Assembly: GCF_900143265.1 (NCBI RefSeq) | Contig: NZ_FRDJ01000005.1 | Coordinates: forward strand, 1 to 64,000 | Source: Fervidobacterium gondwanense DSM 13020 | GTDB taxonomy: Bacteria > Thermotogota > Thermotogae > Thermotogales > Fervidobacteriaceae | DNA length: 64,000 bases | Reading direction: 5' to 3' | In this document: positions 1 to 64,000 of the stretch, piece after piece | How the letters are laid out: each line of letters starts with the position of its first letter | Position numbering within the stretch: position 1 is the first letter of the stretch | Notes under the pieces: model-generated | The model's database searches: none | What the model was told of the DNA's origin: nothing | The model's input: only the letters and a program-made list of their open reading frames with translations | Position numbers and translations under genes: made by a program

Positions 1-445
<445 letters not shown>

Positions 446-553
446 ACCCTTGTCAGGTTCAACCCAAGCTTATCTTTTTTCGGTGGCTGCTATTCGTATT
501 TCAATGACCGGGCTTTCCCTTACCTTCTTCGTGTCGTCGCTCGGCGCTTTGTT

Positions 554-582
554 AATTTACCACAGTCCTTCAATTTTGTCAA
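554..582 (-). promoter_or_regulatory. rRNA promoter P1 (proximal)
   Basis: Reading the minus strand: -35 TTGACA (577-582), a 17-base spacer, then -10 TAAATT (554-559). The -35 is a perfect consensus. The next bases are GC-rich near the expected start, as in many rRNA promoters. It is the promoter closest to the 16S gene. Confidence 0.8.
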
Positions 583-598
583 GACCCGTACTTTCTTC

Positions 599-617
599 CG
601 CTTGCTTTCCTCAAGCG
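599..617 (-). other. Hairpin at the expected 5' end of the P2 transcript
   Basis: CGCTTG (599-604) pairs with CAAGCG (612-617) around a 7-base loop. The P2 -10 ends at 624, so the RNA should begin close to 617 and open directly with this stem. There is no T-run, so it is not a terminator. Confidence 0.5.
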
Positions 618-623
618 TTTCTT

Positions 624-652
624 AATTTACCATATCCTCTTTGTTTTGTCAA
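624..652 (-). promoter_or_regulatory. rRNA promoter P2 (middle)
   Basis: Minus strand: TTGACA (647-652), 17-base spacer, TAAATT (624-629). Both hexamers and the spacer length are identical to P1, exactly 70 bp further upstream. Confidence 0.8.
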
Positions 653-675
653 CTGTCTTTTTTCTTTTTTGCCTT

Positions 676-697
676 CCGTCTGCCTTCTGTCAGACGG
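676..697 (-). other. Hairpin at the expected 5' end of the P3 transcript
   Basis: CCGTCTG (676-682) pairs with CAGACGG (691-697) around an 8-base loop. It starts about 9 bases after the P3 -10 element, so P3 RNA would also begin with a stem-loop. An A-rich stretch follows, so it is not a terminator. Confidence 0.5.
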
Positions 698-705
698 CGA
701 GATTC

Positions 706-734
706 ATTCTACACCATCTTGCGTTAACTGTAAA
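706..734 (-). promoter_or_regulatory. rRNA promoter P3 (distal)
   Basis: Minus strand: TTTACA (729-734), 17-base spacer, TAGAAT (706-711). It is the third element of a tandem promoter array for the rRNA operon and lies about 260 bases upstream of the 16S 5' end. Confidence 0.7.
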
Positions 735-848
735 GCCTCATTCCGTAACGACTCCTTACCACTTTCTGTTACAAACAACCACAGCATGCCTATCTCTCAG
801 GCGTTTCGATAGTGACTAAAATACGCTAAAATAATATGGGAGTGTGAA

Positions 849-1427
849 TTAGATTAGGAATTTCAAGAATATGTTCACAAAAACTGGAACGAGCAGGGAA
901 ATAACAAACCCATGTCCGAAGGAAACAAGAGCTGTCTCTCTGTCGCTATAAGTTGCGATAATTCCAAGAAGAGTATCCATAGACGTTGCCCCTGCAACAG
1001 ATATTGTTCCGTAGCGAGAAAATTTTAGTCCAAACGGAGAGATAACTATTGCAATTAATTCCCTCAGCACATTTGCAAAGAACGATATACTTCCTATATA
1101 CGCACTGTATGAATTTGTTATGAGGACAGCAGACAGACTGTACCATCCAAATCCTGAGGCAGCAACTATAGTTTCAAGCTGTTTCAACGGTAGGAAGAAG
1201 GACAATACTAATACAAATGAAAGGGTACCTACAATCGTTGAAATTATGCTTCCTATAATATCTTTCAAAAACCTCTTCTCTATCTTCTCCTTACTTAAAT
1301 CCAAACCTACCAAGAATACAAGTGAATAAAGAACAATGTCAACAGTATTTCCCGGTAATTGAGTACGAGTAAGACGTCCAACTATCAGTCCAATAACAAC
1401 AGATCCAATCAACATTAAGATGCTCAT
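849..1427 (-). CDS. LysO-family lysine exporter, C-terminal part (DUF340)
   Basis: 192-aa hydrophobic protein with about five or six membrane segments. It matches the C-terminal part of LysO (DUF340), the inner-membrane lysine exporter that is a single protein of about 300 aa in E. coli. Its ATG overlaps the TGA of the preceding gene in an ATGA junction (1424-1427), so the two halves are translationally coupled. Together they make 279 aa, close to the one-piece protein. The family match is recognised from sequence pattern; the substrate is inferred from the family. Confidence 0.75.
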   Translation of the reverse strand: MSILMLIGSVVIGLIVGRLTRTQLPGNTVDIVLYSLVFLVGLDLSKEKIEKRFLKDIIGSIISTIVGTLSFVLVLSFFLPLKQLETIVAASGFGWYSLSAVLITNSYSAYIGSISFFANVLRELIAIVISPFGLKFSRYGTISVAGATSMDTLLGIIATYSDRETALVSFGHGFVISLLVPVFVNIFLKFLI

Positions 1428-1687
1428 TTTTTATTCACCACCCTCTCAATAATGTAACCAACCAAGAAACTCCCCGCCCCACCTGCAAGTGCGATTAATA
1501 GTCCGAAAAATATTATTGAATCAATTTTGCTGAAAAGTTCATCGTTACTCCCAATTTTAAGTCCGAGAGAGAACAACAAGGTCATTGTAAGAAGCATTAT
1601 CACTTTATATTTTCCTATCCATTTTGTATTTATGAATTTCCCTACAAAGAAACCTGCAAAAAATACGATTAATACCCACCAAATCAT
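1424..1687 (-). CDS. LysO-family exporter, N-terminal part (DUF340)
   Basis: 87-aa protein with about three membrane segments, matching the N-terminal segment of LysO. An AAGGAGC site lies 9-15 bases before the ATG. It sits only about 25 bases after the asnS terminator, with no clear promoter of its own, so read-through from asnS may supply its mRNA. The clean ATGA overlap with the second half and the separate RBS suggest a genuine two-gene form rather than a recent break. Confidence 0.7.
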   Translation of the reverse strand: MIWWVLIVFFAGFFVGKFINTKWIGKYKVIMLLTMTLLFSLGLKIGSNDELFSKIDSIIFFGLLIALAGGAGSFLVGYIIERVVNKK

Positions 1688-1711
1688 GTTCTTCGCTCCT
1701 TGTCAAAAGTC

Positions 1712-1741
1712 TTTATAAAAAGGGAGGCGCATATGCCTCCC
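1712..1741 (-). terminator. Rho-independent terminator after asnS
   Basis: GGGAGGC (1722-1728) pairs with GCCTCCC (1735-1741) around atat-type loop bases. On the minus strand the hairpin is followed by TTTTTATAAAG, directly after the asnS stop codon. Confidence 0.8.
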
Positions 1742-1769
1742 AATCAGTTATTTAAAACTGCTTCGAAAA

Positions 1770-3068
1770 TTACGGATGCACTCTGTAGAGCGTTCTTGCG
1801 AACGGAATGGCTTCTCTTATGTGTTCAAGGCCTGCAATCCATGCTATTGTTCTCTCCACACCAAGTCCAAATCCGCTGTGCGGAACTGAGCCGAAATTCC
1901 TTAAGTCGAGGTACCAGTCGTATTTTTCAACTGGCAGGTTATGTTCTTTCAATCTTTCAACCATTAGATCGTAGTCATGTATACGTTGCGATGCACCGAC
2001 TATCTCACCATAGCCTTCCGGTGCAAGTAGGTCATCGCAGAGAACAACCTGCGGATTTTCTGGATCAGGTTGCATGTAAAATGCCTTTGCCTGTCTTGGG
2101 TAATGTGTTACAAACAATGGGCTGTCGAATTGTTTTGCCAAGACTGTTTCTTCGTCTCCTCCAAAGTCATCGCCCCATTTTATGTCAAATCCCTGCTTTT
2201 GCAAGAAGTTAACAGCTTCCGTGTAAGTCATTCTCGGGAATGGTTTTTGAACCTTTTCAAGTTTTGAAACATCCCTGCCAATCGCTACAAGGTCGTCGTA
2301 TACGTTGTTCAGCACGTATTGGACTATGTAGTAAACCAGATCTTCTTGGAGCCTGACGTTATCTTCGTGTTCGTAGTAGGCAACTTCCGCTTCGTTCATC
2401 CAGAACTCTATCAAATGCCTTCTCGTCTTTGATTTTTCAGCTCTGAACGTTGGTCCGAGGTTAAACACTTTTCCGAGTGCCATACATGCTGCCTCTAAGT
2501 AAAGCTGACCTGTTTGCGCAAGGTAGACTTTCCCATAGTCAAAGTAGTCAACTTCGAACAAGTTACCTGCAGTTTCGCCAATTGCTCCGGTAAATATAGG
2601 TGTATCGATCTGCACGAAATCCCTTTCCCAGTAGAATTTTCTAATAGCCTTTATCACAGCATCTCTTATCCTTAGTATGTGGAACTGTCTTTTGGCCCTA
2701 AGCCAGAGATGTCTGTGTTCCATCAAGTACTCTATGCTGTGGTCCGGTTTCTGGATTGGAAAGTCTTCTTGCGGTATCTGAACTGGAATGATTTCCGTAG
2801 CAAGTATTTCAACGCCAGATGGCGCACGCTCGTCTTTTCTGACTTTTCCCTTTACGATGAAAGATGATTCAAGCCTGAGTTTATCGGCACTCTCAAAATT
2901 CTCATCGCCAATTGTGCTCTTTTCAGCTACAACCTGAACAAATCCTGTCCCATCGCGCATTTCTATAAACAAAATCTTACCACTTGACCTTTTACGCCTT
3001 ACCCAGCCTCTCAACTCAACTTCCTGGTCGATGTATCCTTTTAAATCTTTTATGTACACCCACTCCAT
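1770..3068 (-). CDS. asnS: Asparagine--tRNA ligase
   Basis: Charges tRNA-Asn with asparagine in the cytoplasm. The 432-aa product has an N-terminal OB-fold anticodon-binding domain (about residues 10-110) and a class II catalytic core. Motif 2 shows as FRAEKSKTRRHLIEFW and motif 3 as GFGLGVERTIAW. I place the start at the ATG of MEWVYIKD because AAGGAGG lies 8 bases before it; an upstream in-frame ATG (3092) would sit beyond that RBS. The length is normal for bacterial AsnRS. A terminator follows, and an extended -10 promoter lies about 55 bases upstream. Confidence 0.95.
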   Translation of the reverse strand: MEWVYIKDLKGYIDQEVELRGWVRRKRSSGKILFIEMRDGTGFVQVVAEKSTIGDENFESADKLRLESSFIVKGKVRKDERAPSGVEILATEIIPVQIPQEDFPIQKPDHSIEYLMEHRHLWLRAKRQFHILRIRDAVIKAIRKFYWERDFVQIDTPIFTGAIGETAGNLFEVDYFDYGKVYLAQTGQLYLEAACMALGKVFNLGPTFRAEKSKTRRHLIEFWMNEAEVAYYEHEDNVRLQEDLVYYIVQYVLNNVYDDLVAIGRDVSKLEKVQKPFPRMTYTEAVNFLQKQGFDIKWGDDFGGDEETVLAKQFDSPLFVTHYPRQAKAFYMQPDPENPQVVLCDDLLAPEGYGEIVGASQRIHDYDLMVERLKEHNLPVEKYDWYLDLRNFGSVPHSGFGLGVERTIAWIAGLEHIREAIPFARTLYRVHP

Positions 3069-3119
3069 ACCCAATGCCTCCTTGTTTTTCAATTCATTTG
3101 CTCAAGATACTTAATTTAG

Positions 3120-3128
3120 ATTATACCA
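3120..3128 (-). promoter_or_regulatory. Extended -10 promoter for asnS
   Basis: Minus strand reads TG-G-TATAAT (TATAAT at 3120-3125, TG at 3127-3128). A TTGAAA lies upstream at a short 15-base spacing, so the extended -10 probably carries the promoter. Confidence 0.6.
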
Positions 3129-3185
3129 TATCTGCTTTCTTTTCAACATTCTGAAGTTTTCAATCTTTCTAATGTTGAATTGGTA

Positions 3186-3194
3186 TGTTATAAT
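3186..3194 (+). promoter_or_regulatory. Extended -10 promoter for the NlpC/P60 gene
   Basis: TG-T-TATAAT (TG 3186-3187, TATAAT 3189-3194), 35 bases before the start codon and divergent from the asnS promoter. No good -35 is seen. Confidence 0.6.
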
Positions 3195-3229
3195 TTTCTG
3201 AGATGATGCAAGGAGGAGAAGAAATAGTG

Positions 3230-3751
3230 ATGCGGAAAATTCTTTTGGTATTTTTACTTCTCGTAATCAGTGGAATGTATTTCGGCTTTACAACACGAGA
3301 GCTTACAAGCTCTGAGATAGAAAAAATGTTTTCGAAACTGTATAAACTGAGGGCGGTTCCATACGTTTGGGGCGGAACCTCCGAGCTCGGTTTAGACTGC
3401 AGTGGATTAATTATTTACTTATTAAATCAGTTAGGGTACAAGAGATTCGTTTACAAGAATTCCTTAGTGTATGACGTTACGGCAGACAATATGTACAGGT
3501 ACAACACAAAGCCCATAAAGGAGTTGAAAGATTTAAAGAAAGGTGACCTCATTTTCTTTGACATGAATGAAGACACGGTGTTTGACCACGTTGTTATATT
3601 CGAAGGAATCGATAAATACGGAAATATATGGGTTTGGGATTCCGCTGAGATGTCCGACGGGATACACCAAAATAAAGTTGATAGGCGTCCTTTGTCTTTA
3701 CTCTCGGCAAGAAAATACGCTTTTGGAAGGATTTTGGTTGTACAGCAATAA
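3230..3751 (+). CDS. Secreted NlpC/P60-family cell-wall hydrolase
   Basis: 173-aa protein with a signal peptide (MRKILLVFLLLVISG) followed by a single NlpC/P60 domain. The family cleaves peptide bonds in peptidoglycan stem peptides using a Cys-His pair. The Cys (about residue 57) is in LDCSGL and the His (about 120) in FDHVVIF; the third polar residue is not obvious. No LysM or SH3 targeting domain is present, so it is a minimal enzyme. The start is the ATG preceded by AAGGAGGAG; an ORF start 27 bases earlier would overlap this RBS. It acts outside the inner membrane. Confidence 0.85.
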   Translation: MRKILLVFLLLVISGMYFGFTTRELTSSEIEKMFSKLYKLRAVPYVWGGTSELGLDCSGLIIYLLNQLGYKRFVYKNSLVYDVTADNMYRYNTKPIKELKDLKKGDLIFFDMNEDTVFDHVVIFEGIDKYGNIWVWDSAEMSDGIHQNKVDRRPLSLLSARKYAFGRILVVQQ

Positions 3752-3773
3752 GTGATCTGGTGTATAAATTAAC

Positions 3774-3810
3774 AAAACGGCTAAGGTATCAACCTTAGCC
3801 GTTTTCTCTT
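3774..3810. terminator. Bidirectional terminator between convergent genes
   Basis: A 13-bp perfect stem (3774-3786 with 3793-3805) around a 6-base loop, flanked by AAAA on one side and TTTTCTCTTTTT on the other. It can stop both the NlpC/P60 transcript and the leftward GH65 operon. Confidence 0.9.
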
Positions 3811-3812
3811 TT

Positions 3813-6083
3813 TCATACCAATTGAACCTCTGTTTTTCCACAATTTATTTTATACTTTCTGCCCTTTACTTCAACTTCAAGCTCTGTCTCGGATTCGAAT
3901 GCGATTTTTTCTTTTGTGATGCTCACTTTAATTGGTTTTCCAGCGTAATGTATCTTGAAACTCAAAGATTTCCAGTGTTCTGGTAGCCATGGGTTGAATT
4001 TGAGAGAACCATCTTTTTCCAATTCCATGCCTGCAAATCCGTACACAACTGATTGCCATGCTCCACCAGCGGATGCTGCGTGGAAACCGTTGTTCGTGTT
4101 GCCCTGGTTGTCTTCCAAATCAACAAGCACTGTTTTTAAGAAGTATCTGTAGGCATTATGTGTATCCCCAACTTTAAGTCCCATTATAGAATACATTGAT
4201 GGGCTCAAGGATGACTTGTGCATCGTCCTTTTTTCGTAATATTCATAATTCACTTTCATCTCTTCAAATGTAAATTCTTCTGGCAAGACCAACATAAGCA
4301 TGACAACATCAGGCTGTTTGATTAACTGCGTTTCACCGAGTTTAGTCAAATCAAGTCCTTTGGGCCACTTTGGTAATCCGTTTTCATCCCATTCAGTGAT
4401 TTCGATATCCTCCAACTTGAAGTATCCTTCAAATTGTTCTATCAGTTTCTCACCAGGTTTTCGAGGAATGTATATTTTTTCTGCCTTCTCTACCCAGCTG
4501 TTTACTTCTTCATCAGTCAATCCGAGAAGCGTTTTTAGTTTTTCAAACTTTACGGGAGATTTTTCCCTTATCCAATTATAGTATTCAACTGCTTTCAACA
4601 AATTCCATTTCGCAAGGTAGTTTGTATAAACGTTGTTGTCAACGTGTTCGTGAAATTCATCTGGTCCTATTACCCTCTTTATTTCATACCTGTCTTCTTT
4701 TTCATTGTACTCAAGCCTCGATTCCCAGAATTTGCCGGTTTCAAGTAGCATCTCAACACCGTAGTCGACCATGAATTGATCATCTTTGGTCACTGTGTGG
4801 TAGTGCACTAACGCAACAGCTATGTCTGAATTTATGTGAAATTCTTCGTCGCCAGTCCAGATTCTCACAGGATTTCCAAGGTAATCTTCACCCCACTTTG
4901 GCGTAACCTCAAGCCCTTCGTCGGCTGATTCCCACGGGAACTGGGCACCTTTGAACCCGTTCATCTGTGCATTTCTTCTCGCACCAGGAAGTGTGTTGTA
5001 CCTGTAAAGGAGCAAATTCTTTGCATATTCAGGCAGCGTGTAAAGGAAAAACGGGAACATAAATATTTCAGTGTCCCAGAAAACGTGTCCCTTATAACCT
5101 TCACCATGCAAACCCCTTGCACCTATGCTTACCTTTGGATTGTCAGGAGCGCACTGGTAAAGGTGGAAGAGGTTGAATCGTATTCCAACTTGCGCGGTTT
5201 CATCTCCTTCAATCACTATGTCCATATCATCCCAAGTTTTTTGTACAATCTTAGCATGTATGTCCAGTTCTTTATCGAAGGTGTCTTTTAGAAAACTTTC
5301 TAATTCACAAACTGTCCTTTCTACAAGATTTTCAATTTCAACATCTAACGATGTGTAAATGCTTCCGAATTTCTCAATAATTATCGACTGATTTTCCTTT
5401 ACAAATATCGTGTAGCTCTCTTGAGGATTGTCGCCAATTTTTCTAAACTTTCTGAACTTCAAAGCGTTTTCTCCATCTTCATATTTTCCAGAAATGTAAG
5501 TTGCGATTGCTATGTTGTGCCCTTTATCGTGTGTTTTCACAAGAACAATTATTCCTGGTTCGAGGTCCTTTGAATCGAGTATTTCGTAATGCTGCACTTT
5601 GTTTATTGGGTCAAGATATCCGTTATATGTGTTTGCATCGATACAGCTTTCAACTACAATTTTCCCGTTAAACTTTGGCGTAATTTTATATCTAACACCA
5701 AAGCGATGGAGGTTGGCTCTGCTTACGAATCTTTGAGATTCTACGAGTATCGTCTTCTCATTAACTTCAAACTCATACAAAGAGTTAAGCAAGCCATTCT
5801 CCATGTCGAGTGTTCGTTCATACTTTTTCAAATTTGAATAATCAAGACTCAGCGGCTCATTGTCAACGTATATAGCAAACCTAAGAGGGTCTGGAAGGTT
5901 AACAAGCTCGGTAACCTGTGCGTGGTGTTTATCAAAGATACCGGCAACATATGTGCCTCTCATTGCTCTGCTTGAAAATTCTTCTGTACCGCGTAAACTT
6001 AGATAGCCGTTTGCCAATGTGAAGATGGTTTCGTAAACGAGGTTTTCTTCTGGCAAGTATTTCTCTCTACGCACTGTCCACAT
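3813..6083 (-). CDS. GH65 alpha-glucosyl disaccharide phosphorylase (kojibiose/maltose/trehalose phosphorylase type)
   Basis: 756-aa glycoside hydrolase family 65 enzyme. These enzymes split an alpha-linked glucose disaccharide with phosphate, inverting to beta-glucose 1-phosphate plus glucose. The general-acid Glu is about residue 476, in the family motif GPDEFHEHVDNN. The N-terminal beta-sandwich, the (alpha/alpha)6 barrel and a small C-terminal beta domain fit the usual length of about 750-790 aa. The GTG/ATG at 6083 is chosen because GGAGGG lies 7 bases upstream; the longer ORF would overlap pgmB. The product feeds the adjacent beta-phosphoglucomutase. Specificity (kojibiose, maltose, trehalose, nigerose) cannot be read from the sequence alone. 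Confidence 0.9.
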   Translation of the reverse strand: MWTVRREKYLPEENLVYETIFTLANGYLSLRGTEEFSSRAMRGTYVAGIFDKHHAQVTELVNLPDPLRFAIYVDNEPLSLDYSNLKKYERTLDMENGLLNSLYEFEVNEKTILVESQRFVSRANLHRFGVRYKITPKFNGKIVVESCIDANTYNGYLDPINKVQHYEILDSKDLEPGIIVLVKTHDKGHNIAIATYISGKYEDGENALKFRKFRKIGDNPQESYTIFVKENQSIIIEKFGSIYTSLDVEIENLVERTVCELESFLKDTFDKELDIHAKIVQKTWDDMDIVIEGDETAQVGIRFNLFHLYQCAPDNPKVSIGARGLHGEGYKGHVFWDTEIFMFPFFLYTLPEYAKNLLLYRYNTLPGARRNAQMNGFKGAQFPWESADEGLEVTPKWGEDYLGNPVRIWTGDEEFHINSDIAVALVHYHTVTKDDQFMVDYGVEMLLETGKFWESRLEYNEKEDRYEIKRVIGPDEFHEHVDNNVYTNYLAKWNLLKAVEYYNWIREKSPVKFEKLKTLLGLTDEEVNSWVEKAEKIYIPRKPGEKLIEQFEGYFKLEDIEITEWDENGLPKWPKGLDLTKLGETQLIKQPDVVMLMLVLPEEFTFEEMKVNYEYYEKRTMHKSSLSPSMYSIMGLKVGDTHNAYRYFLKTVLVDLEDNQGNTNNGFHAASAGGAWQSVVYGFAGMELEKDGSLKFNPWLPEHWKSLSFKIHYAGKPIKVSITKEKIAFESETELEVEVKGRKYKINCGKTEVQLV

Positions 6084-6114
6084 CACACTTCCCTCCGTAA
6101 ACTCAGAATTCAAG

Positions 6115-6762
6115 TCAGAATTCAACAAGCTCTATTCCATGACCCACGAACGAGGTTATAACCCTATCAGCATCCTTAAGTATCTCGTGATCACCAACGC
6201 CTATCACTTTCATTCCTGCCCTCTTCGCCGCCTCTATTCCGGCTACCGCATCTTCAAAGACACAACAATCTTTTGGATCAACATTGAGTTCCTCGGCTGC
6301 TTTCAGGAATACCTCTGGGTCTGGTTTGGCTTTCGTGATCTTAGTACCATCGATTATCGAGTCGAAAAGATCAACAAGTTCGATTCTTCTGAGTATTGTC
6401 ATTGTGTTCTTACTTGCAGAACCGATAGCAATCTTAATTCCGGCGTTTTTCAATTTTCTCAAGAACTCCTCGACACCTGGAAGTATCTCGTCTTTTGTCA
6501 TCTGACTGATGTATTCGACATACCAATTGTTCTTCTTGTCGGATAACTGTTCTTTCAATTTTTGGTCTTCGATCTTAATCCCACCAACTGAGAGTAAAAT
6601 TTCAAGCGACTCCATTCGGCTTACACCTTTCAATCTTTCGTTGTCTTTTTCCGTAAATTCAAATCCGAGTTCTTTCGCTAATCTTTTCCAAGCAAGGTAA
6701 TGATACTTTGCGGTATCGACGATAACACCATCGAGATCAAAGATACAAGCCTTAGGTCTCAT
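6115..6762 (-). CDS. pgmB: Beta-phosphoglucomutase
   Basis: 215-aa HAD-superfamily enzyme that converts beta-glucose 1-phosphate to glucose 6-phosphate. The nucleophile/acid pair Asp9 and Asp11 is in FDLDGVIVD, His21 follows in KYHYLAW, the phosphate-binding Ser is in GSASKN, the Lys is in KAKPDP, and the Mg-binding acids are in FEDAVAG. These make it a complete beta-PGM. It lies between the permease genes and the GH65 phosphorylase in one operon, the expected partner that puts phosphorolysis product into glycolysis. Confidence 0.93.
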   Translation of the reverse strand: MRPKACIFDLDGVIVDTAKYHYLAWKRLAKELGFEFTEKDNERLKGVSRMESLEILLSVGGIKIEDQKLKEQLSDKKNNWYVEYISQMTKDEILPGVEEFLRKLKNAGIKIAIGSASKNTMTILRRIELVDLFDSIIDGTKITKAKPDPEVFLKAAEELNVDPKDCCVFEDAVAGIEAAKRAGMKVIGVGDHEILKDADRVITSFVGHGIELVEF

Positions 6763-6794
6763 GCCTCGTCCTCCTTAATAGAATTTTCTTATCT

Positions 6795-7706
6795 TTATCC
6801 CTTCACAGCTACCGCTTTTCCTGTTTCGATGAAGTACCTCTGGAATGAGAGGAATATTATTATCATCGGTATAGTCATGAATATCGATGCAGCCATCATG
6901 TATTGCCAGTAAGTGTAGTAAGATGTTTTGAAGAAGTTCAATCCGAGAGTAAGTGTGTACATCTCTTTCCTGCTGAGTATTATCAATGGCCACTGAAAGT
7001 CGTTCCAGGCTCCGAGGAACGTGTAAATGGCAAGTGCACTGACAGCTGGGAGTGCGTTCGGTAAAACTATCTTGAAGTATGTTCTCAAAATACCCGAACC
7101 ATCTATCCTAGCAGCTTCTTCAAGTTCTTTTGGAAAGTTTAAGAAAAATTGCCTCATCAAGAACAAGCCAAATATGTTTGTGAGCTTTGGAAGGAAGAGT
7201 CCAGTGTAAGTGTTCACCAAACCGTATTTGACAAGCAAGTTGTACTGAGGAATAAGCGTTACTTGCCCTGGGACCATCATTGTTGCAAGGAACATCGTGA
7301 ACCAGAAGTTTTTAAGCGGAAAATTCAACCGAGCGAACGCATAACCACCAAGAGAATTTAGCAGTATATTTCCCATCGTCAAGAGCCCAGCGTAGACTAT
7401 GGTATTCCACAGCCACTTTCTGTAAAGCGGAACAACTTCGAAGATCAACTTGTAATTCTGAAACGTAAGTGGCGCACCAAACGCAGATGGTTTTGGGAAG
7501 AGTCTTATTTTCGGTGGCCAATCAAAGATATTTACGCCCTTTTCATTTCCGCTTTCATCAAAGTATGTAATTGGCGTAAGTGAAACAAGGATAGCCCAAG
7601 TAAATGGGAAGAGCGTAGCTATTGCGTATGCTATAAGTACAACGTATGATACTACGATTGATATATTCTTCTTGTCATTTCTACTGTCCATAGACTCACC
7701 GCCCAT
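6795..7706 (-). CDS. Sugar ABC transporter permease, MalG type
   Basis: 303-aa inner-membrane subunit with six predicted helices and the cytoplasmic EAA loop EAARIDGSGILRTYFKIVLP (within about residues 195-215), which docks the ATPase. It pairs with the MalF-type subunit just upstream (10-base gap) to form the channel for the sugar bound by the 8958-10178 protein. No ATPase gene is found in the operon, so a shared MsmX/MalK-like ATPase elsewhere is implied. The start is uncertain between 7706 and an internal ATG 15 bases later. Confidence 0.9.
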   Translation of the reverse strand: MGGESMDSRNDKKNISIVVSYVVLIAYAIATLFPFTWAILVSLTPITYFDESGNEKGVNIFDWPPKIRLFPKPSAFGAPLTFQNYKLIFEVVPLYRKWLWNTIVYAGLLTMGNILLNSLGGYAFARLNFPLKNFWFTMFLATMMVPGQVTLIPQYNLLVKYGLVNTYTGLFLPKLTNIFGLFLMRQFFLNFPKELEEAARIDGSGILRTYFKIVLPNALPAVSALAIYTFLGAWNDFQWPLIILSRKEMYTLTLGLNFFKTSYYTYWQYMMAASIFMTIPMIIIFLSFQRYFIETGKAVAVKG

Positions 7707-7715
7707 CCCGAAATA

Positions 7716-8885
7716 TCAGTATTCTTCTTTGATGACTTTTCTTTGAATCAGCGAAAGCGTCAAAATCACAGCAAAGAGCACAACCGCAAGAGCTGATGCA
7801 TAGCCCATCTTTCCGTATTCAAATGCATTTTTGTATATGTAGAACGAAATCGTTATGTTTCTTAAATTTCTTATCAGGAAATATATCTGGTCGAATACCT
7901 GCATACATCCTATTGTTCCCATTATGGAAACGAAGACTATTTGAGGTCTCAACAGCGGAACTGTGATCTTCCAGAAAGTTTGCCAACCGTTCGCACCGTC
8001 AATTTTCGCTGCTTCATAGATACTTGATGGAATATCTTGCAATCCGGCAAGGAATGTGACCATGAAGTAGCCTGCTGTAGACCATATGTTCATCGCCATT
8101 ATCGCAAAGAGTGCTATATTCGGTTCATTGAGGTAATCTATCGGCTCAAATTTAAATCTTCCAAAAAGCGAAAGAAGTATTTTGTTCAAAATTCCCGGCT
8201 TTGAGTAAATGAGCCAGAAAATCATTGAAAGCGCCGCTGAAGAAGTTATCGCCGGCAAGAAGAAAACGGACTTGAAGAAGTTAACGCCCCGTATCTTAGA
8301 ATTTGCCGCAACGGCAAGAATTATTGCAAGCAAAGTTTGGATTGGAACTACGATGATTGAATATAGAAATGCATTCCAAAAGGATGTGTAAAAGTACATA
8401 TCCTTAAACATGTCTTTGAAATTTTGGATTCCGACAAACTTCGGTCTGTATCGCGTAAAGCGATTAGAATCATTTCTCATGTAGCGCCTCATGAAGTCTG
8501 AGATTTTAATTTCCTTAGGCAAGCGTCCTTCTCTGTAGTCAGCCAGCAGATTAAGTGAATCCAAGTTTTTCTTTATCAATTCTTTCTCTTCATCACTCAA
8601 CTTAACACCAACGTCGATTTCAACAAATGTAACGGGGTCGAAGTAGTTCAGAAGTTCATCAACCGAATAACTTTTCGCTTCTTCACGCAAAACACCTGTA
8701 TGAATCTCGAGTGCATCGTACGGATTAAAAACATATGTGAACTTTCTCGCTTCTAGAGGCTGGTAATCTGTCAAGCTATAATAGAATGCAGCGATTATTG
8801 GATATATTGTGAACACAAGAACTGTTAATATTACTGGCAGAGAAAACAGATAACCCACAATAGCTTCTTTTGTCCTGTACTTCAC
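7716..8885 (-). CDS. Sugar ABC transporter permease, MalF type
   Basis: 389-aa permease. Helix 1 (about residues 10-35) is followed by a roughly 120-residue hydrophilic insertion before helix 2, like the periplasmic P2 loop of MalF. The EAA loop is EAAKIDGANGWQTFWKITVP. It uses a GTG start with GGGGGT 7 bases upstream. A hairpin separates it from the binding-protein gene, which usually gives the binding protein a higher mRNA level than the permeases. Confidence 0.9.
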   Translation of the reverse strand: MKYRTKEAIVGYLFSLPVILTVLVFTIYPIIAAFYYSLTDYQPLEARKFTYVFNPYDALEIHTGVLREEAKSYSVDELLNYFDPVTFVEIDVGVKLSDEEKELIKKNLDSLNLLADYREGRLPKEIKISDFMRRYMRNDSNRFTRYRPKFVGIQNFKDMFKDMYFYTSFWNAFLYSIIVVPIQTLLAIILAVAANSKIRGVNFFKSVFFLPAITSSAALSMIFWLIYSKPGILNKILLSLFGRFKFEPIDYLNEPNIALFAIMAMNIWSTAGYFMVTFLAGLQDIPSSIYEAAKIDGANGWQTFWKITVPLLRPQIVFVSIMGTIGCMQVFDQIYFLIRNLRNITISFYIYKNAFEYGKMGYASALAVVLFAVILTLSLIQRKVIKEEY

Positions 8886-8916
8886 GGCTAAGACCCCCAG
8901 AATGTTTTTAATAAAG

Positions 8917-8940
8917 GGGAGGCAGGCGCCTCCCTCTTTT
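8917..8940 (-). other. Intercistronic hairpin between binding protein and permease genes
   Basis: GGGAGGC (8917-8923) pairs with GCCTCCC (8928-8934) around a 4-base loop. On the minus strand it is followed by C-TTTATTAAAAA, a weak U-tract. It is placed to stabilise or partly terminate mRNA after the binding-protein gene. Confidence 0.6.
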
Positions 8941-8957
8941 TAAATTGTCCAAGGAAG

Positions 8958-10178
8958 TTACTTGCCTATCCATTTGTTGTAGTTTGTTTCTATCGTCTTT
9001 ACTGCATCATCAACTGTTATCTTTGAGTAGAAGAGGTCTTTAAGGAGTGAGTTAATCTGATCGTTTGCTGTTGCGAACAATCCGGTTGGTGTTGGAACTT
9101 TCCAAGGCACACCGTATTCGGCACCTTTGTAGAAGACTTTCTTTACTGGATCTGTATCTTTCGCCGCGATTGATTTTCTTGACGCAAGCACACCTGCGCC
9201 GTCAACGAATATCTGTTGACCTTCCGTAACGAGGAACTTCAAAACTTCCCATGCTGCATCTTTGTTTGGAGTTGCTCTGTTGATTGACCACGCTACTGTG
9301 TAAATCATCGTTGCCTTCTTGATACCTTTCGGCATTTCAACGATGCCCATCTTCTTGAACGTATCTGGGAATGAGCCTTTCATGAAGCCTATTGTCCATG
9401 GACCTTCCATAACAACTGCACATTTTTCTGTTGCTATAGCTTCACCAAGCCATCCTGAACCAAGTGCTGATGGTTCTTTCGCAACCTTGTGTTTTGTTAC
9501 GAGGTCAATGTAGAATTGCAGTGCTTTCTTTGAATTTGGTTCTCCAAGAGCTGTTGAGAGGTCTGGCTTTACAAGTCTTCCACCGAAGCTTATAATAAAT
9601 GGTATGACCCTGTTAAAATCTGGTGCGAGAGCCAGAGGGGTTTCGTAACCTGCTGCTTTTAGCTGTTGGAGTTTCTTGAGGAAGGAGTCCCATGTCTCAT
9701 CGTTGGTGAGATGTGGGACTTTGTATTTATCGAATATCTCTTTGTTGAACCAAACTGCCAACGTCGAGAAGTCTTTCGCAATTCCGTATAGTCTGTTCTG
9801 GTACTTGAAAGCATCGACAAGCGATGTGTAGAAGTCGTTGAGGTCGAAATTGTCTCTCTTGACATATGTGTCAAGTGGCAAAAGCACGTTTGCCTTTGCT
9901 AGTTCTTCGAAAACATAAACATCAACGTAGAAGATATCTGGTCCTGTTCCACCGGAAAGTCTTGTCATAAGAACTTGCTTGTAATCTCCAGCGATAGGTT
10001 CCCAAACGACTTCGATACCTTTCTGTTTTCCTACCGTTGTGTTGAAAGTATCAACTGCCTTTTTGATAGCTCCCTCTTCGATTGGGTTGCCGGGCCAACC
10101 ACTGATAGTGATCTTCGATGCTGCGAAGATCGAAAGTGTTGTCAAAACCGTCAAAAGTACCACGAGTAACTTCCTCAT
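8958..10178 (-). CDS. Sugar-binding protein of ABC transporter, MalE type
   Basis: 406-aa exported protein with a signal peptide (about residues 1-19, ending near FAAS). The rest has the family 1 solute-binding pattern, including TGPDIFYVD, YGIAKDFSTLAVWFNK and a late EGPWTIGFMK. No lipobox Cys is seen, so it may be free in the periplasm or held by its uncleaved signal. The RBS AAGGAGGG precedes the ATG. It follows lacI with a 24-base gap and lies upstream of both permeases, so it is the receptor for the alpha-glucoside cleaved by the GH65 enzyme. Confidence 0.9.
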   Translation of the reverse strand: MRKLLVVLLTVLTTLSIFAASKITISGWPGNPIEEGAIKKAVDTFNTTVGKQKGIEVVWEPIAGDYKQVLMTRLSGGTGPDIFYVDVYVFEELAKANVLLPLDTYVKRDNFDLNDFYTSLVDAFKYQNRLYGIAKDFSTLAVWFNKEIFDKYKVPHLTNDETWDSFLKKLQQLKAAGYETPLALAPDFNRVIPFIISFGGRLVKPDLSTALGEPNSKKALQFYIDLVTKHKVAKEPSALGSGWLGEAIATEKCAVVMEGPWTIGFMKGSFPDTFKKMGIVEMPKGIKKATMIYTVAWSINRATPNKDAAWEVLKFLVTEGQQIFVDGAGVLASRKSIAAKDTDPVKKVFYKGAEYGVPWKVPTPTGLFATANDQINSLLKDLFYSKITVDDAVKTIETNYNKWIGK

Positions 10179-10202
10179 ACTAAACCCTCCTTTTCAGAAT
10201 AG

Positions 10203-11180
10203 TTATGGAATAAGGAACCTCTTGGTTCCACGAACAATTAACTCTGTGCTAATTAGCTCTGAATCTACCTTTTGTCCTCTTGATAATCTGTAGAGCTTCT
10301 CAGCTGCCTTAGTACCGACAACTTCTATGTGCTGGTCTACGGTTGTCAGGTTCGCGATCTCTGAAAGATGTATATTGTCGAAACCAACAATTGGAACATC
10401 TATCCCGTTCCTTTCACAGAATCTCAGTGCTGCATACGCCATAACATCAGATGTGCAGAAAATTCCATCAAATTTTCCCTGATAAATCTCAAGTATCTCT
10501 TTTACTTTCTTTTCATCATAATATCCGTATTCCTCAACTATTGTTATGTCGCCGTGTCCTTTACAACCATCAAAGAAACCATTCCTTCTATCCCTTTCAA
10601 ACGGGAGAGTTGGATCACCTCCTACAAACAACAACTTTTTTCTCCTAAGAGACAAGAAGTGTTCTGCTGCTATGTAACCTCCGTTGTAGTTATCAGAATC
10701 GACATAGATGAAATTGTTCCTATTGTTCCGTCCAACGCATACATAAGGAAACTGCAACTCATTTAACAATTCAACACGCTCGTCATCGTCCTTCAAATCC
10801 ATCAATATAACTCCATCTATCATTTTAGAGAGCACAAGGCTTCTGTAGTACTCAATAACATTCGTTTTGTTTGGGTTGACAACGTCAACCACCAGCTTTA
10901 GATTGTTCTCTGAGAAATATCCGACAGCGCCTTTGAGGAACTTAGAAGTGTACGAATCTTCAAAAACTCTCTCAACTTCACTCAGAACTGCAAGTAAGAA
11001 AAGCCCAGTGAATCTCTTGCGAAGAGATTTCGCAACTGAATGAGGAGAATATCCATACTTCTTCGCCATCGAAAGCACCAGTTCTCTTGTAGATTCTCTT
11101 ACCTTCTCAGGCTCATTGAAAACTCTTGATACAGTTGCAACTGAAACTCCACATAAATTCGCCAATTCTTTGATGTCCAT
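10203..11180 (-). CDS. LacI-family transcriptional repressor of the disaccharide operon
   Basis: 325-aa regulator. The N-terminal helix-turn-helix (MDIKELANLCGVSVATVSRVF) and hinge are followed by a periplasmic-binding-protein-like effector domain (about residues 60-325). It is the first gene of its own operon (lacI, binding protein, two permeases, pgmB, GH65). A perfect palindromic operator overlaps the deduced start site and a second copy lies 149 bp upstream. It is probably released by the transported sugar or its breakdown product and represses itself as well. Confidence 0.92.
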   Translation of the reverse strand: MDIKELANLCGVSVATVSRVFNEPEKVRESTRELVLSMAKKYGYSPHSVAKSLRKRFTGLFLLAVLSEVERVFEDSYTSKFLKGAVGYFSENNLKLVVDVVNPNKTNVIEYYRSLVLSKMIDGVILMDLKDDDERVELLNELQFPYVCVGRNNRNNFIYVDSDNYNGGYIAAEHFLSLRRKKLLFVGGDPTLPFERDRRNGFFDGCKGHGDITIVEEYGYYDEKKVKEILEIYQGKFDGIFCTSDVMAYAALRFCERNGIDVPIVGFDNIHLSEIANLTTVDQHIEVVGTKAAEKLYRLSRGQKVDSELISTELIVRGTKRFLIP

Positions 11181-11215
11181 AAGAACACCCCTAAATCTAT
11201 ATGTTGCATGTCTTT

Positions 11216-11233
11216 AATGTAATCGATTACATT
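11216..11233. promoter_or_regulatory. LacI-type operator O1
   Basis: An 18-bp perfect palindrome with core TGTAATCGATTACA and centre at 11224/11225. The central CG within a symmetric 14-16 bp site is typical of LacI-family operators. It overlaps the deduced start of the leftward operon, consistent with repression. Confidence 0.85.
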
Positions 11234-11236
11234 GGT

Positions 11237-11245
11237 AATATATCA
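11237..11245 (-). promoter_or_regulatory. Extended -10 promoter of the lacI/disaccharide operon
   Basis: Minus strand reads TG-A-TATATT (TATATT at 11237-11242). Transcription would start near 11230, inside operator O1. No good -35 is visible. Confidence 0.5.
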
Positions 11246-11365
11246 CAATATACTTGTGAAAATTAACCCCTAAAAAATTCCGAATATTGACGATTTTCAT
11301 CTTTATATTTCGAGAAATATGCAATACTGCATATATCTAATTTTTTCTTGAATTTCAACTGCAAA

Positions 11366-11381
11366 ATGTAATCGATTACAT
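11366..11381. promoter_or_regulatory. LacI-type operator O2
   Basis: A second perfect copy of ATGTAATCGATTACAT, centred at 11373/11374 and 149 bp from the centre of O1, about 14 helical turns. It may support a repression loop or control the rightward gene at 11495. Confidence 0.85.
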
Positions 11382-11494
11382 AACTCAAGAACGGGTTATA
11401 AGTTCTGATTTTCAAAATCTCCCGAAGTTTGATGATATATTTGATGATATAATAGGAAGCAGGATTACAACGTCTCAAGGGAAGTGATAAAGGT

Positions 11495-12082
11495 TTGAAC
11501 ATACTCAGTGATTACTTTAAGAAATTTCTAAGGAACTTGCGAAAGTTAGCTTTTTCAAGAAGAGTGCCGAGAAAATTTCTAACTGTTGCAATAATACATT
11601 ACGATGGAAAAGGTCTCAAAGATGTAATAGGCAACTTTTCCGTTGAACTTAAGTCAGCGGATGTTATCGTTGGGAAGAATTTTTCAAAGGAAGATTTGAA
11701 AATTTTGAGAGCTTTTGAAAGAAGTTTCCAAAACAAACACATTCTTCTAACCGAGCTCGATAACAGCAACTCTGTTTTATACCATCATGGAAATTATATA
11801 AACCACGTCAACTCCTTCGATATAAAGAAACTACGTTCTTTTGAAAATCACGGCACGGTCATTGTTGTCGTGAACGATAAGAAACTTGGCTGGATGATAA
11901 GCCAAATGTTTCCATTCTACTGCATAATCCCCGGCGAACCATTCCAAGAAACTTTAATAACCGCTCCCATTCCGCTTACAAGGAATTCCGATGGGTATTA
12001 TTTTTCAAAGATATCTTATCGGAATCAGGTTACTATCATAGACCTTAACATCGAGATACTATCCGACTTTAAAGCGAAGTAA
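11495..12082 (+). CDS. Hypothetical protein, divergent from lacI
   Basis: 195-aa protein that I do not recognise. It has a basic N-terminal segment (about residues 8-27), no clear signal peptide or membrane helix, and alternating hydrophobic stretches (FLTVAIIHY, SADVIVGKN, GTVIVVVND) that suggest an alpha/beta fold. It uses a TTG start with AAGGGAAGTG a little far upstream, so the start is uncertain. It shares the regulatory region with the LacI-controlled operon and lies next to operator O2, so it might be part of the same regulon. The gap to glpX is about 200 bases. Confidence 0.55.
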   Translation: MNILSDYFKKFLRNLRKLAFSRRVPRKFLTVAIIHYDGKGLKDVIGNFSVELKSADVIVGKNFSKEDLKILRAFERSFQNKHILLTELDNSNSVLYHHGNYINHVNSFDIKKLRSFENHGTVIVVVNDKKLGWMISQMFPFYCIIPGEPFQETLITAPIPLTRNSDGYYFSKISYRNQVTIIDLNIEILSDFKAK

Positions 12083-12279
12083 ATATATTTGTGCGTTAAC
12101 TGGACACAACGATTCGCAACATTTCCCGAAAATCAACATTTTTCTCCCTTGTTATGAAAAAAGTTCCATTATTCATTCTAAAGAAGGGGTATATAACAGT
12201 ATGCATATTCTTTTAACAATACTTTCACGTGAACAACGGTGCTAAAATTTTACTGAGGTTCAAACAAGGGGGGGACATT

Positions 12280-13284
12280 ATGGAGAAGGAAATTACCTTG
12301 GAACTTGTGCGTGTTACAGAAGCTGCTGCTTTGATGGCAAGCAGATATCTTGGACGTGGCGATAAAGAAATCGTTGATCAAAAGGCATCTGATGCGATGC
12401 GCGGTATGCTGGATTATATCGAAATGAGAGGTACTGTTGTCCTCGGGGAAGGTGAGAAAGACAAAGCCCCGATGTTGTATATAGGTGAACAAGTCGGTAG
12501 ATGGGAAGAGGAGGATCCGGAACTCGATATCGCTGTTGACCCGATCGACGGAACAAGACTCGTTGCATATGGACTTCCCAATGCCATAAGCGTCATTGCA
12601 GCAACGGAAAAGGGTGGTATTGAGTATCTTCCAACGTACTATTCATACAAACTCGCAGTTGGTCCAGAGCTTGCCGGGAAGCTCGATATAAATGCAACAA
12701 TCAGGGAAAATCTTAGAGTAGCTGCAGCAATCTTAGGTATGGAAATATCAGAATTAACTTGTGTTGTACTTAATAGAGATAGACACAGAGAAATAATCGA
12801 TGAAATCAGAAGGGTCGGAGCAAGGATAAAGCTCATAAGCGATGGCGACATAGCAGCGGCAATTGCAACAGCTCTTCCTGAAAGTAACGTCAACATATAC
12901 ATTGGAATAGGTGGTTCACCAGAAGCGCTCCTTGCAGCAGCCGCGTTAAAATCGCTCGGTGGAGAAATACAAGTTAAACTATGGCCTATTGATGAAAATG
13001 AAAGGCTGAAACTCGCAGAACAAGGATACGACACTGAAAAAGTTTACAAAACAGATGATTTGATAAAAAGCGATAACGTAATATTTGCAGCAACCGGCGT
13101 GACAGATGGTGATATGCTTAAAGGTGTGAAATTCTACAAGAACATTGCAATAACAGAGTCGATAGTGATGAGATCGAGAACAAGAACAATTAGAAGAATT
13201 ATTGCACAACATAACCTGAATTACAAGACTATACCTCTCAAGAGTTCAGGCGAAATAAGGTACATCAATGGAATAAGGAAATGA
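12280..13284 (+). CDS. glpX: Class II fructose-1,6-bisphosphatase (GlpX)
   Basis: 334-aa enzyme of gluconeogenesis that removes the 1-phosphate of fructose 1,6-bisphosphate. The metal-binding signature is DPIDGT (about residues 85-90) and the conserved EGEKDKAPML precedes it. GGSPEALLAAAALK is the typical late GlpX motif. The start is the ATG with AAGGGGGGG upstream; a longer ORF start at 12229 has no RBS. It is monocistronic, with a strong terminator after the stop. Confidence 0.95.
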   Translation: MEKEITLELVRVTEAAALMASRYLGRGDKEIVDQKASDAMRGMLDYIEMRGTVVLGEGEKDKAPMLYIGEQVGRWEEEDPELDIAVDPIDGTRLVAYGLPNAISVIAATEKGGIEYLPTYYSYKLAVGPELAGKLDINATIRENLRVAAAILGMEISELTCVVLNRDRHREIIDEIRRVGARIKLISDGDIAAAIATALPESNVNIYIGIGGSPEALLAAAALKSLGGEIQVKLWPIDENERLKLAEQGYDTEKVYKTDDLIKSDNVIFAATGVTDGDMLKGVKFYKNIAITESIVMRSRTRTIRRIIAQHNLNYKTIPLKSSGEIRYINGIRK

Positions 13285-13317
13285 ACAATATTGCACAATA
13301 ATCTGTCAGTGGTTAGA

Positions 13318-13353
13318 ATAGTGGTGGTAGTCTTGCCACCACTATTTATTTTT
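13318..13353 (+). terminator. Terminator after glpX
   Basis: A 10-bp stem (13318-13327 with 13336-13345) with an 8-base loop, followed by TTATTTTT. It lies 34 bases after the glpX stop and just before the crcB RBS. Confidence 0.85.
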
Positions 13354-13375
13354 AAGAAATTGGGAGGTGCTTAAG

Positions 13376-13753
13376 TTGTCTAAGGTGTTAATGGTTGGTG
13401 CTGGCGGATTTATCGGGGCTATACTTCGCTATTCTGTGTCTTTATATATGGCTAAAATAAGTCAATTCGATATACCACTGGGCACACTCTTAGTTAATGC
13501 GTTGGGCGGATTTTTGATAGGTACGATTATGGAGTTCAGTATATCAACAGAGTTGATTTCTCCAGAATTGAGGTTATTCTTAACCACAGGTATATTCGGC
13601 GGGTTCACAACGTTCTCCACATTTAGCTATGAAACGGTTGCATTGCTATCAGATCGTGCGTATATGCTTGGTTTTTTGAACGTGGTTTTGAATTTGTTTC
13701 TGAGTATATTTGGCGTAGTACTCGGAAGGTTAGTTGTTTACATAGTCATTTAG
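13376..13753 (+). CDS. crcB: Fluoride ion channel CrcB/FluC
   Basis: 125-aa four-helix membrane protein that exports fluoride as a dual-topology dimer. Family motifs are GGFIGAILRY near the N-terminus, GTLLVNALGGF (conserved Asn) and TTFSTFSYE (phenylalanine/polar track). I start at TTG 13376 because GGGAGG lies 8 bases upstream; the GTG at 13367 overlaps that RBS. The next gene is a DUF190 protein, a frequent partner. No fluoride riboswitch is recognisable in front of it. Confidence 0.93.
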   Translation: MSKVLMVGAGGFIGAILRYSVSLYMAKISQFDIPLGTLLVNALGGFLIGTIMEFSISTELISPELRLFLTTGIFGGFTTFSTFSYETVALLSDRAYMLGFLNVVLNLFLSIFGVVLGRLVVYIVI

Positions 13754-13784
13754 TACCTTTCTCTAACTTGAGGGGGGATTAACT

Positions 13785-14123
13785 GTGAAATTAGAAGGAC
13801 ACGGTAAATTGCTTAGAATATTCATCGGCGAATCAGATAAGTGGCACGGCGAACCTTTATATCACGCAATCGTCAAGAAGGCTAAGGAGTTCGGTCTTGC
13901 AGGTGCAACAGTAATACGCGGAATTGAGAGTTTTGGAGCTAACAGTAGGGTTCACACTACGCTCAGTGAAATTCTCTCACAAGACTTGCCGATAATCATA
14001 GAGATTGTTGATAAAGAGGAGAAACTTAATGAATTCATAAGAATGATTGACCACATGATAACAGAAGGGTTGGTAATAATGATGCACGATGTGGAGATAA
14101 TAAAATATGTTAAATCGCAGTGA
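13785..14123 (+). CDS. DUF190 family protein
   Basis: 112-aa soluble protein of the DUF190 family, with a ferredoxin-like (PII-like) fold. Family features are LLRIFIGESDKW at the N-terminus, LAGATVIRGIESFG in the middle and LPIIIEIVDKEEKL. It uses a GTG start with AGGGGGGAT upstream and is 31 bases after crcB, so the two are probably co-transcribed. Its role is unknown; the neighbour suggests a link to fluoride export. Confidence 0.85.
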   Translation: MKLEGHGKLLRIFIGESDKWHGEPLYHAIVKKAKEFGLAGATVIRGIESFGANSRVHTTLSEILSQDLPIIIEIVDKEEKLNEFIRMIDHMITEGLVIMMHDVEIIKYVKSQ

Positions 14124-14187
14124 CAAAATTTAAAGATTTAAGAAACTGTATATCAAGGATACTGAGGCTTAAACAGTTCAAAAGTTA

Positions 14188-14196
14188 TGGTATAAT
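14188..14196 (+). promoter_or_regulatory. Extended -10 promoter before the GNAT gene
   Basis: TG-G-TATAAT (TG 14188-14189, TATAAT 14191-14196), about 48 bases before the ATG at 14244. No clear -35. Confidence 0.6.
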
Positions 14197-14243
14197 TTTT
14201 TTGGCTTATATTTTATAAAAACTAAAGGCGAGGTATTCCATTT

Positions 14244-14846
14244 ATGGCTGACGTGCTTATACGAGAGGCTCAGGTTTCTGACGCAGATGTTGTTTCAAGC
14301 TTAATATTGGAAACAGGGCAGTCTTTTCTACCGCTGCTTTTTGGACCATATGTGAAAGTAATCCTTGGCAGGTTAGTAAAAACACCCGGAACTGTATACT
14401 CGGTTGATAATATCTATGTCCTCGAGGTAGAAAAAGGGAAAGTCGTCGGAATGATAGTAGCATTTGCAGGAAATACAATAATGAAGAGAGCTCTCAAAAC
14501 TGGTATTGCATTATTCAGAATCATGGGTTTTGACCTGATTAGAAGGCTTCCTTCGTTCAGGTTAGTGTGGATGCGCAATAAAATAAGCAGAGACGAATTT
14601 TATGTATCAAATATAGCCGTCAGCAGGGAATATCGAGGTATGGGATACGGCAAAAGACTGATGGAATTTGCTGAAGAACTTGCAAAGAAAAATAATTTTA
14701 AGAAAATCTCGCTCGATGTTGAGAATACGAACAAACAGGCGATAGATCTTTATAAGAAACTTGGGTACATCGGCAAGAAGGTGAACAGAGTAACGATTAG
14801 AAATCAAAAATTCACTTTTGTGAGAATGGAAAAGGCGTTAAAATAA
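14244..14846 (+). CDS. GNAT-family N-acetyltransferase
   Basis: 200-aa acetyltransferase that would move an acetyl group from acetyl-CoA to an amine. The acetyl-CoA loop is REYRGMGYGKRLM (about residues 131-143), followed by the conserved LDVENTNKQAIDLYKKLGY block. A region of about 60 residues between the first strands and motif A (residues 70-120) is rich in hydrophobic and basic residues. The substrate cannot be told. It heads a likely operon with yqeH (18-base gap). Confidence 0.85.
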   Translation: MADVLIREAQVSDADVVSSLILETGQSFLPLLFGPYVKVILGRLVKTPGTVYSVDNIYVLEVEKGKVVGMIVAFAGNTIMKRALKTGIALFRIMGFDLIRRLPSFRLVWMRNKISRDEFYVSNIAVSREYRGMGYGKRLMEFAEELAKKNNFKKISLDVENTNKQAIDLYKKLGYIGKKVNRVTIRNQKFTFVRMEKALK

Positions 14847-14864
14847 ATAACCTGAGGTGATAGA

Positions 14865-16016
14865 ATGACAAATAATCAAGGTGCTTCCATGACTCATAGA
14901 GACACCAAAAAAAGCGAATGTCCTGGATGTGGAGCGGAGATTCAGTTTGAGCATCCAGGAAAACCAGGTTTTATTCCTTACGAAGTATACGAAAAGCGCT
15001 TAAAAGAAGGAAAGGAAATAATTTGCCAAAGGTGTTTTAAGTTGAAAAACTACGGGATGTTCACAAGCGAAGCAGACGAAGACCAAATCATGGATTTCTT
15101 GATGAAAGTGTTAAAGAAATTCAAAAATGTAATGTACGTTTTTGATGTATTTGATTTCGAAGGCACTTTCAGACCTGAAATTATTGAGCTTTTGGAAAAA
15201 AACAATGTGATTTTTGTTGCTAATAAGTTCGATACACTCCCCAAAACCGTTGGCGCAAATCAGTTGAAGCAGTGGCTTATTAAACGCATAAACGTACCGA
15301 ATGCGCAAATATACATAACAAGCACAAAGAATAGATTCGGGATTAGTAAGTTGAAAAAAGATTTGGAAAGGCTCACGGGCAGTATCTTAGTTCTTGGCGT
15401 GACAAATGTTGGGAAATCTTCTATATTGAAAAGTATAACAGAATCATCCGTTACTGTATCTCCTTATCCAGGCACGACTATAGGGCTTGTGGAACACAAA
15501 ATTGGAAAACTTAAAATTTTTGACGCGCCAGGAATTGTTGTAGGTGACAGGATGATAGAGCTGTTTGATCCCGAATGTCAATCAAAAATCCTCGCTAAAG
15601 GCGAAGTCACGCGAAAAACGTTTAAACCTTATCCTGAAGAAATGATCTTCATCGGCGGACTTTGTAAATTGAACGCGGTTTACGTCCCCGACGAAACTCT
15701 TAGGCCAATTTTCCAGATATACGCTCCTGAAAATGTAGCGTTCCACAAAACTAAGAACGAGAACTTTATAAACAATTATTCAAAATATTTTGGAAAAGTT
15801 CTTGTTCCTCCGTGTGGTAAATTCGATGTCTCAATCCTGAACTTCAAGGAAGAAGAGATAGTTGTCGATGAAAATCAGGAACTATCGATATCTGGGTTCT
15901 GTTGGATAAATGTTAAGAGAGGCCCTGTAAAATTCAAACTCACATTACCCCAAGATGTGAATGTGTACGTAAGGGAAGCATTAATGCAACCGAAAAGGAA
16001 ATTTAATAAAATTTAA
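14865..16016 (+). CDS. yqeH: Ribosome biogenesis GTPase YqeH (circularly permuted)
   Basis: 383-aa GTPase for 30S subunit assembly. An N-terminal zinc finger (CPGCG near residue 19, CQRCF near 50) precedes a circularly permuted G domain: NKFD (G4) comes first, then GVTNVGKSS (G1), then DAPGI (G3). This order is the hallmark of the YqeH/YlqF group. The C-terminal part (about 240-383) is the RNA/protein-binding region. The RBS GAGGTGAT precedes the ATG. Confidence 0.93.
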   Translation: MTNNQGASMTHRDTKKSECPGCGAEIQFEHPGKPGFIPYEVYEKRLKEGKEIICQRCFKLKNYGMFTSEADEDQIMDFLMKVLKKFKNVMYVFDVFDFEGTFRPEIIELLEKNNVIFVANKFDTLPKTVGANQLKQWLIKRINVPNAQIYITSTKNRFGISKLKKDLERLTGSILVLGVTNVGKSSILKSITESSVTVSPYPGTTIGLVEHKIGKLKIFDAPGIVVGDRMIELFDPECQSKILAKGEVTRKTFKPYPEEMIFIGGLCKLNAVYVPDETLRPIFQIYAPENVAFHKTKNENFINNYSKYFGKVLVPPCGKFDVSILNFKEEEIVVDENQELSISGFCWINVKRGPVKFKLTLPQDVNVYVREALMQPKRKFNKI

Positions 16017-16056
16017 GATTGTTGCGTCATTAAAGTTCAGAGAGGAGGAGTATTAT

Positions 16057-16644
16057 ATGAAAAAGAAGGAGTTACCGATTGTTGCAGGTGTTAGCAACAG
16101 ACATGTTCACCTTTCTAAAGAAGACGTTGAAATACTTTTTGGAAAGGGTTACCAACTTACACCGATTAAAGACCTTGGTCAACCCGGGCAATTTGCTTGT
16201 AAAGAAACAGTTATTATTGTTGGCCCAAAGGGCGCTATCGAAAATGTTAGGGTACTTGGACCAGAGAGAAAAGAAACACAAGTTGAGATTTCTCTCACAG
16301 ACGCATTTAAACTCGGCGTGATGCCACCGGTAAGAGATAGTGGAGATATTGAAGGCACACCTGGAATCGTTATAGTTGGTCCAAAAGGAACGGTTGTAAA
16401 AGATAAGGGCGTAATTTTAGCAAAAAGGCACATCCACATGCACACAGCAGACGCAGAGAAATTTGGCGTTAAAGATAAAGATATCGTTAAAGTCGTCGTT
16501 GAAAAAGGAGATAGGAGATTGATATTCGATGACGTTCTTATAAGGGTAAGCGAGAAATTCGCCCTTGAATTTCATGTTGATACGGATGAAGCAAATGCTG
16601 CTATGTTGAAAACAGGTGACTACGTATATATACTTGAGGAGTGA
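16057..16644 (+). CDS. pduL: Phosphate acyltransferase, PduL type
   Basis: 195-aa PduL-family phosphotransacylase, which interconverts acyl-CoA plus phosphate with acyl phosphate plus CoA. The two half-barrels carry the zinc-binding histidines in SNRHVHLS and KRHIHMH and the later EFHVDTDEANA motif. No microcompartment-targeting extension is present and there are no shell genes nearby, so it probably serves as the cell's acetate- or propionate-forming Pta. With the propionyl-CoA genes elsewhere in the window it could act on propionyl-CoA. The RBS GAGGAG precedes the ATG. Confidence 0.92.
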   Translation: MKKKELPIVAGVSNRHVHLSKEDVEILFGKGYQLTPIKDLGQPGQFACKETVIIVGPKGAIENVRVLGPERKETQVEISLTDAFKLGVMPPVRDSGDIEGTPGIVIVGPKGTVVKDKGVILAKRHIHMHTADAEKFGVKDKDIVKVVVEKGDRRLIFDDVLIRVSEKFALEFHVDTDEANAAMLKTGDYVYILEE

Positions 16645-16654
16645 GCATAATAAG

Positions 16655-16843
16655 GTGAAAGTCTTTTACGAATATCAGACATTCGAATTTAATGAATCTC
16701 TTAGAGGTTACGAGCTTTTAAAGAGATTGGGACTGAATCCAGAGGAACATTTAATAATTGTTGAAGACGAACTTTATACTGAAGATCGCGTAATTAGAAA
16801 GGACAAGGAAGTGAAAATAGTAAAAGTAACGAGTAGTGGGTAA
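16655..16843 (+). CDS. Small ThiS/MoaD-like ubiquitin-fold protein
   Basis: 62-aa protein with the beta-grasp pattern of sulfur carriers: a first hairpin (KVFYEYQTFEFNES), a helix (GYELLKRLGL) and terminal strands ending in VKIVKV. It ends Ser-Ser-Gly rather than the Gly-Gly used for adenylation in ThiS, MoaD and TtuB. I choose the GTG at 16655, 10 bases after the PduL stop, with GAGGAGTG upstream; longer starts lie inside pduL. A function in sulfur transfer is possible, but the missing Gly-Gly makes it uncertain. Confidence 0.6.
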   Translation: MKVFYEYQTFEFNESLRGYELLKRLGLNPEEHLIIVEDELYTEDRVIRKDKEVKIVKVTSSG

Positions 16844-16900
16844 GCTGTTTTCCAAATTGTCTCAAATCTGCATTTTAGTTTTATAACGGGAGGTCGCAGT

Positions 16901-18058
16901 GTGACTTTGCATTTTTTTCTTACAACAGCTATAATTTTATCCATATCCTTGAATATAATTTTACTCTTTAGACTTCGAAAGAAAAGAAAGCAGCTTTTAA
17001 AGTACTCCTCTCAGCTGCAAAAGTTTCGAGATCTCTCTACAAAACTTAGAGACATCGTTGTGCAGCGAGAGGAGACTTTTTACAAAAATCTTCACGAATT
17101 GTCGATTGGTTTTCTTAAGAATGTTAAGAAAAGCTATTTAATAACCTTTGACGGCGAATACGGACAAGTCGTATCAGCTCTTGGCGACACCTCAGCAAAA
17201 GAAAAAAAAGTTAGAAAGATAGATCTACCGTACTCTGTCGAAAGGGTTTATTTGGTTGAAAAGGATAAACTTTCTGCGATTTTTGAGCCTTCGCTCGATA
17301 CATCAGTTACTTCAGATACTTCTTCTAAAAAAATCCTCGTGACAGATATACATATAGGAGGAGAACTAAAAGGTAAGCTCTTAATTGAACGCGATGAACC
17401 GTTTGTTTCAGATGAGATCGACACAATTAAGAGTTTAAGCGGTTTTCTAACATCATTTATGGCAACACATAGCTATGTGACCAGCCAAGGTAAGTTCCAA
17501 AAGGACATGATTTTGACAATAATTAGAATTTTGGAATACCATGATCCATATACGAAAGGACACTCTAAGAACGTTGCAAATCTTGCTTCACTATTGGCAG
17601 AGAAATTGGGACTGTCCGATGAATTAATAAGAAAAACTTATTGGGCAGCTTTAGTGCACGACATAGGAAAGATTGTCATTCCGTCAACGATACTTAACAA
17701 GGAAGGAAAACTCACGATCGAAGAATTTGAAATAATTAAAAAACACCCTGTTTATGGCCATGATTTTCTCTCAACATCTGCTGACTTGAGAGAACTTGCA
17801 AGATACGTGTACCACCACCATGAACGTTGGGATGGCAAAGGTTATCCATCAGGACTTTCAGGTGAAGACATACCGCTCATTTCGCGAATCATAGCAGTGG
17901 TAGACGCTTGGGATGCTATGAGAAGCAGTAGGCCATATCGAAAGGGGCTAAGTAAAGAAGAGGCTTTGAAAGAATTGATTGAACATTCTGGGATTCAATT
18001 CGATCCAAATATAGTGAGGACGTTTGTAAAGCTCATCAGAGAGCATTTGGTAGATTAG
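16901..18058 (+). CDS. Membrane-anchored HD-GYP domain protein
   Basis: 385-aa protein with one N-terminal membrane helix (about residues 3-24), a coiled-coil stretch (25-60), a GAF-like middle region (about 65-190) and a C-terminal HD-GYP domain. The domain shows HSKNVANL, HDIGK and HHERWDGKGYPSG, the residues that bind the metals and give the family its name. HD-GYP proteins degrade cyclic-di-GMP or related dinucleotides. The middle domain may sense a signal. It uses a GTG start with GGGAGGTC upstream. It precedes dnaN by 39 bases, but nothing suggests a functional link. Confidence 0.9.
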   Translation: MTLHFFLTTAIILSISLNIILLFRLRKKRKQLLKYSSQLQKFRDLSTKLRDIVVQREETFYKNLHELSIGFLKNVKKSYLITFDGEYGQVVSALGDTSAKEKKVRKIDLPYSVERVYLVEKDKLSAIFEPSLDTSVTSDTSSKKILVTDIHIGGELKGKLLIERDEPFVSDEIDTIKSLSGFLTSFMATHSYVTSQGKFQKDMILTIIRILEYHDPYTKGHSKNVANLASLLAEKLGLSDELIRKTYWAALVHDIGKIVIPSTILNKEGKLTIEEFEIIKKHPVYGHDFLSTSADLRELARYVYHHHERWDGKGYPSGLSGEDIPLISRIIAVVDAWDAMRSSRPYRKGLSKEEALKELIEHSGIQFDPNIVRTFVKLIREHLVD

Positions 18059-18097
18059 CAAAATAATGTATAACATCGATATGCGAGAGGAGGATAT

Positions 18098-19204
18098 ATG
18101 ATGCTGAGATTCTCGGTTAACAAGTCAGAGATCGCAAAGAAAATATCGATTGCATCTTCTTCAATAGGCTCAAGAACTGTAGATCCAATTTTGCAATGTT
18201 TGTTATTCAAACCAACAGACGGGCACATAAGCATATATGGAACAGATCTGCAAACTTCTGTGATTTCATTGGTGCGCGTTGGCGAATATGAAGGCAACGA
18301 ATCATTCGCTGTCGATGCAGAGCTTATAGACGATATAGTAAGCAATCTGTCTGAGGAAGAGGTTATCTTTGAGTATTCAAATGGAAAACTGTTGGTCAAA
18401 AGTGGCAAGGCAAAATACAACATCTCAACTATTTCAGACATTGAAAGATTTCCGATAATAGAAGTAGACAACGGTGGAGTTAGATTCAGCATAGATACTT
18501 CCATATTAGAAGAGATGCTCGAAAGAGTGAGCTTTTGTGCATCAAGCGAAAGCGCAATGAGGGCACTTAACGGAGTTTACTGGGAGGTACACGGCGGATT
18601 CTTGAGACTGGTGGCAAGCGATGGTTACAGACTTGCACTCGCAGAACAGAAACTCGACATCGATAGTGAGTTCGATTTCATACTGGCTCTAAAGAGTGTA
18701 AAGGAGCTCGAAAAGCTCGTTTCAAGTACAACAGAGCCAACCATCAATATAGTGTACGACCACTCAATAGTGTCGTTCAACGCCGGAGACGTAACAATGG
18801 TTGTTAGAACCGTTGAAGAAACGTTCCCAGATTACAAGCGAGTGCTTCCAAAGGCATTTAAGACCCGTGTTGTCCTCAACAGTGACGACTTTTCAGAAGC
18901 ACTCAAGCGCGTAATGATCATATCAAAACGTGGAAACGAAAAGGTCCAGCTCAAAATCACCGACGATGTAATGGAACTTTCCAGCCAGAGTCCAGATTTC
19001 GGCGAGGCAATAGAAAACATACCAGTCACAAAAGACGGTGAAGATTTGATAGTCAACTTCAACCCGAAATTTCTGAGCGAGGCTGTCAAGCACATTGGTG
19101 AAAAGGAAATTGAATTCAACTTTGTTGACAACATAAACCCGTTGCAAATAAACCCGAGGAATGTGGAAGGATACATCTACATAGTCCTACCAGTAAGAGC
19201 GTAA
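18098..19204 (+). CDS. dnaN: DNA polymerase III beta subunit (sliding clamp)
   Basis: 368-aa clamp protein that forms the ring tethering the replicase to DNA. Three repeated clamp domains of about 120 residues are visible. Typical motifs are the N-terminal FSVNKSEIAKKIS, ALNGVYWE, LVASDGYRLA and the C-terminal block ending YIVLPVRA. The GAGGAGG site lies a few bases before tandem ATGs (18098 and 18101). It is not next to dnaA or gyrB here, so the origin is not implied by this gene. Confidence 0.95.
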   Translation: MMLRFSVNKSEIAKKISIASSSIGSRTVDPILQCLLFKPTDGHISIYGTDLQTSVISLVRVGEYEGNESFAVDAELIDDIVSNLSEEEVIFEYSNGKLLVKSGKAKYNISTISDIERFPIIEVDNGGVRFSIDTSILEEMLERVSFCASSESAMRALNGVYWEVHGGFLRLVASDGYRLALAEQKLDIDSEFDFILALKSVKELEKLVSSTTEPTINIVYDHSIVSFNAGDVTMVVRTVEETFPDYKRVLPKAFKTRVVLNSDDFSEALKRVMIISKRGNEKVQLKITDDVMELSSQSPDFGEAIENIPVTKDGEDLIVNFNPKFLSEAVKHIGEKEIEFNFVDNINPLQINPRNVEGYIYIVLPVRA

Positions 19205-19293
19205 GTGTTATTACAGTCAGTTATATATAATCTAAACTCGCCTGTTTCAATCGAAATTTCAGTTGGCAGGCGAACCGGAAGAAGGGAGAGAAG

Positions 19294-19707
19294 GTGAAAA
19301 GAGGTTTTACACTTATTGAACTTTTGATAGTTATGTCAATAATTGCAGCTCTCATGGCTGTGGCAACTCCAACAGGTTTAAATGCTTTAAAACAAGCAAA
19401 AGCAACAAATGTTGCCGGTAATTTTCGCGCGTTGAACCAAGCTGTTCTTCAAATGCTAACACTTGAACCGAATCCACCTGCGAGTGGCAATATACTTGAT
19501 TATATTTATACACACGGTTATATCTCCACAAAACCTCAAGGATTTGAAATAACGTATGAAGAAGACACAAAAGAATACAAGATCGTGTACACGCAAGATG
19601 ATGTAGAACCATGGAGGATAACCAACATATTACAGTCTATAAAGTTAGACGATAAAGAAGGTTCAGACACCTACGGAAAACCCATTCTGAAAGTGCCAAA
19701 GCCATGA
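19294..19707 (+). CDS. Type IV pilin / pseudopilin-like protein
   Basis: 137-aa protein beginning KRG-FTLIELLIVM, the class III signal cleaved by prepilin peptidase between Gly and Phe; the mature protein has the conserved Glu at position 5. One N-terminal helix is followed by a short soluble domain of about 100 residues without Cys. It is too short for most major pilins and may be a pseudopilin or competence-type minor pilin. It has a GTG start after AAGGGAGAG. No assembly ATPase or platform gene lies nearby. Confidence 0.85.
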   Translation: MKRGFTLIELLIVMSIIAALMAVATPTGLNALKQAKATNVAGNFRALNQAVLQMLTLEPNPPASGNILDYIYTHGYISTKPQGFEITYEEDTKEYKIVYTQDDVEPWRITNILQSIKLDDKEGSDTYGKPILKVPKP

Positions 19708-19747
19708 GTATATCAACAATGCTGAGTATATTAGTGAGGTGTCTTAA

Positions 19748-20575
19748 GTGTTAATCTTAGAAAAGATAAGCAAGCAATTTGATAATAAACTCGCCCTTGA
19801 TAAAATAGAAGGTAGAGTAGAGGCAGGCGAAGTTGTTGCCGTGATTGGTGAAAACGGAAGCGGAAAGAGTACGCTTTTAAATATACTTGGGACGTTTCTT
19901 AAACCAACAGAAGGGAAGCTCTATTACAACAATATCGATGTTTTCGGTTCTCCAGAAAGCATAAATGAATATCGAAAATTAGTTACTTACGTCTCCGAAA
20001 ACTCGCAATTCATATCTGAGCTAAATCTGAAAGATAATCTGAGTTACTTTAAGTATATATTCAAATCTGAAAAGGATATATATTCTATCTCAGAACAAGT
20101 TGGGATAGAAAATTTTTTGAACCATAAGCCATCAAGGTTATCTAAAGGCCAAAGGCAAAGATTATCTTTGGCTATAAGTTTGCTGAAAGATGCCAAGATC
20201 GTCCTGCTCGATGAACCGGCAGAAGGTTTAGATGTGGAAACCAAAGCCGTAGTCAAGAATATCGTTAAGTCATTCAAAGATAAAGGCTGCATTGTTTTTT
20301 ATGTGACGCATGATGAAGATGAGGTCGAAGAGGTATGTGATAAGATATTGGTCTTAAAGAATGGAAAAACGACGTTCTTTGGAAATGTCGACGAGTTTTG
20401 GGAGAAATATGAAAAATTCTATTCCGTCACGTACTACGAAGGTGCTAAAAAGACAACGAAAGTTGTGAATATAGATGAGTTAAGAAGTATCCAAGAGAAA
20501 GGAAAAGTGTCTCACATAAGGAACCTTGGTTTAAGGGAAATTATAAACTTGAGTGAGGAACTGGTTAAGAAATAA
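19748..20575 (+). CDS. ABC transporter ATP-binding protein (orphan)
   Basis: 275-aa ATPase with Walker A GENGSGKST, signature RLSKGQRQRL, Walker B KIVLLDEPAEGLD and the H-loop YVTHDEDE. The 60 residues after the H-loop resemble the C-terminal tail of drug- or polysaccharide-type (ABC-2) ATPases. No permease gene is adjacent. It lacks the long regulatory domain of MalK/MsmX, so it is unlikely to be the missing ATPase of the two sugar transporters in this window. It uses a GTG start with GAGGTG upstream. Confidence 0.85.
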   Translation: MLILEKISKQFDNKLALDKIEGRVEAGEVVAVIGENGSGKSTLLNILGTFLKPTEGKLYYNNIDVFGSPESINEYRKLVTYVSENSQFISELNLKDNLSYFKYIFKSEKDIYSISEQVGIENFLNHKPSRLSKGQRQRLSLAISLLKDAKIVLLDEPAEGLDVETKAVVKNIVKSFKDKGCIVFYVTHDEDEVEEVCDKILVLKNGKTTFFGNVDEFWEKYEKFYSVTYYEGAKKTTKVVNIDELRSIQEKGKVSHIRNLGLREIINLSEELVKK

Positions 20576-20611
20576 GAACAAGAATCCAGAATACAAATTG
20601 GGGTGATAGAG

Positions 20612-21148
20612 ATGAGATTAGAGGGGAAGCTTGCACGAGTCAGACCCTTAGAGATATCGGACGTAAAAAAATTAGCGCATTATTTAAACGATGAAAGCAT
20701 CAAAGAATTTGTCAGTTTGGTCTTTCCAATAAACCAGTTCTTGGAAGAAGAATGGATAAAACGGAATGCAATATCACATAGCAACTTAACCTTTGGAATA
20801 GATGTCGAGGGCATCCTTATAGGAACGGCTGGATTGAAAGATATAGATTGGGTAGCGCGCAGTGCTGAGTACGGGATAGCCATATACGATCCAGAATATT
20901 GGAATCGCGGCATAGGAACAGAAGTTACTAAGTTAATATTGAAATACGCATTCGAATACCTAAACCTAAACCGCGTTTGGCTAAAGGTTTTTGAGAACAA
21001 CCCGAGAGCCATAACGGTCTATGAAAAATGCGGATTCATACAAGAAGGAAGAATGAGGCAGGGAAGATATTTGAAAGGTCAGTACCTTGATGTGATAATA
21101 ATGGGTATACTCGCGAACGAATATTGGAGGATAAAATCAGAGTTCTAA
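20612..21148 (+). CDS. GNAT-family N-acetyltransferase, RimJ/RimL type
   Basis: 178-aa acetyltransferase. The motif A region WNRGIGTEVTKLILKYAFE and the following LKVFENNPRAITVYEKCGF and EGRMRQGRYLKGQYLDVIIMG are characteristic of the RimJ/RimL/SpeG group. The start is the ATG at 20612 with GGGGTGAT upstream; the GTG at 20603 overlaps that RBS. It could modify ribosomal proteins, polyamines or an antibiotic; the sequence does not decide. Confidence 0.87.
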   Translation: MRLEGKLARVRPLEISDVKKLAHYLNDESIKEFVSLVFPINQFLEEEWIKRNAISHSNLTFGIDVEGILIGTAGLKDIDWVARSAEYGIAIYDPEYWNRGIGTEVTKLILKYAFEYLNLNRVWLKVFENNPRAITVYEKCGFIQEGRMRQGRYLKGQYLDVIIMGILANEYWRIKSEF

Positions 21149-21183
21149 TTCTAAGTTTCTTCTAAGGTCAGGGCTTGTATTTG

Positions 21184-21192
21184 TGGTATAAT
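21184..21192 (+). promoter_or_regulatory. Extended -10 promoter for the metallopeptidase gene
   Basis: TG-G-TATAAT with TATAAT at 21187-21192, about 41 bases before the ATG. No -35 of quality is seen. Confidence 0.6.
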
Positions 21193-21233
21193 ATATAATA
21201 GAAAAAAGTTTAAGAAACGGGAGGTGAAGCAAG

Positions 21234-21908
21234 ATGTTTTACGATCCAACATTTATAATATTATTGCCAGCACTTTTGCTCTCACTTTGGGCAACTATAT
21301 CTGTTCAGTCAAGATTTTCTGAATATTCTAAGGTTCGGTCAAGGATTGGAATGACTGGTGCAGAGCTTGCAAGGTTTATTCTTGAGTCAGCAGGACTGTA
21401 CGATGTAAAAATAGAAGCCTTACCTGGAGCATTGACCGATCATTATGATCCAAGAACAAAAATCGTAAGGCTTTCACAAGCGACTTACTCAAGCGATTCT
21501 GTTGCGGCGCTCGGTGTTGTAGCACACGAAATTGGGCATGCGATTCAGCACGCGAAAGGTTATGTGCCTCTGGTTATTAGGAACACCATTGCACCTGTGG
21601 CACAATTTTCTTCAAACCTTGCGTGGATATTCTTCATAATAGGTTTAGTCACAGGAATGTTCGGTCTTGCTCAACTTGGAATTATACTCTTTTCAATAGC
21701 TGTTTTGTTCTCTATAATAACACTCCCAGTGGAATTCGATGCAAGTAAACGAGCACTTGCAATTTTACAGAAAAACTTAATGATGCCTGCTGAAGAACTA
21801 AAAGGTGTCAAGGCTGTTCTTTCCGCAGCTGCGATGACGTACGTGGCAGCGATGCTTATGGCAGTCTTGCAGCTTGTAAGGATGATACTTATAGCGAGAA
21901 GAGATTAA
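21234..21908 (+). CDS. Membrane zinc metallopeptidase, YugP type
   Basis: 224-aa integral membrane protease. An N-terminal helix is followed by a cytoplasmic-type catalytic region with the zinc motif AHEIGHAIQHA (about residues 97-107) and three further hydrophobic segments. The motifs RSRIGMTGAELAR and DHYDPRTKIVRLS are typical of the YugP (DUF2268-unrelated neutral zinc peptidase) family. Its substrate is unknown. It is transcribed alone, with its own promoter and terminator. Confidence 0.88.
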   Translation: MFYDPTFIILLPALLLSLWATISVQSRFSEYSKVRSRIGMTGAELARFILESAGLYDVKIEALPGALTDHYDPRTKIVRLSQATYSSDSVAALGVVAHEIGHAIQHAKGYVPLVIRNTIAPVAQFSSNLAWIFFIIGLVTGMFGLAQLGIILFSIAVLFSIITLPVEFDASKRALAILQKNLMMPAEELKGVKAVLSAAAMTYVAAMLMAVLQLVRMILIARRD

Positions 21909-21931
21909 CTTCGCCAATTAATAATAAGAAG

Positions 21932-21962
21932 AGGGACAGAATAATCTGTCCCTTTTTTATTT
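21932..21962 (+). terminator. Terminator after the YugP-like gene
   Basis: GGGACAG (21933-21939) pairs with CTGTCCC (21946-21952) around aataat-type loop bases, followed by TTTTTTATTTTT. Confidence 0.88.
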
Positions 21963-22086
21963 TTAATTTGTTCTCGGCAATTTCATGAGCATTTCCAAGA
22001 ATACAACTTTAACGAAAGTCTCGTGAATATCGGTGAAAAAGATTGGCATATATTTTAGAAGGGTTATTTCCTGTTAAAAACGATTA

Positions 22087-22116
22087 TTTACTCTAAAATT
22101 CTCAAAACTGTATTCT
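22087..22116 (+). promoter_or_regulatory. Possible promoter of the second sugar transporter
   Basis: TTTACT (22087-22092), 18-base spacer, TATTCT (22111-22116), 56 bases before the ATG. The fit is moderate. No palindromic operator is obvious nearby. Confidence 0.4.
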
Positions 22117-22171
22117 TTCTTTTTCAAAAATATAAGTAGTAAAATTGTTTTATCCGATAGGAGGTGATCGT

Positions 22172-23437
22172 ATGTTTAGGAAGTTATTATTGTCAATTTT
22201 GTTGATTTCAGTAGTTATATCTTTCGGTGCGAAGATCCAGATCACGATATGGACACATGAGGATCCAAACAGGACAAGGATCGAGGAGAAGTACATTAAA
22301 GAGTTCATGAAGATGTATCCAAATGTAGAAGTGAAGAGAGTAACTTATCCATCCGACAAGATAAGAGATATCGTTTTGACAGCGTTCGCGGCAGGTAAAG
22401 GTCCCACTATATTCAACCTCGAAATTCAGTACGCTTACCCATACATCACGAACAAGCGAGTCGTTCCGGTCGATCTTAACGCGATAGGTGTAAAGAGCTA
22501 TACTGAACTTAAGAACATGTACGTTAAGGGAACATTGGACGCAGTGACGTATGGAAATATGATTTATGGCTTGCCACTTGAAGTTACAAACTGGGCACTG
22601 TTCATAAACAAAAAGTACTTCAAAGAAGTGGGATTGGATCCTGAAAAGGATTATCCAAAGACATGGGAAGATTTAATGAGGATAAGTGAGAAACTGACGA
22701 TCCGCGATGGTAACATAATAAAGAGAAGAGGCTTCGACTTCAGGTATCCGTATTACCTCACATTCTTCCTGCCGATGGTAGAACAATTGGGCGGAGCTTT
22801 GTTCGATAAGAAGGGAAATCCTGTTGTTATCAACGACCAGGCTTGGATTAAAGTTTTGAACTACATGAAAGAATGGGGACCAAACGGTAAGAATCTCGGC
22901 TCTCCAACCTACACTGCAGCAAGAAAAGAGTTTAATAAAGACAACAACACGATAGCGATGTGCGAATCGGGACTTTACCAGATACTTAGAATAAAGGAAG
23001 AAAATCCGAATTTCTACAACAGCGGAGAATGGATGGTGGTTAATTGGCCCATTTGGAAAGATGCGGTTAAAGACGTCAGGTGCAACTATTACGGACATTA
23101 TTACATGGTGAACATGCAAGCTTCCAGACCTGAGCGCGAGATGGCTTGGAAATTGATTTGGTATATGCTGAGCCACCCAGAAGAGTATCTAACAGAGGTT
23201 GGACTCATTCAACCAAAGTTATCTTTGATGCAGTCGGAAACATTTAAAAAATTCCCTTATGCAAAAGTCTTCTTAGAAGATCTTGAAAAATCTCACATGA
23301 TACCACTACACGAAAAGGATCCTCAAATCGAACAGCTTTTGAAGGAAATGGTAGAGTCGGTAATGCTGTCCAACGTCTCACCAGAAAACGCTTTGAACAA
23401 CTTCAAGAAGAAGTTAGCTCAATTACTCGAAGATTGA
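22172..23437 (+). CDS. Sugar-binding protein of a second ABC transporter
   Basis: 421-aa exported family 1 solute-binding protein, with a signal peptide at about residues 1-20 (FRKLLLSILLISVVISFGA). It has YGLPLEVTNWALFINKKYF, the typical hinge motif, and aromatic residues in the C-terminal lobe. It shares little with the 8958-10178 protein, so it binds a different ligand. The start follows AGGAGGTGATC; a longer ORF overlaps this site. No enzyme or regulator is beside it to indicate the substrate. Confidence 0.88.
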   Translation: MFRKLLLSILLISVVISFGAKIQITIWTHEDPNRTRIEEKYIKEFMKMYPNVEVKRVTYPSDKIRDIVLTAFAAGKGPTIFNLEIQYAYPYITNKRVVPVDLNAIGVKSYTELKNMYVKGTLDAVTYGNMIYGLPLEVTNWALFINKKYFKEVGLDPEKDYPKTWEDLMRISEKLTIRDGNIIKRRGFDFRYPYYLTFFLPMVEQLGGALFDKKGNPVVINDQAWIKVLNYMKEWGPNGKNLGSPTYTAARKEFNKDNNTIAMCESGLYQILRIKEENPNFYNSGEWMVVNWPIWKDAVKDVRCNYYGHYYMVNMQASRPEREMAWKLIWYMLSHPEEYLTEVGLIQPKLSLMQSETFKKFPYAKVFLEDLEKSHMIPLHEKDPQIEQLLKEMVESVMLSNVSPENALNNFKKKLAQLLED

Positions 23438-23467
23438 TTTATATTTATTGCCATCTACATATCATTC

Positions 23468-23489
23468 GGGGGCTCGGCGCCCCCTTTTT
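23468..23489 (+). other. Intercistronic hairpin after the second binding-protein gene
   Basis: GGGGGC (23468-23473) pairs with GCCCCC (23479-23484) around a 5-base loop, followed by TTTTTAAT. It could partly terminate the mRNA after the binding protein, as in the first transporter operon. The permease gene begins about 60 bases later. Confidence 0.7.
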
Positions 23490-23547
23490 AATAGATAGTG
23501 CTTTAACTCTTGTTGTAAATATGAAACAATGGAAGGGGGATGCAAAG

Positions 23548-24474
23548 TTGAAGAAGGAAAAGAAGTCTAAAGAAAAGAAGGTTAGCGGTTTAGAAAGAAA
23601 AAAAGCCGTTTGGGGGATCGTTTTTGTATTACCTTCGATAATTTTGTTTTCCATTTTTAGCTTTTACCCAATTGGTTATGCTTTCTTCGTAAGTCTTTAT
23701 AAGAAGGAGCTTCTATCGTTAGAATCGCCAAAATTCATAGGTTTGAGAAACTATGTGAGGCTGTTAGAATCAGACTCGTTTTGGAATTCGGTAATTGCAA
23801 CACTTAAGTTCGCAGTGGGTACTTTCGTACCTATGGTAGTTTTCAGCCTCTTGTTAGCAACTTTCATACTCGGAAGAAAGAGATTTCAGAAGTTGTTTCA
23901 GGTGGTATACTACTCACCAGCTATAATGCAGTCTGCCGTTGCAGCGCTCGTTTGGTTGATAATATTCGACCCGAGAAGTATCGCAAATCAGTTCATGAAT
24001 TTTATCCTTAACACAAAAGGCGTTGATTACAAGTGGCTGGTTAACGAGAATATGCTTGTGCTATCAACAATAATTGTATACTTTTGGAAATACATAGGCT
24101 ATTTTACCGTCCTTTTCCTCGCCGGTCTGGCGAGTATCCCGCGCGAAATACACGAAGCTGCAAGAATAGATGGAGCAAATAGATTCCAAGATTTTATATA
24201 TATAACTCTTCCGCTTTTGAAACCGACGACAACCCTTGTCTCTGTTGTCGCTATGATACAGTGTCTCAGAACGTTCAGTACGCAGTACCTTTTTGTCCAG
24301 GCGGGAGCAAGTGTTAAGCCAATAGAAGTGATTACTTTAAATATCTATCATACCGCTATTCGAGACAGAAATATTGGAAGGGCAAGTGCGATGAGTGTTT
24401 TACTTTTCATAGTAATCATGATCCTTACGATAATTCAGCTCCGGGTTTCGAGATCTGAGGAAGTCCAGTATTGA
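23548..24474 (+). CDS. Sugar ABC transporter permease, MalF type (second system)
   Basis: 308-aa permease with six helices and the EAA loop EAARIDGANRFQDFIYITLP. Unlike the first system it has no large insertion after helix 1. I choose the TTG at 23548 because AAGGGGGAT lies 6-9 bases before it; the ORF extends further upstream (23434) through the intercistronic hairpin, which makes those starts unlikely. The N-terminus is a run of lysines before the first helix. Confidence 0.88.
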   Translation: MKKEKKSKEKKVSGLERKKAVWGIVFVLPSIILFSIFSFYPIGYAFFVSLYKKELLSLESPKFIGLRNYVRLLESDSFWNSVIATLKFAVGTFVPMVVFSLLLATFILGRKRFQKLFQVVYYSPAIMQSAVAALVWLIIFDPRSIANQFMNFILNTKGVDYKWLVNENMLVLSTIIVYFWKYIGYFTVLFLAGLASIPREIHEAARIDGANRFQDFIYITLPLLKPTTTLVSVVAMIQCLRTFSTQYLFVQAGASVKPIEVITLNIYHTAIRDRNIGRASAMSVLLFIVIMILTIIQLRVSRSEEVQY

Positions 24475-24518
24475 AGCTATTGAAGAAAATATTTAGAAAG
24501 AGAAATGAGGTGATCTCT

Positions 24519-25370
24519 TTGAGAAATGTAAATAGATTCTTTTCCATTGTCATCGATACACTTATTTGGCTTTTCTTGATAGGATTCGCAGTGTTTGTAA
24601 TAGTGCCTGTGATATTCATGTTCACAGCATCGTGGATGCCATCGAAAGATATCATGAGCATCCCGTATCCGTGGATACCGCGCACGCTTCAAATTCAGAA
24701 TTTTTGGCAGGCAATAAGAGGAAACGATGGGAAATTTCTCTTTGCAAGAAGCATATTAAACAGCCTAATCGTGGCATCATTGACAACTCTTGGTACTGTA
24801 TTGCTCTCAGCAATCACCGCTTTTGGTTTGGCAAAATACAAATTCAGGGGACGAAATTTAACATTTATCTTGATACTCAGCACAATGATGATACCATTCG
24901 AAGCAATAATGATTCCTCTCTATCTGCTTGTAGTTAACATCGGATGGCAAGACACATATGTAGGCTTAATAATCCCACTCATCGCAAGCGCATTCGGAAT
25001 CTTCATGATGAGGCAGTTCTTCATTACTTTCCCCGATGAATTAATGGATTCGGCCCGCATAGATGGTGCGAATGAATTAATGATTTTCTGGAAGATAGCA
25101 CTACCGAATAGTAAACCAGCGATAGCAGCGCTCTCAGTACTAACTTTCAGAGCTCAGTGGGACAACTTAATATGGCCACTTCTCGTAGTCCAAAGCCCTG
25201 AAAAGAAAACAATACCGCTTTACATTTCACAATTCGCATCGGAGAAATACACAAACGAAGGAGCACTCATGGCAGCGGCGGTCCTTGCAAGTATACCAAT
25301 GCTAATCATATTCCTTTCCATGACTAAATATTTCATAACTGGAGCCGAATTGTTCACAGGAAGGAAGTGA
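24519..25370 (+). CDS. Sugar ABC transporter permease, MalG type (second system)
   Basis: 283-aa permease with six helices and the EAA loop DSARIDGANELMIFWKIALP. Two starts are plausible. The TTG at 24519 has GAGGTGAT 5 bases upstream. The TTG at 24471 overlaps the TGA of the MalF-type gene and has GAGGAAG upstream, giving 16 more residues. I list the one with the stronger RBS. No ATPase gene follows, so this transporter also depends on an ATPase from elsewhere. Confidence 0.88.
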   Translation: MRNVNRFFSIVIDTLIWLFLIGFAVFVIVPVIFMFTASWMPSKDIMSIPYPWIPRTLQIQNFWQAIRGNDGKFLFARSILNSLIVASLTTLGTVLLSAITAFGLAKYKFRGRNLTFILILSTMMIPFEAIMIPLYLLVVNIGWQDTYVGLIIPLIASAFGIFMMRQFFITFPDELMDSARIDGANELMIFWKIALPNSKPAIAALSVLTFRAQWDNLIWPLLVVQSPEKKTIPLYISQFASEKYTNEGALMAAAVLASIPMLIIFLSMTKYFITGAELFTGRK

Positions 25371-25388
25371 GATTTTTTCAATATATAG

Positions 25389-26228
25389 TCATTCTAACTT
25401 TTTTAATATATCAACTAACATCCAATAGAGTTTTTCATATTCTGGGTATTTGCTCTTGAAAATTAGTGCTTCTTTCTCAACAACTTCCCAGTCGCCGCGC
25501 TTTACAGGACCTGTGAGTGCATCAGAAAGCTTTTTTTCAGAAATATTCTCGCTTACACTTTTGAGAAGTGTCGATATGATTTTTCGGGATTGTTCATCTG
25601 AAAACCCTATGTCTTTATATATGGAACTTGAAAGGTACGAAAGTGCAACGGAAAAATTGCTCACAATGACTGCAGCTAAGTGGTACAGTGGTTTTTCTTC
25701 TTTGCTGATTTCAACAAACGTACCACCGAGCAGTGTTATCAAGTCCTTCGCAATTTCTGTTCCCTTTTTAGTTCCCTCTATACCAAAAATAATGTCCTTA
25801 AAATCTTGCCATTCACTTGATACTGCACAGTTTGGATGCATTGAGGCTGGTGACCAGTCGGAAGGAAATATATCTGATGTCAAGAAACCACTGAAGTGTA
25901 AAGCTGTTATATCACCAATTTTTCCGCTTAACAGTTCTTCGGCTCTTGGAAGTGTAGAGTCGTTTAAACCAAGCAAAACCGTGCCGTTTAAAAGAAATTC
26001 ATCATCGTACGTCTTCGGCACGGCGTTTATTTCTTTAGAAAGCTTTTTTGCTTTTTCAATGTCCCTCGAGATGACGTATCCAAACTCTACCTTCCCGAAA
26101 AGAGCATGTGCAATAGATGATGAGACTCTTCCAACACCAACGATGTTAACAATATCTGAAAATCGATAGTTTAAATAGATGGCTTCTTCCTTGGTACAGA
26201 GACGTTCAGAAGTTGTGATATCGTTCAA
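25389..26228 (-). CDS. Rossmann-fold protein with DUF2520 domain
   Basis: 279-aa protein. A dinucleotide-binding motif IVGVGRVSSSIAHAL (about residues 29-43) begins a Rossmann domain, and the C-terminal half carries the DUF2520 pattern (ALHFSGF, ASMHPNCAVS, YHLAAVIVSNF, LTGPVKRGDWEVVEKE). The family resembles ketopantoate- or pyrroline-carboxylate-type reductases, but no reaction is established. The TTG start at 26228 gives an unusually long N-terminus before the Rossmann strand, so the true start may be internal. It lies 30 bases after meaB, probably in its operon. Confidence 0.8.
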   Translation of the reverse strand: MNDITTSERLCTKEEAIYLNYRFSDIVNIVGVGRVSSSIAHALFGKVEFGYVISRDIEKAKKLSKEINAVPKTYDDEFLLNGTVLLGLNDSTLPRAEELLSGKIGDITALHFSGFLTSDIFPSDWSPASMHPNCAVSSEWQDFKDIIFGIEGTKKGTEIAKDLITLLGGTFVEISKEEKPLYHLAAVIVSNFSVALSYLSSSIYKDIGFSDEQSRKIISTLLKSVSENISEKKLSDALTGPVKRGDWEVVEKEALIFKSKYPEYEKLYWMLVDILKKLE

Positions 26229-26258
26229 ATGAAAACCACACTCCGAAAATGAGGAATT

Positions 26259-27200
26259 TTAGTTTTTCTCCTTTTTAAGTTCGCAGATTTTGTTGATGAC
26301 ATTTTCAACGATCACATCCACCCTATCCGTTTCGCTTAAACCTTGCGAACTGACAAGTTGCGAGATTTTCTTACCTATCAAAACCTCGACATGCTTTTTC
26401 ACTCTGCGGAGTTTTCTGTTCACAATTTCCCCGGTTTCATTTATTTTTCTTTTATGATTCTCAATCTCCGTATGCATCTCGTCAATCCCTTTACCAGATG
26501 TCGCAACTGTGAGTACTATTGGTTTAACTGTTTCGGAAAATTGAAGCACCATTTCGAGATTCGTCTTCAAAACATGAGCGCCCTCGATGTCTGATTTGTT
26601 TATTACGAAAATATCTGCTATCTCCATTATTCCCGCTTTCATGAGCTGAATTTCATCACCAGCGGCTGGAGAGAGAACCAGGACAACGGTATCGGCAACG
26701 TAAGCTATATCTATTTCACTCTGCCCTGCTCCGACAGTTTCGATTAGAATATAGTCGAATCCGTAGAGTTTGTAAAGCGTTATTACACCAAATACGGCAT
26801 CGTTCAATCCACCGACGTTCCCGCGACTGCCCATGCTTCGTATGAAAACACCACTGTCGGTAAAATGCCTCTTCATTCTAATCCTATCACCAAGCAGAGC
26901 ACCGCCAGTAAATGGACTCGATGGGTCAACAGCGATGATGCCTACCTTCTTGCCTTCCTTTCTCAGACGCGCAACATAAGCATCTGTCAGCGTACTTTTT
27001 CCCGCACCGGGGCTTCCGGTGAATCCGACTATATGCGAAGAAGATTTATTAAGCTGCTCCCAGTACCTCGACTCAACATGAAAAATGACTTCTGGGTCAG
27101 ACTCCACAAGCGTTATAGCCTTTGCAAGTCCTATTTGGTCACCATTCAGTATCCTTTCGCAGTAATGAAAGATATTTTCAACATCTATGGACTTTTTCAC
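26259..27200 (-). CDS. meaB: Methylmalonyl-CoA mutase-associated GTPase MeaB
   Basis: 313-aa G3E GTPase that chaperones cobalamin loading and protection of methylmalonyl-CoA mutase. It shows Walker A FTGSPGAGKST (about residues 57-67), VDPSSPF, the switch GAGQSEID and NKSD. The C-terminal helix region serves dimerisation. It has a GTG start 3 bases after the stop of the B12-binding subunit gene, so the two are tightly coupled. This pairing makes the mutase assignment of the neighbour much firmer. Confidence 0.94.
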   Translation of the reverse strand: MKKSIDVENIFHYCERILNGDQIGLAKAITLVESDPEVIFHVESRYWEQLNKSSSHIVGFTGSPGAGKSTLTDAYVARLRKEGKKVGIIAVDPSSPFTGGALLGDRIRMKRHFTDSGVFIRSMGSRGNVGGLNDAVFGVITLYKLYGFDYILIETVGAGQSEIDIAYVADTVVLVLSPAAGDEIQLMKAGIMEIADIFVINKSDIEGAHVLKTNLEMVLQFSETVKPIVLTVATSGKGIDEMHTEIENHKRKINETGEIVNRKLRRVKKHVEVLIGKKISQLVSSQGLSETDRVDVIVENVINKICELKKEKN

Positions 27201-27203
27201 TTA

Positions 27204-27605
27204 TTACGCAACTCCTTGTTCGACAACTTCTTGTATCTTTTTCACAACTTCGGAAATAGGCGTTCCAGGTCCAAAAACAGCTTTTATTCCCATCTTTAAC
27301 AATTCCTCAGCATCGTCTGCTGGAATGATGCCACCAACGAAAACAGGAACGTGGAAATCGTACTGATCCATAAGCTCAAAGACTTTCTTACAGACACTCA
27401 TATGTGCGCCTGAAAGTATTGAAAGCCCGATTATATCAACATCTTCCTGCATAGCAGCTCTCACAATTTCCTCAGGAGTCTGTCTTAAACCGGTGTATAT
27501 TACTTCCATACCTGCATCTCTAAGACCACGAGCGACAACTTTCGCTCCTCTGTCGTGTCCATCAAGACCGGGCTTAGCAATCAACACCCTAATTTTCTTA
27601 TCCAC
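27204..27605 (-). CDS. Cobalamin-binding subunit of methylmalonyl-CoA mutase
   Basis: 133-aa stand-alone B12-binding domain. The base-off signature is complete: LDGHDRG (Asp-x-His-x-x-Gly), LSILSGAH and the late GG in VGGIIP. In two-subunit mutases (archaea, some thermophiles) this small protein works with a separate catalytic chain of about 550 aa. That large subunit is not in this window. The pair with meaB supports methylmalonyl-CoA mutase over glutamate or isobutyryl-CoA mutases. It uses a GTG start with AAGGGGTGA upstream. Confidence 0.92.
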
Positions 27606-28041
27606 AAGCGCTCACCCCTTCCGATAAAATCGATACTTTTATTTAGTTTTATTCTATCACACAAGATAAAAGATTCAAAGTAGAAAAAAAGCCCAAGAGC
27701 CTTGAATTAGAGTTTCGATAAAACGGAAAGTTCTTTTCAGACGTTTTTTGGCATCGTTCTCTACTTACACAAAATCGCATGCAAACTTACACCAAGGTTT
27801 ATTGGGATTTGAAAAAATCCAACTTATGTGTTAAAAATTTACAATTACTTTACTAAAACGTAATGTATTTTCGTGCTTAAACAGTCTGTTTAGGTGTAAA
27901 ATTAATCAAATACTATCAAATATTCTAAAATATGATAAAGATTGTCTATTTACGATTTTGAAAGATTTTTTAATTGTTATTTATCTTTGCACCCAGTACG
28001 CTACGTCGGTTTTTAACGCTCGCACTTAGGGAGGATTCGAA
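27606..28041. other. AT-rich divergent intergenic region with repeats
   Basis: 436 bases without a credible gene, between the divergent mutase subunit and the SARP-like operon. It contains the direct repeat ACTTACAC at 27763-27770 and 27785-27792 (22 bp apart), the palindrome TAAACA-GTC-TGTTTA at 27878-27892, and AT-rich DNA with several weak promoter-like elements. A TG-A-TAGAAT on the minus strand near 27650 may serve the mutase gene. The GGGAGG RBS of the rightward gene is at the end. Confidence 0.6.
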
Positions 28042-28803
28042 ATGATTAGGTTTCTCGGCGATTTCTCTATAGGTAATTGCAACGAGCTGGAATTATCTAA
28101 GAACGAATTGATAGCTCTTGCCTATTGTGCGGTCAAAGAGAGATTTTACATAAATGAGTTATATGATATTTTAGAAGAAAAAGGACGTTATGAAATTGCA
28201 TACGTAAGGAAGATCTTAAAAAATCTAAGAGCGAAGGTGTGTGATAATGTTGATATAAACGTATCTGAAGGAAGAATTAGCTCAGAATTTAGAGACAGCT
28301 GTGATATAAAAGTTTTGCCTAAGGAAGTTGAGAAGGTGGAAGAGAAAATGAAACACAGTGCTTTGGAAGACACGGATATTGAGTCTTTATTGGCACTTTA
28401 TCGTGGCCACTTTCTTCCATTCATAGAAAACCTTTGGGTCGAGAGTTATAGAGACATGCTTAAATCTATAGTCTTCTCCCTATTTTCAAAATTGTACTTG
28501 TCAAAGACTCTTTCTTCAGCATCAAAGTTAAAAATGTTAAGAATTTTTCCCGAATTGCAGATGAGCGTTATAGACTTGAGCACCTTGGAAAGCCTCTCTG
28601 GTTATGTTCGTGTCAACATTGGTGATTATGTCTTTGGAGTTAATGAAGAATTGGGGATTTTGAGAATTACGAACATACCAACGGATATGCTTTTAAATCT
28701 AATTAAGGGTTGCAGTGAAGTTTCGTTTGTTGGCGATAATGAAGTGGTATTAGTTGTGAATTCCGAAACTATACACGCTTTGATCAAGATGAAGAAAGAA
28801 TGA
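28042..28803 (+). CDS. SARP/BTAD-like transcriptional regulator (divergent)
   Basis: 253-aa protein. The N-terminus reads like an OmpR/SARP winged helix: MIRFLGDFSIGN, then a recognition-type segment YVRKILKNLRAKV, then a beta wing. A helical BTAD-like region follows (LLALYRGHFLPFIENLW, about residues 114-131). The last 60 residues form a further alpha/beta segment that I do not recognise. The gene is first in a five-gene operon and is followed by a paralogous regulator. The assignment rests on pattern, not on a search. The RBS is GGGAGG. Confidence 0.6.
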   Translation: MIRFLGDFSIGNCNELELSKNELIALAYCAVKERFYINELYDILEEKGRYEIAYVRKILKNLRAKVCDNVDINVSEGRISSEFRDSCDIKVLPKEVEKVEEKMKHSALEDTDIESLLALYRGHFLPFIENLWVESYRDMLKSIVFSLFSKLYLSKTLSSASKLKMLRIFPELQMSVIDLSTLESLSGYVRVNIGDYVFGVNEELGILRITNIPTDMLLNLIKGCSEVSFVGDNEVVLVVNSETIHALIKMKKE

Positions 28804-28840
28804 TTGAACCGTCAACCCTGGTTCAGGGGTGGTTAAGGTG

Positions 28841-29634
28841 ATGTACATCAAGTTTTTCGGAGATTGGAAGGTGTATTCTAATGGAAAGTTGATTAAAAAA
28901 TTCAAATCCCAGAAATCATTGAAGATCCTATTTTACCTTGTACTATCTGGAAGAACGAGAGTATCTGAGGATGAACTTTTCAAAACTTTCTGGATTAGAT
29001 ATAACAAAGATTATGCCAAGAAGAACCTAAATACTCTCCTGTGTTATTTGAGAACAGACTTAAAATACCTACCGATTATCTAAGCGGCGAAAGGGATTTT
29101 GTGCACATTGCGCAGAGTCATTTTCAAAGTGACTACAAAGAGTTCCTTGAAGCGGTAGAATCGGGTGATTTGAAGAGAGCAGAAAGCATGTACACCGGTC
29201 CTCTTTTAGATGGTATCAACGATGATTGGGTGAAAAAATATAGACTAACCTGCCAGAAGATGTTTGAAGAATTAAACTATCCTGCCTCTCAAAAGAACCT
29301 CGATAAAGAAAATAATCCAATCACAAAATTAAAAGCCATCCTTGAACAGCAGAAATTGACAAGAGAAAAGCATTTCATACCATTACTTCTCAGAAAAGAC
29401 GAAGTAATATTTGGATTTTCGGTCAGAAAAGGCGACATTTTGGTTGATTTTGAAGACATTGTTATCATTGTTTTAGAAAAAGGGACAAAGTCGTATGAAA
29501 AAACTATCAAAGGTTTCTTAAAAAGGGCAGGGCTGACTGAACAAGCTGTAAAGATTCTTGATGAAAATGGTGTTTTAGAAATAATAAAAATCAGGAATAG
29601 TGATTCTTATGAAAAAAAGGATTTTTCAAATTAA
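28841..29634 (+). pseudogene. Second SARP/BTAD-like regulator, interrupted by a frameshift
   Basis: A paralogue of the preceding gene. The first part (28841-29083) gives MYIKFFGDWKVYSNGK and a winged helix ending LNTLLCYLRTDLK, then runs into a stop. The continuation lies in the -1 frame (to 29634) with DYLSGERDFVHIAQ and a BTAD region (AESMYTGPLLDGINDDWVKK). Adding one A to AAAA at 29062-29065 joins them as RTDLKIPTDYLSGER, giving 264 aa, close to the 253 aa of the neighbour. No good slippery heptamer is present. It is either a real break or a sequencing error. Confidence 0.65.
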
Positions 29635-29670
29635 CGTCCATTAGCACGAAAGGAACGGAGGGATTTGCGT

Positions 29671-31038
29671 ATGAATTTGAGAGTTTTCATGATTTTGGTA
29701 TTTACGTGTTTTGTAACTCTTCTCTTCGCCTTAGAAATATCACCTAACCTCATATATCAAATTGAGAGTGCGAAATATCAATTCTCTTACGAACTCTACG
29801 TAAAGAACGATATACCTTACGAAAGTAAAGTTACTGTCGAGGTAATAGATTTCATAACTGATGGTCGAAGCTATTCGTTCGACGAACCGGACTATAAATA
29901 CAGTTTGAGAAATCACGTGTCGGTAAACGAAAAAGAGATCATTTTAGCTGTGAACGAACAAAAGCCTGTAAAGTTGGAATTCAACGTGCCTCAGAATTTT
30001 CCGGGTGCGACTGGTGTCTTCGCATTGCGGATTTCTCAGGAAAGTACCACTGGCGGTAAGGTACAGATACGCCTAAATTATATAGTACCGTTCTTTATAA
30101 GGTTCACGGTTGTTCCGATATTTCAATCAGTTAAAATTAAGGATATTTCAGTGAGGGATCTCTCTTTAGAGCCAGACGATGAATATGGAAATTATGGTTC
30201 ATTGATTACACTTGAAATTGAGAATAATGGAAATATCGGATTAATACCAAAAGGTTCTATCTTAGTTTCAGCAAGAGAACTAAAAACAACGATAGCTGAG
30301 GTTCCTATTGATTCATTTGATCTTGTTGTCTTTCCTGAGAAAAGAACTTACTACACATTTTACATACCGTGCACGCTACCGTCTGGAACGTTAGATATCA
30401 ACCTCTCTGGAAAATCATATGGTCTTGATTTTAGCACAAGTGCTTCAAAGAAAATCGAGAATAAAAACAACCTGATGATAGTCAAGACAGAACCTCAACT
30501 TGTTATTTTTAACGATAAGAACAAAAACACAGTATACAGTTTAACAATAAGCAACCTTTCTTTTATCAAAGATTCGATCATACCAATTGTCAATTCAGAT
30601 GAACTCTCGTTTATCCCCAAAAAGTCCATAATCTATCCTTACAGGACCACTTCATTCAATGTTAGAACATCAACAAAAGACTTTGGTTTCTCAGGAGACA
30701 GGATATATGAAATAAAATTCCAAGCAGAATCGTCAACAACTTTGAGGAATGTTCAACCTGCGTACGTAGTATTGCGAGGCAAGACTATAAATGCCTTGTT
30801 AGAAGGTCATTTAGAATCATCCCAGTTTGGTTCAAGTTTGGTAGTAAGCAACGAAGGGAATTGCGTTGTACAGTTCGATGTTATGTACGGCAACCAGAAA
30901 TTGAACAGCGAATCTTTGGTTATCTTCCCCGGGCAGACACTCACCATCGATTTTGGGACAGTTATTAACAAGAACCAACTACAAGTGAAGTACGGACCTT
31001 ATGGAGAAAACACAACTAACTCGCTCGAAGACTTTTGA
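29671..31038 (+). CDS. Exported Ig-like (chaperone-like) protein of the secretin locus
   Basis: 455-aa secreted protein with a signal peptide (about residues 1-20, ending LLFALE). The remainder is all-beta. The first about 150 residues resemble a periplasmic pilus-chaperone or Ig-like domain (a strand-rich region, then VKLEFNVPQNFPGATGVFALRI). Further beta domains carry phrases like SLITLEIENNGNIG that fit NEW3/CARDB-type Ig repeats. I see no catalytic motif or Cys pairs. It lies in a tight operon with secretin-like genes, so a role in export or assembly outside the inner membrane is likely. The RBS GGAGGG precedes the ATG. Confidence 0.6.
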   Translation: MNLRVFMILVFTCFVTLLFALEISPNLIYQIESAKYQFSYELYVKNDIPYESKVTVEVIDFITDGRSYSFDEPDYKYSLRNHVSVNEKEIILAVNEQKPVKLEFNVPQNFPGATGVFALRISQESTTGGKVQIRLNYIVPFFIRFTVVPIFQSVKIKDISVRDLSLEPDDEYGNYGSLITLEIENNGNIGLIPKGSILVSARELKTTIAEVPIDSFDLVVFPEKRTYYTFYIPCTLPSGTLDINLSGKSYGLDFSTSASKKIENKNNLMIVKTEPQLVIFNDKNKNTVYSLTISNLSFIKDSIIPIVNSDELSFIPKKSIIYPYRTTSFNVRTSTKDFGFSGDRIYEIKFQAESSTTLRNVQPAYVVLRGKTINALLEGHLESSQFGSSLVVSNEGNCVVQFDVMYGNQKLNSESLVIFPGQTLTIDFGTVINKNQLQVKYGPYGENTTNSLEDF

Positions 31039-31071
31039 TGGATCTTTAAAAACCTTCGAAGGAGGGATTTT

Positions 31072-32231
31072 GTGAAGAGAATTTCACCGGTTCTTTTAAT
31101 TATTTTGATTATGATATACTCTCTACCTTTTTTGTTTGCGTTGGAAGTATCGTTTTTCAACACTAATATAAAAGAGGCTTTGAATATTCTTTCACTTGAT
31201 ACTGGTGCTGTTATCATTTACGAACCAAATATCAGTGGTGCAGTTACGATACAAGTAGATGCTGATTTTGAAAGAGTCCTCGATTTGATTTTAATGCCTT
31301 ACAATTACTACTGGACTAAGCTCGAAAACGTATACTTTGTCGGCATCTCGGATGTAAACGCATCTTCTTTTTTAAATACTGCTAAATTCTATCAGATACC
31401 GCTTAGGTTTTGCTCTGCTGAGAAGATCATTGCTGTCATGCCGAAGGCTCTTGAAAGTTTCGTTTTGAAACCCTTTGAGCAGAATAATCTTTTAGTGTTT
31501 GCACCACCGCCGATAGCTTCGAAGATTGCAAGCTTTGTTTCAGATATCGACAAGCCGAAACAAGCTTACGAAGTTTATGTGAAGATTACGGATATAAGCG
31601 AGGCCTTTCTCTTTAACTTCCGGCTCGATTTCTCGTCCTCACGCCAGTCAATCTTTGCGCCGAATTTGTTGCAAATTCCAATTTCTGATACAAACCTAAA
31701 TATTCTTCTTAACAACAAGGAAGACTCGGAAGATTTTAAATCATATACGAAGGTAAAGTCCAAGCTTTAAGTGGTTATCAAACAAAGATAACGGCTCAGA
31801 GAAGTATTACGATTTCAAAATTCGGAGATGGTAAATTAACAAGCGGGCAGAATATAACAACAATGGAGATGACCATAACCCCAAGATTTTTGTACAACAG
31901 CTGTGTAATGGAAATCTCTTTGAAGTTAGATGGAATTCCAGATGCCAACGAGTTGAACTTTGAAACAAGGGGTGCGATACTTCAGTCAACAGTTAACTTG
32001 GAATACGGGAAGGTTTACTTGGTTGGATCGTTTAGTTATGACAAGAGTGTGCAAAAGGAAGGTGGAATCGCATTTCTTAAAGATTTGCCGATAATAGGTA
32101 GTCTTTTCAAAAGCTATTACATCGAATCAGAGAAAAGATATGTTATGTTCCTTGTAATCGTCGCAAGAAGTATAGATTTGTTGTCGAATATGAACGAATA
32201 TGTTCAAGAATCAGGAGTTGATGGAAAATGA
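31072..32231 (+). pseudogene. Secretin-family protein, interrupted by a frameshift
   Basis: The signal peptide (MKRISPVLLIILIMIYSLPFLFA) is followed by an N0/STN-like domain (about 23-85), an N1-like domain (95-165) and a short secretin core. The C-terminal part has the secretin signature GIAFLKDLPIIGSLFK. The reading frame breaks after 31738: the upstream frame ends at 31770, while the downstream frame resumes as IYEGKVQALSGYQTK. One extra A in AAA at 31738-31740 restores DFKIIYEGKV, giving 386 aa, short for a secretin. GTG start with GGAGGG; its stop overlaps the next ATG (ATGA). Confidence 0.7.
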
Positions 32232-33724
32232 GAAGAAGTCTATACAGTTTGCTCTTTTTTCTTATCTCTTCGTTTTTATTTTCCGTTGGCATTTCGGTCA
32301 CTCTTGATTTTACAAATACGCCTCTTTCTGAGATTCTCGATTTCATATCTTCAGAAACCAGTTCCGTCATAGTTTACCCTTTAGAACTCTCTAAACTTAA
32401 GATTACTATCAACTTGAAAAACGTTAATATAGAGACTGCGCTGAAAATGTTGCTTCTAAATCTCGGCTTTGATTTTGAGAAAATCGATTCAGAAACTTAT
32501 GTCGTTTTTTCGCAGACACGGTATTACCCAAGATATATCACAAACTACGAGCCAAAATACCTGGACCCGTTTACTATCAAAAGTGTTTTGGACACTTTAG
32601 ACATTGAGAATTATGTTTTTGAAAATCGAAATGTGTTTTACTCGGCGAGCAATCAGAAGGCAGATGAATTGCTTTCTATCATTTCACAGCTCGATGTAAG
32701 GAAGGATTCCAAAGATTCTTCGATTCTTTTGGTAAAGCTGTTGTCGATTTCAAAAAGCGAGTTCACGATTTCAGCAAACAAAAATGCTAACCAAAGTATC
32801 GACAAATCTAATATAGCATACATTTTGCCAAGAATCGTTGAACGAGTGAGCGAATATTCAAGAGAATATTGCTACATATCTATCCCGATCTACAAAGCTC
32901 AAGTTGAAGAGTCAACCTTGCTTTTGTCAGAAACCATCGCTGCAACAATGACAATAGAAGGTGGTTTTGGACAAGTTACTGTACGGTTGATCAACAAAGA
33001 TGGTACCGAGTTTATTAAGTTCGGAACAAAAGAAGCTGAGGGGACACTACCGCTGAACAGTATACCGATTTTGAAGAGTGCAGAGGAAAAGATTAAATTC
33101 GGAGAAGGTCAGGGCACAGGATACTCTATATTGGAGTCTGGACAATATCTGATATACTTGGAATTCTACAAATTGGAAATTGAAAATACTGATGAAGTAA
33201 GAAATTATACGTATGTAGAGAAGAAAGATAACTACAATCTAACAAAACTAAAAAGCGATATTGAACTAACATACAGCAGTTCATCGACCATACTGTCTAT
33301 TCAGAATGAAAGGAACAAAGCATCGGTTGTTGTAAGCAGTCAAGACTTTTTACCTTTGTATGCAGAGATACTAACAAGAATAGTGGATAATACTTTCATA
33401 GGAATTGGGTTTGAGGTATCAAGTTCAAAGATCTACATTTTGGTACACGACAAGATTACTCTTCCTCTTTTTGAGATTTATCCAAAAATAGGATATTCGA
33501 TAAATGATAATTCATTTGCAATCACGGCAGAAATAGACTTTGTTATCTCTTTTGGCGATTTCTCACTCGTTCCATTGATAAAATTCGGAAACCAAGGGAA
33601 TGCATTTTATGAAACCACGGGATATGGAGTGACAGCAAGATACAGAGGGAAAGATTATGAATTCAGATTAGGAACTTTATGGTCAGGTCAGTTTTTTGCA
33701 GTTACTGGAGGAATTTCTTGGTGA
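32228..33724 (+). CDS. Secretin N-domain protein with beta-rich C-terminus
   Basis: 498-aa exported protein, paralogous to the N-terminal half of its upstream neighbour. It has a signal peptide (1-19), an STN/N0 domain (LDFTNTPLSEILDFIS to VVFSQT, about 23-95) and an N1-like domain (100-160). It lacks a clear secretin pore signature. Its last 100 residues alternate polar and hydrophobic residues and end in Trp, like an outer-membrane beta-barrel strand. It starts by ATGA overlap with the secretin gene. It could be a partner or modified version of the pore. Confidence 0.6.
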   Translation: MRRSLYSLLFFLISSFLFSVGISVTLDFTNTPLSEILDFISSETSSVIVYPLELSKLKITINLKNVNIETALKMLLLNLGFDFEKIDSETYVVFSQTRYYPRYITNYEPKYLDPFTIKSVLDTLDIENYVFENRNVFYSASNQKADELLSIISQLDVRKDSKDSSILLVKLLSISKSEFTISANKNANQSIDKSNIAYILPRIVERVSEYSREYCYISIPIYKAQVEESTLLLSETIAATMTIEGGFGQVTVRLINKDGTEFIKFGTKEAEGTLPLNSIPILKSAEEKIKFGEGQGTGYSILESGQYLIYLEFYKLEIENTDEVRNYTYVEKKDNYNLTKLKSDIELTYSSSSTILSIQNERNKASVVVSSQDFLPLYAEILTRIVDNTFIGIGFEVSSSKIYILVHDKITLPLFEIYPKIGYSINDNSFAITAEIDFVISFGDFSLVPLIKFGNQGNAFYETTGYGVTARYRGKDYEFRLGTLWSGQFFAVTGGISW

Positions 33725-33755
33725 GGAAAGCTTTTTTAGCTCTTTAGCCAATTAG

Positions 33756-34220
33756 TCAGAACGGAAAAAAAGTAAATGAAAGGACCACTGGAGATTCTTC
33801 TTTTTCAAGTTCTTCCAAGTTTATGATGAAGAAAACAGAAGTCATTCTAAACTGTTTTCTCGGATTGAATTCAGTAGCTTGGCTCAAAGATATGACTTTA
33901 TTACCTAACCTAATTGTTATAGGTATTCTCATTTCTTGAGCAACACCGTCAGTGGATAAAACGTCCACAGAAAATTTGAATTTCTTACTTGATTCTAATG
34001 TGATGCTTCCCACAACCGTTTTTAAATCCATTTGCTCGGTTAGAATCTGCTGACTTTCATCGTAGTCCATCGAGATTTTTATTGCCGGCTTTACAGTGAA
34101 AGTAAGTACCTGACTCCAGACAGCTCCGCTTGGTCCAAATATTATATGAACTGGACCATTAGAAAACAACGAAAGTGGTATTAAAACAACAGAAAGCACC
34201 AAAAACAATCTTTTTGTCAA
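33756..34220 (-). CDS. Small exported beta-protein, paralogue 3 of the FLPF family
   Basis: 154-aa protein with a signal peptide (MTKRLFLVLSVVLIPLSLFS). The mature part shares with its two neighbours the pattern WSQ-x-L-x-F-x-V, a YDES/YDVS stretch, SVG-type and FK motifs in the middle, and a C-terminal strand LSFTFFPF. It has a TTG start with GGAGGT upstream. The all-beta, Cys-poor composition with a shared aromatic C-terminal strand suggests a surface or pilus-type subunit. I do not recognise a named family. It converges on the secretin-like operon (31-base gap). Confidence 0.6.
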   Translation of the reverse strand: MTKRLFLVLSVVLIPLSLFSNGPVHIIFGPSGAVWSQVLTFTVKPAIKISMDYDESQQILTEQMDLKTVVGSITLESSKKFKFSVDVLSTDGVAQEMRIPITIRLGNKVISLSQATEFNPRKQFRMTSVFFIINLEELEKEESPVVLSFTFFPF

Positions 34221-34254
34221 AAAATCAACCTCCGTTATACCAGGGTGCTAAAAA

Positions 34255-34689
34255 TCAAAACGGCAAAAATACAAACGTTAAAGACACTTGGAAGTCTCCA
34301 GCTGCTTCATCTAAATCGAAACGCAGAGATAGAATTCCTCTTATGAAGTTATTTATTTTTGTTGGTTTATCTTGAGACATTGATATTTTGGTGTTGCCTA
34401 TGTTAACACTTTTAACGACCACATCTTGAGAATCCAATACGACAGGTTCAACATACATCTTAAATCTGCTCACCGAAGCATAAATATAAATTTCTCCAAC
34501 TGACGCTGTTTTGGTGTATTCACTTACTACAAAAGTCTGGCTCTCATCGTAATACCAAGTAATTGTTATTATCTGCTCAGCAAAAGTCCGCTCAGCGCAG
34601 AATAGATAAGATATGATCAAAAGCAAAATCGCTAATACCTTGAACCGCTCAATGCTGTCACCTTTTTCGAACTGTCGTTTTATTATCAT
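34255..34689 (-). CDS. Small exported beta-protein, paralogue 2 of the FLPF family
   Basis: 144-aa protein. I start it at the ATG (34689) preceded by AAGGTGATC, giving a positively charged N-terminus, a membrane segment (VLAILLLIISYLF) and a likely cleavage after TFA. The mature part (about 105 residues) keeps the YDES, TASVG, FK and NFIRGILSLRF blocks of paralogue 1 and ends LTFVFLPF. It lacks the WSQ region at the mature N-terminus. The ORF could begin upstream at 34776, but that start has no RBS and would overlap the terminator of the preceding gene. Confidence 0.6.
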   Translation of the reverse strand: MIIKRQFEKGDSIERFKVLAILLLIISYLFCAERTFAEQIITITWYYDESQTFVVSEYTKTASVGEIYIYASVSRFKMYVEPVVLDSQDVVVKSVNIGNTKISMSQDKPTKINNFIRGILSLRFDLDEAAGDFQVSLTFVFLPF

Positions 34690-34760
34690 TCTCTTGATCA
34701 CCTTCTTATTACTACCATCTTCTCGCTCTAAAATTATACCACTTCCTACGAAACTGTTTA

Positions 34761-34788
34761 AATTAAAAGAGGGCACGAAGCCCTCTTC
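34761..34788 (-). terminator. Terminator between paralogues 1 and 2
   Basis: GAGGGC (34769-34774) pairs with GCCCTC (34780-34785) around a 5-base loop; on the minus strand it is followed by TTTTAATTT. It would let the first gene (34819-35268) be expressed more strongly than the two downstream paralogues. Confidence 0.75.
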
Positions 34789-34818
34789 TTTCAGTTTTTA
34801 TTAAAATCATATCCTTAA

Positions 34819-35268
34819 TCAAAACGGCAAGAAGGTAAAATCGAGTTTTACGTCAAAGTCATCTTCAATGTCTGTATAACCTGTAAACGTTACACTTAAT
34901 ACACCGGCAAGAGACTTTGTAGGAACTTCTGTTGGACTATTAGCATTGTCTGAAAGAACTTGCGTGCCAACTTGGACTGCAGAAATTCCTAAGCCAGTAG
35001 GAAGTTGGTTGCCTATAGCGTAGTAAAGTTTGAATTTCTTATTAGACCAGAATTGAATATCTCCAACACTTGCAGTTCCGGTATCATAATCGACTAAGAA
35101 TGTTGATGACACATCGTATTCCCAAGTAACAACGATTTTGTGTTTTACTGAAAACTTGAGCGTCTGTGACCACTGTCCACTTGAACTCATTTGAATGGTG
35201 GTGCTTCCAGCTGCTACGAACTCCGTAAAGACAAGAACTATCAAGAGAACGATTAATAACTTCTTCAT
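34819..35268 (-). CDS. Small exported beta-protein, paralogue 1 of the FLPF family
   Basis: 149-aa protein with a signal peptide (MKKLLIVLLIVLVFTEFVAAG). The mature part is all beta, with GQWSQTLKFSVKHK at its start, TASVGDIQFWSNKKFKLYY in the middle and LDFTFLPF at the C-terminus. It has the best expression signals of the three paralogues: a consensus-like promoter, an AAAGGAGGGATGAG ribosome site, and a terminator directly after the gene. These point to an abundant exported protein, perhaps the main subunit of a surface layer or fibre. No database family is assigned. Confidence 0.65.
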   Translation of the reverse strand: MKKLLIVLLIVLVFTEFVAAGSTTIQMSSSGQWSQTLKFSVKHKIVVTWEYDVSSTFLVDYDTGTASVGDIQFWSNKKFKLYYAIGNQLPTGLGISAVQVGTQVLSDNANSPTEVPTKSLAGVLSVTFTGYTDIEDDFDVKLDFTFLPF

Positions 35269-35309
35269 ATCTCATCCCTCCTTTCTTGAAACGCTTCTCC
35301 CTTTACGCA

Positions 35310-35338
35310 AGTATAGTCCCATTATTTACAAAGGTAAA
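35310..35338 (-). promoter_or_regulatory. Promoter of the small exported beta-protein genes
   Basis: Minus strand: TTTACC (35333-35338), 17-base spacer, TATACT (35310-35315), about 42 bases before the start codon at 35268. Confidence 0.7.
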
Positions 35339-35402
35339 CCATTCTATAACCATGTATAGGAAAATGCAAGGAATAAGTATTAAAAAACGCTTAAATCATA
35401 AT

Positions 35403-35441
35403 CAAAAAATAAATAAAAAGCCGATGGTCGTCCATCGGCTT
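35403..35441 (-). terminator. Terminator of the methylmalonyl-CoA decarboxylase operon
   Basis: A 10-bp stem (35418-35427 with 35432-35441) with a 4-base loop, followed on the minus strand by TTTTTATTTATTTTTT. It ends the operon after the biotin carrier gene. Confidence 0.92.
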
Positions 35442-35488
35442 GAATTCTTGAATTTTAGATTATCTGAATTTTACCCATCTTCCAAAGA

Positions 35489-35944
35489 TTATTCGAGTTC
35501 AATCATTATTTGTCCAGTATCTACGTTGTCTCCTTCTTTCACGAGTATCTTCTTAATAACTCCCGGTTTATCAGCTACGATGTCGTTCTCCATCTTCATC
35601 GCTTCGAGTATCAGAACCTTCTGACCGTACTCAACTTTTTGTCCTTCCCCAACCAGTATTTTCAGTATCACACCAGACATCGGTGCCACTATTTTCGCAC
35701 CAGCACTTGTGCCGGAACTTGATGGTGCTGTTGGTGTAGTTGGCACAGTTGGTGTTGTCGGTGTTGTCGACGGAGCAGATGTTCTCTGCATTTGTTGTGT
35801 GGGTCCTGCAGCTACTTGCTGAGTTGATTGCACTGGTTGTGTTGGTTGAGATACTTGCACAGATTGTTGCACTTGTGCTCCCAATTCTTCGACCTCTACG
35901 ACGTACTCTTTTCCATTCACCCTAACAACGAATTTTCTAATCAT
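35489..35944 (-). CDS. mmdC: Biotin carboxyl carrier subunit of Na+-pumping decarboxylase
   Basis: 151-aa carrier protein. A short N-terminal strand region is followed by a Gln/Thr/Pro/Ser-rich linker (about residues 25-75) and a C-terminal biotinyl domain with EAMKMEN; Lys117 would carry biotin. This architecture matches the gamma/C subunit of methylmalonyl-CoA or glutaconyl-CoA decarboxylases. It overlaps the upstream OadG-like gene by 4 bases. BirA encoded at 57940-58653 could attach the biotin. Confidence 0.93.
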   Translation of the reverse strand: MIRKFVVRVNGKEYVVEVEELGAQVQQSVQVSQPTQPVQSTQQVAAGPTQQMQRTSAPSTTPTTPTVPTTPTAPSSSGTSAGAKIVAPMSGVILKILVGEGQKVEYGQKVLILEAMKMENDIVADKPGVIKKILVKEGDNVDTGQIMIELE

Positions 35945-36345
35945 CTATTTCCACCTCTCCAACCATATGTTCTCCATTCATCCCATCCTCTAATACCTTT
36001 GTGCCTTACTTTACTTTCTCCTTTAGACACAGGTCTTATACTTCTTACGACGACGTTCGTTCCTATCGTTGCGTAAATTGCTGCAAATATTGCCGCTATT
36101 TCTTCGGTATTATCTAAATTATCTAAAGCCTCAGAGATTTTCGCTTCGCTGAATAGTTTTTTCCCTTCATCGGTTTTTTTAGTCGCTGTCTCAACAGCTT
36201 CTCGAGGTTCTTGCGAAGGCAATTTCACTTTTTTGTTCTTGCTTACACCAAAAAGTTCCATCAGCTTGAAAACAAAATAAAGAACAACGAATATGGCAAA
36301 AACTGCTGTAACTCCTACTATCATCACTACTAATTCTTGTGGCAT
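35941..36345 (-). CDS. mmdD: Small membrane subunit (OadG/MmdD type) of Na+-pumping decarboxylase
   Basis: 134-aa protein with one N-terminal membrane helix (about residues 5-30), a charged linker and a C-terminal end rich in Trp and Gly (WDEWRTYGWRGG), as in MmdD and OadG subunits that hold the complex together. The middle (EIAAIFAAIYATIG) is a conserved helical segment of the family. It lies between the carboxyltransferase and biotin carrier genes. Confidence 0.85.
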   Translation of the reverse strand: MPQELVVMIVGVTAVFAIFVVLYFVFKLMELFGVSKNKKVKLPSQEPREAVETATKKTDEGKKLFSEAKISEALDNLDNTEEIAAIFAAIYATIGTNVVVRSIRPVSKGESKVRHKGIRGWDEWRTYGWRGGNR

Positions 36346-36391
36346 GAATCAATCACCTCTTAGCTTCTTAACTATTTTTTCAATCTAACGA

Positions 36392-37930
36392 TCACAAAGG
36401 TATGTTGCCATGTTTTTTCCTCGGTCTTGATTCTACTTTTGTGGCACTGTATTCGAGAGCTTTTTCGATCCATTCACGCGTTTCTCTTGGGTCGATGACA
36501 GCATCTATGTATCCTCTTGAGGCTGCAACATATGGATTTGCGAAGAGCTGTCTGTATTCTTCTATCTTCTGCTTTCTTGTTTCTTCTGGGTTTTCTGAAG
36601 CGTCTATTTCTTTCTTGAATATGATATTCGCCGCACCATCTGGTCCCATGACCGCAATTTCGGCTGTTGGCCATGCGGCAACAAAGTCAGCGCCAAGGTG
36701 CTTGCTCCCCATTGCAATGTACGCCCCACCGTATGCCTTTCTGAGAATTATCGTAATCTTCGGAACAGTTGCCTCGCTGTATGCATAGAGCAATTTTGCA
36801 CCGTGCCTTATTATTCCGCCATGTTCTTGTTTGACTCCTGGTAAATATCCAGGCGTATCGACAAATGTAATTATCGGTATGTTGAAAGCGTCTAAGAATC
36901 TTATGAATCTTGCCGCCTTATCTGATGAGTCTATGTCGAGCACACCGGCAAGATAATTTGGCTGGTTTGCGACTATACCGACCGATTTCCCGCCAATCCT
37001 TGCAAATCCAACTACTATGCTCTTTGCGAAATGCTCATGCACTTCGAAGAACGTTCCTTCGTCAACTATTTTCTTTATAACATCCCTAACGTCAAATCCT
37101 TTTCTCGAATCGATAGGAACTATTGTGTGGATATCAGAGATATTGGGCGTAACATATTCTTCTTGTGAAACCGGTTCTTCCATGTTGTTTTCAGGAATGT
37201 AAGAAAGCAATTTCTTGACCATCTCTATAGCCTGTCTATCGTCAGAAGCAAGGAAATGCGCATTTCCGCTCTTTGAGTTGTGCACATAAGCACCACCGAG
37301 GTCCTCTTTCGATATATCTTCTCCTGTCACTGCCTTTATGACGTTGGGACCCGTTATGAACATCTGGGCAGTCTGGTCCACCATCACTACAAAATCCGTT
37401 ATCGCAGGAGAATACACAGCACCACCTGCACACGGACCGGAGATAACCGTAATCTGCGGTATAACTCCCGATGCAATCGTGTTTCTGAAGAATATCTCTC
37501 CGTAACCGTATAAAGAATCAACACCCTCTTGTATCCTCGCACCACCTGAATCATTAATACCTACAAGAGGTATTCCCATTTTCAACGCAAGGTCCATTAT
37601 TTTTACTATCTTTTTTGCATGCATCTCGCCTAATGAACCGCCCATTACGGTAAAGTCCTGGGAAAATGCAGCAACGGGTCTTCCGTTAACTTTTCCAATA
37701 CCGGTGACAACGCCATCAGCTGGTAACTTCATCTTATCGAGTCCAAAAGTTGCGTTTCTGTGTTTTACGAATTTATCTATCTCTTCGAAAGTGCCTTCGT
37801 CAAAGAGCAGCTCAAGTCTTTCCCTTGCTGTCAACTTCCCTTCGGCATGTTGCTTTTCTATCTTATCTTTTCCACCGCCAAGCTCTATTTCTTCCTCCAT
37901 CTGTTTAAGCTTTTCAATGAGTTCGTCCAT
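36392..37930 (-). CDS. mmdA: Methylmalonyl-CoA decarboxylase carboxyltransferase subunit
   Basis: 512-aa carboxyltransferase with two crotonase-fold halves. It moves the carboxyl group from methylmalonyl-CoA to biotin (in the pump direction). Typical motifs are NDSGGARIQEGVDSL, GPCAGGAVYSPAITD, VDTPGYLPG and RKAYGGAYIAMGS. The family also includes propionyl-CoA carboxylase beta; the MmdD and MmdC genes next to it favour the decarboxylase. I start at the ATG with GGAAGGAGTGGG upstream (37930), not 37954. Confidence 0.93.
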   Translation of the reverse strand: MDELIEKLKQMEEEIELGGGKDKIEKQHAEGKLTARERLELLFDEGTFEEIDKFVKHRNATFGLDKMKLPADGVVTGIGKVNGRPVAAFSQDFTVMGGSLGEMHAKKIVKIMDLALKMGIPLVGINDSGGARIQEGVDSLYGYGEIFFRNTIASGVIPQITVISGPCAGGAVYSPAITDFVVMVDQTAQMFITGPNVIKAVTGEDISKEDLGGAYVHNSKSGNAHFLASDDRQAIEMVKKLLSYIPENNMEEPVSQEEYVTPNISDIHTIVPIDSRKGFDVRDVIKKIVDEGTFFEVHEHFAKSIVVGFARIGGKSVGIVANQPNYLAGVLDIDSSDKAARFIRFLDAFNIPIITFVDTPGYLPGVKQEHGGIIRHGAKLLYAYSEATVPKITIILRKAYGGAYIAMGSKHLGADFVAAWPTAEIAVMGPDGAANIIFKKEIDASENPEETRKQKIEEYRQLFANPYVAASRGYIDAVIDPRETREWIEKALEYSATKVESRPRKKHGNIPL

Positions 37931-37983
37931 CAATTCCCACTCCTTCCGATACATCTATCAAATCAGTTAAATCAACTAACAAT

Positions 37984-38391
37984 TCAATGTTCACCTTCAA
38001 CTAATTCAACAAGGACCCCACCTGTTGTCTTCGGGTGCAGGAAAAGAACACGAGTACCGCCCGCACCTTTTTTCGGCTCTTCAGACAAAGGTTGCAGTCC
38101 GTTCTCTTTAGCAAGTTTGACTGCCTCATCTATCCCATGGACGTTGAATGCTATATGGTGAATTCCCTCGCCCTTTTTCTCGAGAAAGCCTGACACTTCA
38201 GAGTTTTCGTTCATCGGCTCAAGAAGTTCTACTCGAGTGTCGCCAACTTTGATAAAATACACTCTCAAACCTCTTTCAGGAAGCTCTTCTATTTCTGTCA
38301 CTTCCAGTCCTAAGAAATCCTTATACAACTTCAGCTTCTCTGAGGCATCTCTTACAGCGATGCCTATGTGATCTATTCGGTTAGTGTGCAC
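37984..38391 (-). CDS. mce: Methylmalonyl-CoA epimerase
   Basis: 135-aa vicinal-oxygen-chelate protein that interconverts the R and S forms of methylmalonyl-CoA. Metal ligands are in IDHIGIAV (His about residue 8) and GIHHIAFNV (His about residue 77), with Glu residues such as VELLEP and VLVELVEGEH. The length is normal. It is first gene of the operon, with its own promoter. It connects the B12 mutase product to the decarboxylase. Confidence 0.93.
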   Translation of the reverse strand: MHTNRIDHIGIAVRDASEKLKLYKDFLGLEVTEIEELPERGLRVYFIKVGDTRVELLEPMNENSEVSGFLEKKGEGIHHIAFNVHGIDEAVKLAKENGLQPLSEEPKKGAGGTRVLFLHPKTTGGVLVELVEGEH

Positions 38392-38454
38392 AACAAGTCA
38401 CCCCCAAAAAGTCTATTAAAAGTTTATTAAAATTATCCCTTGGAATCTACTTCT

Positions 38455-38482
38455 ATTTTACAATACACTCTTGGTGTGTCAA
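38455..38482 (-). promoter_or_regulatory. Promoter of the mce-mmdADC operon
   Basis: Minus strand: TTGACA (38477-38482), 16-base spacer, TAAAAT (38455-38460), about 64 bases before the mce start codon. Both hexamers are close to consensus. Confidence 0.75.
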
Positions 38483-38499
38483 AACCTGCCAAACGGTTA

Positions 38500-38835
38500 T
38501 CAAATCCATCCAAGTGCTTTTGCCGTGCGTTTCATAAAGTTTTTGAGTGCATTCTTTCCAACTTCTGTTTTTGCATATATATCCAAAAATTCATTCTTTT
38601 CACAACGTATCACTTTAACAGCCCCAACAGCGATGCACGTTTCAGAATAAGGTTCTCCGACGAGAGCCTCAAGACCAAAGACTTCAACCATATCAGCTGC
38701 TTGATCACTACTAACGAGTGTTTCATAACCACCTACGATAGCTTTAACGGTTCCAGTCTTGATTATATAAATGTAAGGCTTTCTGTCATCTTTTTCTATG
38801 ATCTTCTCACCGTCGCTGAATTCAAGAGTTTCCAC
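38500..38835 (-). CDS. Cyclic nucleotide-binding-domain protein (short)
   Basis: 111-aa protein consisting of one cNMP-binding fold: beta strands (KPYIYIIKTGTVKAIVGG), the phosphate-cassette-like region EVFGLEALVGEPYS, then a C-terminal helix. It has no DNA-binding domain. Its GTG start overlaps the end of the upstream gene by 14 bases and has AGGTGAT upstream. The pair looks like the 46266-47480 protein split in two, without its HTH. Whether it binds a nucleotide is not clear from the cassette. Confidence 0.75.
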   Translation of the reverse strand: METLEFSDGEKIIEKDDRKPYIYIIKTGTVKAIVGGYETLVSSDQAADMVEVFGLEALVGEPYSETCIAVGAVKVIRCEKNEFLDIYAKTEVGKNALKNFMKRTAKALGWI

Positions 38836-39553
38836 GCAACATCACCTCTAAAACCCGCGCAATCTTTGAATACCTTCTGTAAATGATGTTACCTTCATCC
38901 TTGTATATGCTCTCAAGAGTTTTGACCGCTTCGTAACAATAGTCTTTAAGATGAGAGTACCTTAGAAGCACCTTTTTCAGCAGAGATTTCGCTACGTACC
39001 TGTCGTTCAGCACTATGTAAACTTTGGCCGCTGTTTCTATTAAAAATTTCGCACCAATCTGCTCGTCTGGAAATTTGTCTGAGAATTTCTTTACCAAATT
39101 GACCTTTGTGATTAGCTTGTCGTCCTCAATGCTCTCTATAAACTTGATCGCTTCTTCTTTATTCTCCGGCAATTCCCCTCCTGATAAAGTTAAGAGCGAT
39201 TCAACTTGTTCAAGGTACTCATCTAAATCAGGCGTTTCGAAATTAAAATCATCAAGAACTATTTTGTCTAAATCCACAGATGTTTCGTAAAGGATCTTCC
39301 TAAGTTCAAGAATCTTATTTATTATATTTTCGTATTCATCTTCAAGTGAAACGTCAATTATCTCGCTTTCCTCCAATGCAACGACATCCTCTTCCAGCGG
39401 TATCTCAAGAAGATACTCGACCAGAGCAACATAATCACCCTTCGATATATCGTGATATGTCTTATTCCTTGTTTCCCTAATGGTTCCGTACTGAATTTTA
39501 AAAAGCTTCTTTGGAATTTCTCCACTTTTGAATATCACGCCCTCGATTTTCAT
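38822..39553 (-). CDS. Protein with degenerate cNMP-binding fold and helical repeats
   Basis: 243-aa protein downstream of secA (27-base gap). The first about 70 residues read as a worn cNMP-binding domain (VIFKSGEIPKKLFKIQYGTI, ISKGDYVALVEYLL). The remainder is helical, with a TPR-like end (YIVLNDRYVAKSLLKKVLLRY). It has a clean ATG. Its architecture matches the first two thirds of the protein at 46266-47480. Function unknown; the position suggests co-transcription with secA. Confidence 0.7.
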   Translation of the reverse strand: MKIEGVIFKSGEIPKKLFKIQYGTIRETRNKTYHDISKGDYVALVEYLLEIPLEEDVVALEESEIIDVSLEDEYENIINKILELRKILYETSVDLDKIVLDDFNFETPDLDEYLEQVESLLTLSGGELPENKEEAIKFIESIEDDKLITKVNLVKKFSDKFPDEQIGAKFLIETAAKVYIVLNDRYVAKSLLKKVLLRYSHLKDYCYEAVKTLESIYKDEGNIIYRRYSKIARVLEVMLRGNS

Positions 39554-39580
39554 GCCTACTCACTCACCCAGACAGATTTT

Positions 39581-42175
39581 TTAATCTCTCTTTATTTTTA
39601 ATTTTGGTTTTTTCTTACCATCAGCTGTTTTGTCTTCTACAAGTTTAAATTCATCATGAATTGTGCTGACTCTTGCAAGTTCCTTCTTCGATTCTTCTTC
39701 TGCTTTATTGTCCACCCTTCTCAAATTGAGTAGGTAAGAAACCGCAAGTTCATAATTTCGCGACATCATATCCGTGAACATCGCGTACGTCTCTTTCTTA
39801 AACTCAAGAACTGGATCCTTTTGTCCATAACTTCTCAATCTTACAGACTCTTTGACATGCTCCACTTCTTCAAGGTACTGTCTCCAGTTTTCATCAATAA
39901 TCCTTAGTACAATAAACTTTGCGACATGTTCAAAATCTTCGCCAAATTCTTTCTTCTTCTCCTCGTACCATCCTCTGATCTGCGCCGTTAAATCGGCTTT
40001 CAGTTTTTCAACATCGTCGATTTTTTCGTTTATTTTGACATAATCTTTTATTACGGCAAAGGAATTCTTCAACCCTTCTAAATCCCATTCAATTGATGAA
40101 CAGAATTCATCGATTCTCGACTGGACAAAATTCTCAATCGCCTCGTTTATGAAATTATCAACGTTGTGTTCAAGTATGTAATCTCGATAACCATAAATCG
40201 CCCTTCTTTGTGTGTCTAAGACGCTATCAAGTTCAAGTAAGAATTTACGAACTCCGAAGTTTATGCCTTCAACTTTCTTCTGAACCTGTTCGATGAGTTT
40301 TGTCAAAAGCGGATGGTAAATTGGCTGTCCGGGTTCTATCTTGACCATGTCCATAACTTTTTGTATCCTGTCTCCACCGAAGATTCTCATGAGATCATCT
40401 TCGACAGACAAGAAGAATATAGACTCTCCCGGATCGCCTTGTCTTCCTGACCTACCGCGTAGCTGGTTATCTATCCTTCTGCTCTCGTGGCGTTCAGTAC
40501 CTATAACGCACAAACCGCCGAGTTCCTTCACACCTGGACCTAACTTGATGTCCGTTCCTCTTCCAGCCATGTTAGTTGCTATTGTTACCGTTCCTTTTTG
40601 ACCTGCTTGGGCTATGATCTGCGCTTCTTTTTCGTGGTATTTCGCATTCAAAACTTGATGTGGAATCTTTTCACGCCTCAGCATCTCGCTTAACCTTTCA
40701 CTTTTCTCAATCGACGTCGTTCCAATGAGAACAGGCTGGCCTTTCTCGTATCTTTTCTTAATCTCTTCAACGATAGCTTTGTATTTTTCGTCTACGCTTC
40801 GGTAAATCAGGTCGTCTCTGTCGTTTCTAATCATAGGCTTGTGCGTTGGGATGACAACGACTTCAAGACCGTATATCGATTTAAATTCTTCCTCTTCCGT
40901 CTTCGCAGTTCCAGTCATACCGGCGAGTTTCTCGTACATTCTGAAGTAATTCTGGTAAGTTATAGTTGCATACGTAATACTTTCTTCCTTTATAGGCACT
41001 CCTTCTTTCGCCTCTATCGCTTGGTGCAAGCCTCCACTGTAACGTCTTCCTGGTAGAACGCGCCCTGTGAATTCATCGACGATGAGGACTTGTCCGTTGT
41101 GAACTAAGTAATCAACGTCCTTTTTGAAAAGATGTATCGCTTTCAGAGAATTCGTTATATGGTAAATACTGTTCACGTTCGCCGGATCGTACAAATTATC
41201 AACGCCAAGTAATTTTTCCAAAAATTCGATGCCTTCATCTGTGAGGAGCACCGTTCTGTGCTCTTCATCGAGTTTAAAGTGCTTGTCTCTCTCAAGTCTT
41301 TTTGCAATCTGATAGAATTGTTTGTAAACGGAAGCATTGTTCTTGGAAGGACCGCTTATGATCAACGGCGTTCTTGCTTCATCTATGAGTATGCTATCGA
41401 CCTCGTCGACTATCGCATAGAAATGTCCGGTTTGGACTTTGTCCTCGAGCGAGATAACGAGATTATCTCGCAGGTAATCAAACCCAAACTCAGAATTCGT
41501 TCCGTATGTAACATCGCACCTGTAAGCTTCCTTCTTACTTACCTCAACTATATCGACTTCAAAAGCTTCAACAGCCTTTTTAACTTTCAATTCATCGGAC
41601 AAAAATTCTCCATCGAAATCATCTGGCCAGACGCAGTAATTCTCTTCGAGTCCTTTTTGAGCTAATTCCGGATTTTTCCAAACTACCTCGTAGGCTTTCC
41701 CGGCGGTATTTATAATTCCAACCCTCAACCCAAGTGCGAGGTAAATTGGTCCCATCCACATTGCATCCCTTTTTGCAAGGTAATCGTTAACGGTGACCAT
41801 GTGGATATTCCTATTCATCAAAGAATTGAGCACAACTGGTGCGGTTGCGACAAGCGTCTTACCTTCACCGGTCTTCATCTCAGCAATCTTACCTTTGTGG
41901 AGCACTATTCCGCCTATAAGCTGCACATCGAAATGCCTCATTCCAACGGTACGCCTTGCAACTTCTCTTACAAATGCGAAAACTTTTTCCACATGCTCTT
42001 CAAGTTCTTCAAAGTTCTGGAGCTTTCCTTTATGTTCTAAGATATAGTTCTTCATTTCTTCGAAAGACATTCTTCTCACTTGTTCTTCGAGGGAGTTAAT
42101 TTTCTCTACCAACTTTCGTGCCTTTCTTATTTCAGACTCGTTCTTGTCAAAAAGTTTTTTCAATTTGCTAATCAC
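39581..42175 (-). CDS. secA: Preprotein translocase ATPase SecA
   Basis: 864-aa motor that drives unfolded proteins through SecYEG. The sequence shows Walker A KTGEGKT (near residue 80-87), the DEAD-like [17 protein letters not shown], the long preprotein-crosslinking and helical scaffold regions, and [14 protein letters not shown] with [10 protein letters not shown] near residue 560. The C-terminus ends [10 protein letters not shown] and lacks the Cys-rich zinc motif of many SecAs, as in other Thermotogota to my knowledge. It has a GTG start after AAGGAGG. Confidence 0.96.
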
Positions 42176-42227
42176 GTCTTTTTTCCTCCTTAAATCGTTA
42201 ATTCACTTACCTATAATATTTTATCAC

Positions 42228-42262
42228 AAAAAAGAAAAAAGGTCATCCAAGCGAGGATGACC
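42228..42262 (-). terminator. Terminator after korA
   Basis: GGTCATCC (42241-42248) pairs with GGATGACC (42255-42262) around a 6-base loop; on the minus strand TTTTTTCTTTTTT follows. It separates the korDA genes from secA. Confidence 0.9.
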
Positions 42263-42278
42263 AAAAGACAAAAGTATT

Positions 42279-43448
42279 TCAAAAATCTATGCCTTCGAGG
42301 AGCATATTGTTAAGCTCGTTAAGTATCTCGTGAGGTGCTATGAGTTCACCACCTACTCTGCTTAAAAGCCTCATCTTCGTTCCAGGTCTTATGAGCTTTG
42401 CAATTTCGCCCGCGTACTGCCCAAGATTCATCTCCGCAACAAGGACGTTTTGAACACTCGAAAGTTTTTTCCTCATTTTCTCTATTGGGATGGGCCATAT
42501 TGTTATCGGCCTGAGCAAGCCAACCTTTATACCTTCCTGCCTCGCCATTTTAACTGCTTCCTTTGCAGACCTTGCAACCGAACCGTAGGCAACTATTATT
42601 GTTTCAGCATCTTCGGTCATGAATTCCTCGCACTCTGCAATCTTGTCTATGTGCAATTTTATTTTATTAACAAGCCTTCTTATCAGTTTTTCAGCGGTCT
42701 CCGCTGTTGCCATTGGGAAACCTGATTCATCATGCACAAGGCCCGAGACATGGAATCTCGCCTTACCCATCTCGACCAACGTTGGCGGTAAGTTCTCAGC
42801 ATACTCACTTTCGCTGAAAGGTACGAATAATTCTTCCTCTTCGAGTTCTCTTGATGTTAGTCTTTCTACAATTTCTATTTCACTGTCAGGTGGAAGCATA
42901 AAATTCTCGTACATGTGTCCAAGCACTTCGTCCATTAACAATATGACTGGTGTTCTGTACTCTTCCGCTAAGTTGAAAGCCTTGATCGTGTATTTATACA
43001 CTTCTTCAACAGTTGAAGGATAGAGGGCAATGATCGCATGATCTCCGTGCGTTCCCCACCTTGCCTGCATTATATCTCCTTGCGCTGGTTTTGTCGGCAT
43101 ACCCGTTGAGGGACCGCCACGCATTACGTTCACAAATACAGTTGGCGTTTCAGTCATAACTGCGTAACCTATGGCTTCTTGCATTAAGCTGAACCCGGGA
43201 CCACTTGTCGCGGTCATAGACTTTGTACCTGCAAGCGAAGCACCAATTATAGCTGCGGCACTCGCTATTTCATCTTCCATCTGTATGAAAACGCCACCAA
43301 CTTTTGGGAGTTCTCTTGCCATCGCTTCGGCTATTTCGGAAGATGGGGTTATCGGATAGCCTGCATAAAATCGGCAACCAGCCCTTATGGCACCGTAGGC
43401 ACAGGCTTCATTTCCTTGCCAAAAGACCATGCGAGAATTTTTAGGCAT
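42279..43448 (-). CDS. korA: 2-oxoacid:ferredoxin oxidoreductase alpha subunit (KorA type)
   Basis: 389-aa alpha subunit of a 2-oxoacid:ferredoxin oxidoreductase, probably acting on 2-oxoglutarate. Conserved blocks are YPITPSSEIAE, MEDEIASAAAIIGASLAG, TSGPGFSLMQEAIGYAVM and MRGGPSTGMPTKPAQGD. The C-terminal transketolase-C-like domain starts near ETIIVAYGS. I start at the ATG overlapping the ferredoxin gene stop, with AAGGTGGGTG upstream; the longer ORF runs through the ferredoxin gene. The TPP-binding beta subunit (KorB) is not in the window. Confidence 0.9.
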   Translation of the reverse strand: MPKNSRMVFWQGNEACAYGAIRAGCRFYAGYPITPSSEIAEAMARELPKVGGVFIQMEDEIASAAAIIGASLAGTKSMTATSGPGFSLMQEAIGYAVMTETPTVFVNVMRGGPSTGMPTKPAQGDIMQARWGTHGDHAIIALYPSTVEEVYKYTIKAFNLAEEYRTPVILLMDEVLGHMYENFMLPPDSEIEIVERLTSRELEEEELFVPFSESEYAENLPPTLVEMGKARFHVSGLVHDESGFPMATAETAEKLIRRLVNKIKLHIDKIAECEEFMTEDAETIIVAYGSVARSAKEAVKMARQEGIKVGLLRPITIWPIPIEKMRKKLSSVQNVLVAEMNLGQYAGEIAKLIRPGTKMRLLSRVGGELIAPHEILNELNNMLLEGIDF

Positions 43449-43701
43449 TTTCAACACCCACCTTCTGTTCAGCTTCTTTTTCAATACTGGAGTTTTCTGG
43501 TTGTATCTCAACTATGTTTATAACGAAATCCGGGCAAAGGTTTTCACACATCATACAACCTATACAAGTGCTGTGATCTGGGACTGCAGGTTTATTTAAT
43601 TCTCCTTTAATAATTGTCTTTGTTGGACATATATGATAGCAGATTCCACATGCTTTACACCACTGATATTTGATTTCCACCCTGTACTGCTTTTTTGCCA
43701 C
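43441..43701 (-). CDS. korD: Ferredoxin-like subunit of 2-oxoacid oxidoreductase (KorD type)
   Basis: 86-aa protein with two 4Fe-4S motifs, CKACGICYHICP and CIGCMMCENLCP. It passes electrons from the oxidoreductase core to ferredoxin. The C-terminal 20 residues are acidic. It has a GTG start after AGGAGGT and overlaps korA by 8 bases. It follows the decarboxylase beta subunit by about 35 bases, so all three may share a transcript. Confidence 0.9.
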   Translation of the reverse strand: MAKKQYRVEIKYQWCKACGICYHICPTKTIIKGELNKPAVPDHSTCIGCMMCENLCPDFVINIVEIQPENSSIEKEAEQKVGVENA

Positions 43702-43735
43702 GAGGGTTTACCTCCTTTTTTACATTTATAGTTTA

Positions 43736-44887
43736 TTACTTAAGCATCGCTAAGAACATACCAGCCGCCACAGCTGTACCGATAACACCAGCAACGTTCG
43801 GTGACATAGCATGCATGAGAATGAAGTTTGTTGGATCTTCTTCCTGAGCTATCTTCTGTGCAACCCTTGCTGAGTCAGGAACTGCCGAAACACCCGCTCC
43901 ACCAATCAACGGATTAATCTTATCTTTCAAGAAAAGGTTCATGAGTTTTGCAAAAAGTATTCCCGAGATAATGCATGTAACAAACGCAAAAGCTCCCATG
44001 CCAAATATCAAGAGCGATTTCGGACTGAGGAAAACATCGGCTCGAGCAGACGCTCCGACAGAAAGACAGAGCAAGATCGTCGTAGTATCCAGTATGTATT
44101 TACTCGCTGCTTCAACCAATCTTTTCACATTTCCAACTTCTCTGAGAAGATTACCGAACATCAAAGGACCGACAAGCGCTAAGGATTGCGGAACTATCAA
44201 CGCCGTTATAACAGTTGTAATGATTGGAAACACTATTTTCTCTGTTTTTGAAACTTTTCTCGGTGGTTTCATCCTTATCTTTCGCTCATCTTTTGTTGTA
44301 AGTAATTTAGATATCGGAGGCTGCAAAATAGGTATCAATGCGATATACGAGTAAGCAGAGATAGCGATAATAGGTAGCAAATCCGGTGAAAACTTAGTTG
44401 CTAAATAAATCGACGTCGGACCATCCGCACCGCCTATTATTCCTATCGCCGCTGCCTCAGGGAACGTAAAATGGAAAGCTCTTGCTAAAAGAAATGTTAA
44501 ATAAACACCGATTTGAGCAGCACCGCCAAGGAAAATAGTTATCGGGTAGGAAAGCATAAATGAAAAGTCCGTCAACGCACCTATACCTAAGAATATAAGC
44601 GGCGGGTATATACCCAGATCAAGTCCTTGCTTTATGTAATACAAAAAACCACCTGGAACTAATCCACCATTTTCTAAAACCTGAGGTTCAGCCAGAACAC
44701 CAGTCGCAAGTAAAGGAATATTCGAGAAAATTATACCGAAAGCAATAGGAATTAAGAGAAGAGGTTCAGCATCTTTTTTCACAGCAACATACACCAGAAC
44801 ACCAGCGATAATTAACATGAAAATATTACCCATAGTAAGCTGTGCAAAGCCCGTACTTTGGAAAAACAAAGCGAACTGATCCAGCAT
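43736..44887 (-). CDS. mmdB: Na+-transporting decarboxylase beta subunit (OadB/MmdB/GcdB)
   Basis: 383-aa membrane protein with about nine to eleven helices. It decarboxylates the carboxybiotin of MmdC and exports Na+. The family motif GIIGGADGPTSIYLATKF contains the essential Asp, and the C-terminal half repeats the SAVPDSARVAQ pattern. The start is the ATG with GGAGG 8 bases upstream (44887). It is separated by about 7 kb from the MmdA, MmdD and MmdC genes that it must partner with, and lies beside korD. Confidence 0.93.
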   Translation of the reverse strand: MLDQFALFFQSTGFAQLTMGNIFMLIIAGVLVYVAVKKDAEPLLLIPIAFGIIFSNIPLLATGVLAEPQVLENGGLVPGGFLYYIKQGLDLGIYPPLIFLGIGALTDFSFMLSYPITIFLGGAAQIGVYLTFLLARAFHFTFPEAAAIGIIGGADGPTSIYLATKFSPDLLPIIAISAYSYIALIPILQPPISKLLTTKDERKIRMKPPRKVSKTEKIVFPIITTVITALIVPQSLALVGPLMFGNLLREVGNVKRLVEAASKYILDTTTILLCLSVGASARADVFLSPKSLLIFGMGAFAFVTCIISGILFAKLMNLFLKDKINPLIGGAGVSAVPDSARVAQKIAQEEDPTNFILMHAMSPNVAGVIGTAVAAGMFLAMLK

Positions 44888-44932
44888 ATACTTAGCCTCC
44901 ACTATTAATATTTTTGTTTTATCTCATATTTT

Positions 44933-44960
44933 AGTATACTATTAATACATCTTTTTTCAA
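44933..44960 (-). promoter_or_regulatory. Promoter of mmdB-korD-korA
   Basis: Minus strand: TTGAAA (44955-44960), 16-base spacer, TATACT (44933-44938), about 46 bases before the mmdB ATG. Confidence 0.65.
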
Positions 44961-45075
44961 TAAACAAGAACGAGCTTAAAATCAAAAATAGGCAAGCTAT
45001 AAACGATTTATTATATTTTTCTTGCCCATAATGTGAATTTGGCAATTATAGGCAACTATAAAGCCACACACAAGA

Positions 45076-46236
45076 CTATTTAAATATTCTGGGCTTCACA
45101 ATGCCATCTTTCATAACGAATTCTCCACGCGAGACTACTGTGCTAATTTTCCATGATTCTAAATCAATAACCACAAAATCTGCATCATATCCTTTTGATA
45201 TCTTGCCTTTTTTCATGTTAAAAACTTTCGCGGGGTTGGTCGTTGATATCTTCAGTGCATCTTCAAACGGAACGCCTTTTTCAACCACACGCTTGAGCGT
45301 ATGGGGAACAGATGATACACTTCCAACAGATAGCCCTAAGAATCTACCATCTTTGTCAAATCTCGGAAGACTTCCTTGTCCATCTGACGAGATAGTGACA
45401 TTATCGAGCATTTTGTTCTCATAAATCTCTACGATGCAGTTGACTGTATTAAATGATTCGATTTCATTAGGCAACTCTTCTGGTTGCAAAGCGGTTAGAT
45501 CTATCGTTCCTCCCTTTTTGATAAATTCGAGCCCTTGTTCAAAGAGTGTTCTATTCCGGCTCATGTGCGTTGGGTACAGATGGTGAATTGGAATCTCGGT
45601 CGTATCGATAAGTTTAAACAGATAATCTATACCACTACTTCCAGCTCCCACATGGAAATTAACAATTCCAGGCTTTCCAGATAAGAGCGATGCAACCCTT
45701 GTATCAGCCACAATTCGGGCTATTTCCTCAAACGTTGGCTGGGATGACCTGTGATCAGAAATCGCTATTTCACCAACACCTATGACTTTATCAATTAGAA
45801 CTATATCCTTCATCACCGAACCAGTGAAAGTAACAGGTGGCACCCTGTATGAGCCTGTATAAATATAGGTGTTTATACCTTCCGTTTCAAGCGATTTCGC
45901 CTTTGCATACAAATTTTCAAGGCTTCTCGTAATCCCATCAGTTCCAAGACAACCAATCACTGTTGTGATGCCATTCTTCACACACTCAGAAAAATCCAAC
46001 TCGGGTGTTCTCGTTACAAATCCGCCTTCGCCACCACCGCCTGTTATATGAACATGAGGATCGATCAAGCCTGGAATCAAATACAAACCATTTGCATCAT
46101 AGATTTCTATTTCGAAAGGCAGTACATCGGTATTTATACTTTCGCCCACGTACAAAATCTCTTTATCGAATACGATATCTTTGACGCCTAAATATTCTGG
46201 AGCAAATACTTTCACATTTTTGATCATCCTTACCAT
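45076..46236 (-). CDS. iadA: Isoaspartyl dipeptidase (beta-aspartyl peptidase)
   Basis: 386-aa amidohydrolase that cleaves isoaspartyl dipeptides arising from protein damage or breakdown. Metal-binding HVH is in DPHVHITGGGGEGG, further ligands are in NFHVGAG and THMSRNR, and the catalytic Asp is in ISSDGQGSLP. Where the E. coli enzyme has the carboxylated bridging Lys (VIGVKCAISDHRS), this protein reads VIGVGEIAISDHRS, with a Glu. It follows the cNMP-fold regulator by 29 bases. It suits a proteolytic lifestyle. RBS GGAGG. Confidence 0.92.
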   Translation of the reverse strand: MVRMIKNVKVFAPEYLGVKDIVFDKEILYVGESINTDVLPFEIEIYDANGLYLIPGLIDPHVHITGGGGEGGFVTRTPELDFSECVKNGITTVIGCLGTDGITRSLENLYAKAKSLETEGINTYIYTGSYRVPPVTFTGSVMKDIVLIDKVIGVGEIAISDHRSSQPTFEEIARIVADTRVASLLSGKPGIVNFHVGAGSSGIDYLFKLIDTTEIPIHHLYPTHMSRNRTLFEQGLEFIKKGGTIDLTALQPEELPNEIESFNTVNCIVEIYENKMLDNVTISSDGQGSLPRFDKDGRFLGLSVGSVSSVPHTLKRVVEKGVPFEDALKISTTNPAKVFNMKKGKISKGYDADFVVIDLESWKISTVVSRGEFVMKDGIVKPRIFK

Positions 46237-46265
46237 CGCAATTCCTCCAAAACAACGACTGTCCT

Positions 46266-47480
46266 CTACAGAGTAATCGTGCCGTCAAATGATACTTTAA
46301 ATCCAAGATGCTTAGCTTCCTCTATTACTCTCTCGGAATTTACATCGACAAGATACGCTATATCTCTCACTGTTATTTTTGTCTTGCCAAAGAGTTCGGA
46401 AAAGTACTTAAGTGCGCTTATCGTTCTTTGAGCTGGATTTGATTGATACCGTATCTCAAGTAATCTCTTGACTTGCGATATCCTTCTCAGTTGAGACTCG
46501 CATATCTTCAGTATAAAGCCTGGGTTTGTAGTAATCGTCTTATTTATAACCTCGGCATTGAGCGGGATGAATGCGGTAGGTGAAAGCGTGTACAGTGTGA
46601 CCATCCTTACTTTTGAATCCAAGAAAGCGCCTTCTCCCACGAATTCTCCGGGTCCAACTATTGAAAGCAGTACTTCTTTGTCTTCGAGAAGTTTCACTGC
46701 TTTCAGATATCCTTTCAATATCAAATACCCTTCCAAAGCAGCTTCACCCTCGAGCGTAATTATGGTATTGGCAGGAACAAATAGACCAGCTTTCATGTAC
46801 ATTTCAAGTATCTCCTGCTTTTGACCACCTTTGAAGAAATTAACAAGGTACGCATATGAAAGCAAATCGCTGTATTCGTTTGGATTGAGCCTCTTGAAGT
46901 GTATTTCGGCTCTTTCAGGATCCGTTACCATACTTAGGAGAGTATGCCATACCATTATCTCCTTTTTGAGCTCTTCGCTTGTCACCTGAGCCATCATCTT
47001 AGCAAATATCTCCATCGCTTCTCTATAATAACCGCCCACATAAAATCTCTTGGATTGCAAGATATCTTGAAAGATATTATCAGTCAATTTGTAAGCCCCC
47101 GGGTGCAGTCTATTGAAAAAACGCAGTTTATCGGGTCCAACGTATTCTGGTATTTCCCGAGATTCTGCAAGCTCTGAATCTATAACCAACAATCGCTGGG
47201 CTATTGAGGAAACCATGCTTCTCAATATTCTGTCAGAATATTCGGACGAAAGAATTTCACTTGAATTCACTGAATAGAGTGTAGTTTCCGAAAGTGTAAC
47301 AACGCTCTCTTCTGAAGGGATATTATAAATACCCCACTCACCGATTGTACCGCTTTCTATCTGTTTTTCTTTTCTAAAGAGCTTTACGCTAATAGAGCCG
47401 TTAACTATGTAGTAAATCGATTGCGGAACCTCACCTTCTTTATATATAACACTGTTCGGAGGATAAGTGATGAGCTTCAT
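46266..47480 (-). CDS. Protein with two cNMP-binding domains, helical repeats and a C-terminal HTH
   Basis: 404-aa protein. Domain order: cNMP-binding fold (about 1-95; VIYKEGEVPQSIYYIVNGSISV), helical repeat region (about 125-215), second cNMP-binding fold (about 220-320; GPGEFVGEGAFLD as a good phosphate cassette), then a Crp-like winged helix (about 340-404; ITVRDIAYLVDVNSERVIEEAKHLG). It is probably a transcription factor of the Crp group with an unusual double sensor. The ATG with GAGGTGA upstream is the start. It lies between kbl and iadA. Confidence 0.8.
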   Translation of the reverse strand: MKLITYPPNSVIYKEGEVPQSIYYIVNGSISVKLFRKEKQIESGTIGEWGIYNIPSEESVVTLSETTLYSVNSSEILSSEYSDRILRSMVSSIAQRLLVIDSELAESREIPEYVGPDKLRFFNRLHPGAYKLTDNIFQDILQSKRFYVGGYYREAMEIFAKMMAQVTSEELKKEIMVWHTLLSMVTDPERAEIHFKRLNPNEYSDLLSYAYLVNFFKGGQKQEILEMYMKAGLFVPANTIITLEGEAALEGYLILKGYLKAVKLLEDKEVLLSIVGPGEFVGEGAFLDSKVRMVTLYTLSPTAFIPLNAEVINKTITTNPGFILKICESQLRRISQVKRLLEIRYQSNPAQRTISALKYFSELFGKTKITVRDIAYLVDVNSERVIEEAKHLGFKVSFDGTITL

Positions 47481-47497
47481 AATCCTCACCTCTAATG

Positions 47498-47531
47498 TGC
47501 AAAATTAAACCGGGTGAGAACCACCCGGTTT
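47498..47531 (-). terminator. Terminator after kbl
   Basis: AAACCGGGT (47507-47515) pairs with ACCCGGTTT (47523-47531) around a 7-base loop; on the minus strand AATTTTG follows. It ends the tdh-kbl operon. Confidence 0.85.
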
Positions 47532-47538
47532 GATTTTA

Positions 47539-48726
47539 TCATATCACCGCCAATTTCTTCCCAACCTTTTCAAATTTTTCAAGTGCAAAGTCGAGATCTT
47601 CTTTTGAGTGTACCGCACTTATCATTACTCTTATTCTTGCTTTTCCTTTTGGCACCGTTGGGTATCCTATCGCTTGAGCGAATATGCCTTCTTCAAACAG
47701 TTCTTTACTGAATTGGCTTGCAACCTTTGCATCGTAAAGCATTACTGGCGTTATCGGTGTCTGACTTACGCCAAGGTCAAAACCCAGCTTTCTCATTTCA
47801 GTTTTGAAGTATGAAGCATTATCCCAGAGCTTTCTGACTCTTTCGTCGCTCTCTTGGAGTATCTTGACCGCTTCAAGACACGCAGCCACATCTGCCGGTG
47901 TAAGGCCCGTGCTGAACAAGAATGGTCTTGCTTTCTGTTTCAAGTACCTGACAAGCGTTTCTTTACCTGCAATGTATCCACCAAGCACGCCGAACGCTTT
48001 CGATAACGTGCCTATTTCCATATCAACTCTGCCGTGCAACCCGAAATGATCCACTATACCGCGCCCACCACGTCCAAGCACACCCTCACCATGTGCGTCG
48101 TCGACCATTACAGCAGCTCCGTATTTGTCTGCAAGCTCGACTATCTCAGGCAGTGGTGCTATATCTCCATCCATACTGAAAACACCATCAGTAACGATAA
48201 GTATTCTTCTTGCTTTCTGAACATCTCTCGCTTCCTTAAGCCTTGCTTCGAGTTCGTTCATGTCGTTGTGTTTGTATACATACCTCTTGGCTTTTGAAAG
48301 CCTTACACCATCGATTATACTCGCATGGTTAAGCTCATCGGAAATGATAGCGTCTGATTCATCTCCAAAAATTGTCGGGATCGCTGCTTGGTTTGCTATA
48401 AATCCTGACTGAAGGAATATCGTAGCATCGGCACCTTTAAATTCTGCAAGCGCTTTTTCGAGTTCTTCGTGAATTTTCATCGTACCAGCGATCGTTCTAA
48501 CAGCCCCAGGTCCAACACCCCATTCTTGGGTTGCTTTTATCGCTGCCTGTTTCAGCCTTTCGTCGTTAGCAAACCCGAGGTAATTGTTCGAACAAAGATT
48601 AAGTACTCTCTTGCCATTGATTACAATCCATGCTCCCTGCGGTGATTCCAACGTGCGGATATTTATCAAAAGTCCCTCATTCTTAAGAGCTTCCATTTCA
48701 TCTTCGAGAATCTTGTAATCGAACAT
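47539..48726 (-). CDS. kbl: 2-amino-3-ketobutyrate CoA ligase (glycine C-acetyltransferase)
   Basis: 395-aa PLP enzyme of the alpha-oxoamine synthase family. It splits 2-amino-3-oxobutyrate with CoA into glycine and acetyl-CoA. The PLP-binding Lys is in [13 protein letters not shown] and other motifs are [22 protein letters not shown] and [10 protein letters not shown]. It follows tdh by 28 bases; together they degrade threonine. The length is that of typical Kbl. Confidence 0.94.
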
Positions 48727-48754
48727 ACAAACCCTCCTTTTCCTCTACGGCACA

Positions 48755-49801
48755 TTAGTCAAGATTAAGAACAACTTTTCCGCATTGCTTATTGAGCATC
48801 AATTCAAATCCTTTTTCCCACTGGTCAAATGGAAGCACGTGAGTCACGACTTTTGAGAGGTCAACTTTCTTTGTCCTCAACAGCTCATCTGCGATTCTCC
48901 AAGTTTCGAACATGCGCCTTCCGGTTATGCCGTACATTGTGAGGCCTCTCATAGTTAGCAATGCATCGATATTGATATCGATCTTGCCGCCGAATATACC
49001 AAGAACGGATACCTCTCCGCCCATCGTCACGCATTTCAAACCATCTTCAAATGCTTTTCTATTTCCGCTCATTTCGAGCAATACATCGACACCATCGTCA
49101 AGCAATTTATAAACTTCTCTTACAAGATCCTTCTCCGCAGGATTTATTACTACATCTGCTCCATTTTCTCTCGCCATTTGGATTCTAAGCGGATCAACCT
49201 CGGAAACTATTACCGTACTTGCTCCTGCAACTTTAGCAACTTGTATCGCCATTAAGCCTATCGGACCAGCACCTGTTATGAGTACAGTCTTTCCGAGAAG
49301 GTTTGTTACGGAAGCTGTGTGTATAGCGTTACCAAACGGCTCCATTACAGACGCGAAATCCAGAGGTATCTCTTTTGAAAAGCGCCACAGAACAGTTTCT
49401 GGTATAACCGCGTACTCTGCAAAGATACCGTTTGTATCCACGCCAAGTATTTTCAAATTCTTACAGATGTGCATTCTTCCCGTTTTACACTGATAGCAGT
49501 GCTCGCAAGGAATGTGCGTCTCCGCCGCAACTAAATCGCCCACTTTAACTTGTGTTACCGCACTACCTACCTCTACAACTTCACCAGCCATTTCATGTCC
49601 GGTTATCAGTGGTGGGATGATTCGAGACTGCGACCATTCATCCCATTTGTATATATGTATATCCGTACCACATATTGAAGCACGCCTTATTTTAACAAGC
49701 ACATCTCTTGGTCCAAGTTCCGTTGGCTTTTCAACTTCTGTCATTACAAGCCCTGGTCCTGCTGTTTGCTTCATTATAGCTTTCATTGTTACTGTCCCCA
49801 A
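48755..49801 (-). CDS. tdh: L-threonine 3-dehydrogenase
   Basis: 348-aa zinc medium-chain dehydrogenase that oxidises threonine to 2-amino-3-oxobutyrate with NAD+. The catalytic Zn ligand Cys is in SICGTDIHIYKWDEW, GHEMAGEVVEVG follows, the structural zinc lobe is CEHCYQCKTGRMHIC, and the NAD motif is GAGPIGLMAIQ. It uses a TTG start with AAAGGAGG 8 bases upstream. The adjacent kbl makes Tdh more likely than sorbitol or butanediol dehydrogenase. Confidence 0.93.
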   Translation of the reverse strand: MGTVTMKAIMKQTAGPGLVMTEVEKPTELGPRDVLVKIRRASICGTDIHIYKWDEWSQSRIIPPLITGHEMAGEVVEVGSAVTQVKVGDLVAAETHIPCEHCYQCKTGRMHICKNLKILGVDTNGIFAEYAVIPETVLWRFSKEIPLDFASVMEPFGNAIHTASVTNLLGKTVLITGAGPIGLMAIQVAKVAGASTVIVSEVDPLRIQMARENGADVVINPAEKDLVREVYKLLDDGVDVLLEMSGNRKAFEDGLKCVTMGGEVSVLGIFGGKIDINIDALLTMRGLTMYGITGRRMFETWRIADELLRTKKVDLSKVVTHVLPFDQWEKGFELMLNKQCGKVVLNLD

Positions 49802-49845
49802 TTTAACCGCCTCCTTTGTTTAAAAGCTTTTCTTCTGGCAATACA

Positions 49846-49851
49846 ATTATA
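49846..49851 (-). promoter_or_regulatory. -10 element of the tdh-kbl operon
   Basis: Minus strand TATAAT, 45 bases before the tdh start. No convincing -35 at the right distance. Confidence 0.45.
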
Positions 49852-49980
49852 CAACCTCGGAGTTTATCGAAAAACTTTCGCAAAGCTGAAATAACTGAGC
49901 ATACAGAAGAAAATTAGCAATTCGAACGTTATTAGTACAAAAATTCACTTATTTTCAGCCATATGCACTTTTATAATCCA

Positions 49981-50658
49981 TTATCCAAATTCAGCATAGT
50001 CTTGCACATAGTCGATATCGTTGACTTTCACGCGTTTTCCTTCCATCTCAATAATTCCAAGCTTCTCAAGCTCCACAAACACCCTTGAAAGCGCAGGGCG
50101 TGTGGCGCCGAACTCTCTTGAAAGCTCTTCTTTCGTCATATCAAGTGTAACAACAGGACTTTTCTGCTCTTCCATTAGTCTCACAAGATATGAACACACT
50201 TTTTGGACGAGGTTTTTCATTGTTATTTCATAAAACCTATCGGTGATGAAGACAAAAGCATCGCTGACGTATCTAAGGTAATTCCTCAGCAGTTGCTCGT
50301 TTTTCATCATGTATGAAACGAACCTATCCTTTTCGATGCTTAGGAAAACAGAAGGTTGAGCGGTTTCGACATCAACAGGGTACTTGGCTTCCGTTGAGAA
50401 TATAACCGCAGCTGCGAGCAATTTCGGGGCGAACATATGGTCAATTTGTAAAACGTGGCCCTCTGGATTTGTAAAAAGCCCAAACGCTTCACCTTCAACT
50501 AAAAACAACATCTCATCGCACTCATCATTCCTTGAACGCACCAGCTCTTTCGAATCGTACCTTTGAATTTTCGCATACCGCATAAGTTCTTCTATGCATT
50601 TCTTCTCAACACCGGCAAATACCTCGCACTTTTGAAGAGCTTCTATGTATTTTTCCAT
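49981..50658 (-). CDS. Crp/Fnr-family transcriptional regulator (HcpR-like by context)
   Basis: 225-aa regulator with an N-terminal sensor domain (1-120; VEGEAFGLFTNPEGHV) and a C-terminal winged helix (MTKEELSREFGATRPALSRVFVELEKLGII, about 170-199). No iron-sulfur Cys cluster is visible, so it is not a classical FNR. It is divergent from hcp. A Crp-like palindrome GTAAC-ATAG-GTTAC lies between them, and regulators of this group (HcpR) often control hcp in response to nitrosative stress. The function is inferred from context. Confidence 0.82.
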   Translation of the reverse strand: MEKYIEALQKCEVFAGVEKKCIEELMRYAKIQRYDSKELVRSRNDECDEMLFLVEGEAFGLFTNPEGHVLQIDHMFAPKLLAAAVIFSTEAKYPVDVETAQPSVFLSIEKDRFVSYMMKNEQLLRNYLRYVSDAFVFITDRFYEITMKNLVQKVCSYLVRLMEEQKSPVVTLDMTKEELSREFGATRPALSRVFVELEKLGIIEMEGKRVKVNDIDYVQDYAEFG

Positions 50659-50699
50659 AAAGTTCCCTCCGTTTGAGACACGACTATTTCTCTAAAATT

Positions 50700-50713
50700 G
50701 TAACATAGGTTAC
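50700..50713. promoter_or_regulatory. Crp/Fnr-type operator between the regulator and hcp
   Basis: GTAAC (50700-50704), ATAG, GTTAC (50709-50713): a perfect inverted repeat with the geometry of Crp/Fnr/HcpR sites. A TATAAT on the minus strand lies just upstream of it for the regulator gene, so the site would overlap the start of that transcript. Confidence 0.6.
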
Positions 50714-50811
50714 GGAATTATATTTGAAGTTATATTAAACTTATCTTGGAAACCTCAGGTTATTCGAAATCAAAGAATATTAAAAGGTATTATTTTAGGA
50801 GGTGTTTTGAG

Positions 50812-52113
50812 ATGGCGTTGAACATGTTCTGTTATCAGTGTTCACAAGCGATGAACGGCGAAGCATGTACTATCACAGGTGTGTGCGGCAAAGATCCTGT
50901 TGTTTCAAGATTGCAAGATAACTTGGAGTACATACTCAAAGGTATATCTGCGTATTACTACCATGCAAGAGAACTCGGTTACAAAGATGAGGAAATTGCA
51001 GCTTTCCTCAGTGAAGGGCTCTATTCAACCCTCACAAACGTGAATTTCGATGCTCAGGAGTTTGTGAATTTGGCTCTCAGAGCTGGTATGATGAACTTCA
51101 AAGTCATGCAACTACTCAAGAAGGCACATATTGAAACGTACGGTGAGCCGATGCCGACAGAAGTGGAAACGGGTACAAAAGAAGGACACGCGATAATCGT
51201 CACTGGACATAATCTCAAAGCTCTTGAAGAGCTCCTTAAACAAGTTGAAGGCACGGATGTGTACGTCTACACGCACTCTGAAATGCTCCCAGCACACGGA
51301 TATCCCGGATTGAGAAAATACAAGAACTTAGCTGGAAACCTCGGAGGCGCTTGGTTTGATCAAAGGGACCTCTTTGACAAAATTCCCGCAGCGATACTCG
51401 GAACGAGTAACTGCGTACTGTTGCCAAAAGAATCCTATAGAGACAGAATGTTCACAACATCGATTGCAAGGCTTCCCGGCGTAAAGCACATTGAAGGTTA
51501 CGACTATTCGGAAGTTATAGCGAAGGCAAAGTCATTGCCAAAGCTCCCAGAACAACCCGGAAAGTACAAGCTCACAACAGGATATTCTGCAAGCGTTGTT
51601 AAATCTTTAGCGGGAAAGATTAAAGAACTTGTTGAAGCTGGAAAGATAAAACACTTCTTTGTTGTTGGCGGATGCGATACCCCAACAAGACGCGGTGCAT
51701 ACTACAGAGAATTCGTCGAAAAACTTCCAAAGGAAACAGTAGTTATAACACTTGCGTGTGGTAAGTTCAGAATCAACGACTTACAACTCGGCGATATTGA
51801 AGGTATTCCAAGACTCATCGACGTTGGTCAATGCAACGATACAATCGTAGCACTCGAAATAGCCATGGCGCTCTCTGAAACGTTCGGTGTTCCTGTCACA
51901 GAGCTCCCGCTATCACTCGTGCTCACATGGATGGAACAGAAAGCTGTTGCAATACTGTGGACACTACTTGCACTTGGACTCAAAGGAATCTACATAGGTC
52001 CTGTATTGCCAGCTTGGGTCAATAAAGAAATTCTTGAAGTGCTCGTTAAGAACTACGATTTGAAACTCATAGGGCAACCGGAAGAAGATATAAAGGCGAT
52101 TTTAAAGGTATAA
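50812..52113 (+). CDS. hcp: Hydroxylamine reductase / hybrid-cluster protein (short form)
   Basis: 433-aa hybrid-cluster protein. It reduces hydroxylamine or NO-derived species and protects against nitrosative stress. The N-terminal cluster motif is [22 protein letters not shown] (Cys at 3, 6, 15 and 21 of this stretch). Hybrid-cluster ligands appear in [19 protein letters not shown] and GQCNDT. Typical class I/II Hcp has about 550 aa; the shorter length fits the thermophile/archaeal class. The RBS AGGAGGTG precedes the ATG. Confidence 0.92.
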
Positions 52114-52141
52114 GAAACCTTAAATTCGAACCGATTTTGAA

Positions 52142-52180
52142 AAATAAAAAAGCGCAGGGCTGAAATGCCCTGCGTTATTT
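52142..52180. terminator. Bidirectional terminator between hcp and the metallophosphoesterase gene
   Basis: CGCAGGGC (52153-52160) pairs with GCCCTGCG (52167-52174) around a 6-base loop, with AAAATAAAAAA on the left and TTATTT on the right. It serves both convergent genes; the leftward side is stronger. Confidence 0.88.
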
Positions 52181-52189
52181 GTAATTGAT

Positions 52190-54244
52190 TCACGTTGAAC
52201 CTATTCTTATCATCTTCACACTCCCGTCCGCAAAAGCCACAATAAATGTTCCGGGATTTGAAGTTGGTACAACATGCGTCACATAAGAGGGTCCTGCAAA
52301 GTACTTTGAGAAACTTCCCGTCGTTATGTCTATTAAAGCTATCTCACCTGAGTTTGTTCCAATTATTAAATGATTATCGCTCAAAACTCTCGGCGATGAA
52401 AAACTTATCGGCGAACCTGTATTTGCTTTCCAGACCAACTTTCCGTTTTTGTCAAATTTATACACCGTTCCCCCAAGTGAAGATACAAAGATGAAATCTT
52501 TGAATTTTTCAACTGAGGAATATCCAACCGTTATGTTGCCGGCTTCCCATTTTTTAGTCTTGTCTTTTAAATTCACACCAACAACTTTGCTTCCGGTGGT
52601 TGTATAGAAGAGCCATTCGTCAATCACCGCAGGTTTACACGCACCCGCTGTGTAGTATCCGCTTCCCGTGTCTATTCTATCTGTAAGCCTTCCATCTTCG
52701 GCTATGATATAGATACCTCCGCCCCAAGATGTTTGGTAATACACTCCATTCTCAAAATAAGCTTCTGATTGTACTAACCCCTTTAAATCGTGTTTGGCTA
52801 TTATCTGGAGATCTGACTTTCGAATCACATAACCAAACCTACCTGCACCAACGAGTAGTGTTGATTTTCCATTTGAAATTGTATAAATTGGTTCGTTAAG
52901 TTTTATCTTCTTCAAAATCTTTCCTGTCTTGGTTTCAATAACATACATATTACCATCGATATCGCCAATGAAGAACGACGTACCCGAATCACTTTCACTA
53001 ACTATATTCGCGAAAACAGGACCAATCTTCATCTTCCAAGTCTCTTTTCCATCCTGCAAAAACAAAACCGTGCCCGAGTAATCAGCTACGATTATCCCAC
53101 CATCTACTTCTATCGGCTTTGAATAAATAGCTTCCTGTAATTCATACGACCAAATGAGTTTTAACTTAGCATCAGTGTTTATGGCGCTTTTTAATGTGTA
53201 AAATCTATGAATAGTGTATCCTTTTGAGTAGCCATAGAGTGATAAAAAGTTGATGCCTAAATCGGTTGTAACGTTGCCTATTTCAAAGCTGGTTTTGGAA
53301 GTATCTTTTAGAGTTCGTTCAAGGAGAATCTTGCCGTTGGAAATCGCTTTAATTCTGTTGTATTTTGAAGGGTTGGCAGATATAGAGATTTTTCCGTCTT
53401 TGTTTTCTATTGAAGGCGATAGATTTTTTTCAATAGCTTCCGGTATTAGAGATACAGATTTTAATAATTCAAATTTATCAAATTCAAGCGAGTATCTCCA
53501 GATATGTAAAGCCGCTTCGTCCCAGCTTACAATGGTCATATACCCATCCTTTGCTGCTCCAATCATCTGAAACCATGTCCCGTTGTAATTTCCTGCATAA
53601 GAATAGCTGTGCCCATGTCCGTACAAAACCAAAGGTACTCTGTATTCTAAAAGCATATTCATCAACTTCCAGCCGTCGTCGGTATAATTCGAAGGACCAC
53701 CGAACGGATGGTGGCACAATATAATCGGAATTTTCTTTTCAACTCCTGCACTCTTGAGAGTGTTTTCAACCCACTTCAACTGCTCGTTGCCAATATGACC
53801 AACTTGCTGGAATGGGACAGATGTATCTATGCCTATAAATAATAACTTATCCACAGTCTCTTGGAAGAATTCATATGGAACATTCGACAGCCTTTTTGAT
53901 TTTCTGAATATATCGCTCCAACGCACATCATGATTTCCAAGGGTATATCTGTACTTGATACCCGATTTATCAAGCACCGAAATGGCTTTCCACAATTTCG
54001 AAAATTCCACATCGCTACCCATCTCCGTCAAGTCACCTGTCAAAAATACGTAACTCGGCTTCAGTTCAAGGAGCTTTTTAAACAGAGTATCCGTGATATT
54101 CGAGCGGTATGGATAGTGCAGATCGCTCAGTACCGCTACAAAACCCTTATGCGATAAGAATGGTATTTGAGCAAATACGGTAGATGAGAACAAATATATA
54201 AAGGTTAGAAACAGAATTAGTAATAACAAAAACTTAGCTCGCAC
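52190..54244 (-). CDS. Exported metallophosphoesterase with C-terminal beta-propeller
   Basis: 684-aa protein with a signal peptide (about 1-24) and a calcineurin-like phosphoesterase domain (about 30-260): SDLHYP, GDLTEMG, GNHDVRW, CHHPFGG and GHGHSYSY supply all metal ligands. An Ig-like middle (about 265-350) and a PQQ-type beta-propeller follow (residues 370-684, several ~40-residue blades such as GSGYYTAGACKPAV). It could act on phosphate esters or nucleotides at the surface. The start is GTG at 54244 after AGGAGGG; the longer ORF has no RBS. Confidence 0.85.
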   Translation of the reverse strand: MRAKFLLLLILFLTFIYLFSSTVFAQIPFLSHKGFVAVLSDLHYPYRSNITDTLFKKLLELKPSYVFLTGDLTEMGSDVEFSKLWKAISVLDKSGIKYRYTLGNHDVRWSDIFRKSKRLSNVPYEFFQETVDKLLFIGIDTSVPFQQVGHIGNEQLKWVENTLKSAGVEKKIPIILCHHPFGGPSNYTDDGWKLMNMLLEYRVPLVLYGHGHSYSYAGNYNGTWFQMIGAAKDGYMTIVSWDEAALHIWRYSLEFDKFELLKSVSLIPEAIEKNLSPSIENKDGKISISANPSKYNRIKAISNGKILLERTLKDTSKTSFEIGNVTTDLGINFLSLYGYSKGYTIHRFYTLKSAINTDAKLKLIWSYELQEAIYSKPIEVDGGIIVADYSGTVLFLQDGKETWKMKIGPVFANIVSESDSGTSFFIGDIDGNMYVIETKTGKILKKIKLNEPIYTISNGKSTLLVGAGRFGYVIRKSDLQIIAKHDLKGLVQSEAYFENGVYYQTSWGGGIYIIAEDGRLTDRIDTGSGYYTAGACKPAVIDEWLFYTTTGSKVVGVNLKDKTKKWEAGNITVGYSSVEKFKDFIFVSSLGGTVYKFDKNGKLVWKANTGSPISFSSPRVLSDNHLIIGTNSGEIALIDITTGSFSKYFAGPSYVTHVVPTSNPGTFIVAFADGSVKMIRIGST

Positions 54245-54285
54245 GATTTCCCTCCTAACGCGAAACAAAGTGGTATAAATAGCAC

Positions 54286-54315
54286 AAACCCGCCTCGGGA
54301 ATCCTCGGCGGGTTT
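54286..54315 (-). other. Hairpin after the 59-aa winged-helix gene
   Basis: AAACCCGCC (54286-54294) pairs with GGCGGGTTT (54307-54315). No long T-run follows on the minus strand, so it may be a weak terminator or a stabilising stem between the small gene and the metallophosphoesterase gene. Confidence 0.6.
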
Positions 54316-54321
54316 GATTGG

Positions 54322-54501
54322 TTATTTCTTTGCTTGATAAAAACACCTTTTTGGAGATTCGATCTTGCCCTCGTTTTTCAGCTCTTTAATGGCTTTATCA
54401 ACCTCTTCTTTTGAAAGGCTTGCCTTCTCGGCGATATCTCCCGGCCTCAGCGGTTTGTCTGATTCGAGTAACACTTTGAATACAAGTTCTTTCTTGTCCA
54501 T
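54322..54501 (-). CDS. Small winged-helix protein (59 aa)
   Basis: A 59-aa gene that is easy to miss. It reads MDKKELVFKVLLESDKPLRP at the start, then an HTH-like stretch (GDIAEKASLSKEEVDKAIKE) and a wing-like end (LKNEGKIESPKRCFYQAKK). The ATG has GGGGGTG 5 bases upstream. It resembles the DNA-binding core of MarR- or TFIIE-type winged helices found as small stand-alone proteins. It lies between the MFS gene (56-base gap) and the exported phosphoesterase. Function unknown. Confidence 0.75.
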   Translation of the reverse strand: MDKKELVFKVLLESDKPLRPGDIAEKASLSKEEVDKAIKELKNEGKIESPKRCFYQAKK

Positions 54502-54556
54502 GATTACACCCCCTACATTAAATTCGTTCCACAGTATTTATTATATCATGAGTCAT

Positions 54557-55729
54557 TTACCTAACGTTTTCGTTTACCCTCAAATAAACGTTTGCAACAA
54601 CAACAGCGATAATGGCAAGAAGAGCTATCGGATATACGACATACTTGTAGCTTCCAAATAAGTCTTTGATTATGCCAGCTGATAGATTTCCAAAAATTGC
54701 GCCAAAACCGTATGCGGTAAATACAATTCCATAGTTTTGACTTTGATATTTATTCCCAAAGAACTTCGAAGTTAGATACGGCGCCATTGCGAGCCATCCA
54801 CCGAATGTTAACCAGAAGAGTGAGAATGAAACTACGAAAGAGATTGGAGAATGAGTATACGCCAACAACAAAGATGATAAAATAACCAAGACATAGGATA
54901 CCGAAATCGTTACTTGTGGTAAGATAATGTCTGACAACAAGCCAAAAAGCGGCCTGCCTATTCCGTTAAATGCCGAAAAGATAGCGGTTAAAATGGGCAT
55001 CGTCTTTTCGTCAATCCCTATAACCTCTTCTCCGAAAGGTGCGGTGATTCCGATGATCATCAATCCGATAAACGTACTTGCCATAAAGCAAAACCAAAGT
55101 GCATAGAATTTTTTATTTTTGAGCATCTGTCTTGGAGAAGTCGAACCATCGTTGCTATCTGATTCAAAACCAGAATCTTTCGGAAATTTGAATGGTATAG
55201 ACAGCAGCGTGATCAAGAGCAGAAAAGCCATTCCCAAAATCCTAAATGCAGGAAAGACTCCGTAGGAAGTAATCAACTTTTTAGCCAATGGCGCTGTGAC
55301 AAACGGTGAAAGCCCAAATCCAGCGATGAGAACTCCCAAAGCTAGTCCTTTTTTCTCGTTGAACCACTTTGAAACAACACTTATTGGTATCCTATAAGCG
55401 ATCCCAACACCACTGCCGGCAACAACACCGTAGGTTAGTACGAGTTGCCATAAACCCTCCGAAAACGATGCAAGTATCCATCCAAGTCCAACTAATATAC
55501 CGCCGAAAATTAGGACGTTTCTCGGGCTGTGCTTAGCTACTAACTTGCCACCAACAGGCATCAACAAAGAGTAAAATGTCAAAAAGAACATGAATGGCAA
55601 GCTACTTTCAACCGAAGAAAGACCCATCATGTTCTCAAGCGGTTTTCTGAATATGCTCCACGAGTACACAGTTCCAAGACAGATAAATATGACTATCCCA
55701 AAGACGACGTAAATCCATCTTGATTTCAT
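54557..55729 (-). CDS. MFS transporter, oxalate/formate antiporter (OFA) family
   Basis: 390-aa membrane protein with twelve predicted helices. The OFA-family signature GTVYSWSIFRKPL is in helix 1, the RG-type loop motif is at SPRNVLIFGG, and GSGVGIAYRIPISVVSKWF is the second family motif. The family includes oxalate:formate antiporters and monocarboxylate carriers, so the substrate is probably a small organic acid. The RBS GGGGGTAAAAC precedes the ATG. It is divergent from the DUF523 gene. Confidence 0.87.
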   Translation of the reverse strand: MKSRWIYVVFGIVIFICLGTVYSWSIFRKPLENMMGLSSVESSLPFMFFLTFYSLLMPVGGKLVAKHSPRNVLIFGGILVGLGWILASFSEGLWQLVLTYGVVAGSGVGIAYRIPISVVSKWFNEKKGLALGVLIAGFGLSPFVTAPLAKKLITSYGVFPAFRILGMAFLLLITLLSIPFKFPKDSGFESDSNDGSTSPRQMLKNKKFYALWFCFMASTFIGLMIIGITAPFGEEVIGIDEKTMPILTAIFSAFNGIGRPLFGLLSDIILPQVTISVSYVLVILSSLLLAYTHSPISFVVSFSLFWLTFGGWLAMAPYLTSKFFGNKYQSQNYGIVFTAYGFGAIFGNLSAGIIKDLFGSYKYVVYPIALLAIIAVVVANVYLRVNENVR

Positions 55730-55764
55730 GTTTTACCCCCTTCTGTGACTTATTAATTTATATA

Positions 55765-55773
55765 TGCTATAAT
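55765..55773 (+). promoter_or_regulatory. Extended -10 promoter for the DUF523-DUF1722 gene
   Basis: TG-C-TATAAT (TG 55765-55766, TATAAT 55768-55773), 18 bases before the ATG; the 5' leader is therefore very short, about 12 bases. Confidence 0.6.
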
Positions 55774-55791
55774 TTAACGAGGGGTGATGTT

Positions 55792-56757
55792 ATGAATATG
55801 CCAAAACCTAAGATAGTTGTAAGCCGCTGCTTTTTCGAACACACAAGGTATGACGGAGGGATTATTTCAAGCGAAATTGTGAAAAAGTTGGAAAAGTACT
55901 GCGAATTCGTAAGGGTTTGTCCAGAGGTTGAAATTGGTCTGCCAATTCCAAGAGAGCCGATAGACGTATTTTTAATCAACAACGAACTGAAGCTTTTGAA
56001 CAAAGCCCGTACGGTTGACTTGACAAACAAAATGTACAACTTTGCGGATGGATTTTTGGAAAACGTAAAAGGCATCATAGACGGCATGATACTAAAGTCG
56101 AAGTCTCCATCGTGTGGTTTAAACGATGCAAAGCTGTACGGTGAAAATGGGCGTGTTGTTTCAAAGACCGCAGGTCTTTTTGCAAAGACGATGGTTGAAA
56201 AATTACCAGAAATAGCCATAGAGAGCGAAATGCGACTTACAAATGACAAAATAAGGTTCGAATTCTTCACTTTCATTTTCAAACACGTAGAGTTCAGAAG
56301 CATAAAATCGAAGAATGAACTCATTGAATTCCACTCAAAGAACAAGTATCTGTTCCTTGCAAAGAACGAGAAGATTATGAGAGACATGGGAAGACTCGTT
56401 GCACAGAAAGGCTTTAATAACGAAACGCTCAAAGAATACCACAGCATGTTAGTTAAATTACTTAAAACTCCAATTAAGAGAAGTAAAATCATCAACATGC
56501 TGTTGCATGTGTACGGGCATTTTAAGGACATTATAAACCTCGAGGAAAAGGCGTATTTCATGGATTTAATCGAAGATTATAAGAACGGGATTGTAAATCT
56601 GCAATCGGTTCTCAGCGTATTAAAATCTTGGGCAATCAGGCATTCGGAATCATATATTAAGAATCAATCCCTATTCGAGCCTTATCCGAGAGAACTCGAT
56701 GCGATAGATTTAAGAGCCGATATAAAGAACGAAGAAAGACTGGAAGAAAAGAATTAG
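55792..56757 (+). CDS. DUF523-DUF1722 fusion protein (TudS/YbgA type)
   Basis: 321-aa protein. The N-terminal half is DUF523, with conserved Cys in VSRCFFEH, VCPEVEIGLP and SPSCGLNDAKLY; DUF523 proteins such as TudS carry a 4Fe-4S cluster and remove sulfur from thiouracil. The C-terminal half (about 180-321) is DUF1722 (YbgA), with the FHSKNKYLFLAKN and LHVYGHFKD blocks. The start is the ATG after GGGGTGATGTT. It converges on dacB with a 4-base overlap at the 3' ends. Confidence 0.87.
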   Translation: MNMPKPKIVVSRCFFEHTRYDGGIISSEIVKKLEKYCEFVRVCPEVEIGLPIPREPIDVFLINNELKLLNKARTVDLTNKMYNFADGFLENVKGIIDGMILKSKSPSCGLNDAKLYGENGRVVSKTAGLFAKTMVEKLPEIAIESEMRLTNDKIRFEFFTFIFKHVEFRSIKSKNELIEFHSKNKYLFLAKNEKIMRDMGRLVAQKGFNNETLKEYHSMLVKLLKTPIKRSKIINMLLHVYGHFKDIINLEEKAYFMDLIEDYKNGIVNLQSVLSVLKSWAIRHSESYIKNQSLFEPYPRELDAIDLRADIKNEERLEEKN

Positions 56758-57971
56758 TAGTTATTCCACACGTACCTAATTATCTCGTCGTGGTATTGCA
56801 TAACCACGTAAGTTGGCGTAATAAAGTTGTTAACCATTATCGCAAAAGCTACCTTTCTTCCTGTTCTTGTAATCATCACTCCTGCGATGTTTGAAACTTT
56901 TTGAAGTGTACCGGTTTTTGCATACAAGGTTATATCACCGAGTCGGCCCTGCATAGTTCCTTCTTTTCCAGAGATCGCGAGCGTAGATATGAATCCGTCA
57001 AGACCACCGTAATTTCTGTATGCGTATAGTAACACCTGCACAACGGAGTAAGGGGTCAAAAGGTTATACGTCGAAAGACCGCAAGCGTCATTGAGTTTTA
57101 AAGGGTAGTACTCCCCAAAAAGCCTCTTGTAAAAATCATTCATAACTTTTAGAGAATTGTATACGTTGGCATACCCGTAAACCCTTAGACCAACTGTTCT
57201 TAAAATCTGTTCAGCGTAAGAGTTGCTGCTGAATTTATTCGCAACGCTTATTAGGTTTTTTAACGGCACCGATTTCATAACAATAAACTCCCGATAGTCG
57301 CTGTTCAGTTTGCCAATCATTACCGAGCCGTTGACACGAATTCCATAATTTCTTAGTATAGAAAGCACCTGAGAACCATAATTTATAGCTACGGCGTTGG
57401 CATCGTATGGTGAGAAAGAATTAGTGTTTTCTTTGAGAACGAGTGCATCGATGCTTGGATTCTTGTAATCCCATTCCCATCCAACTCCCCATCGTTCGTT
57501 TGAGAAAAACGAATTATCGATAACTATGTTCCCGGTTATCTCCTTGACACCTTCTTGAACGAATTTGTAGAGATGCTCTTTCAAGATCTCAACGCTCATC
57601 GACGGGTCGCCGTTGCCTTTTATGATAATATTTCCTCTTAATGTGGGAGATATATTTCCTCTTGGCACGTAAACGGTTGTCGTATATCTGAACTCCGGTC
57701 CAAGCACATCCCAAGCAACGAGTGTCGAGAATATCTTAGTTAGCGACGCCGGTATGAACAGATTATGCTCGTTGTACTTTACAAGCATACTACCGCTATC
57801 AATATCCACAAAATATGCCCCTGCGTATCCACCCTGGGGCATTTTAGATGTGATTATTGAATAAACATCCTGTCCATTCGCACGGTTAGAAAGAATAAAA
57901 AATACGAAAATGGAAACCGAAAAAAGTATTCTTTTATTCCTATTCAACAAGCTGATGAATGCTTTGAACAC
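56754..57971 (-). CDS. dacB: D-alanyl-D-alanine carboxypeptidase/endopeptidase (PBP4, peptidase S13)
   Basis: 405-aa penicillin-binding protein that trims peptidoglycan outside the inner membrane. It has a signal anchor (ILFSVSIFVFFIL), the SxxK motif PASLTKIF, the SxN motif KFSSNSYAEQIL and the KTG motif AKTGTLQK. The domain II insertion between SxxK and SxN is typical of S13 enzymes. It has a GTG start that overlaps the end of birA by 32 bases, with GGAGGT within the birA sequence. Confidence 0.9.
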   Translation of the reverse strand: MFKAFISLLNRNKRILFSVSIFVFFILSNRANGQDVYSIITSKMPQGGYAGAYFVDIDSGSMLVKYNEHNLFIPASLTKIFSTLVAWDVLGPEFRYTTTVYVPRGNISPTLRGNIIIKGNGDPSMSVEILKEHLYKFVQEGVKEITGNIVIDNSFFSNERWGVGWEWDYKNPSIDALVLKENTNSFSPYDANAVAINYGSQVLSILRNYGIRVNGSVMIGKLNSDYREFIVMKSVPLKNLISVANKFSSNSYAEQILRTVGLRVYGYANVYNSLKVMNDFYKRLFGEYYPLKLNDACGLSTYNLLTPYSVVQVLLYAYRNYGGLDGFISTLAISGKEGTMQGRLGDITLYAKTGTLQKVSNIAGVMITRTGRKVAFAIMVNNFITPTYVVMQYHDEIIRYVWNNY

Positions 57972-58653
57972 CGATCACTTTACCTCCTACGTCAACGTAA
58001 AGTATGTCGTCAGATATCTTTAATACTTTTCCCTCCACAATTTCATCGTCTACTTTTACTTTTAAAACATCCCCTTCCCTTGGAACAAGATACTTTTTCC
58101 ACAACTTAGTAATGTTTTCAGTCTCATTCCTGTAGTTAACCAAGATATTCCAAGCATGCTTATTGATTGAGTCTAAAAGGTATGTAATCTTTACTTTTTT
58201 TCGCAAAATGTCCTTAATCGATACAGCAACGTTCTTTAGTTCCTCAGGTATGTCGTTGTTGACATTCAAACCTATGCCTACGATTATCGCCACAACTCTA
58301 TCGTTTACCGAAACGGCTTCGGAAAGTATTCCGCAAAGTTTCTTTCCGTTGTAATATATATCGTTTGGCCATTTAATGTAAGCTTTAATCTTCAGCTTCC
58401 TCAAAACTTCCACAATAGCGATAGAGAATATCTTCGTGTACACGTGAAGGTTTATGTGTATCTTCGGTTTAAACAACACAGAGTACCACAGTCCACCTTC
58501 AGGTGAGTACCAAGAACGCCCCATGCGCCCCTTACCAGCAGTCTGCTTAATCGCAACTACAATAGCACCATCGTGGAAGGATTTGTAATTTCTCTTCAAA
58601 AATTCGTTCGTACTATCGATTTCATACAAAACTTCTATCTCTTCGCCTATCAT
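57940..58653 (-). CDS. birA: Biotin--protein ligase (monofunctional BirA)
   Basis: 237-aa ligase that activates biotin with ATP and attaches it to carrier lysines. Motifs are STNEFLKR, the biotin loop GKGRMGRSWYSP, KWPNDIYYNGKKLCGIL and GIGLNVNN. No N-terminal HTH is present, so it does not regulate transcription. Its likely substrate here is the MmdC carrier (35489-35944). A short C-terminal SH3-like domain (about 190-237) is present. Confidence 0.94.
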   Translation of the reverse strand: MIGEEIEVLYEIDSTNEFLKRNYKSFHDGAIVVAIKQTAGKGRMGRSWYSPEGGLWYSVLFKPKIHINLHVYTKIFSIAIVEVLRKLKIKAYIKWPNDIYYNGKKLCGILSEAVSVNDRVVAIIVGIGLNVNNDIPEELKNVAVSIKDILRKKVKITYLLDSINKHAWNILVNYRNETENITKLWKKYLVPREGDVLKVKVDDEIVEGKVLKISDDILYVDVGGKVIGVQSIHQLVE

Positions 58654-58690
58654 TCGTCAGCTCCCCTTGATTTTGATTTAAAAGACTGTA

Positions 58691-60124
58691 TTATCTTCTC
58701 CTCTTTAAGAATTCCTTCACTCTACCTCTCAGGAAAACAGCTGAGAGAAGTAAATACACGAGCGCTCCAAATACGGTTGCCGGTATAACCCAAATGCGAC
58801 GGGTTGATATACTGATGAAGTAGTAAGTCAGAATTCCCATCAAAACAGCTGAAAGAAGAATATACAAGTCGTCTTTCTCAAAAAGCCTTTTGTCTTGCTC
58901 TTTTGAAAGTAAGTACAGAAATCCGATAATTCCCGCAACGCTCGTGGCAAGCGCGACGCCTACAGGTCCGTACTTCAAACCAACTAACAAGTCCATAACT
59001 ACATTAGAAATCGCTACGATTGTAGTAGCTTTGAGAGGTGTTTTCATATCCTTCATCGCATGTCTTGCACGTGCCATCGTTGAATACATGCCATAAAAAG
59101 GCAGTCCAACGACGTATGCATTCAGAACTTGCGCAGTAATTCTCGTATCGTTTGCCGTGAACTGACCGTATTCGTAAAATAGCCTCAGAATAGGCTCGTC
59201 AAGGACTATTAAACCAACGGTTGCAGGTACGGTGAAGAAAAGTGTTGATGTTAACCCGCTCTTCAGATGTTTGCTGTAGTTAGTCCTGTCGTTGCTTATA
59301 GTCGAGAGGATAACAGTTGCCACAGCTACACCAAACAAACCATAAGGGAGCATGTAAAACCTCGAAGCGTATTGTAAATACGACACGCCACCGCCATAAC
59401 CTTTGCTGTAGTACGAGACGACGTTAGTATCCACAATGCTGTTAATTTGCGAAATGGACATCGCTAAAAAGCTGGGCCAGAACAATTTTAAAAAGGTCTT
59501 CGTGTATTTAAAGCTCAATTTGAGCCTGTGCCTTCTCAAAGGATATGCAAGAGCCAAAAACGCAGCTGCTTCGCCTATTAAAAAACCCCAGGTAGGACCA
59601 AAGATGCCAATACCCGGGATGAGCATAAAGAGTATGATCACGATGTTCGGAATTATAGGTGTAAGTGCCGGATAAAAAAACTTTCCTCGCGTGTTTTCTA
59701 TCGAATATGTTATCGCCCACCAAAAAATGAAGAGTATCGATGGTGCTGTGATTCTTGTCAAGAGTCTTATCAGTTCTTTTGTCTGTTCAGCTGCTCCGGA
59801 ACTGAAAAGGTAAACAACTATATCAGGAAATATCATTACTAATGCAACAATTACCAAAAGAACGAGTGTGAAACTTGTCAAAACGGAAGACAAGAATTCA
59901 TCTTTCTCTTCTGCTTCGGCATAGAGTGGTACAAAAGCTGACGTCATCGCACCTTCACCAAAGACCCTGCGCAGAAAAAACGGAAAGAGTATGGCGACAA
60001 AATAAGCATCAGCTTGCCACGAAGTTCCGAACTTCGAAGCCATGAGCATGTCTCGAACAAGGCCGAGTATTCTGGAAAGAAACGTTGCTACAGCAAATGC
60101 TAAGCTACTTATTATTACACTCAC
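58691..60124 (-). CDS. murJ: Lipid II flippase MurJ
   Basis: 477-aa MOP-superfamily membrane protein with about fourteen helices that turns lipid II to the outer face. Family motifs are LSRILGLVRDMLMA at the N-terminus and FGEGAMTSAFVPLYAE. Conserved charged residues line the central cavity (Arg and Asp/Glu in helices 1 and 2). It has a GTG start with GGAGGG 6 bases upstream. It belongs to the same wall-synthesis neighbourhood as dacB. Confidence 0.92.
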   Translation of the reverse strand: MSVIISSLAFAVATFLSRILGLVRDMLMASKFGTSWQADAYFVAILFPFFLRRVFGEGAMTSAFVPLYAEAEEKDEFLSSVLTSFTLVLLVIVALVMIFPDIVVYLFSSGAAEQTKELIRLLTRITAPSILFIFWWAITYSIENTRGKFFYPALTPIIPNIVIILFMLIPGIGIFGPTWGFLIGEAAAFLALAYPLRRHRLKLSFKYTKTFLKLFWPSFLAMSISQINSIVDTNVVSYYSKGYGGGVSYLQYASRFYMLPYGLFGVAVATVILSTISNDRTNYSKHLKSGLTSTLFFTVPATVGLIVLDEPILRLFYEYGQFTANDTRITAQVLNAYVVGLPFYGMYSTMARARHAMKDMKTPLKATTIVAISNVVMDLLVGLKYGPVGVALATSVAGIIGFLYLLSKEQDKRLFEKDDLYILLSAVLMGILTYYFISISTRRIWVIPATVFGALVYLLLSAVFLRGRVKEFLKRRR

Positions 60125-60163
60125 TTATTACCCTCCGATTTCTGCTAAGAATCAATATTCGCA

Positions 60164-61720
60164 TTATTTTGCGTAAGAGACTGATCTCTTTTCTCTTATA
60201 ACTACGACTTTCAAAACACCTGGGTACTGCAACTCGTTTTCTATCCTGACAGATATATCGTGCGCCATTTTTTCTATAGTTGCATCGTCTGTTTTGTCTG
60301 GCTGAACGATTACTCTGATCTCCCTACCAGCTTGGATAGCATACGCATTCTCAACGTACTTGTAGCTCTTCGCTATCTCTTCAAGTTTCATGAGCCTCTT
60401 TATGTAGTTTTCAACATCTTCTCTTCGCGCTCCAGGTCTTGCTGCCGATATAGCATCAGCGGCAGTGACTATCGCTGCTTCCGGTGTAATAGGCTCTTCT
60501 TCTCCGTGGTGTGCCATTATCATGTTGATTATTTCATCAGACTCGCCGTATCTCTTTAAAATCTCTGCACCTATTGTCGTGTGCGAGCCCTCAACTTCGT
60601 GGTCTAACGCCTTACCGATATCGTGCAATAAACCACCGCGCTTTGCTTTGTCAACGTTCAAACCAAGCTCGGAAGCGAGCAGTCCTGCGATCTGAGCAAC
60701 TTCCATAGAATGATAGAGGACGTTCTGACCGTAGCTTGTCCTGAATTTCAACCTACCAAGTAATTTAACAATTTCCGGATGCAGTCCACCAACACCAACA
60801 GTTATTATCGCTTCTTGACCTGCTTCTTTAATCTCTTTTTCTACTTCCACTTTTGCCTTTTCGTACATCTCTTCTATTCTCGCAGGATGTATCCTACCAT
60901 CTTGTACTAATTTCTCTATGGTTCTTCTCGCTATTTCTCTCCTAAGTGGATTGAATGAGCTGAGAGTAACAACTTCCGGTGTGTCATCAATGATCAAATC
61001 AACACCAGTGATTTTCTCAAACGTTCTTATGTTCCTTCCTTCTCTACCGATCAATCTACCTTTCATATCATCGTTAGGAAGCATAACGGTGCTGATCGTG
61101 ACCTCGCCAGTGTACTCGGGCGCATATCTTTGAATCGCATCTGCAATAACTTTCTTTGCATGTTTTTCAGCTTCATCTTCGTATCTTGACTTTATCTGTA
61201 CAAAAATCTTTGCAACTTCGTGTTCGTACTTTTCGCGTGCTTCTTGGAGAACAATTTCCCTTGCTTGTTCGTGAGTAATACCTGCAAGTTGTATAAATCT
61301 CTGCTCGATTTCTTTTTCTTTTTCATCAAGTTCCTTAGCTTTAGTTTCAAGTTCAATCTTCATGTTATCTACAAATAACTCGCGCTTGTCGAGCATTTCT
61401 TCACGCTTACTGAGCATTTCTTCACGCTTTAGAATTCTTTCCTCAAGTGCCTTAATTTCTTCTTCTCTGCGCTTTCGTTCTTTTTCTATCTCTTCGCGTA
61501 TCTGGTGTGCTTCTTCTCGTGCCTCGATGATCATCTTCTTCTTAATCTCAGAAGCTTCTTTTTCAGCGTTCTTTACAATAGTCTCAGCATCTTCTTTGGC
61601 GGCTTTCAATTTCTTCTCGATGCTTTCTTCCGCTTTTTTCCTACCTATTGTTGAACCAAAGAAATACCCTGCTGCAATGCCTATAACTAAACCTATAACG
61701 ATGTATATCAAATCCATCAT
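60164..61720 (-). CDS. rny: Ribonuclease Y
   Basis: 518-aa membrane-tethered endoribonuclease that starts mRNA decay. It has one N-terminal helix (IYIVIGLVIGIAAGYFF), a long coiled coil (about 30-150), a KH domain (LPNDDMKGRLIGREGRNI) and an HD domain (HSMEVAQ, LLHDIGKALDHE, AHHGEEEP). The start is the ATG at 61720; its ATGA overlaps the recX stop, and GGAGG lies 9 bases upstream. Confidence 0.95.
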   Translation of the reverse strand: MMDLIYIVIGLVIGIAAGYFFGSTIGRKKAEESIEKKLKAAKEDAETIVKNAEKEASEIKKKMIIEAREEAHQIREEIEKERKRREEEIKALEERILKREEMLSKREEMLDKRELFVDNMKIELETKAKELDEKEKEIEQRFIQLAGITHEQAREIVLQEAREKYEHEVAKIFVQIKSRYEDEAEKHAKKVIADAIQRYAPEYTGEVTISTVMLPNDDMKGRLIGREGRNIRTFEKITGVDLIIDDTPEVVTLSSFNPLRREIARRTIEKLVQDGRIHPARIEEMYEKAKVEVEKEIKEAGQEAIITVGVGGLHPEIVKLLGRLKFRTSYGQNVLYHSMEVAQIAGLLASELGLNVDKAKRGGLLHDIGKALDHEVEGSHTTIGAEILKRYGESDEIINMIMAHHGEEEPITPEAAIVTAADAISAARPGARREDVENYIKRLMKLEEIAKSYKYVENAYAIQAGREIRVIVQPDKTDDATIEKMAHDISVRIENELQYPGVLKVVVIREKRSVSYAK

Positions 61721-62202
61721 TTCCAATCACCTCCGAAACCTTGCCTGTATAGTTTTTCTCTTTTCTTCTGTTCATCCAAATTCTGCGTTATTTTCTCAAT
61801 AATTTCGTTAACATCAACTTCTTCGAGTACTTTTTTGATTGCATCTTCGATTATGTACTCATCAACGTGCAGCTGTCGAAGTTCGTATCGAATTCTGTAC
61901 GGTCCTTTGTAGTGTATCACAAGGGAATCGTACGCATACAGATATGCAAACTTTTCATCGTCTATAAACCCTCGTTCTTTGAGCTTTTGGATAGTTTCTT
62001 GAATTGTCCCTTCGTCAAATCCGTCACGTTTTAGCCTATTTTCAACTTCCCATTGAGAACGTGCCCTGAATTTTATAAATCTCAGTGCAACATCAATGGG
62101 GGATTTTTTTCCCTTTTCTTTACGAACGTCTTTTTCGAACTTGTGCGAGAAATTATCGCTCTGGTCATTGTAATATTTGTTACTTCGATACTTTTTCTTC
62201 AT
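61717..62202 (-). CDS. recX: Regulatory protein RecX
   Basis: 161-aa RecX, which limits RecA filament activity. The three-helix repeats show as [35 protein letters not shown] and [21 protein letters not shown] lysine-rich N-terminal extension of about 35 residues precedes them. It overlaps the 3' end of recA by 23 bases and the rny start by 4 bases, so expression is coupled. Confidence 0.9.
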
Positions 62203-63232
62203 CCTGCGTATTCTGCGTTCCTATGTTGTGGAAGTACTTTTCCCTGATTCTGTTCTCTATCTCAGTTGCAATCTCTGGATGCTCAAAGAGATAACTCACG
62301 GCATTAGACTTACCTTGACCGAGTGAATGTTCTTTTCCTGTCAAATCCTCGTATGTAAACCAACTTCCTCGCCTGTCTATGAGTCCTTCATTCACTGCCA
62401 TGTTGAAAAGTTCATTTTCTCTTACTATTCCTTTTCCGTAAATTATATCCACTGTCGTTGTCCTAAATGGCGGTGCGACTTTGTTCTTGACAAATTTTAT
62501 GGTGACTTCGTTTCCAACATGTTCGTTGCCCTCGACAATCTTTCCAGAAGACCTTACTTCCATTCTCATCGTTGCATAGAATTTCAGAGCGACACCACCG
62601 GTTGTTGTTTCTGGGTTTCCGTACATAACACCGATCTTCATACGCGTTTGGTTTATAAAGATTACTACCGCCTTTGATTTATTCACGTTACCTGCAAGCT
62701 TCCTTAAAGCTTGTGACATCAATCTTGCTTGAAGTCCTATCTGGGCTTCTCCCATCGCTCCTTCTATCTCGGCTCTTGGAACAAGTGCTGCAACAGAGTC
62801 GACAACTATAAGGTCCACTGCATTGCTCCTAACGAGCTCGTCAACAATGTCGAGTGCTTGCTCACCATAGTCAGGTTGTGAGACCAAGAGTTCAGAAAGA
62901 TTAATTCCGAGGTTCCTTGCATAGTTCAAATCGAGTGCGTGTTCAGCATCAACAAAGGCTGCAATACCGCCCATCTTCTGTACAGATGCTATCGCGTGGA
63001 GAGCTATGGTCGTTTTACCACTTGACTCTGGACCGTATATTTCGATAACCCTTCCTCTCGGGTATCCACCGACTCCAGAGGCTATATCGATCGCAAGTGA
63101 CCCGCTCGGAATAACTTCAACACCCTGGAGCAGGTTATCTTCACCAAGGACCATTATTGAACCTTTACCATACTGCTTTTCGATCTTGCTGATAGCCTTT
63201 TTTAAAACATCTTTCTTCATTTCATCTGGCAT
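62180..63232 (-). CDS. recA: Recombinase RecA
   Basis: 350-aa strand-exchange protein. Walker A is GPESSGKT, the L1 loop is [11 protein letters not shown] and the L2 region is [20 protein letters not shown]. The C-terminal domain ends in an acidic tail. I start at MPDEMKKD (63232) because GGAGG lies about 11 bases upstream; the ORF begins 21 bases earlier within thpR. It overlaps the 3' end of thpR by about 11 bases and recX by 23. Confidence 0.97.
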
Positions 63233-63794
63233 TTCTAACCAAACCTCCTTCAAATTTCAATTTGTACATCCATTTATAAATCGGACCTTGCGGCGTTAAC
63301 GTTGAGCTGTAGATGGTAATACCATCTATAACAAGCGATACTTTTGGAACTTGAATCTCCTTAACAAGTTCTTCCCAATTATTAGGATACTCTTTGACCC
63401 TACCAAGCGTAACATGCGGAACAAAATTACCTTGGTCATCGTACTTCACCTTGCACTTAGTCAACTCAGACTTCATCTCAAGATACATCCTCTGCAAAGA
63501 CTTAGTTGGTTCAAGCTTTAAAAAGAGAACGCGTGGTGATTGCTTGAATTTAAAATAACCAAAATCCACCAAGTTTGTGCTAAAAGATGGGAAACCTTGC
63601 AGCCTTTTGTTTAAAGAGAGAGCCATCGACTCGACTGCCTTTTCATCCATTTCTCCGAGGAAAAAAAGAGTTAAATGCAAATTTTCTGGTTTAGTCCATG
63701 CAGCTTTGAAACCAAGCCCCACCAATCTGTCGATAACATCTGTGGCTATTTCTCTAATTTCCTGATTAACATCAACGGCAATAAACGTTCTCAC
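63222..63794 (-). CDS. thpR: RNA 2',3'-cyclic phosphodiesterase (ThpR/LigT)
   Basis: 190-aa 2H phosphoesterase. The two HxT motifs are HLTLFFLG (about residue 41) and HVTLGRV (about residue 127). The family opens 2',3'-cyclic phosphates at RNA ends. It overlaps recA and is placed in the pgsA-thpR-recA-recX-rny run found in other Thermotogota and Firmicutes as I recall. Confidence 0.92.
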
Positions 63795-63838
63795 GCGAAC
63801 CCCTCCATATTAATTTCTGCTTTTCGCATTTTCGCAAT

Positions 63839-64000
63839 TTACCTGTTGAGATACTCCCTGTTTTGATAGACATATATAAGACCAGATAGCACCGTTGATA
63901 TCGCAACTACATAAATGAGTACCGCGTTCAATCCGGATAGAACCCTCAATAACCTTTCCGAAGAAGACAGAGTTAGCTCCAAGAATAAACCAACTGAGAG
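63839..64000 (-). CDS. Probable PgsA (CDP-diacylglycerol--glycerol-3-phosphate phosphatidyltransferase), C-terminus
   Basis: The last 53 codons of a gene that begins beyond the right edge. They encode a hydrophobic helix (AVLIYVVAISTVLSGLIYVY) and a short polar end (QNREYLNR). This matches the last helix of PgsA, the first step enzyme of phosphatidylglycerol synthesis, and the position before thpR and recA fits. No catalytic residues lie in the visible part, so the call rests on the helix pattern and gene order. Confidence 0.6.
   Translation of the reverse strand, partial: LSVGLFLELTLSSSERLLRVLSGLNAVLIYVVAISTVLSGLIYVYQNREYLNR

Follow-up and report, generated by a model that had tools for sequence, protein, structure and literature searches.

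The stretch of DNA analysed here (the window, 64,000 nucleotides in all) comes from a heat-loving, Thermotoga-type bacterium and carries on its forward strand an operon in which one gene, coding for a secretin, an outer-membrane pore protein, is split between two reading frames. The first operon gene (28042–28803) is regulator-like and intact, and along its length 30% identical to the syntenic gene of the congener G008. It is followed by a second regulator (28829–29634) with a winged-helix-like N terminus, which is broken by a one-base loss near 29060–29068 (TTAAAAT) and is intact in both G007 and G008, and by a predicted exported chaperone-like protein (29665–31038), intact and 57% identical over 444 aa to that of G008. 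The chaperone-like protein has a weak WxLIP-type match (PF06030, E 0.024, below the cut-off), and its single-sequence structure model, with a mean pLDDT of 35, is useless. The broken secretin gene comes next, with the broken regulator 2.7 kb upstream of it and two genes before it, and its terminal TGA overlaps the ATG (32228) of a second, secretin-like protein (32228–33724) that is intact and has an STN domain. This secretin-like protein has no detected PF00263 match and is 26% identical to its G008 counterpart, as against 54–62% for the first secretin. Beyond it, on the reverse strand, lie three convergent small secreted paralogues (33756–35268). All of the operon genes and the small secreted paralogues are syntenic and intact in G008, and a search of the operon for Rfam families returned none. 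A structure model of a small secreted paralogue (pLDDT 71) has EcpA pilin as its best PDB match (E 2.4e-4, TM 0.42), followed by Dr/Afa adhesins; these proteins may be surface-fibre subunits, the likeness to the pilin/adhesin sandwich being weak.

The upstream open reading frame of the broken secretin gene (31072–31770, forward strand, 232 aa) is preceded by GGAGG at good spacing, begins with GTG at 31072 and stays open in frame 1 as far as a TAA at 31768–31770. It codes for a signal peptide followed by STN/N0 and Secretin_N/N1 domains; the match to STN (PF07660) has an E value of 2e-5, and that to Secretin_N (PF03958) is weak. The rest of the gene lies on the same strand in frame 3, which is closed by a TAA at 31737–31739 and is open from 31740 to a TGA at 32229–32231 (163 codons and the stop). 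This half contains the secretin pore domain, matching PF00263 with an E value of 1.5e-10 and 41.4 bits against a curated cut-off of 27.5. The two frames overlap only between the stops at 31737–31739 and 31768–31770, a distance that takes in ten upstream-frame sense codons, and the break falls at TTTAAA (31735–31740) within TTTTAAA, at the very start of the pore domain. The stops, the TTTTAAA tract and the AAA at 31738–31740 are all exactly where the original prediction, made from the sequence alone, had placed them. Past 31737 the upstream-frame residues no longer follow the reading frame of the orthologues, and a PF00263 search of the whole genome finds the site of the broken gene only with an internal stop. 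The downstream half has no start codon before an ATG at 31863, no clear ribosome-binding site at that ATG and no signal peptide. The STN/N domains and the pore domain are thus not joined in one exported polypeptide in the assembled window gene, as they are in the orthologues. Models specific to the PilQ, GspD and SctC types all score far below their cut-offs, including with the intact G008 orthologue.

Relatives were gathered across the Thermotogota by genome searches with either half of the gene, and 17 orthologues, including those of the congeners G004, G007 and G008, were aligned over the break. Every one of the 17 is a single open reading frame (363–413 aa) without stops across the break. 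The congener secretins are 382–383 aa long, and both window halves match one and the same open reading frame in G008, a 382-aa protein with the same domains throughout, at 54% identity to residues 5–215 and 62% identity to residues 228–373. The stretches that correspond to the two halves are separated in the orthologues by a single residue (K, E, R, D or N), and in the window by two bases. Because all 17 orthologues are open and have one residue in place of these two bases, the window gene is one base short and its break is unique, as it is among the nine species of the genus examined. Chance cannot produce this pattern. The single-base break in one secretin gene that had been proposed is therefore borne out by the single-frame orthologues together with the domain matches of the two halves. 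The original prediction had also suggested a comparison with orthologues, naming relatives naturally split at the same place as the outcome that would count against it; none of the orthologues examined has a natural split there. That the downstream half is otherwise intact and conserved suggests that the break is young.

We searched for the operon in all nine species of the genus examined, and its fate differs among them. In G004 the second regulator is independently broken, at a place other than in the window and at a run of seven A residues that forms A_AAA_AAG. This break (L184, G004:C1 about 1668062–1668810) coincides with a classic −1 slippery heptamer, and a −1 slip there would bridge it. 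What G002 retains of the chaperone gene, the first regulator gene and the small secreted genes is in fragments with multiple breaks (L188 and L190; G002:C8 about 51800–52450); no secretin was found in its genome, and its gene order suggests an inversion and the loss of both secretins. No match to the operon was found in G001, G003, G005 or G006, absence being weaker for G003 and G005, whose genomes are incomplete; all four have the genes, MeaB-like and carboxylase, that border the operon in the window. On this comparison of gene content the operon is dispensable and has been repeatedly lost in the genus. Between G004 and G007, however, the secretin has a dN/dS of 0.14, indicating purifying selection, and this counts against the favoured reading of a real, inactivating mutation in a dispensable operon. 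Selection in some congeners together with losses in others implies that the system is useful in some lineages and has been lost elsewhere.

To place the two frameshifts against the rest of the assembly, 857 kb of the source genome was compared with 1.6 Mb of G008, giving 455 kb of comparable coding sequence and about 434 loci. The only clear frameshifts outside transposases are the two in the operon, in the secretin and the second regulator. Transposase copies account for further frameshift pairs, at the edge of C17 and on contig C1; one more, on C13, is ambiguous, falling close to a C terminus at a point where G008 is itself broken. At G000:C1:133578–134821 lies a frameshifted copy of a gene, probably for a transposase, that is present several times in G008. 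In the reverse comparison G008, a complete genome, has four frameshift candidates, so the source assembly is not unusually frameshifted. Random placement puts two of 2–3 events within 2.7 kb in 1–3% of trials; the clustering is only moderately significant, and the test was devised after the pair had been seen. In-frame stops are few in the source genome. One is a TGA in the glutamate dehydrogenase gene (L075 16306–17586, G000:C14; 95% identical to G008), at an invariant glycine in the YGGGKGG motif, which is either a nonsense mutation or an assembly error and which indicates that scattered errors or mutations do exist in the assembly. Both operon breaks occur at runs of 3–4 bases, and several runs of 6–7 bases in the same operon are undisturbed. 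No second isolate of the source species was found among the genome, viral and plasmid contigs searched.

The explanation that we favour, and consider probable, is a genuine one-base loss of recent date in the secretin gene of a decaying operon. Its closest competitor, ranked second and appreciably less probable, is a sequencing or assembly error, with one base dropped from the consensus and an intact secretin in the living strain. Antonov et al. (PMC3711429) put indel-disrupted singletons of this kind into two classes, real mutation or sequencing error, and the typical signature of an error is a solitary frameshift flanked by intact homology. Both operon frameshifts are, moreover, one-base losses at short runs of T or A, and the in-frame stop in the conserved glutamate dehydrogenase may be a further error; this stop, and the fact that the clustering was noticed post hoc, count against a real mutation. 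Against an error, frameshifts elsewhere in the assembly are rare, no commoner than in G008, a complete genome, both breaks fall in a single operon, itself decaying in sister species, and they do so at the short runs while the longer ones stay intact, the secretin break site not being a long homopolymer. It is because the operon is decaying in the genus that we favour mutation over sequencing error, a choice that the original prediction could not make. The break itself, its confinement to the source genome and the losses of the operon are direct observations; that the gene has suffered a genuine and recent mutation which inactivates it is an inference.

Recoding, in which a −1 ribosomal slip would yield a full-length secretin, is very unlikely. 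The original prediction had reached the same conclusion on the grounds that slippage at TTT AAA runs into a stop, which is correct; the conclusion stands, but the argument was incomplete in that it missed an A_AAG tetramer (31755–31758, forward strand) in the overlap. This tetramer, the sole recognised −1 shifty motif there, shares the phase of the upstream frame and precedes its stop, a hairpin starts 6 bases past it, and a 120-base stretch following the break is more stably folded than shuffled sequences (z −3.9). A_AAG is the shiftiest tetramer in E. coli when aided by a strong pseudoknot, although without a stimulator tetramers scarcely exceed background in that host (PMC4066793), and the overlap contains no in-phase slippery heptamer of the form X_XXZ_ZZN. 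A_AAA or A_AAG is present in 26% of open out-of-frame ten-codon stretches of the source genome, and of 3000 A_AAR sites sampled from it 21% have an equal or better fold over 66 bases (25% at 65°C); against this background the RNA fold downstream of A_AAG looks ordinary. None of the 17 aligned orthologues shares the break, and the second-frame residues from the break to the tetramer (IIYEGK) match those of congeners (VLYEGR/K), with I-Y-E-G-K conserved upstream of the tetramer. The match implies that until recently the stretch was translated in the second frame, and we judge the motif to be fortuitous. Transcriptional slippage was rejected, as no run is long enough, and reinitiation at the downstream half was rejected for want of a start signal. 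A split into two working proteins, one with the periplasmic N domains and the other a secretin domain that stands alone, is the least credible of the readings; each half is indeed open and conserved, but no relative is split there and the second half has neither a start and ribosome-binding site of its own nor a signal peptide. Phase variation, with repeat slipping toggling the frame on and off, is scarcely more plausible. It would suit a surface system with a broken regulator in two species of the genus, but neither window break has a repeat or long homopolymer, and the G004 regulator break, which does lie at a run of seven A residues, is in a different place.

Under the favoured reading of a recent mutation, the loss of a single base from the TTTTAAA tract (31735–31740) interrupted a short secretin of about 385 aa just where its pore domain begins. 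Translation would end at 31770 and yield only the periplasmic N-terminal domains; lacking any start signal, the pore domain would go unmade, and no pore would form. Translational coupling is probably lost as well for the following gene, whose ATG overlaps the original stop codon. The broken secretin gene would have been part of a surface-export operon comprising two regulators, a chaperone-like protein, a secretin and a secretin-like protein, with small secreted proteins alongside. A more speculative view, which we consider improbable, is that a surface-fibre export system with a small secretin and a dedicated chaperone-like protein has been repeatedly silenced by single-base losses in regulator and secretin, with residual expression through ribosomal slipping, an element suggested by the G004 regulator, which breaks exactly at the A_AAA_AAG heptamer. 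If so, the breaks would represent recurrent, perhaps adaptive, silencing and not mere decay. For annotation the matter is settled: the locus holds one broken secretin gene, neither two proteins nor a recoding site. The frameshift itself is ordinary, and the decaying operon is the more interesting part; a little-studied Thermotogota secretin operon undergoing loss in several species of a single genus offers a natural set for probing its function.

We note the parallels to three known systems. The order of STN, Secretin_N and pore domains in the joined halves and in the intact orthologues is that of the secretin superfamily (PF00263, STN PF07660, Secretin_N PF03958), and the orthologue profile matches solved GspD and PilQ chains. 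The window secretin differs in being short, in reaching the cut-off of no type-specific NCBIfam model and in being split by a frameshift. With programmed −1 frameshift genes, such as dnaX and the IS3-family transposases, it shares a −1 change of frame and an A_AAG tetramer in the overlap, whereas its break is unconserved, there is no heptamer, the structure looks ordinary and second-frame residues are conserved upstream of the motif. It also resembles the indel-disrupted singletons and pseudogenes (PMC3711429), with a one-base break confirmed by BLAST and Pfam and absent in relatives, no accepted recoding motif, and a disrupted frame with intact orthologues, as in a pseudogene. It departs from these in lying in an operon with a second break, an operon that has been lost or has decayed in sister species.

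Follow-up and report, generated by a model that had tools for sequence, protein, structure and literature searches.

Bioinformatics analysis of a 64,000-nt stretch of DNA from Fervidobacterium gondwanense DSM 13020 (hereafter, the window) makes it somewhat probable that FLP1, the first of three paralogous genes on the minus strand, encodes the main subunit of a donor-strand fiber exported by a chaperone–secretin route, with FLP2 as the end piece and FLP3 as an accessory subunit. The proposal is built on the computed layout of the locus and its conservation, a terminator hairpin, codon bias, predicted folds, the linkage of chaperone and secretin genes, and a search in which no usher scored over the cut-off.

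From these data we infer donor-strand polymerization, export through the secretin, distinct roles of FLP2 and FLP3, and unequal protein amounts, which would fit together as follows. FLP1 would leave the cytoplasm by Sec, and the double PapD-like chaperone, as judged from its modeled fold, would hold it in the periplasm and fill its open beta-sandwich. The N-terminal strand of FLP1 (approximately residues 20–43 in the model) may then be donated to the next subunit, giving a thin extracellular fiber, for which the short secretin and its STN-domain partner, replacing an usher, would provide the exit through the outer membrane. FLP2, with no donor segment, would occupy one end of the fiber in few copies, and FLP3 would serve as an accessory link. 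FLP1 would form a transcription unit of its own, with strong translation signals and a closing terminator, and FLP2–FLP3 would be expressed from their own extended −10 promoter.

The three paralogues were named FLP1, FLP2 and FLP3 in order of transcription. FLP1 (34819–35268, minus strand; 149 aa, ATG at 35268) has a signal peptide and a beta-sandwich and ends in FTFLPF. FLP2, the proposed tip or cap subunit (34255–34689, minus strand), comprises 144 aa from its ATG, and FLP3, the proposed accessory subunit (33756–34220, minus strand), has 154 aa with a TTG start and ends in FFPF. Five plus-strand genes are convergent with the FLP genes. Putative regulator A (28042–28803; 253 aa) is conserved in position and matches no family, whereas putative regulator B (28829–29634) has a Trans_reg_C match below the cut-off. 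These are followed by the genes for an exported periplasmic chaperone, double PapD-like by predicted fold (29665–31038; 457 aa), a short secretin with STN/N0, N1 and secretin domains (31072–32231), and an STN-domain protein (32228–33724; 498 aa), which possibly ends in a C-terminal outer-membrane barrel, as suggested solely by its aromatic C terminus. The locus is flanked by B12-binding/MeaB genes (26259–27605) and biotin-carrier/carboxyl-transferase genes (35489–37954), as if a methylmalonyl-CoA cluster had been interrupted. Searches of Pfam, NCBIfam and PDB sequences gave no named family for the FLPs; no PDB sequence match was obtained at E ≤ 1, and no Pfam hit to the TasA/camelysin family was obtained for the FLPs at the same threshold. 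No relatives of FLP1 were confirmed in a collection of genome contigs, and the same applied to query A2, for which viral contigs were also covered. The SecA encoded in the window scores 1240–1266 bits against the PDB entries 3din, 3jux and 4ys0, which are T. maritima structures, and no other entry exceeds 757 bits; this places the window in Thermotogota, with Fervidobacterium as the probable genus.

The AlphaFold2 model of FLP1, obtained with 16 sequences (pLDDT 86.2), predicts a beta-sandwich, confident from residue 45 onward, and an unpaired N-terminal segment. This segment (approximately residues 20–43; 35140–35211, minus strand) is of lower confidence, residues 11–40 being strandless with a block pLDDT of 53–76, and is the candidate donor strand. 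The first six Foldseek ranks are held by the TasA fiber, the FimH pilin domain, Caf1, the CS17 pilus, Caf1 again, and CsuA/B; the best match is that to the TasA fiber (E-value, 1.6 × 10−3; TM, 0.41), and none reached E ≤ 0.001. In VIA-align, the 15 best rows (Z, 5.8–6.7) consist entirely of CanA cannulae and pilin domains of chaperone-usher systems: the pilin domains of CfaE and FimH score 6.7 and CanA scores 6.3. Further down, the Sulfolobus 0406 filament scores 5.3. CfaB is also one of the best PDB matches of FLP1. All of the Z-scores of FLP1 are below 8, and according to the caveat of the tool such values can reflect merely a common arrangement.

These scores bear on an alternative that we regard as unlikely, namely that the FLPs are exported to serve in the envelope or a surface coat, e.g., in the toga lattice, and that they donate no strand and match fiber subunits only by a common beta-sandwich. 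The fold scores of FLP1 do lie in the range usual for models with no clear match, but fiber subunits top both fold comparisons, the N-terminal segment is left unpaired in the model, and the adjacent chaperone matches pilus chaperones in both of its halves. In addition, the toga paper concerns, in its title and the passages available, homologues of OmpA and OmpB, and the words "secretin" and "fiber" do not occur in its text (PMC3387000).

The model of the chaperone (pLDDT 86.6) looks like two tandem PapD-like units. Residues 27–276 match WxLIP (Z, 14.4) and residues 25–261 match YadV (Z, 12.5), while residues 266–457 match Caf1M, CsuC and FimC (Z, 12.4–12.8), with VIA rmsd values of 4.4–6.8 Å for the pilus and WxLIP rows. 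In Foldseek, ranks 1–20 are taken by ciliary central-pair chains (TM to query, 0.17–0.27), and pilus chaperones, whose TM to target is better, follow from rank 21. By predicted fold, the protein thus resembles a PapD-like two-domain chaperone; in Pfam, it has no match to a PapD-like chaperone family, and its WxLIP score is 15.1 bits against a cut-off of 27.3. The secretin has about 380 aa in relatives, with the secretin and STN domains over the cut-off and N1 below it; the PF00263 score is 36.9 bits on the 3′ fragment in the window and 58.2 bits in a relative. When the secretin of G001 was compared with NCBIfam, it scored below the cut-offs for both PilQ (48.2 bits; cut-off, 284) and GspD (36.9 bits; cut-off, 351). 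No assembly ATPase or prepilin is found among the Pfam hits of ten ORFs of the locus and seven neighboring ORFs in the window.

The sequence-only reading had taken FLP1 for the major subunit on account of its expression signals, the first of these being a near-consensus promoter with a 17-base spacer. Both the site (TTTACC-17-TATACT; 35310–35338, minus strand) and the spacer are present, but the match is 9/12 and does not exceed chance: the weight-matrix score for the 200 bases upstream of FLP1 is 8.6, compared to a mean of 7.2 in 300 shuffles (p = 0.16), and 20 sites of this class are found in the 10-kb region versus 24.5 ± 4.0 in shuffles. The promoters mapped in T. maritima are described, in the part of the report available, as sigma-70-like with spacers near 17 bases (PMC3636130). 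FLP1 had also been said to be alone in having a promoter, which is wrong because a better promoter, that of FLP2, lies immediately beyond the terminator. This extended −10 site (TGGTATAAT; 34762–34733, minus strand) can be read as TAAACA-16-TATAAT or TTTAAA-18-TATAAT with TG ahead of the −10, matches at 10/12, and has a weight-matrix score of 9.9 (p = 0.007).

The ribosome binding site (RBS) of FLP1 (AAAGGAGGG; 35276–35284, minus strand) is indeed strong, its duplex energy of −18.4 with a 14-nt anti-SD being the second best among the 66 ORFs of the window, but it is not peculiar to this gene. With a 10-nt T. maritima anti-RBS and the best start for each gene, the values are −11.8 for FLP1, −9.4 for FLP2 and −11.4 for FLP3. 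The terminator directly 3′ of FLP1 is real: it is a hairpin in the gap between FLP1 and FLP2 (34767–34787, minus strand) with an energy of −14.7 kcal/mol when scored on the FLP1 strand, which none of 300 intergenic shuffles equaled. On that strand its U-tract is interrupted in the window (TTTTAATTT), and the terminator scanner reports the hairpin for the plus strand only.

For comparison of these signals among relatives, six orthologous loci of the same family were used, those of the window and of G001, G002 and G004, which belong to the same genus, and those of G012 and G009. A hairpin with a T-rich tail is found between FLP1 and FLP2 in all six of them, with stems that differ in sequence and energies from −14.4 to −20.4 kcal/mol, and in each locus 0 of 300 shuffles scored as high. 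The motif TGnTATAAT follows the hairpin in four of the six loci, which are all four loci of the genus (shuffle p-values, 0.007, 0.29, 0.05 and 0.03), and neither G012 nor G009 has a good promoter match behind the hairpin. Two results run counter to the reading adopted here. In G002, G004, G012 and G009, the region upstream of FLP1 contains a higher-scoring best match than that upstream of FLP2; that of FLP1 in G012 is equaled by only 3% of shuffles. The RBS of FLP2 is stronger than that of FLP1 in two of the six loci and within 0.1 kcal/mol of it in one more, and RBS strength fails to separate the FLP genes.

In the distant loci described below, the subunit genes share a strand with the chaperone gene and are located ahead of it. 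The gap between the last subunit gene and the chaperone gene contains a terminator-like hairpin in five out of six loci (G013, G015, G017, G018 and G088); in the sixth (G091), the 24-nt spacer is too short for hairpin scoring. TGnTATAAT is present behind the hairpin in G013, G017 and G018. In G014, the subunit genes are separate from the chaperone gene, and the subunit run also closes with a hairpin. A terminator that sets a subunit gene apart therefore recurs in the wider family, and it is better support for the idea of the sequence-only reading than the FLP1 promoter. The pre-chaperone spacer of G091 (L094, 8536–8559) was seen by eye to form a palindrome, rich in G+C, that surrounds the likely RBS, and may control translation.

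Codon usage was scored genome by genome against ribosomal-protein and elongation-factor genes. Both codon log-odds and CAI are higher for FLP1 than for FLP2 in all six genomes, although, given the relatedness of these genomes (97% identity between FLP1 of G002 and FLP1 of G004), the six cases do not amount to six independent tests. By log-odds, FLP1 is also ahead of the genes for the chaperone, the secretin and the STN-domain protein in every genome in which they were scored, the chaperone of G009 and the secretin of the window being absent from the cross-genome scoring. Among the 66 ORFs of the window, the CAI percentiles are 80 for FLP1 and 6 for FLP2, and the log-odds percentiles are 88 and 2, respectively. 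The log-odds of FLP1 (−0.024) is just under that of the lowest ribosomal reference gene (−0.017); by CAI, the 3′ fragment of the secretin (0.643) is slightly above FLP1 (0.635). FLP3 outranks both of its paralogues in codon score in G001, which argues against FLP1 as the major subunit, and the corresponding distant subunits of G013 have unremarkable codon usage. The ribosomal reference sets were small for G088 (14 genes) and G091 (12 genes), and G017, with its short ribosomal contig, was left out.

Comparison of the window with its five relatives revealed that FLP1 (0.42–0.48) is more conserved than FLP2 (0.37–0.42). Among G001, G002 and G004, the conservation of FLP3 is about that of FLP1, and this again argues against FLP1 as the major subunit. 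A segment of about 25 residues (WSQxLxF; W-T-Q in G012), located between the signal peptide and the conserved W-x-Y core, is shared by FLP1 and FLP3 and is missing from FLP2 in all six loci; FLP1 and FLP2 are not interchangeable because FLP2 has no such N-terminal segment. No FLP3 was detected in either G012 or G009. In G002 (L019, 9620–9994), its start and a large part of its signal peptide are gone, and in G001 (L018, 9683–10129) it is without an ATG, GTG or TTG start, an ACG with a preceding RBS being found at the start position.

The arrangement is read here as a pair of transcription units, each with a promoter of its own, rather than as one promoter attenuated by a terminator. Such units might be independently regulated, with FLP1 and FLP2–FLP3 expressed to similar levels under different conditions and no major or minor subunit among them. 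The better promoter of FLP2 in the window and the comparable RBS strengths fit this explanation, but we consider it improbable: codon bias favors FLP1 over FLP2 in all six genomes, FLP2 cannot stand in for a paralogue that carries the N-terminal segment, and FLP3 is missing in two of the loci and damaged in another two. That a single promoter transcribes all three FLP genes and the terminator attenuates FLP2–FLP3, as the sequence-only reading had it literally, is very improbable, since the FLP1 promoter match in the window is at chance level and FLP2 has its extended −10 promoter behind the terminator, with TGnTATAAT in four of six loci, even though the hairpin position is conserved in all six and G012 and G009 show no good promoter match behind it. 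The identification of FLP1 as the major subunit is thus supported by the hairpin in all six loci, codon usage, conservation, the lack of the segment in FLP2, and the absence of or damage to FLP3; most of this evidence is other than that originally given, and the original reasoning from signals held only in part.

The FLP system may be broken in the window because the secretin and regulator B genes are frameshifted, each being split there into two frames. When the corresponding stretch of G002 was compared with the window, 19 matching genes were found, of which 16 match in one frame, regulator B and the secretin are frame-split, and FLP1 matches in several frames owing solely to its paralogues. 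In G001 and G002, both regulator B and the secretin are unbroken, and the latter is a single ORF in G004 and G012 as well. Regulator B is split in G004 too, and in G009 an internal stop interrupts the chaperone. Either the system of the window strain is broken, or the frameshifts may be errors of the draft assembly. In G008, a member of the same genus, only remnants of the regulator, chaperone and FLP1 are left (L023, 5869–6923 and 9495–9731), as if the system had decayed as a unit.

In total, 103 genomes of the phylum were surveyed. The FLP profile detected subunits in eight genomes and a distant-subunit profile in 20, the union of both being 23; the distant subunits are homologous to the FLPs (hhalign, 96.3%) and adjoin chaperone–secretin genes. 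The chaperone profile had hits in 36 genomes, and the short secretin was counted by hand in 58 at a score of at least 190 bits. With one main hit counted per locus (one short hit in G014 and three further fragments in G008 were dropped), a secretin gene is located directly downstream on the same strand for 36 of 38 chaperone hits, that is, in 34 of 36 genomes, the exceptions being the decayed locus of G008 and G087, in which the secretin is on another contig. Subunits (23 genomes) and chaperone (36 genomes) occur together in 18 genomes (Fisher p = 1.8 × 10−6, relatedness ignored). In the five subunit-bearing genomes that gave no chaperone hit (G032, G036, G072, G073 and G074), a short secretin lies about 2 kb from the subunit gene, which leaves room for an undetected chaperone gene. 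No usher (PF00577) was found over the Pfam cut-off in any of the 103 genomes, six of which have sub-threshold stretches; the E. coli control was positive. A chaperone–secretin pathway might be widespread in Thermotogota, with a periplasmic donor-strand chaperone delivering beta-sandwich subunits to a short dedicated secretin and STN-domain protein, usherless donor-strand fibers as the product, and FLP1 as the major subunit in this genus; we advance this wider proposal tentatively and hold it to be possible rather than probable. In many genomes, a second STN-containing frame is found directly downstream of the short secretin (about 380–400 aa), and some secretin loci contain a larger chaperone-like frame (about 500–570 aa) and no recognized subunit.

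Among known systems, chaperone-usher pili (type 1, CFA/I class 5 and archaic Csu) resemble the FLP locus in having a PapD-like chaperone, as judged by predicted fold, and small subunits, modeled as beta-sandwiches, with an N-terminal extension. In these pili, a paralogue without the extension is found at the pilus end, and FLP2 likewise lacks the extension. The differences are the usher, for which none of the 103 genomes scored over the cut-off and instead of which the FLP locus has a short secretin and an STN-domain protein, and the chaperone of the FLP locus, which consists of two PapD-like units in one chain. For the filaments of TasA/TapA, CanA and Saci_0406, the similarity lies in the modeled fold, in which FLP1 ranks TasA first and CanA high at modest scores. 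According to excerpts of the respective reports, TasA monomers polymerize via an N-terminal strand inserted into the next subunit, with TapA as a minor partner (PMC9674648), and the Sulfolobus threads of the archaeal protein 0406 (Saci_0406) are built by donor-strand complementation, with Saci_0405 as a putative cap (PMC9715654). The FLP locus differs from these in belonging to a cell with two membranes and in having a PapD-like chaperone of its own and a secretin for the outer membrane; the part missing from Saci_0405 is the acceptor site, whereas from FLP2 it is the donor segment. The WxL locus of Gram-positive bacteria is similar in that the first half of the FLP-locus chaperone resembles WxLIP (the Z-score of 14.4 given above), a strand of which, according to the available sections of the source, is predicted to enter the sandwich of WxL (PMC10599100). 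However, none of the three FLPs has a WxL domain among its Pfam hits, and the FLP locus has a secretin. The secretins of type IV pili (PilQ) and type II secretion (GspD) resemble that of the FLP locus in the secretin and STN domains, but the FLP-locus protein has only about 380 aa and scores far below the curated values. Both TM1117 and TM0088 of T. maritima are listed as pilQ in the part of the literature source consulted (PMC5637354).

In a survey of secretion systems, the Thermotogae were, according to the portion available, the only diderm clade with none of the systems sought, among which chaperone-usher was not included, and it was suggested that they may have evolved their own (PMC4793230). 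No description of a chaperone–secretin or donor-strand system in Thermotogota was found among the matches listed in the literature, most of it open-access. If the proposed reading is true, a clade reported to have none of the surveyed secretion systems would possess a dedicated protein export route, which would answer this open question in part, and donor-strand fibers would be exportable via a secretin rather than an usher. The conserved chaperone–secretin module, together with the candidate fiber subunits, makes the question of export in Thermotogae testable.

Several features of the distant subunits (A4; L091, L093 and L097–L099) were observed in passing. Two cysteines are seen in many of them, the first within the N-terminal segment (HVPGC) and the second within the core (ICDY or CD); if the segment is donated, they could form a bond linking one subunit to another. 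In G013, the subunit genes (L091, 4530–4991 and 6183–6644) look recently duplicated, their ends being identical or nearly so, and in G017 the subunit genes likewise occur as a pair (L093, 9606–10730 and 13421–14500) with identical or nearly identical ends.
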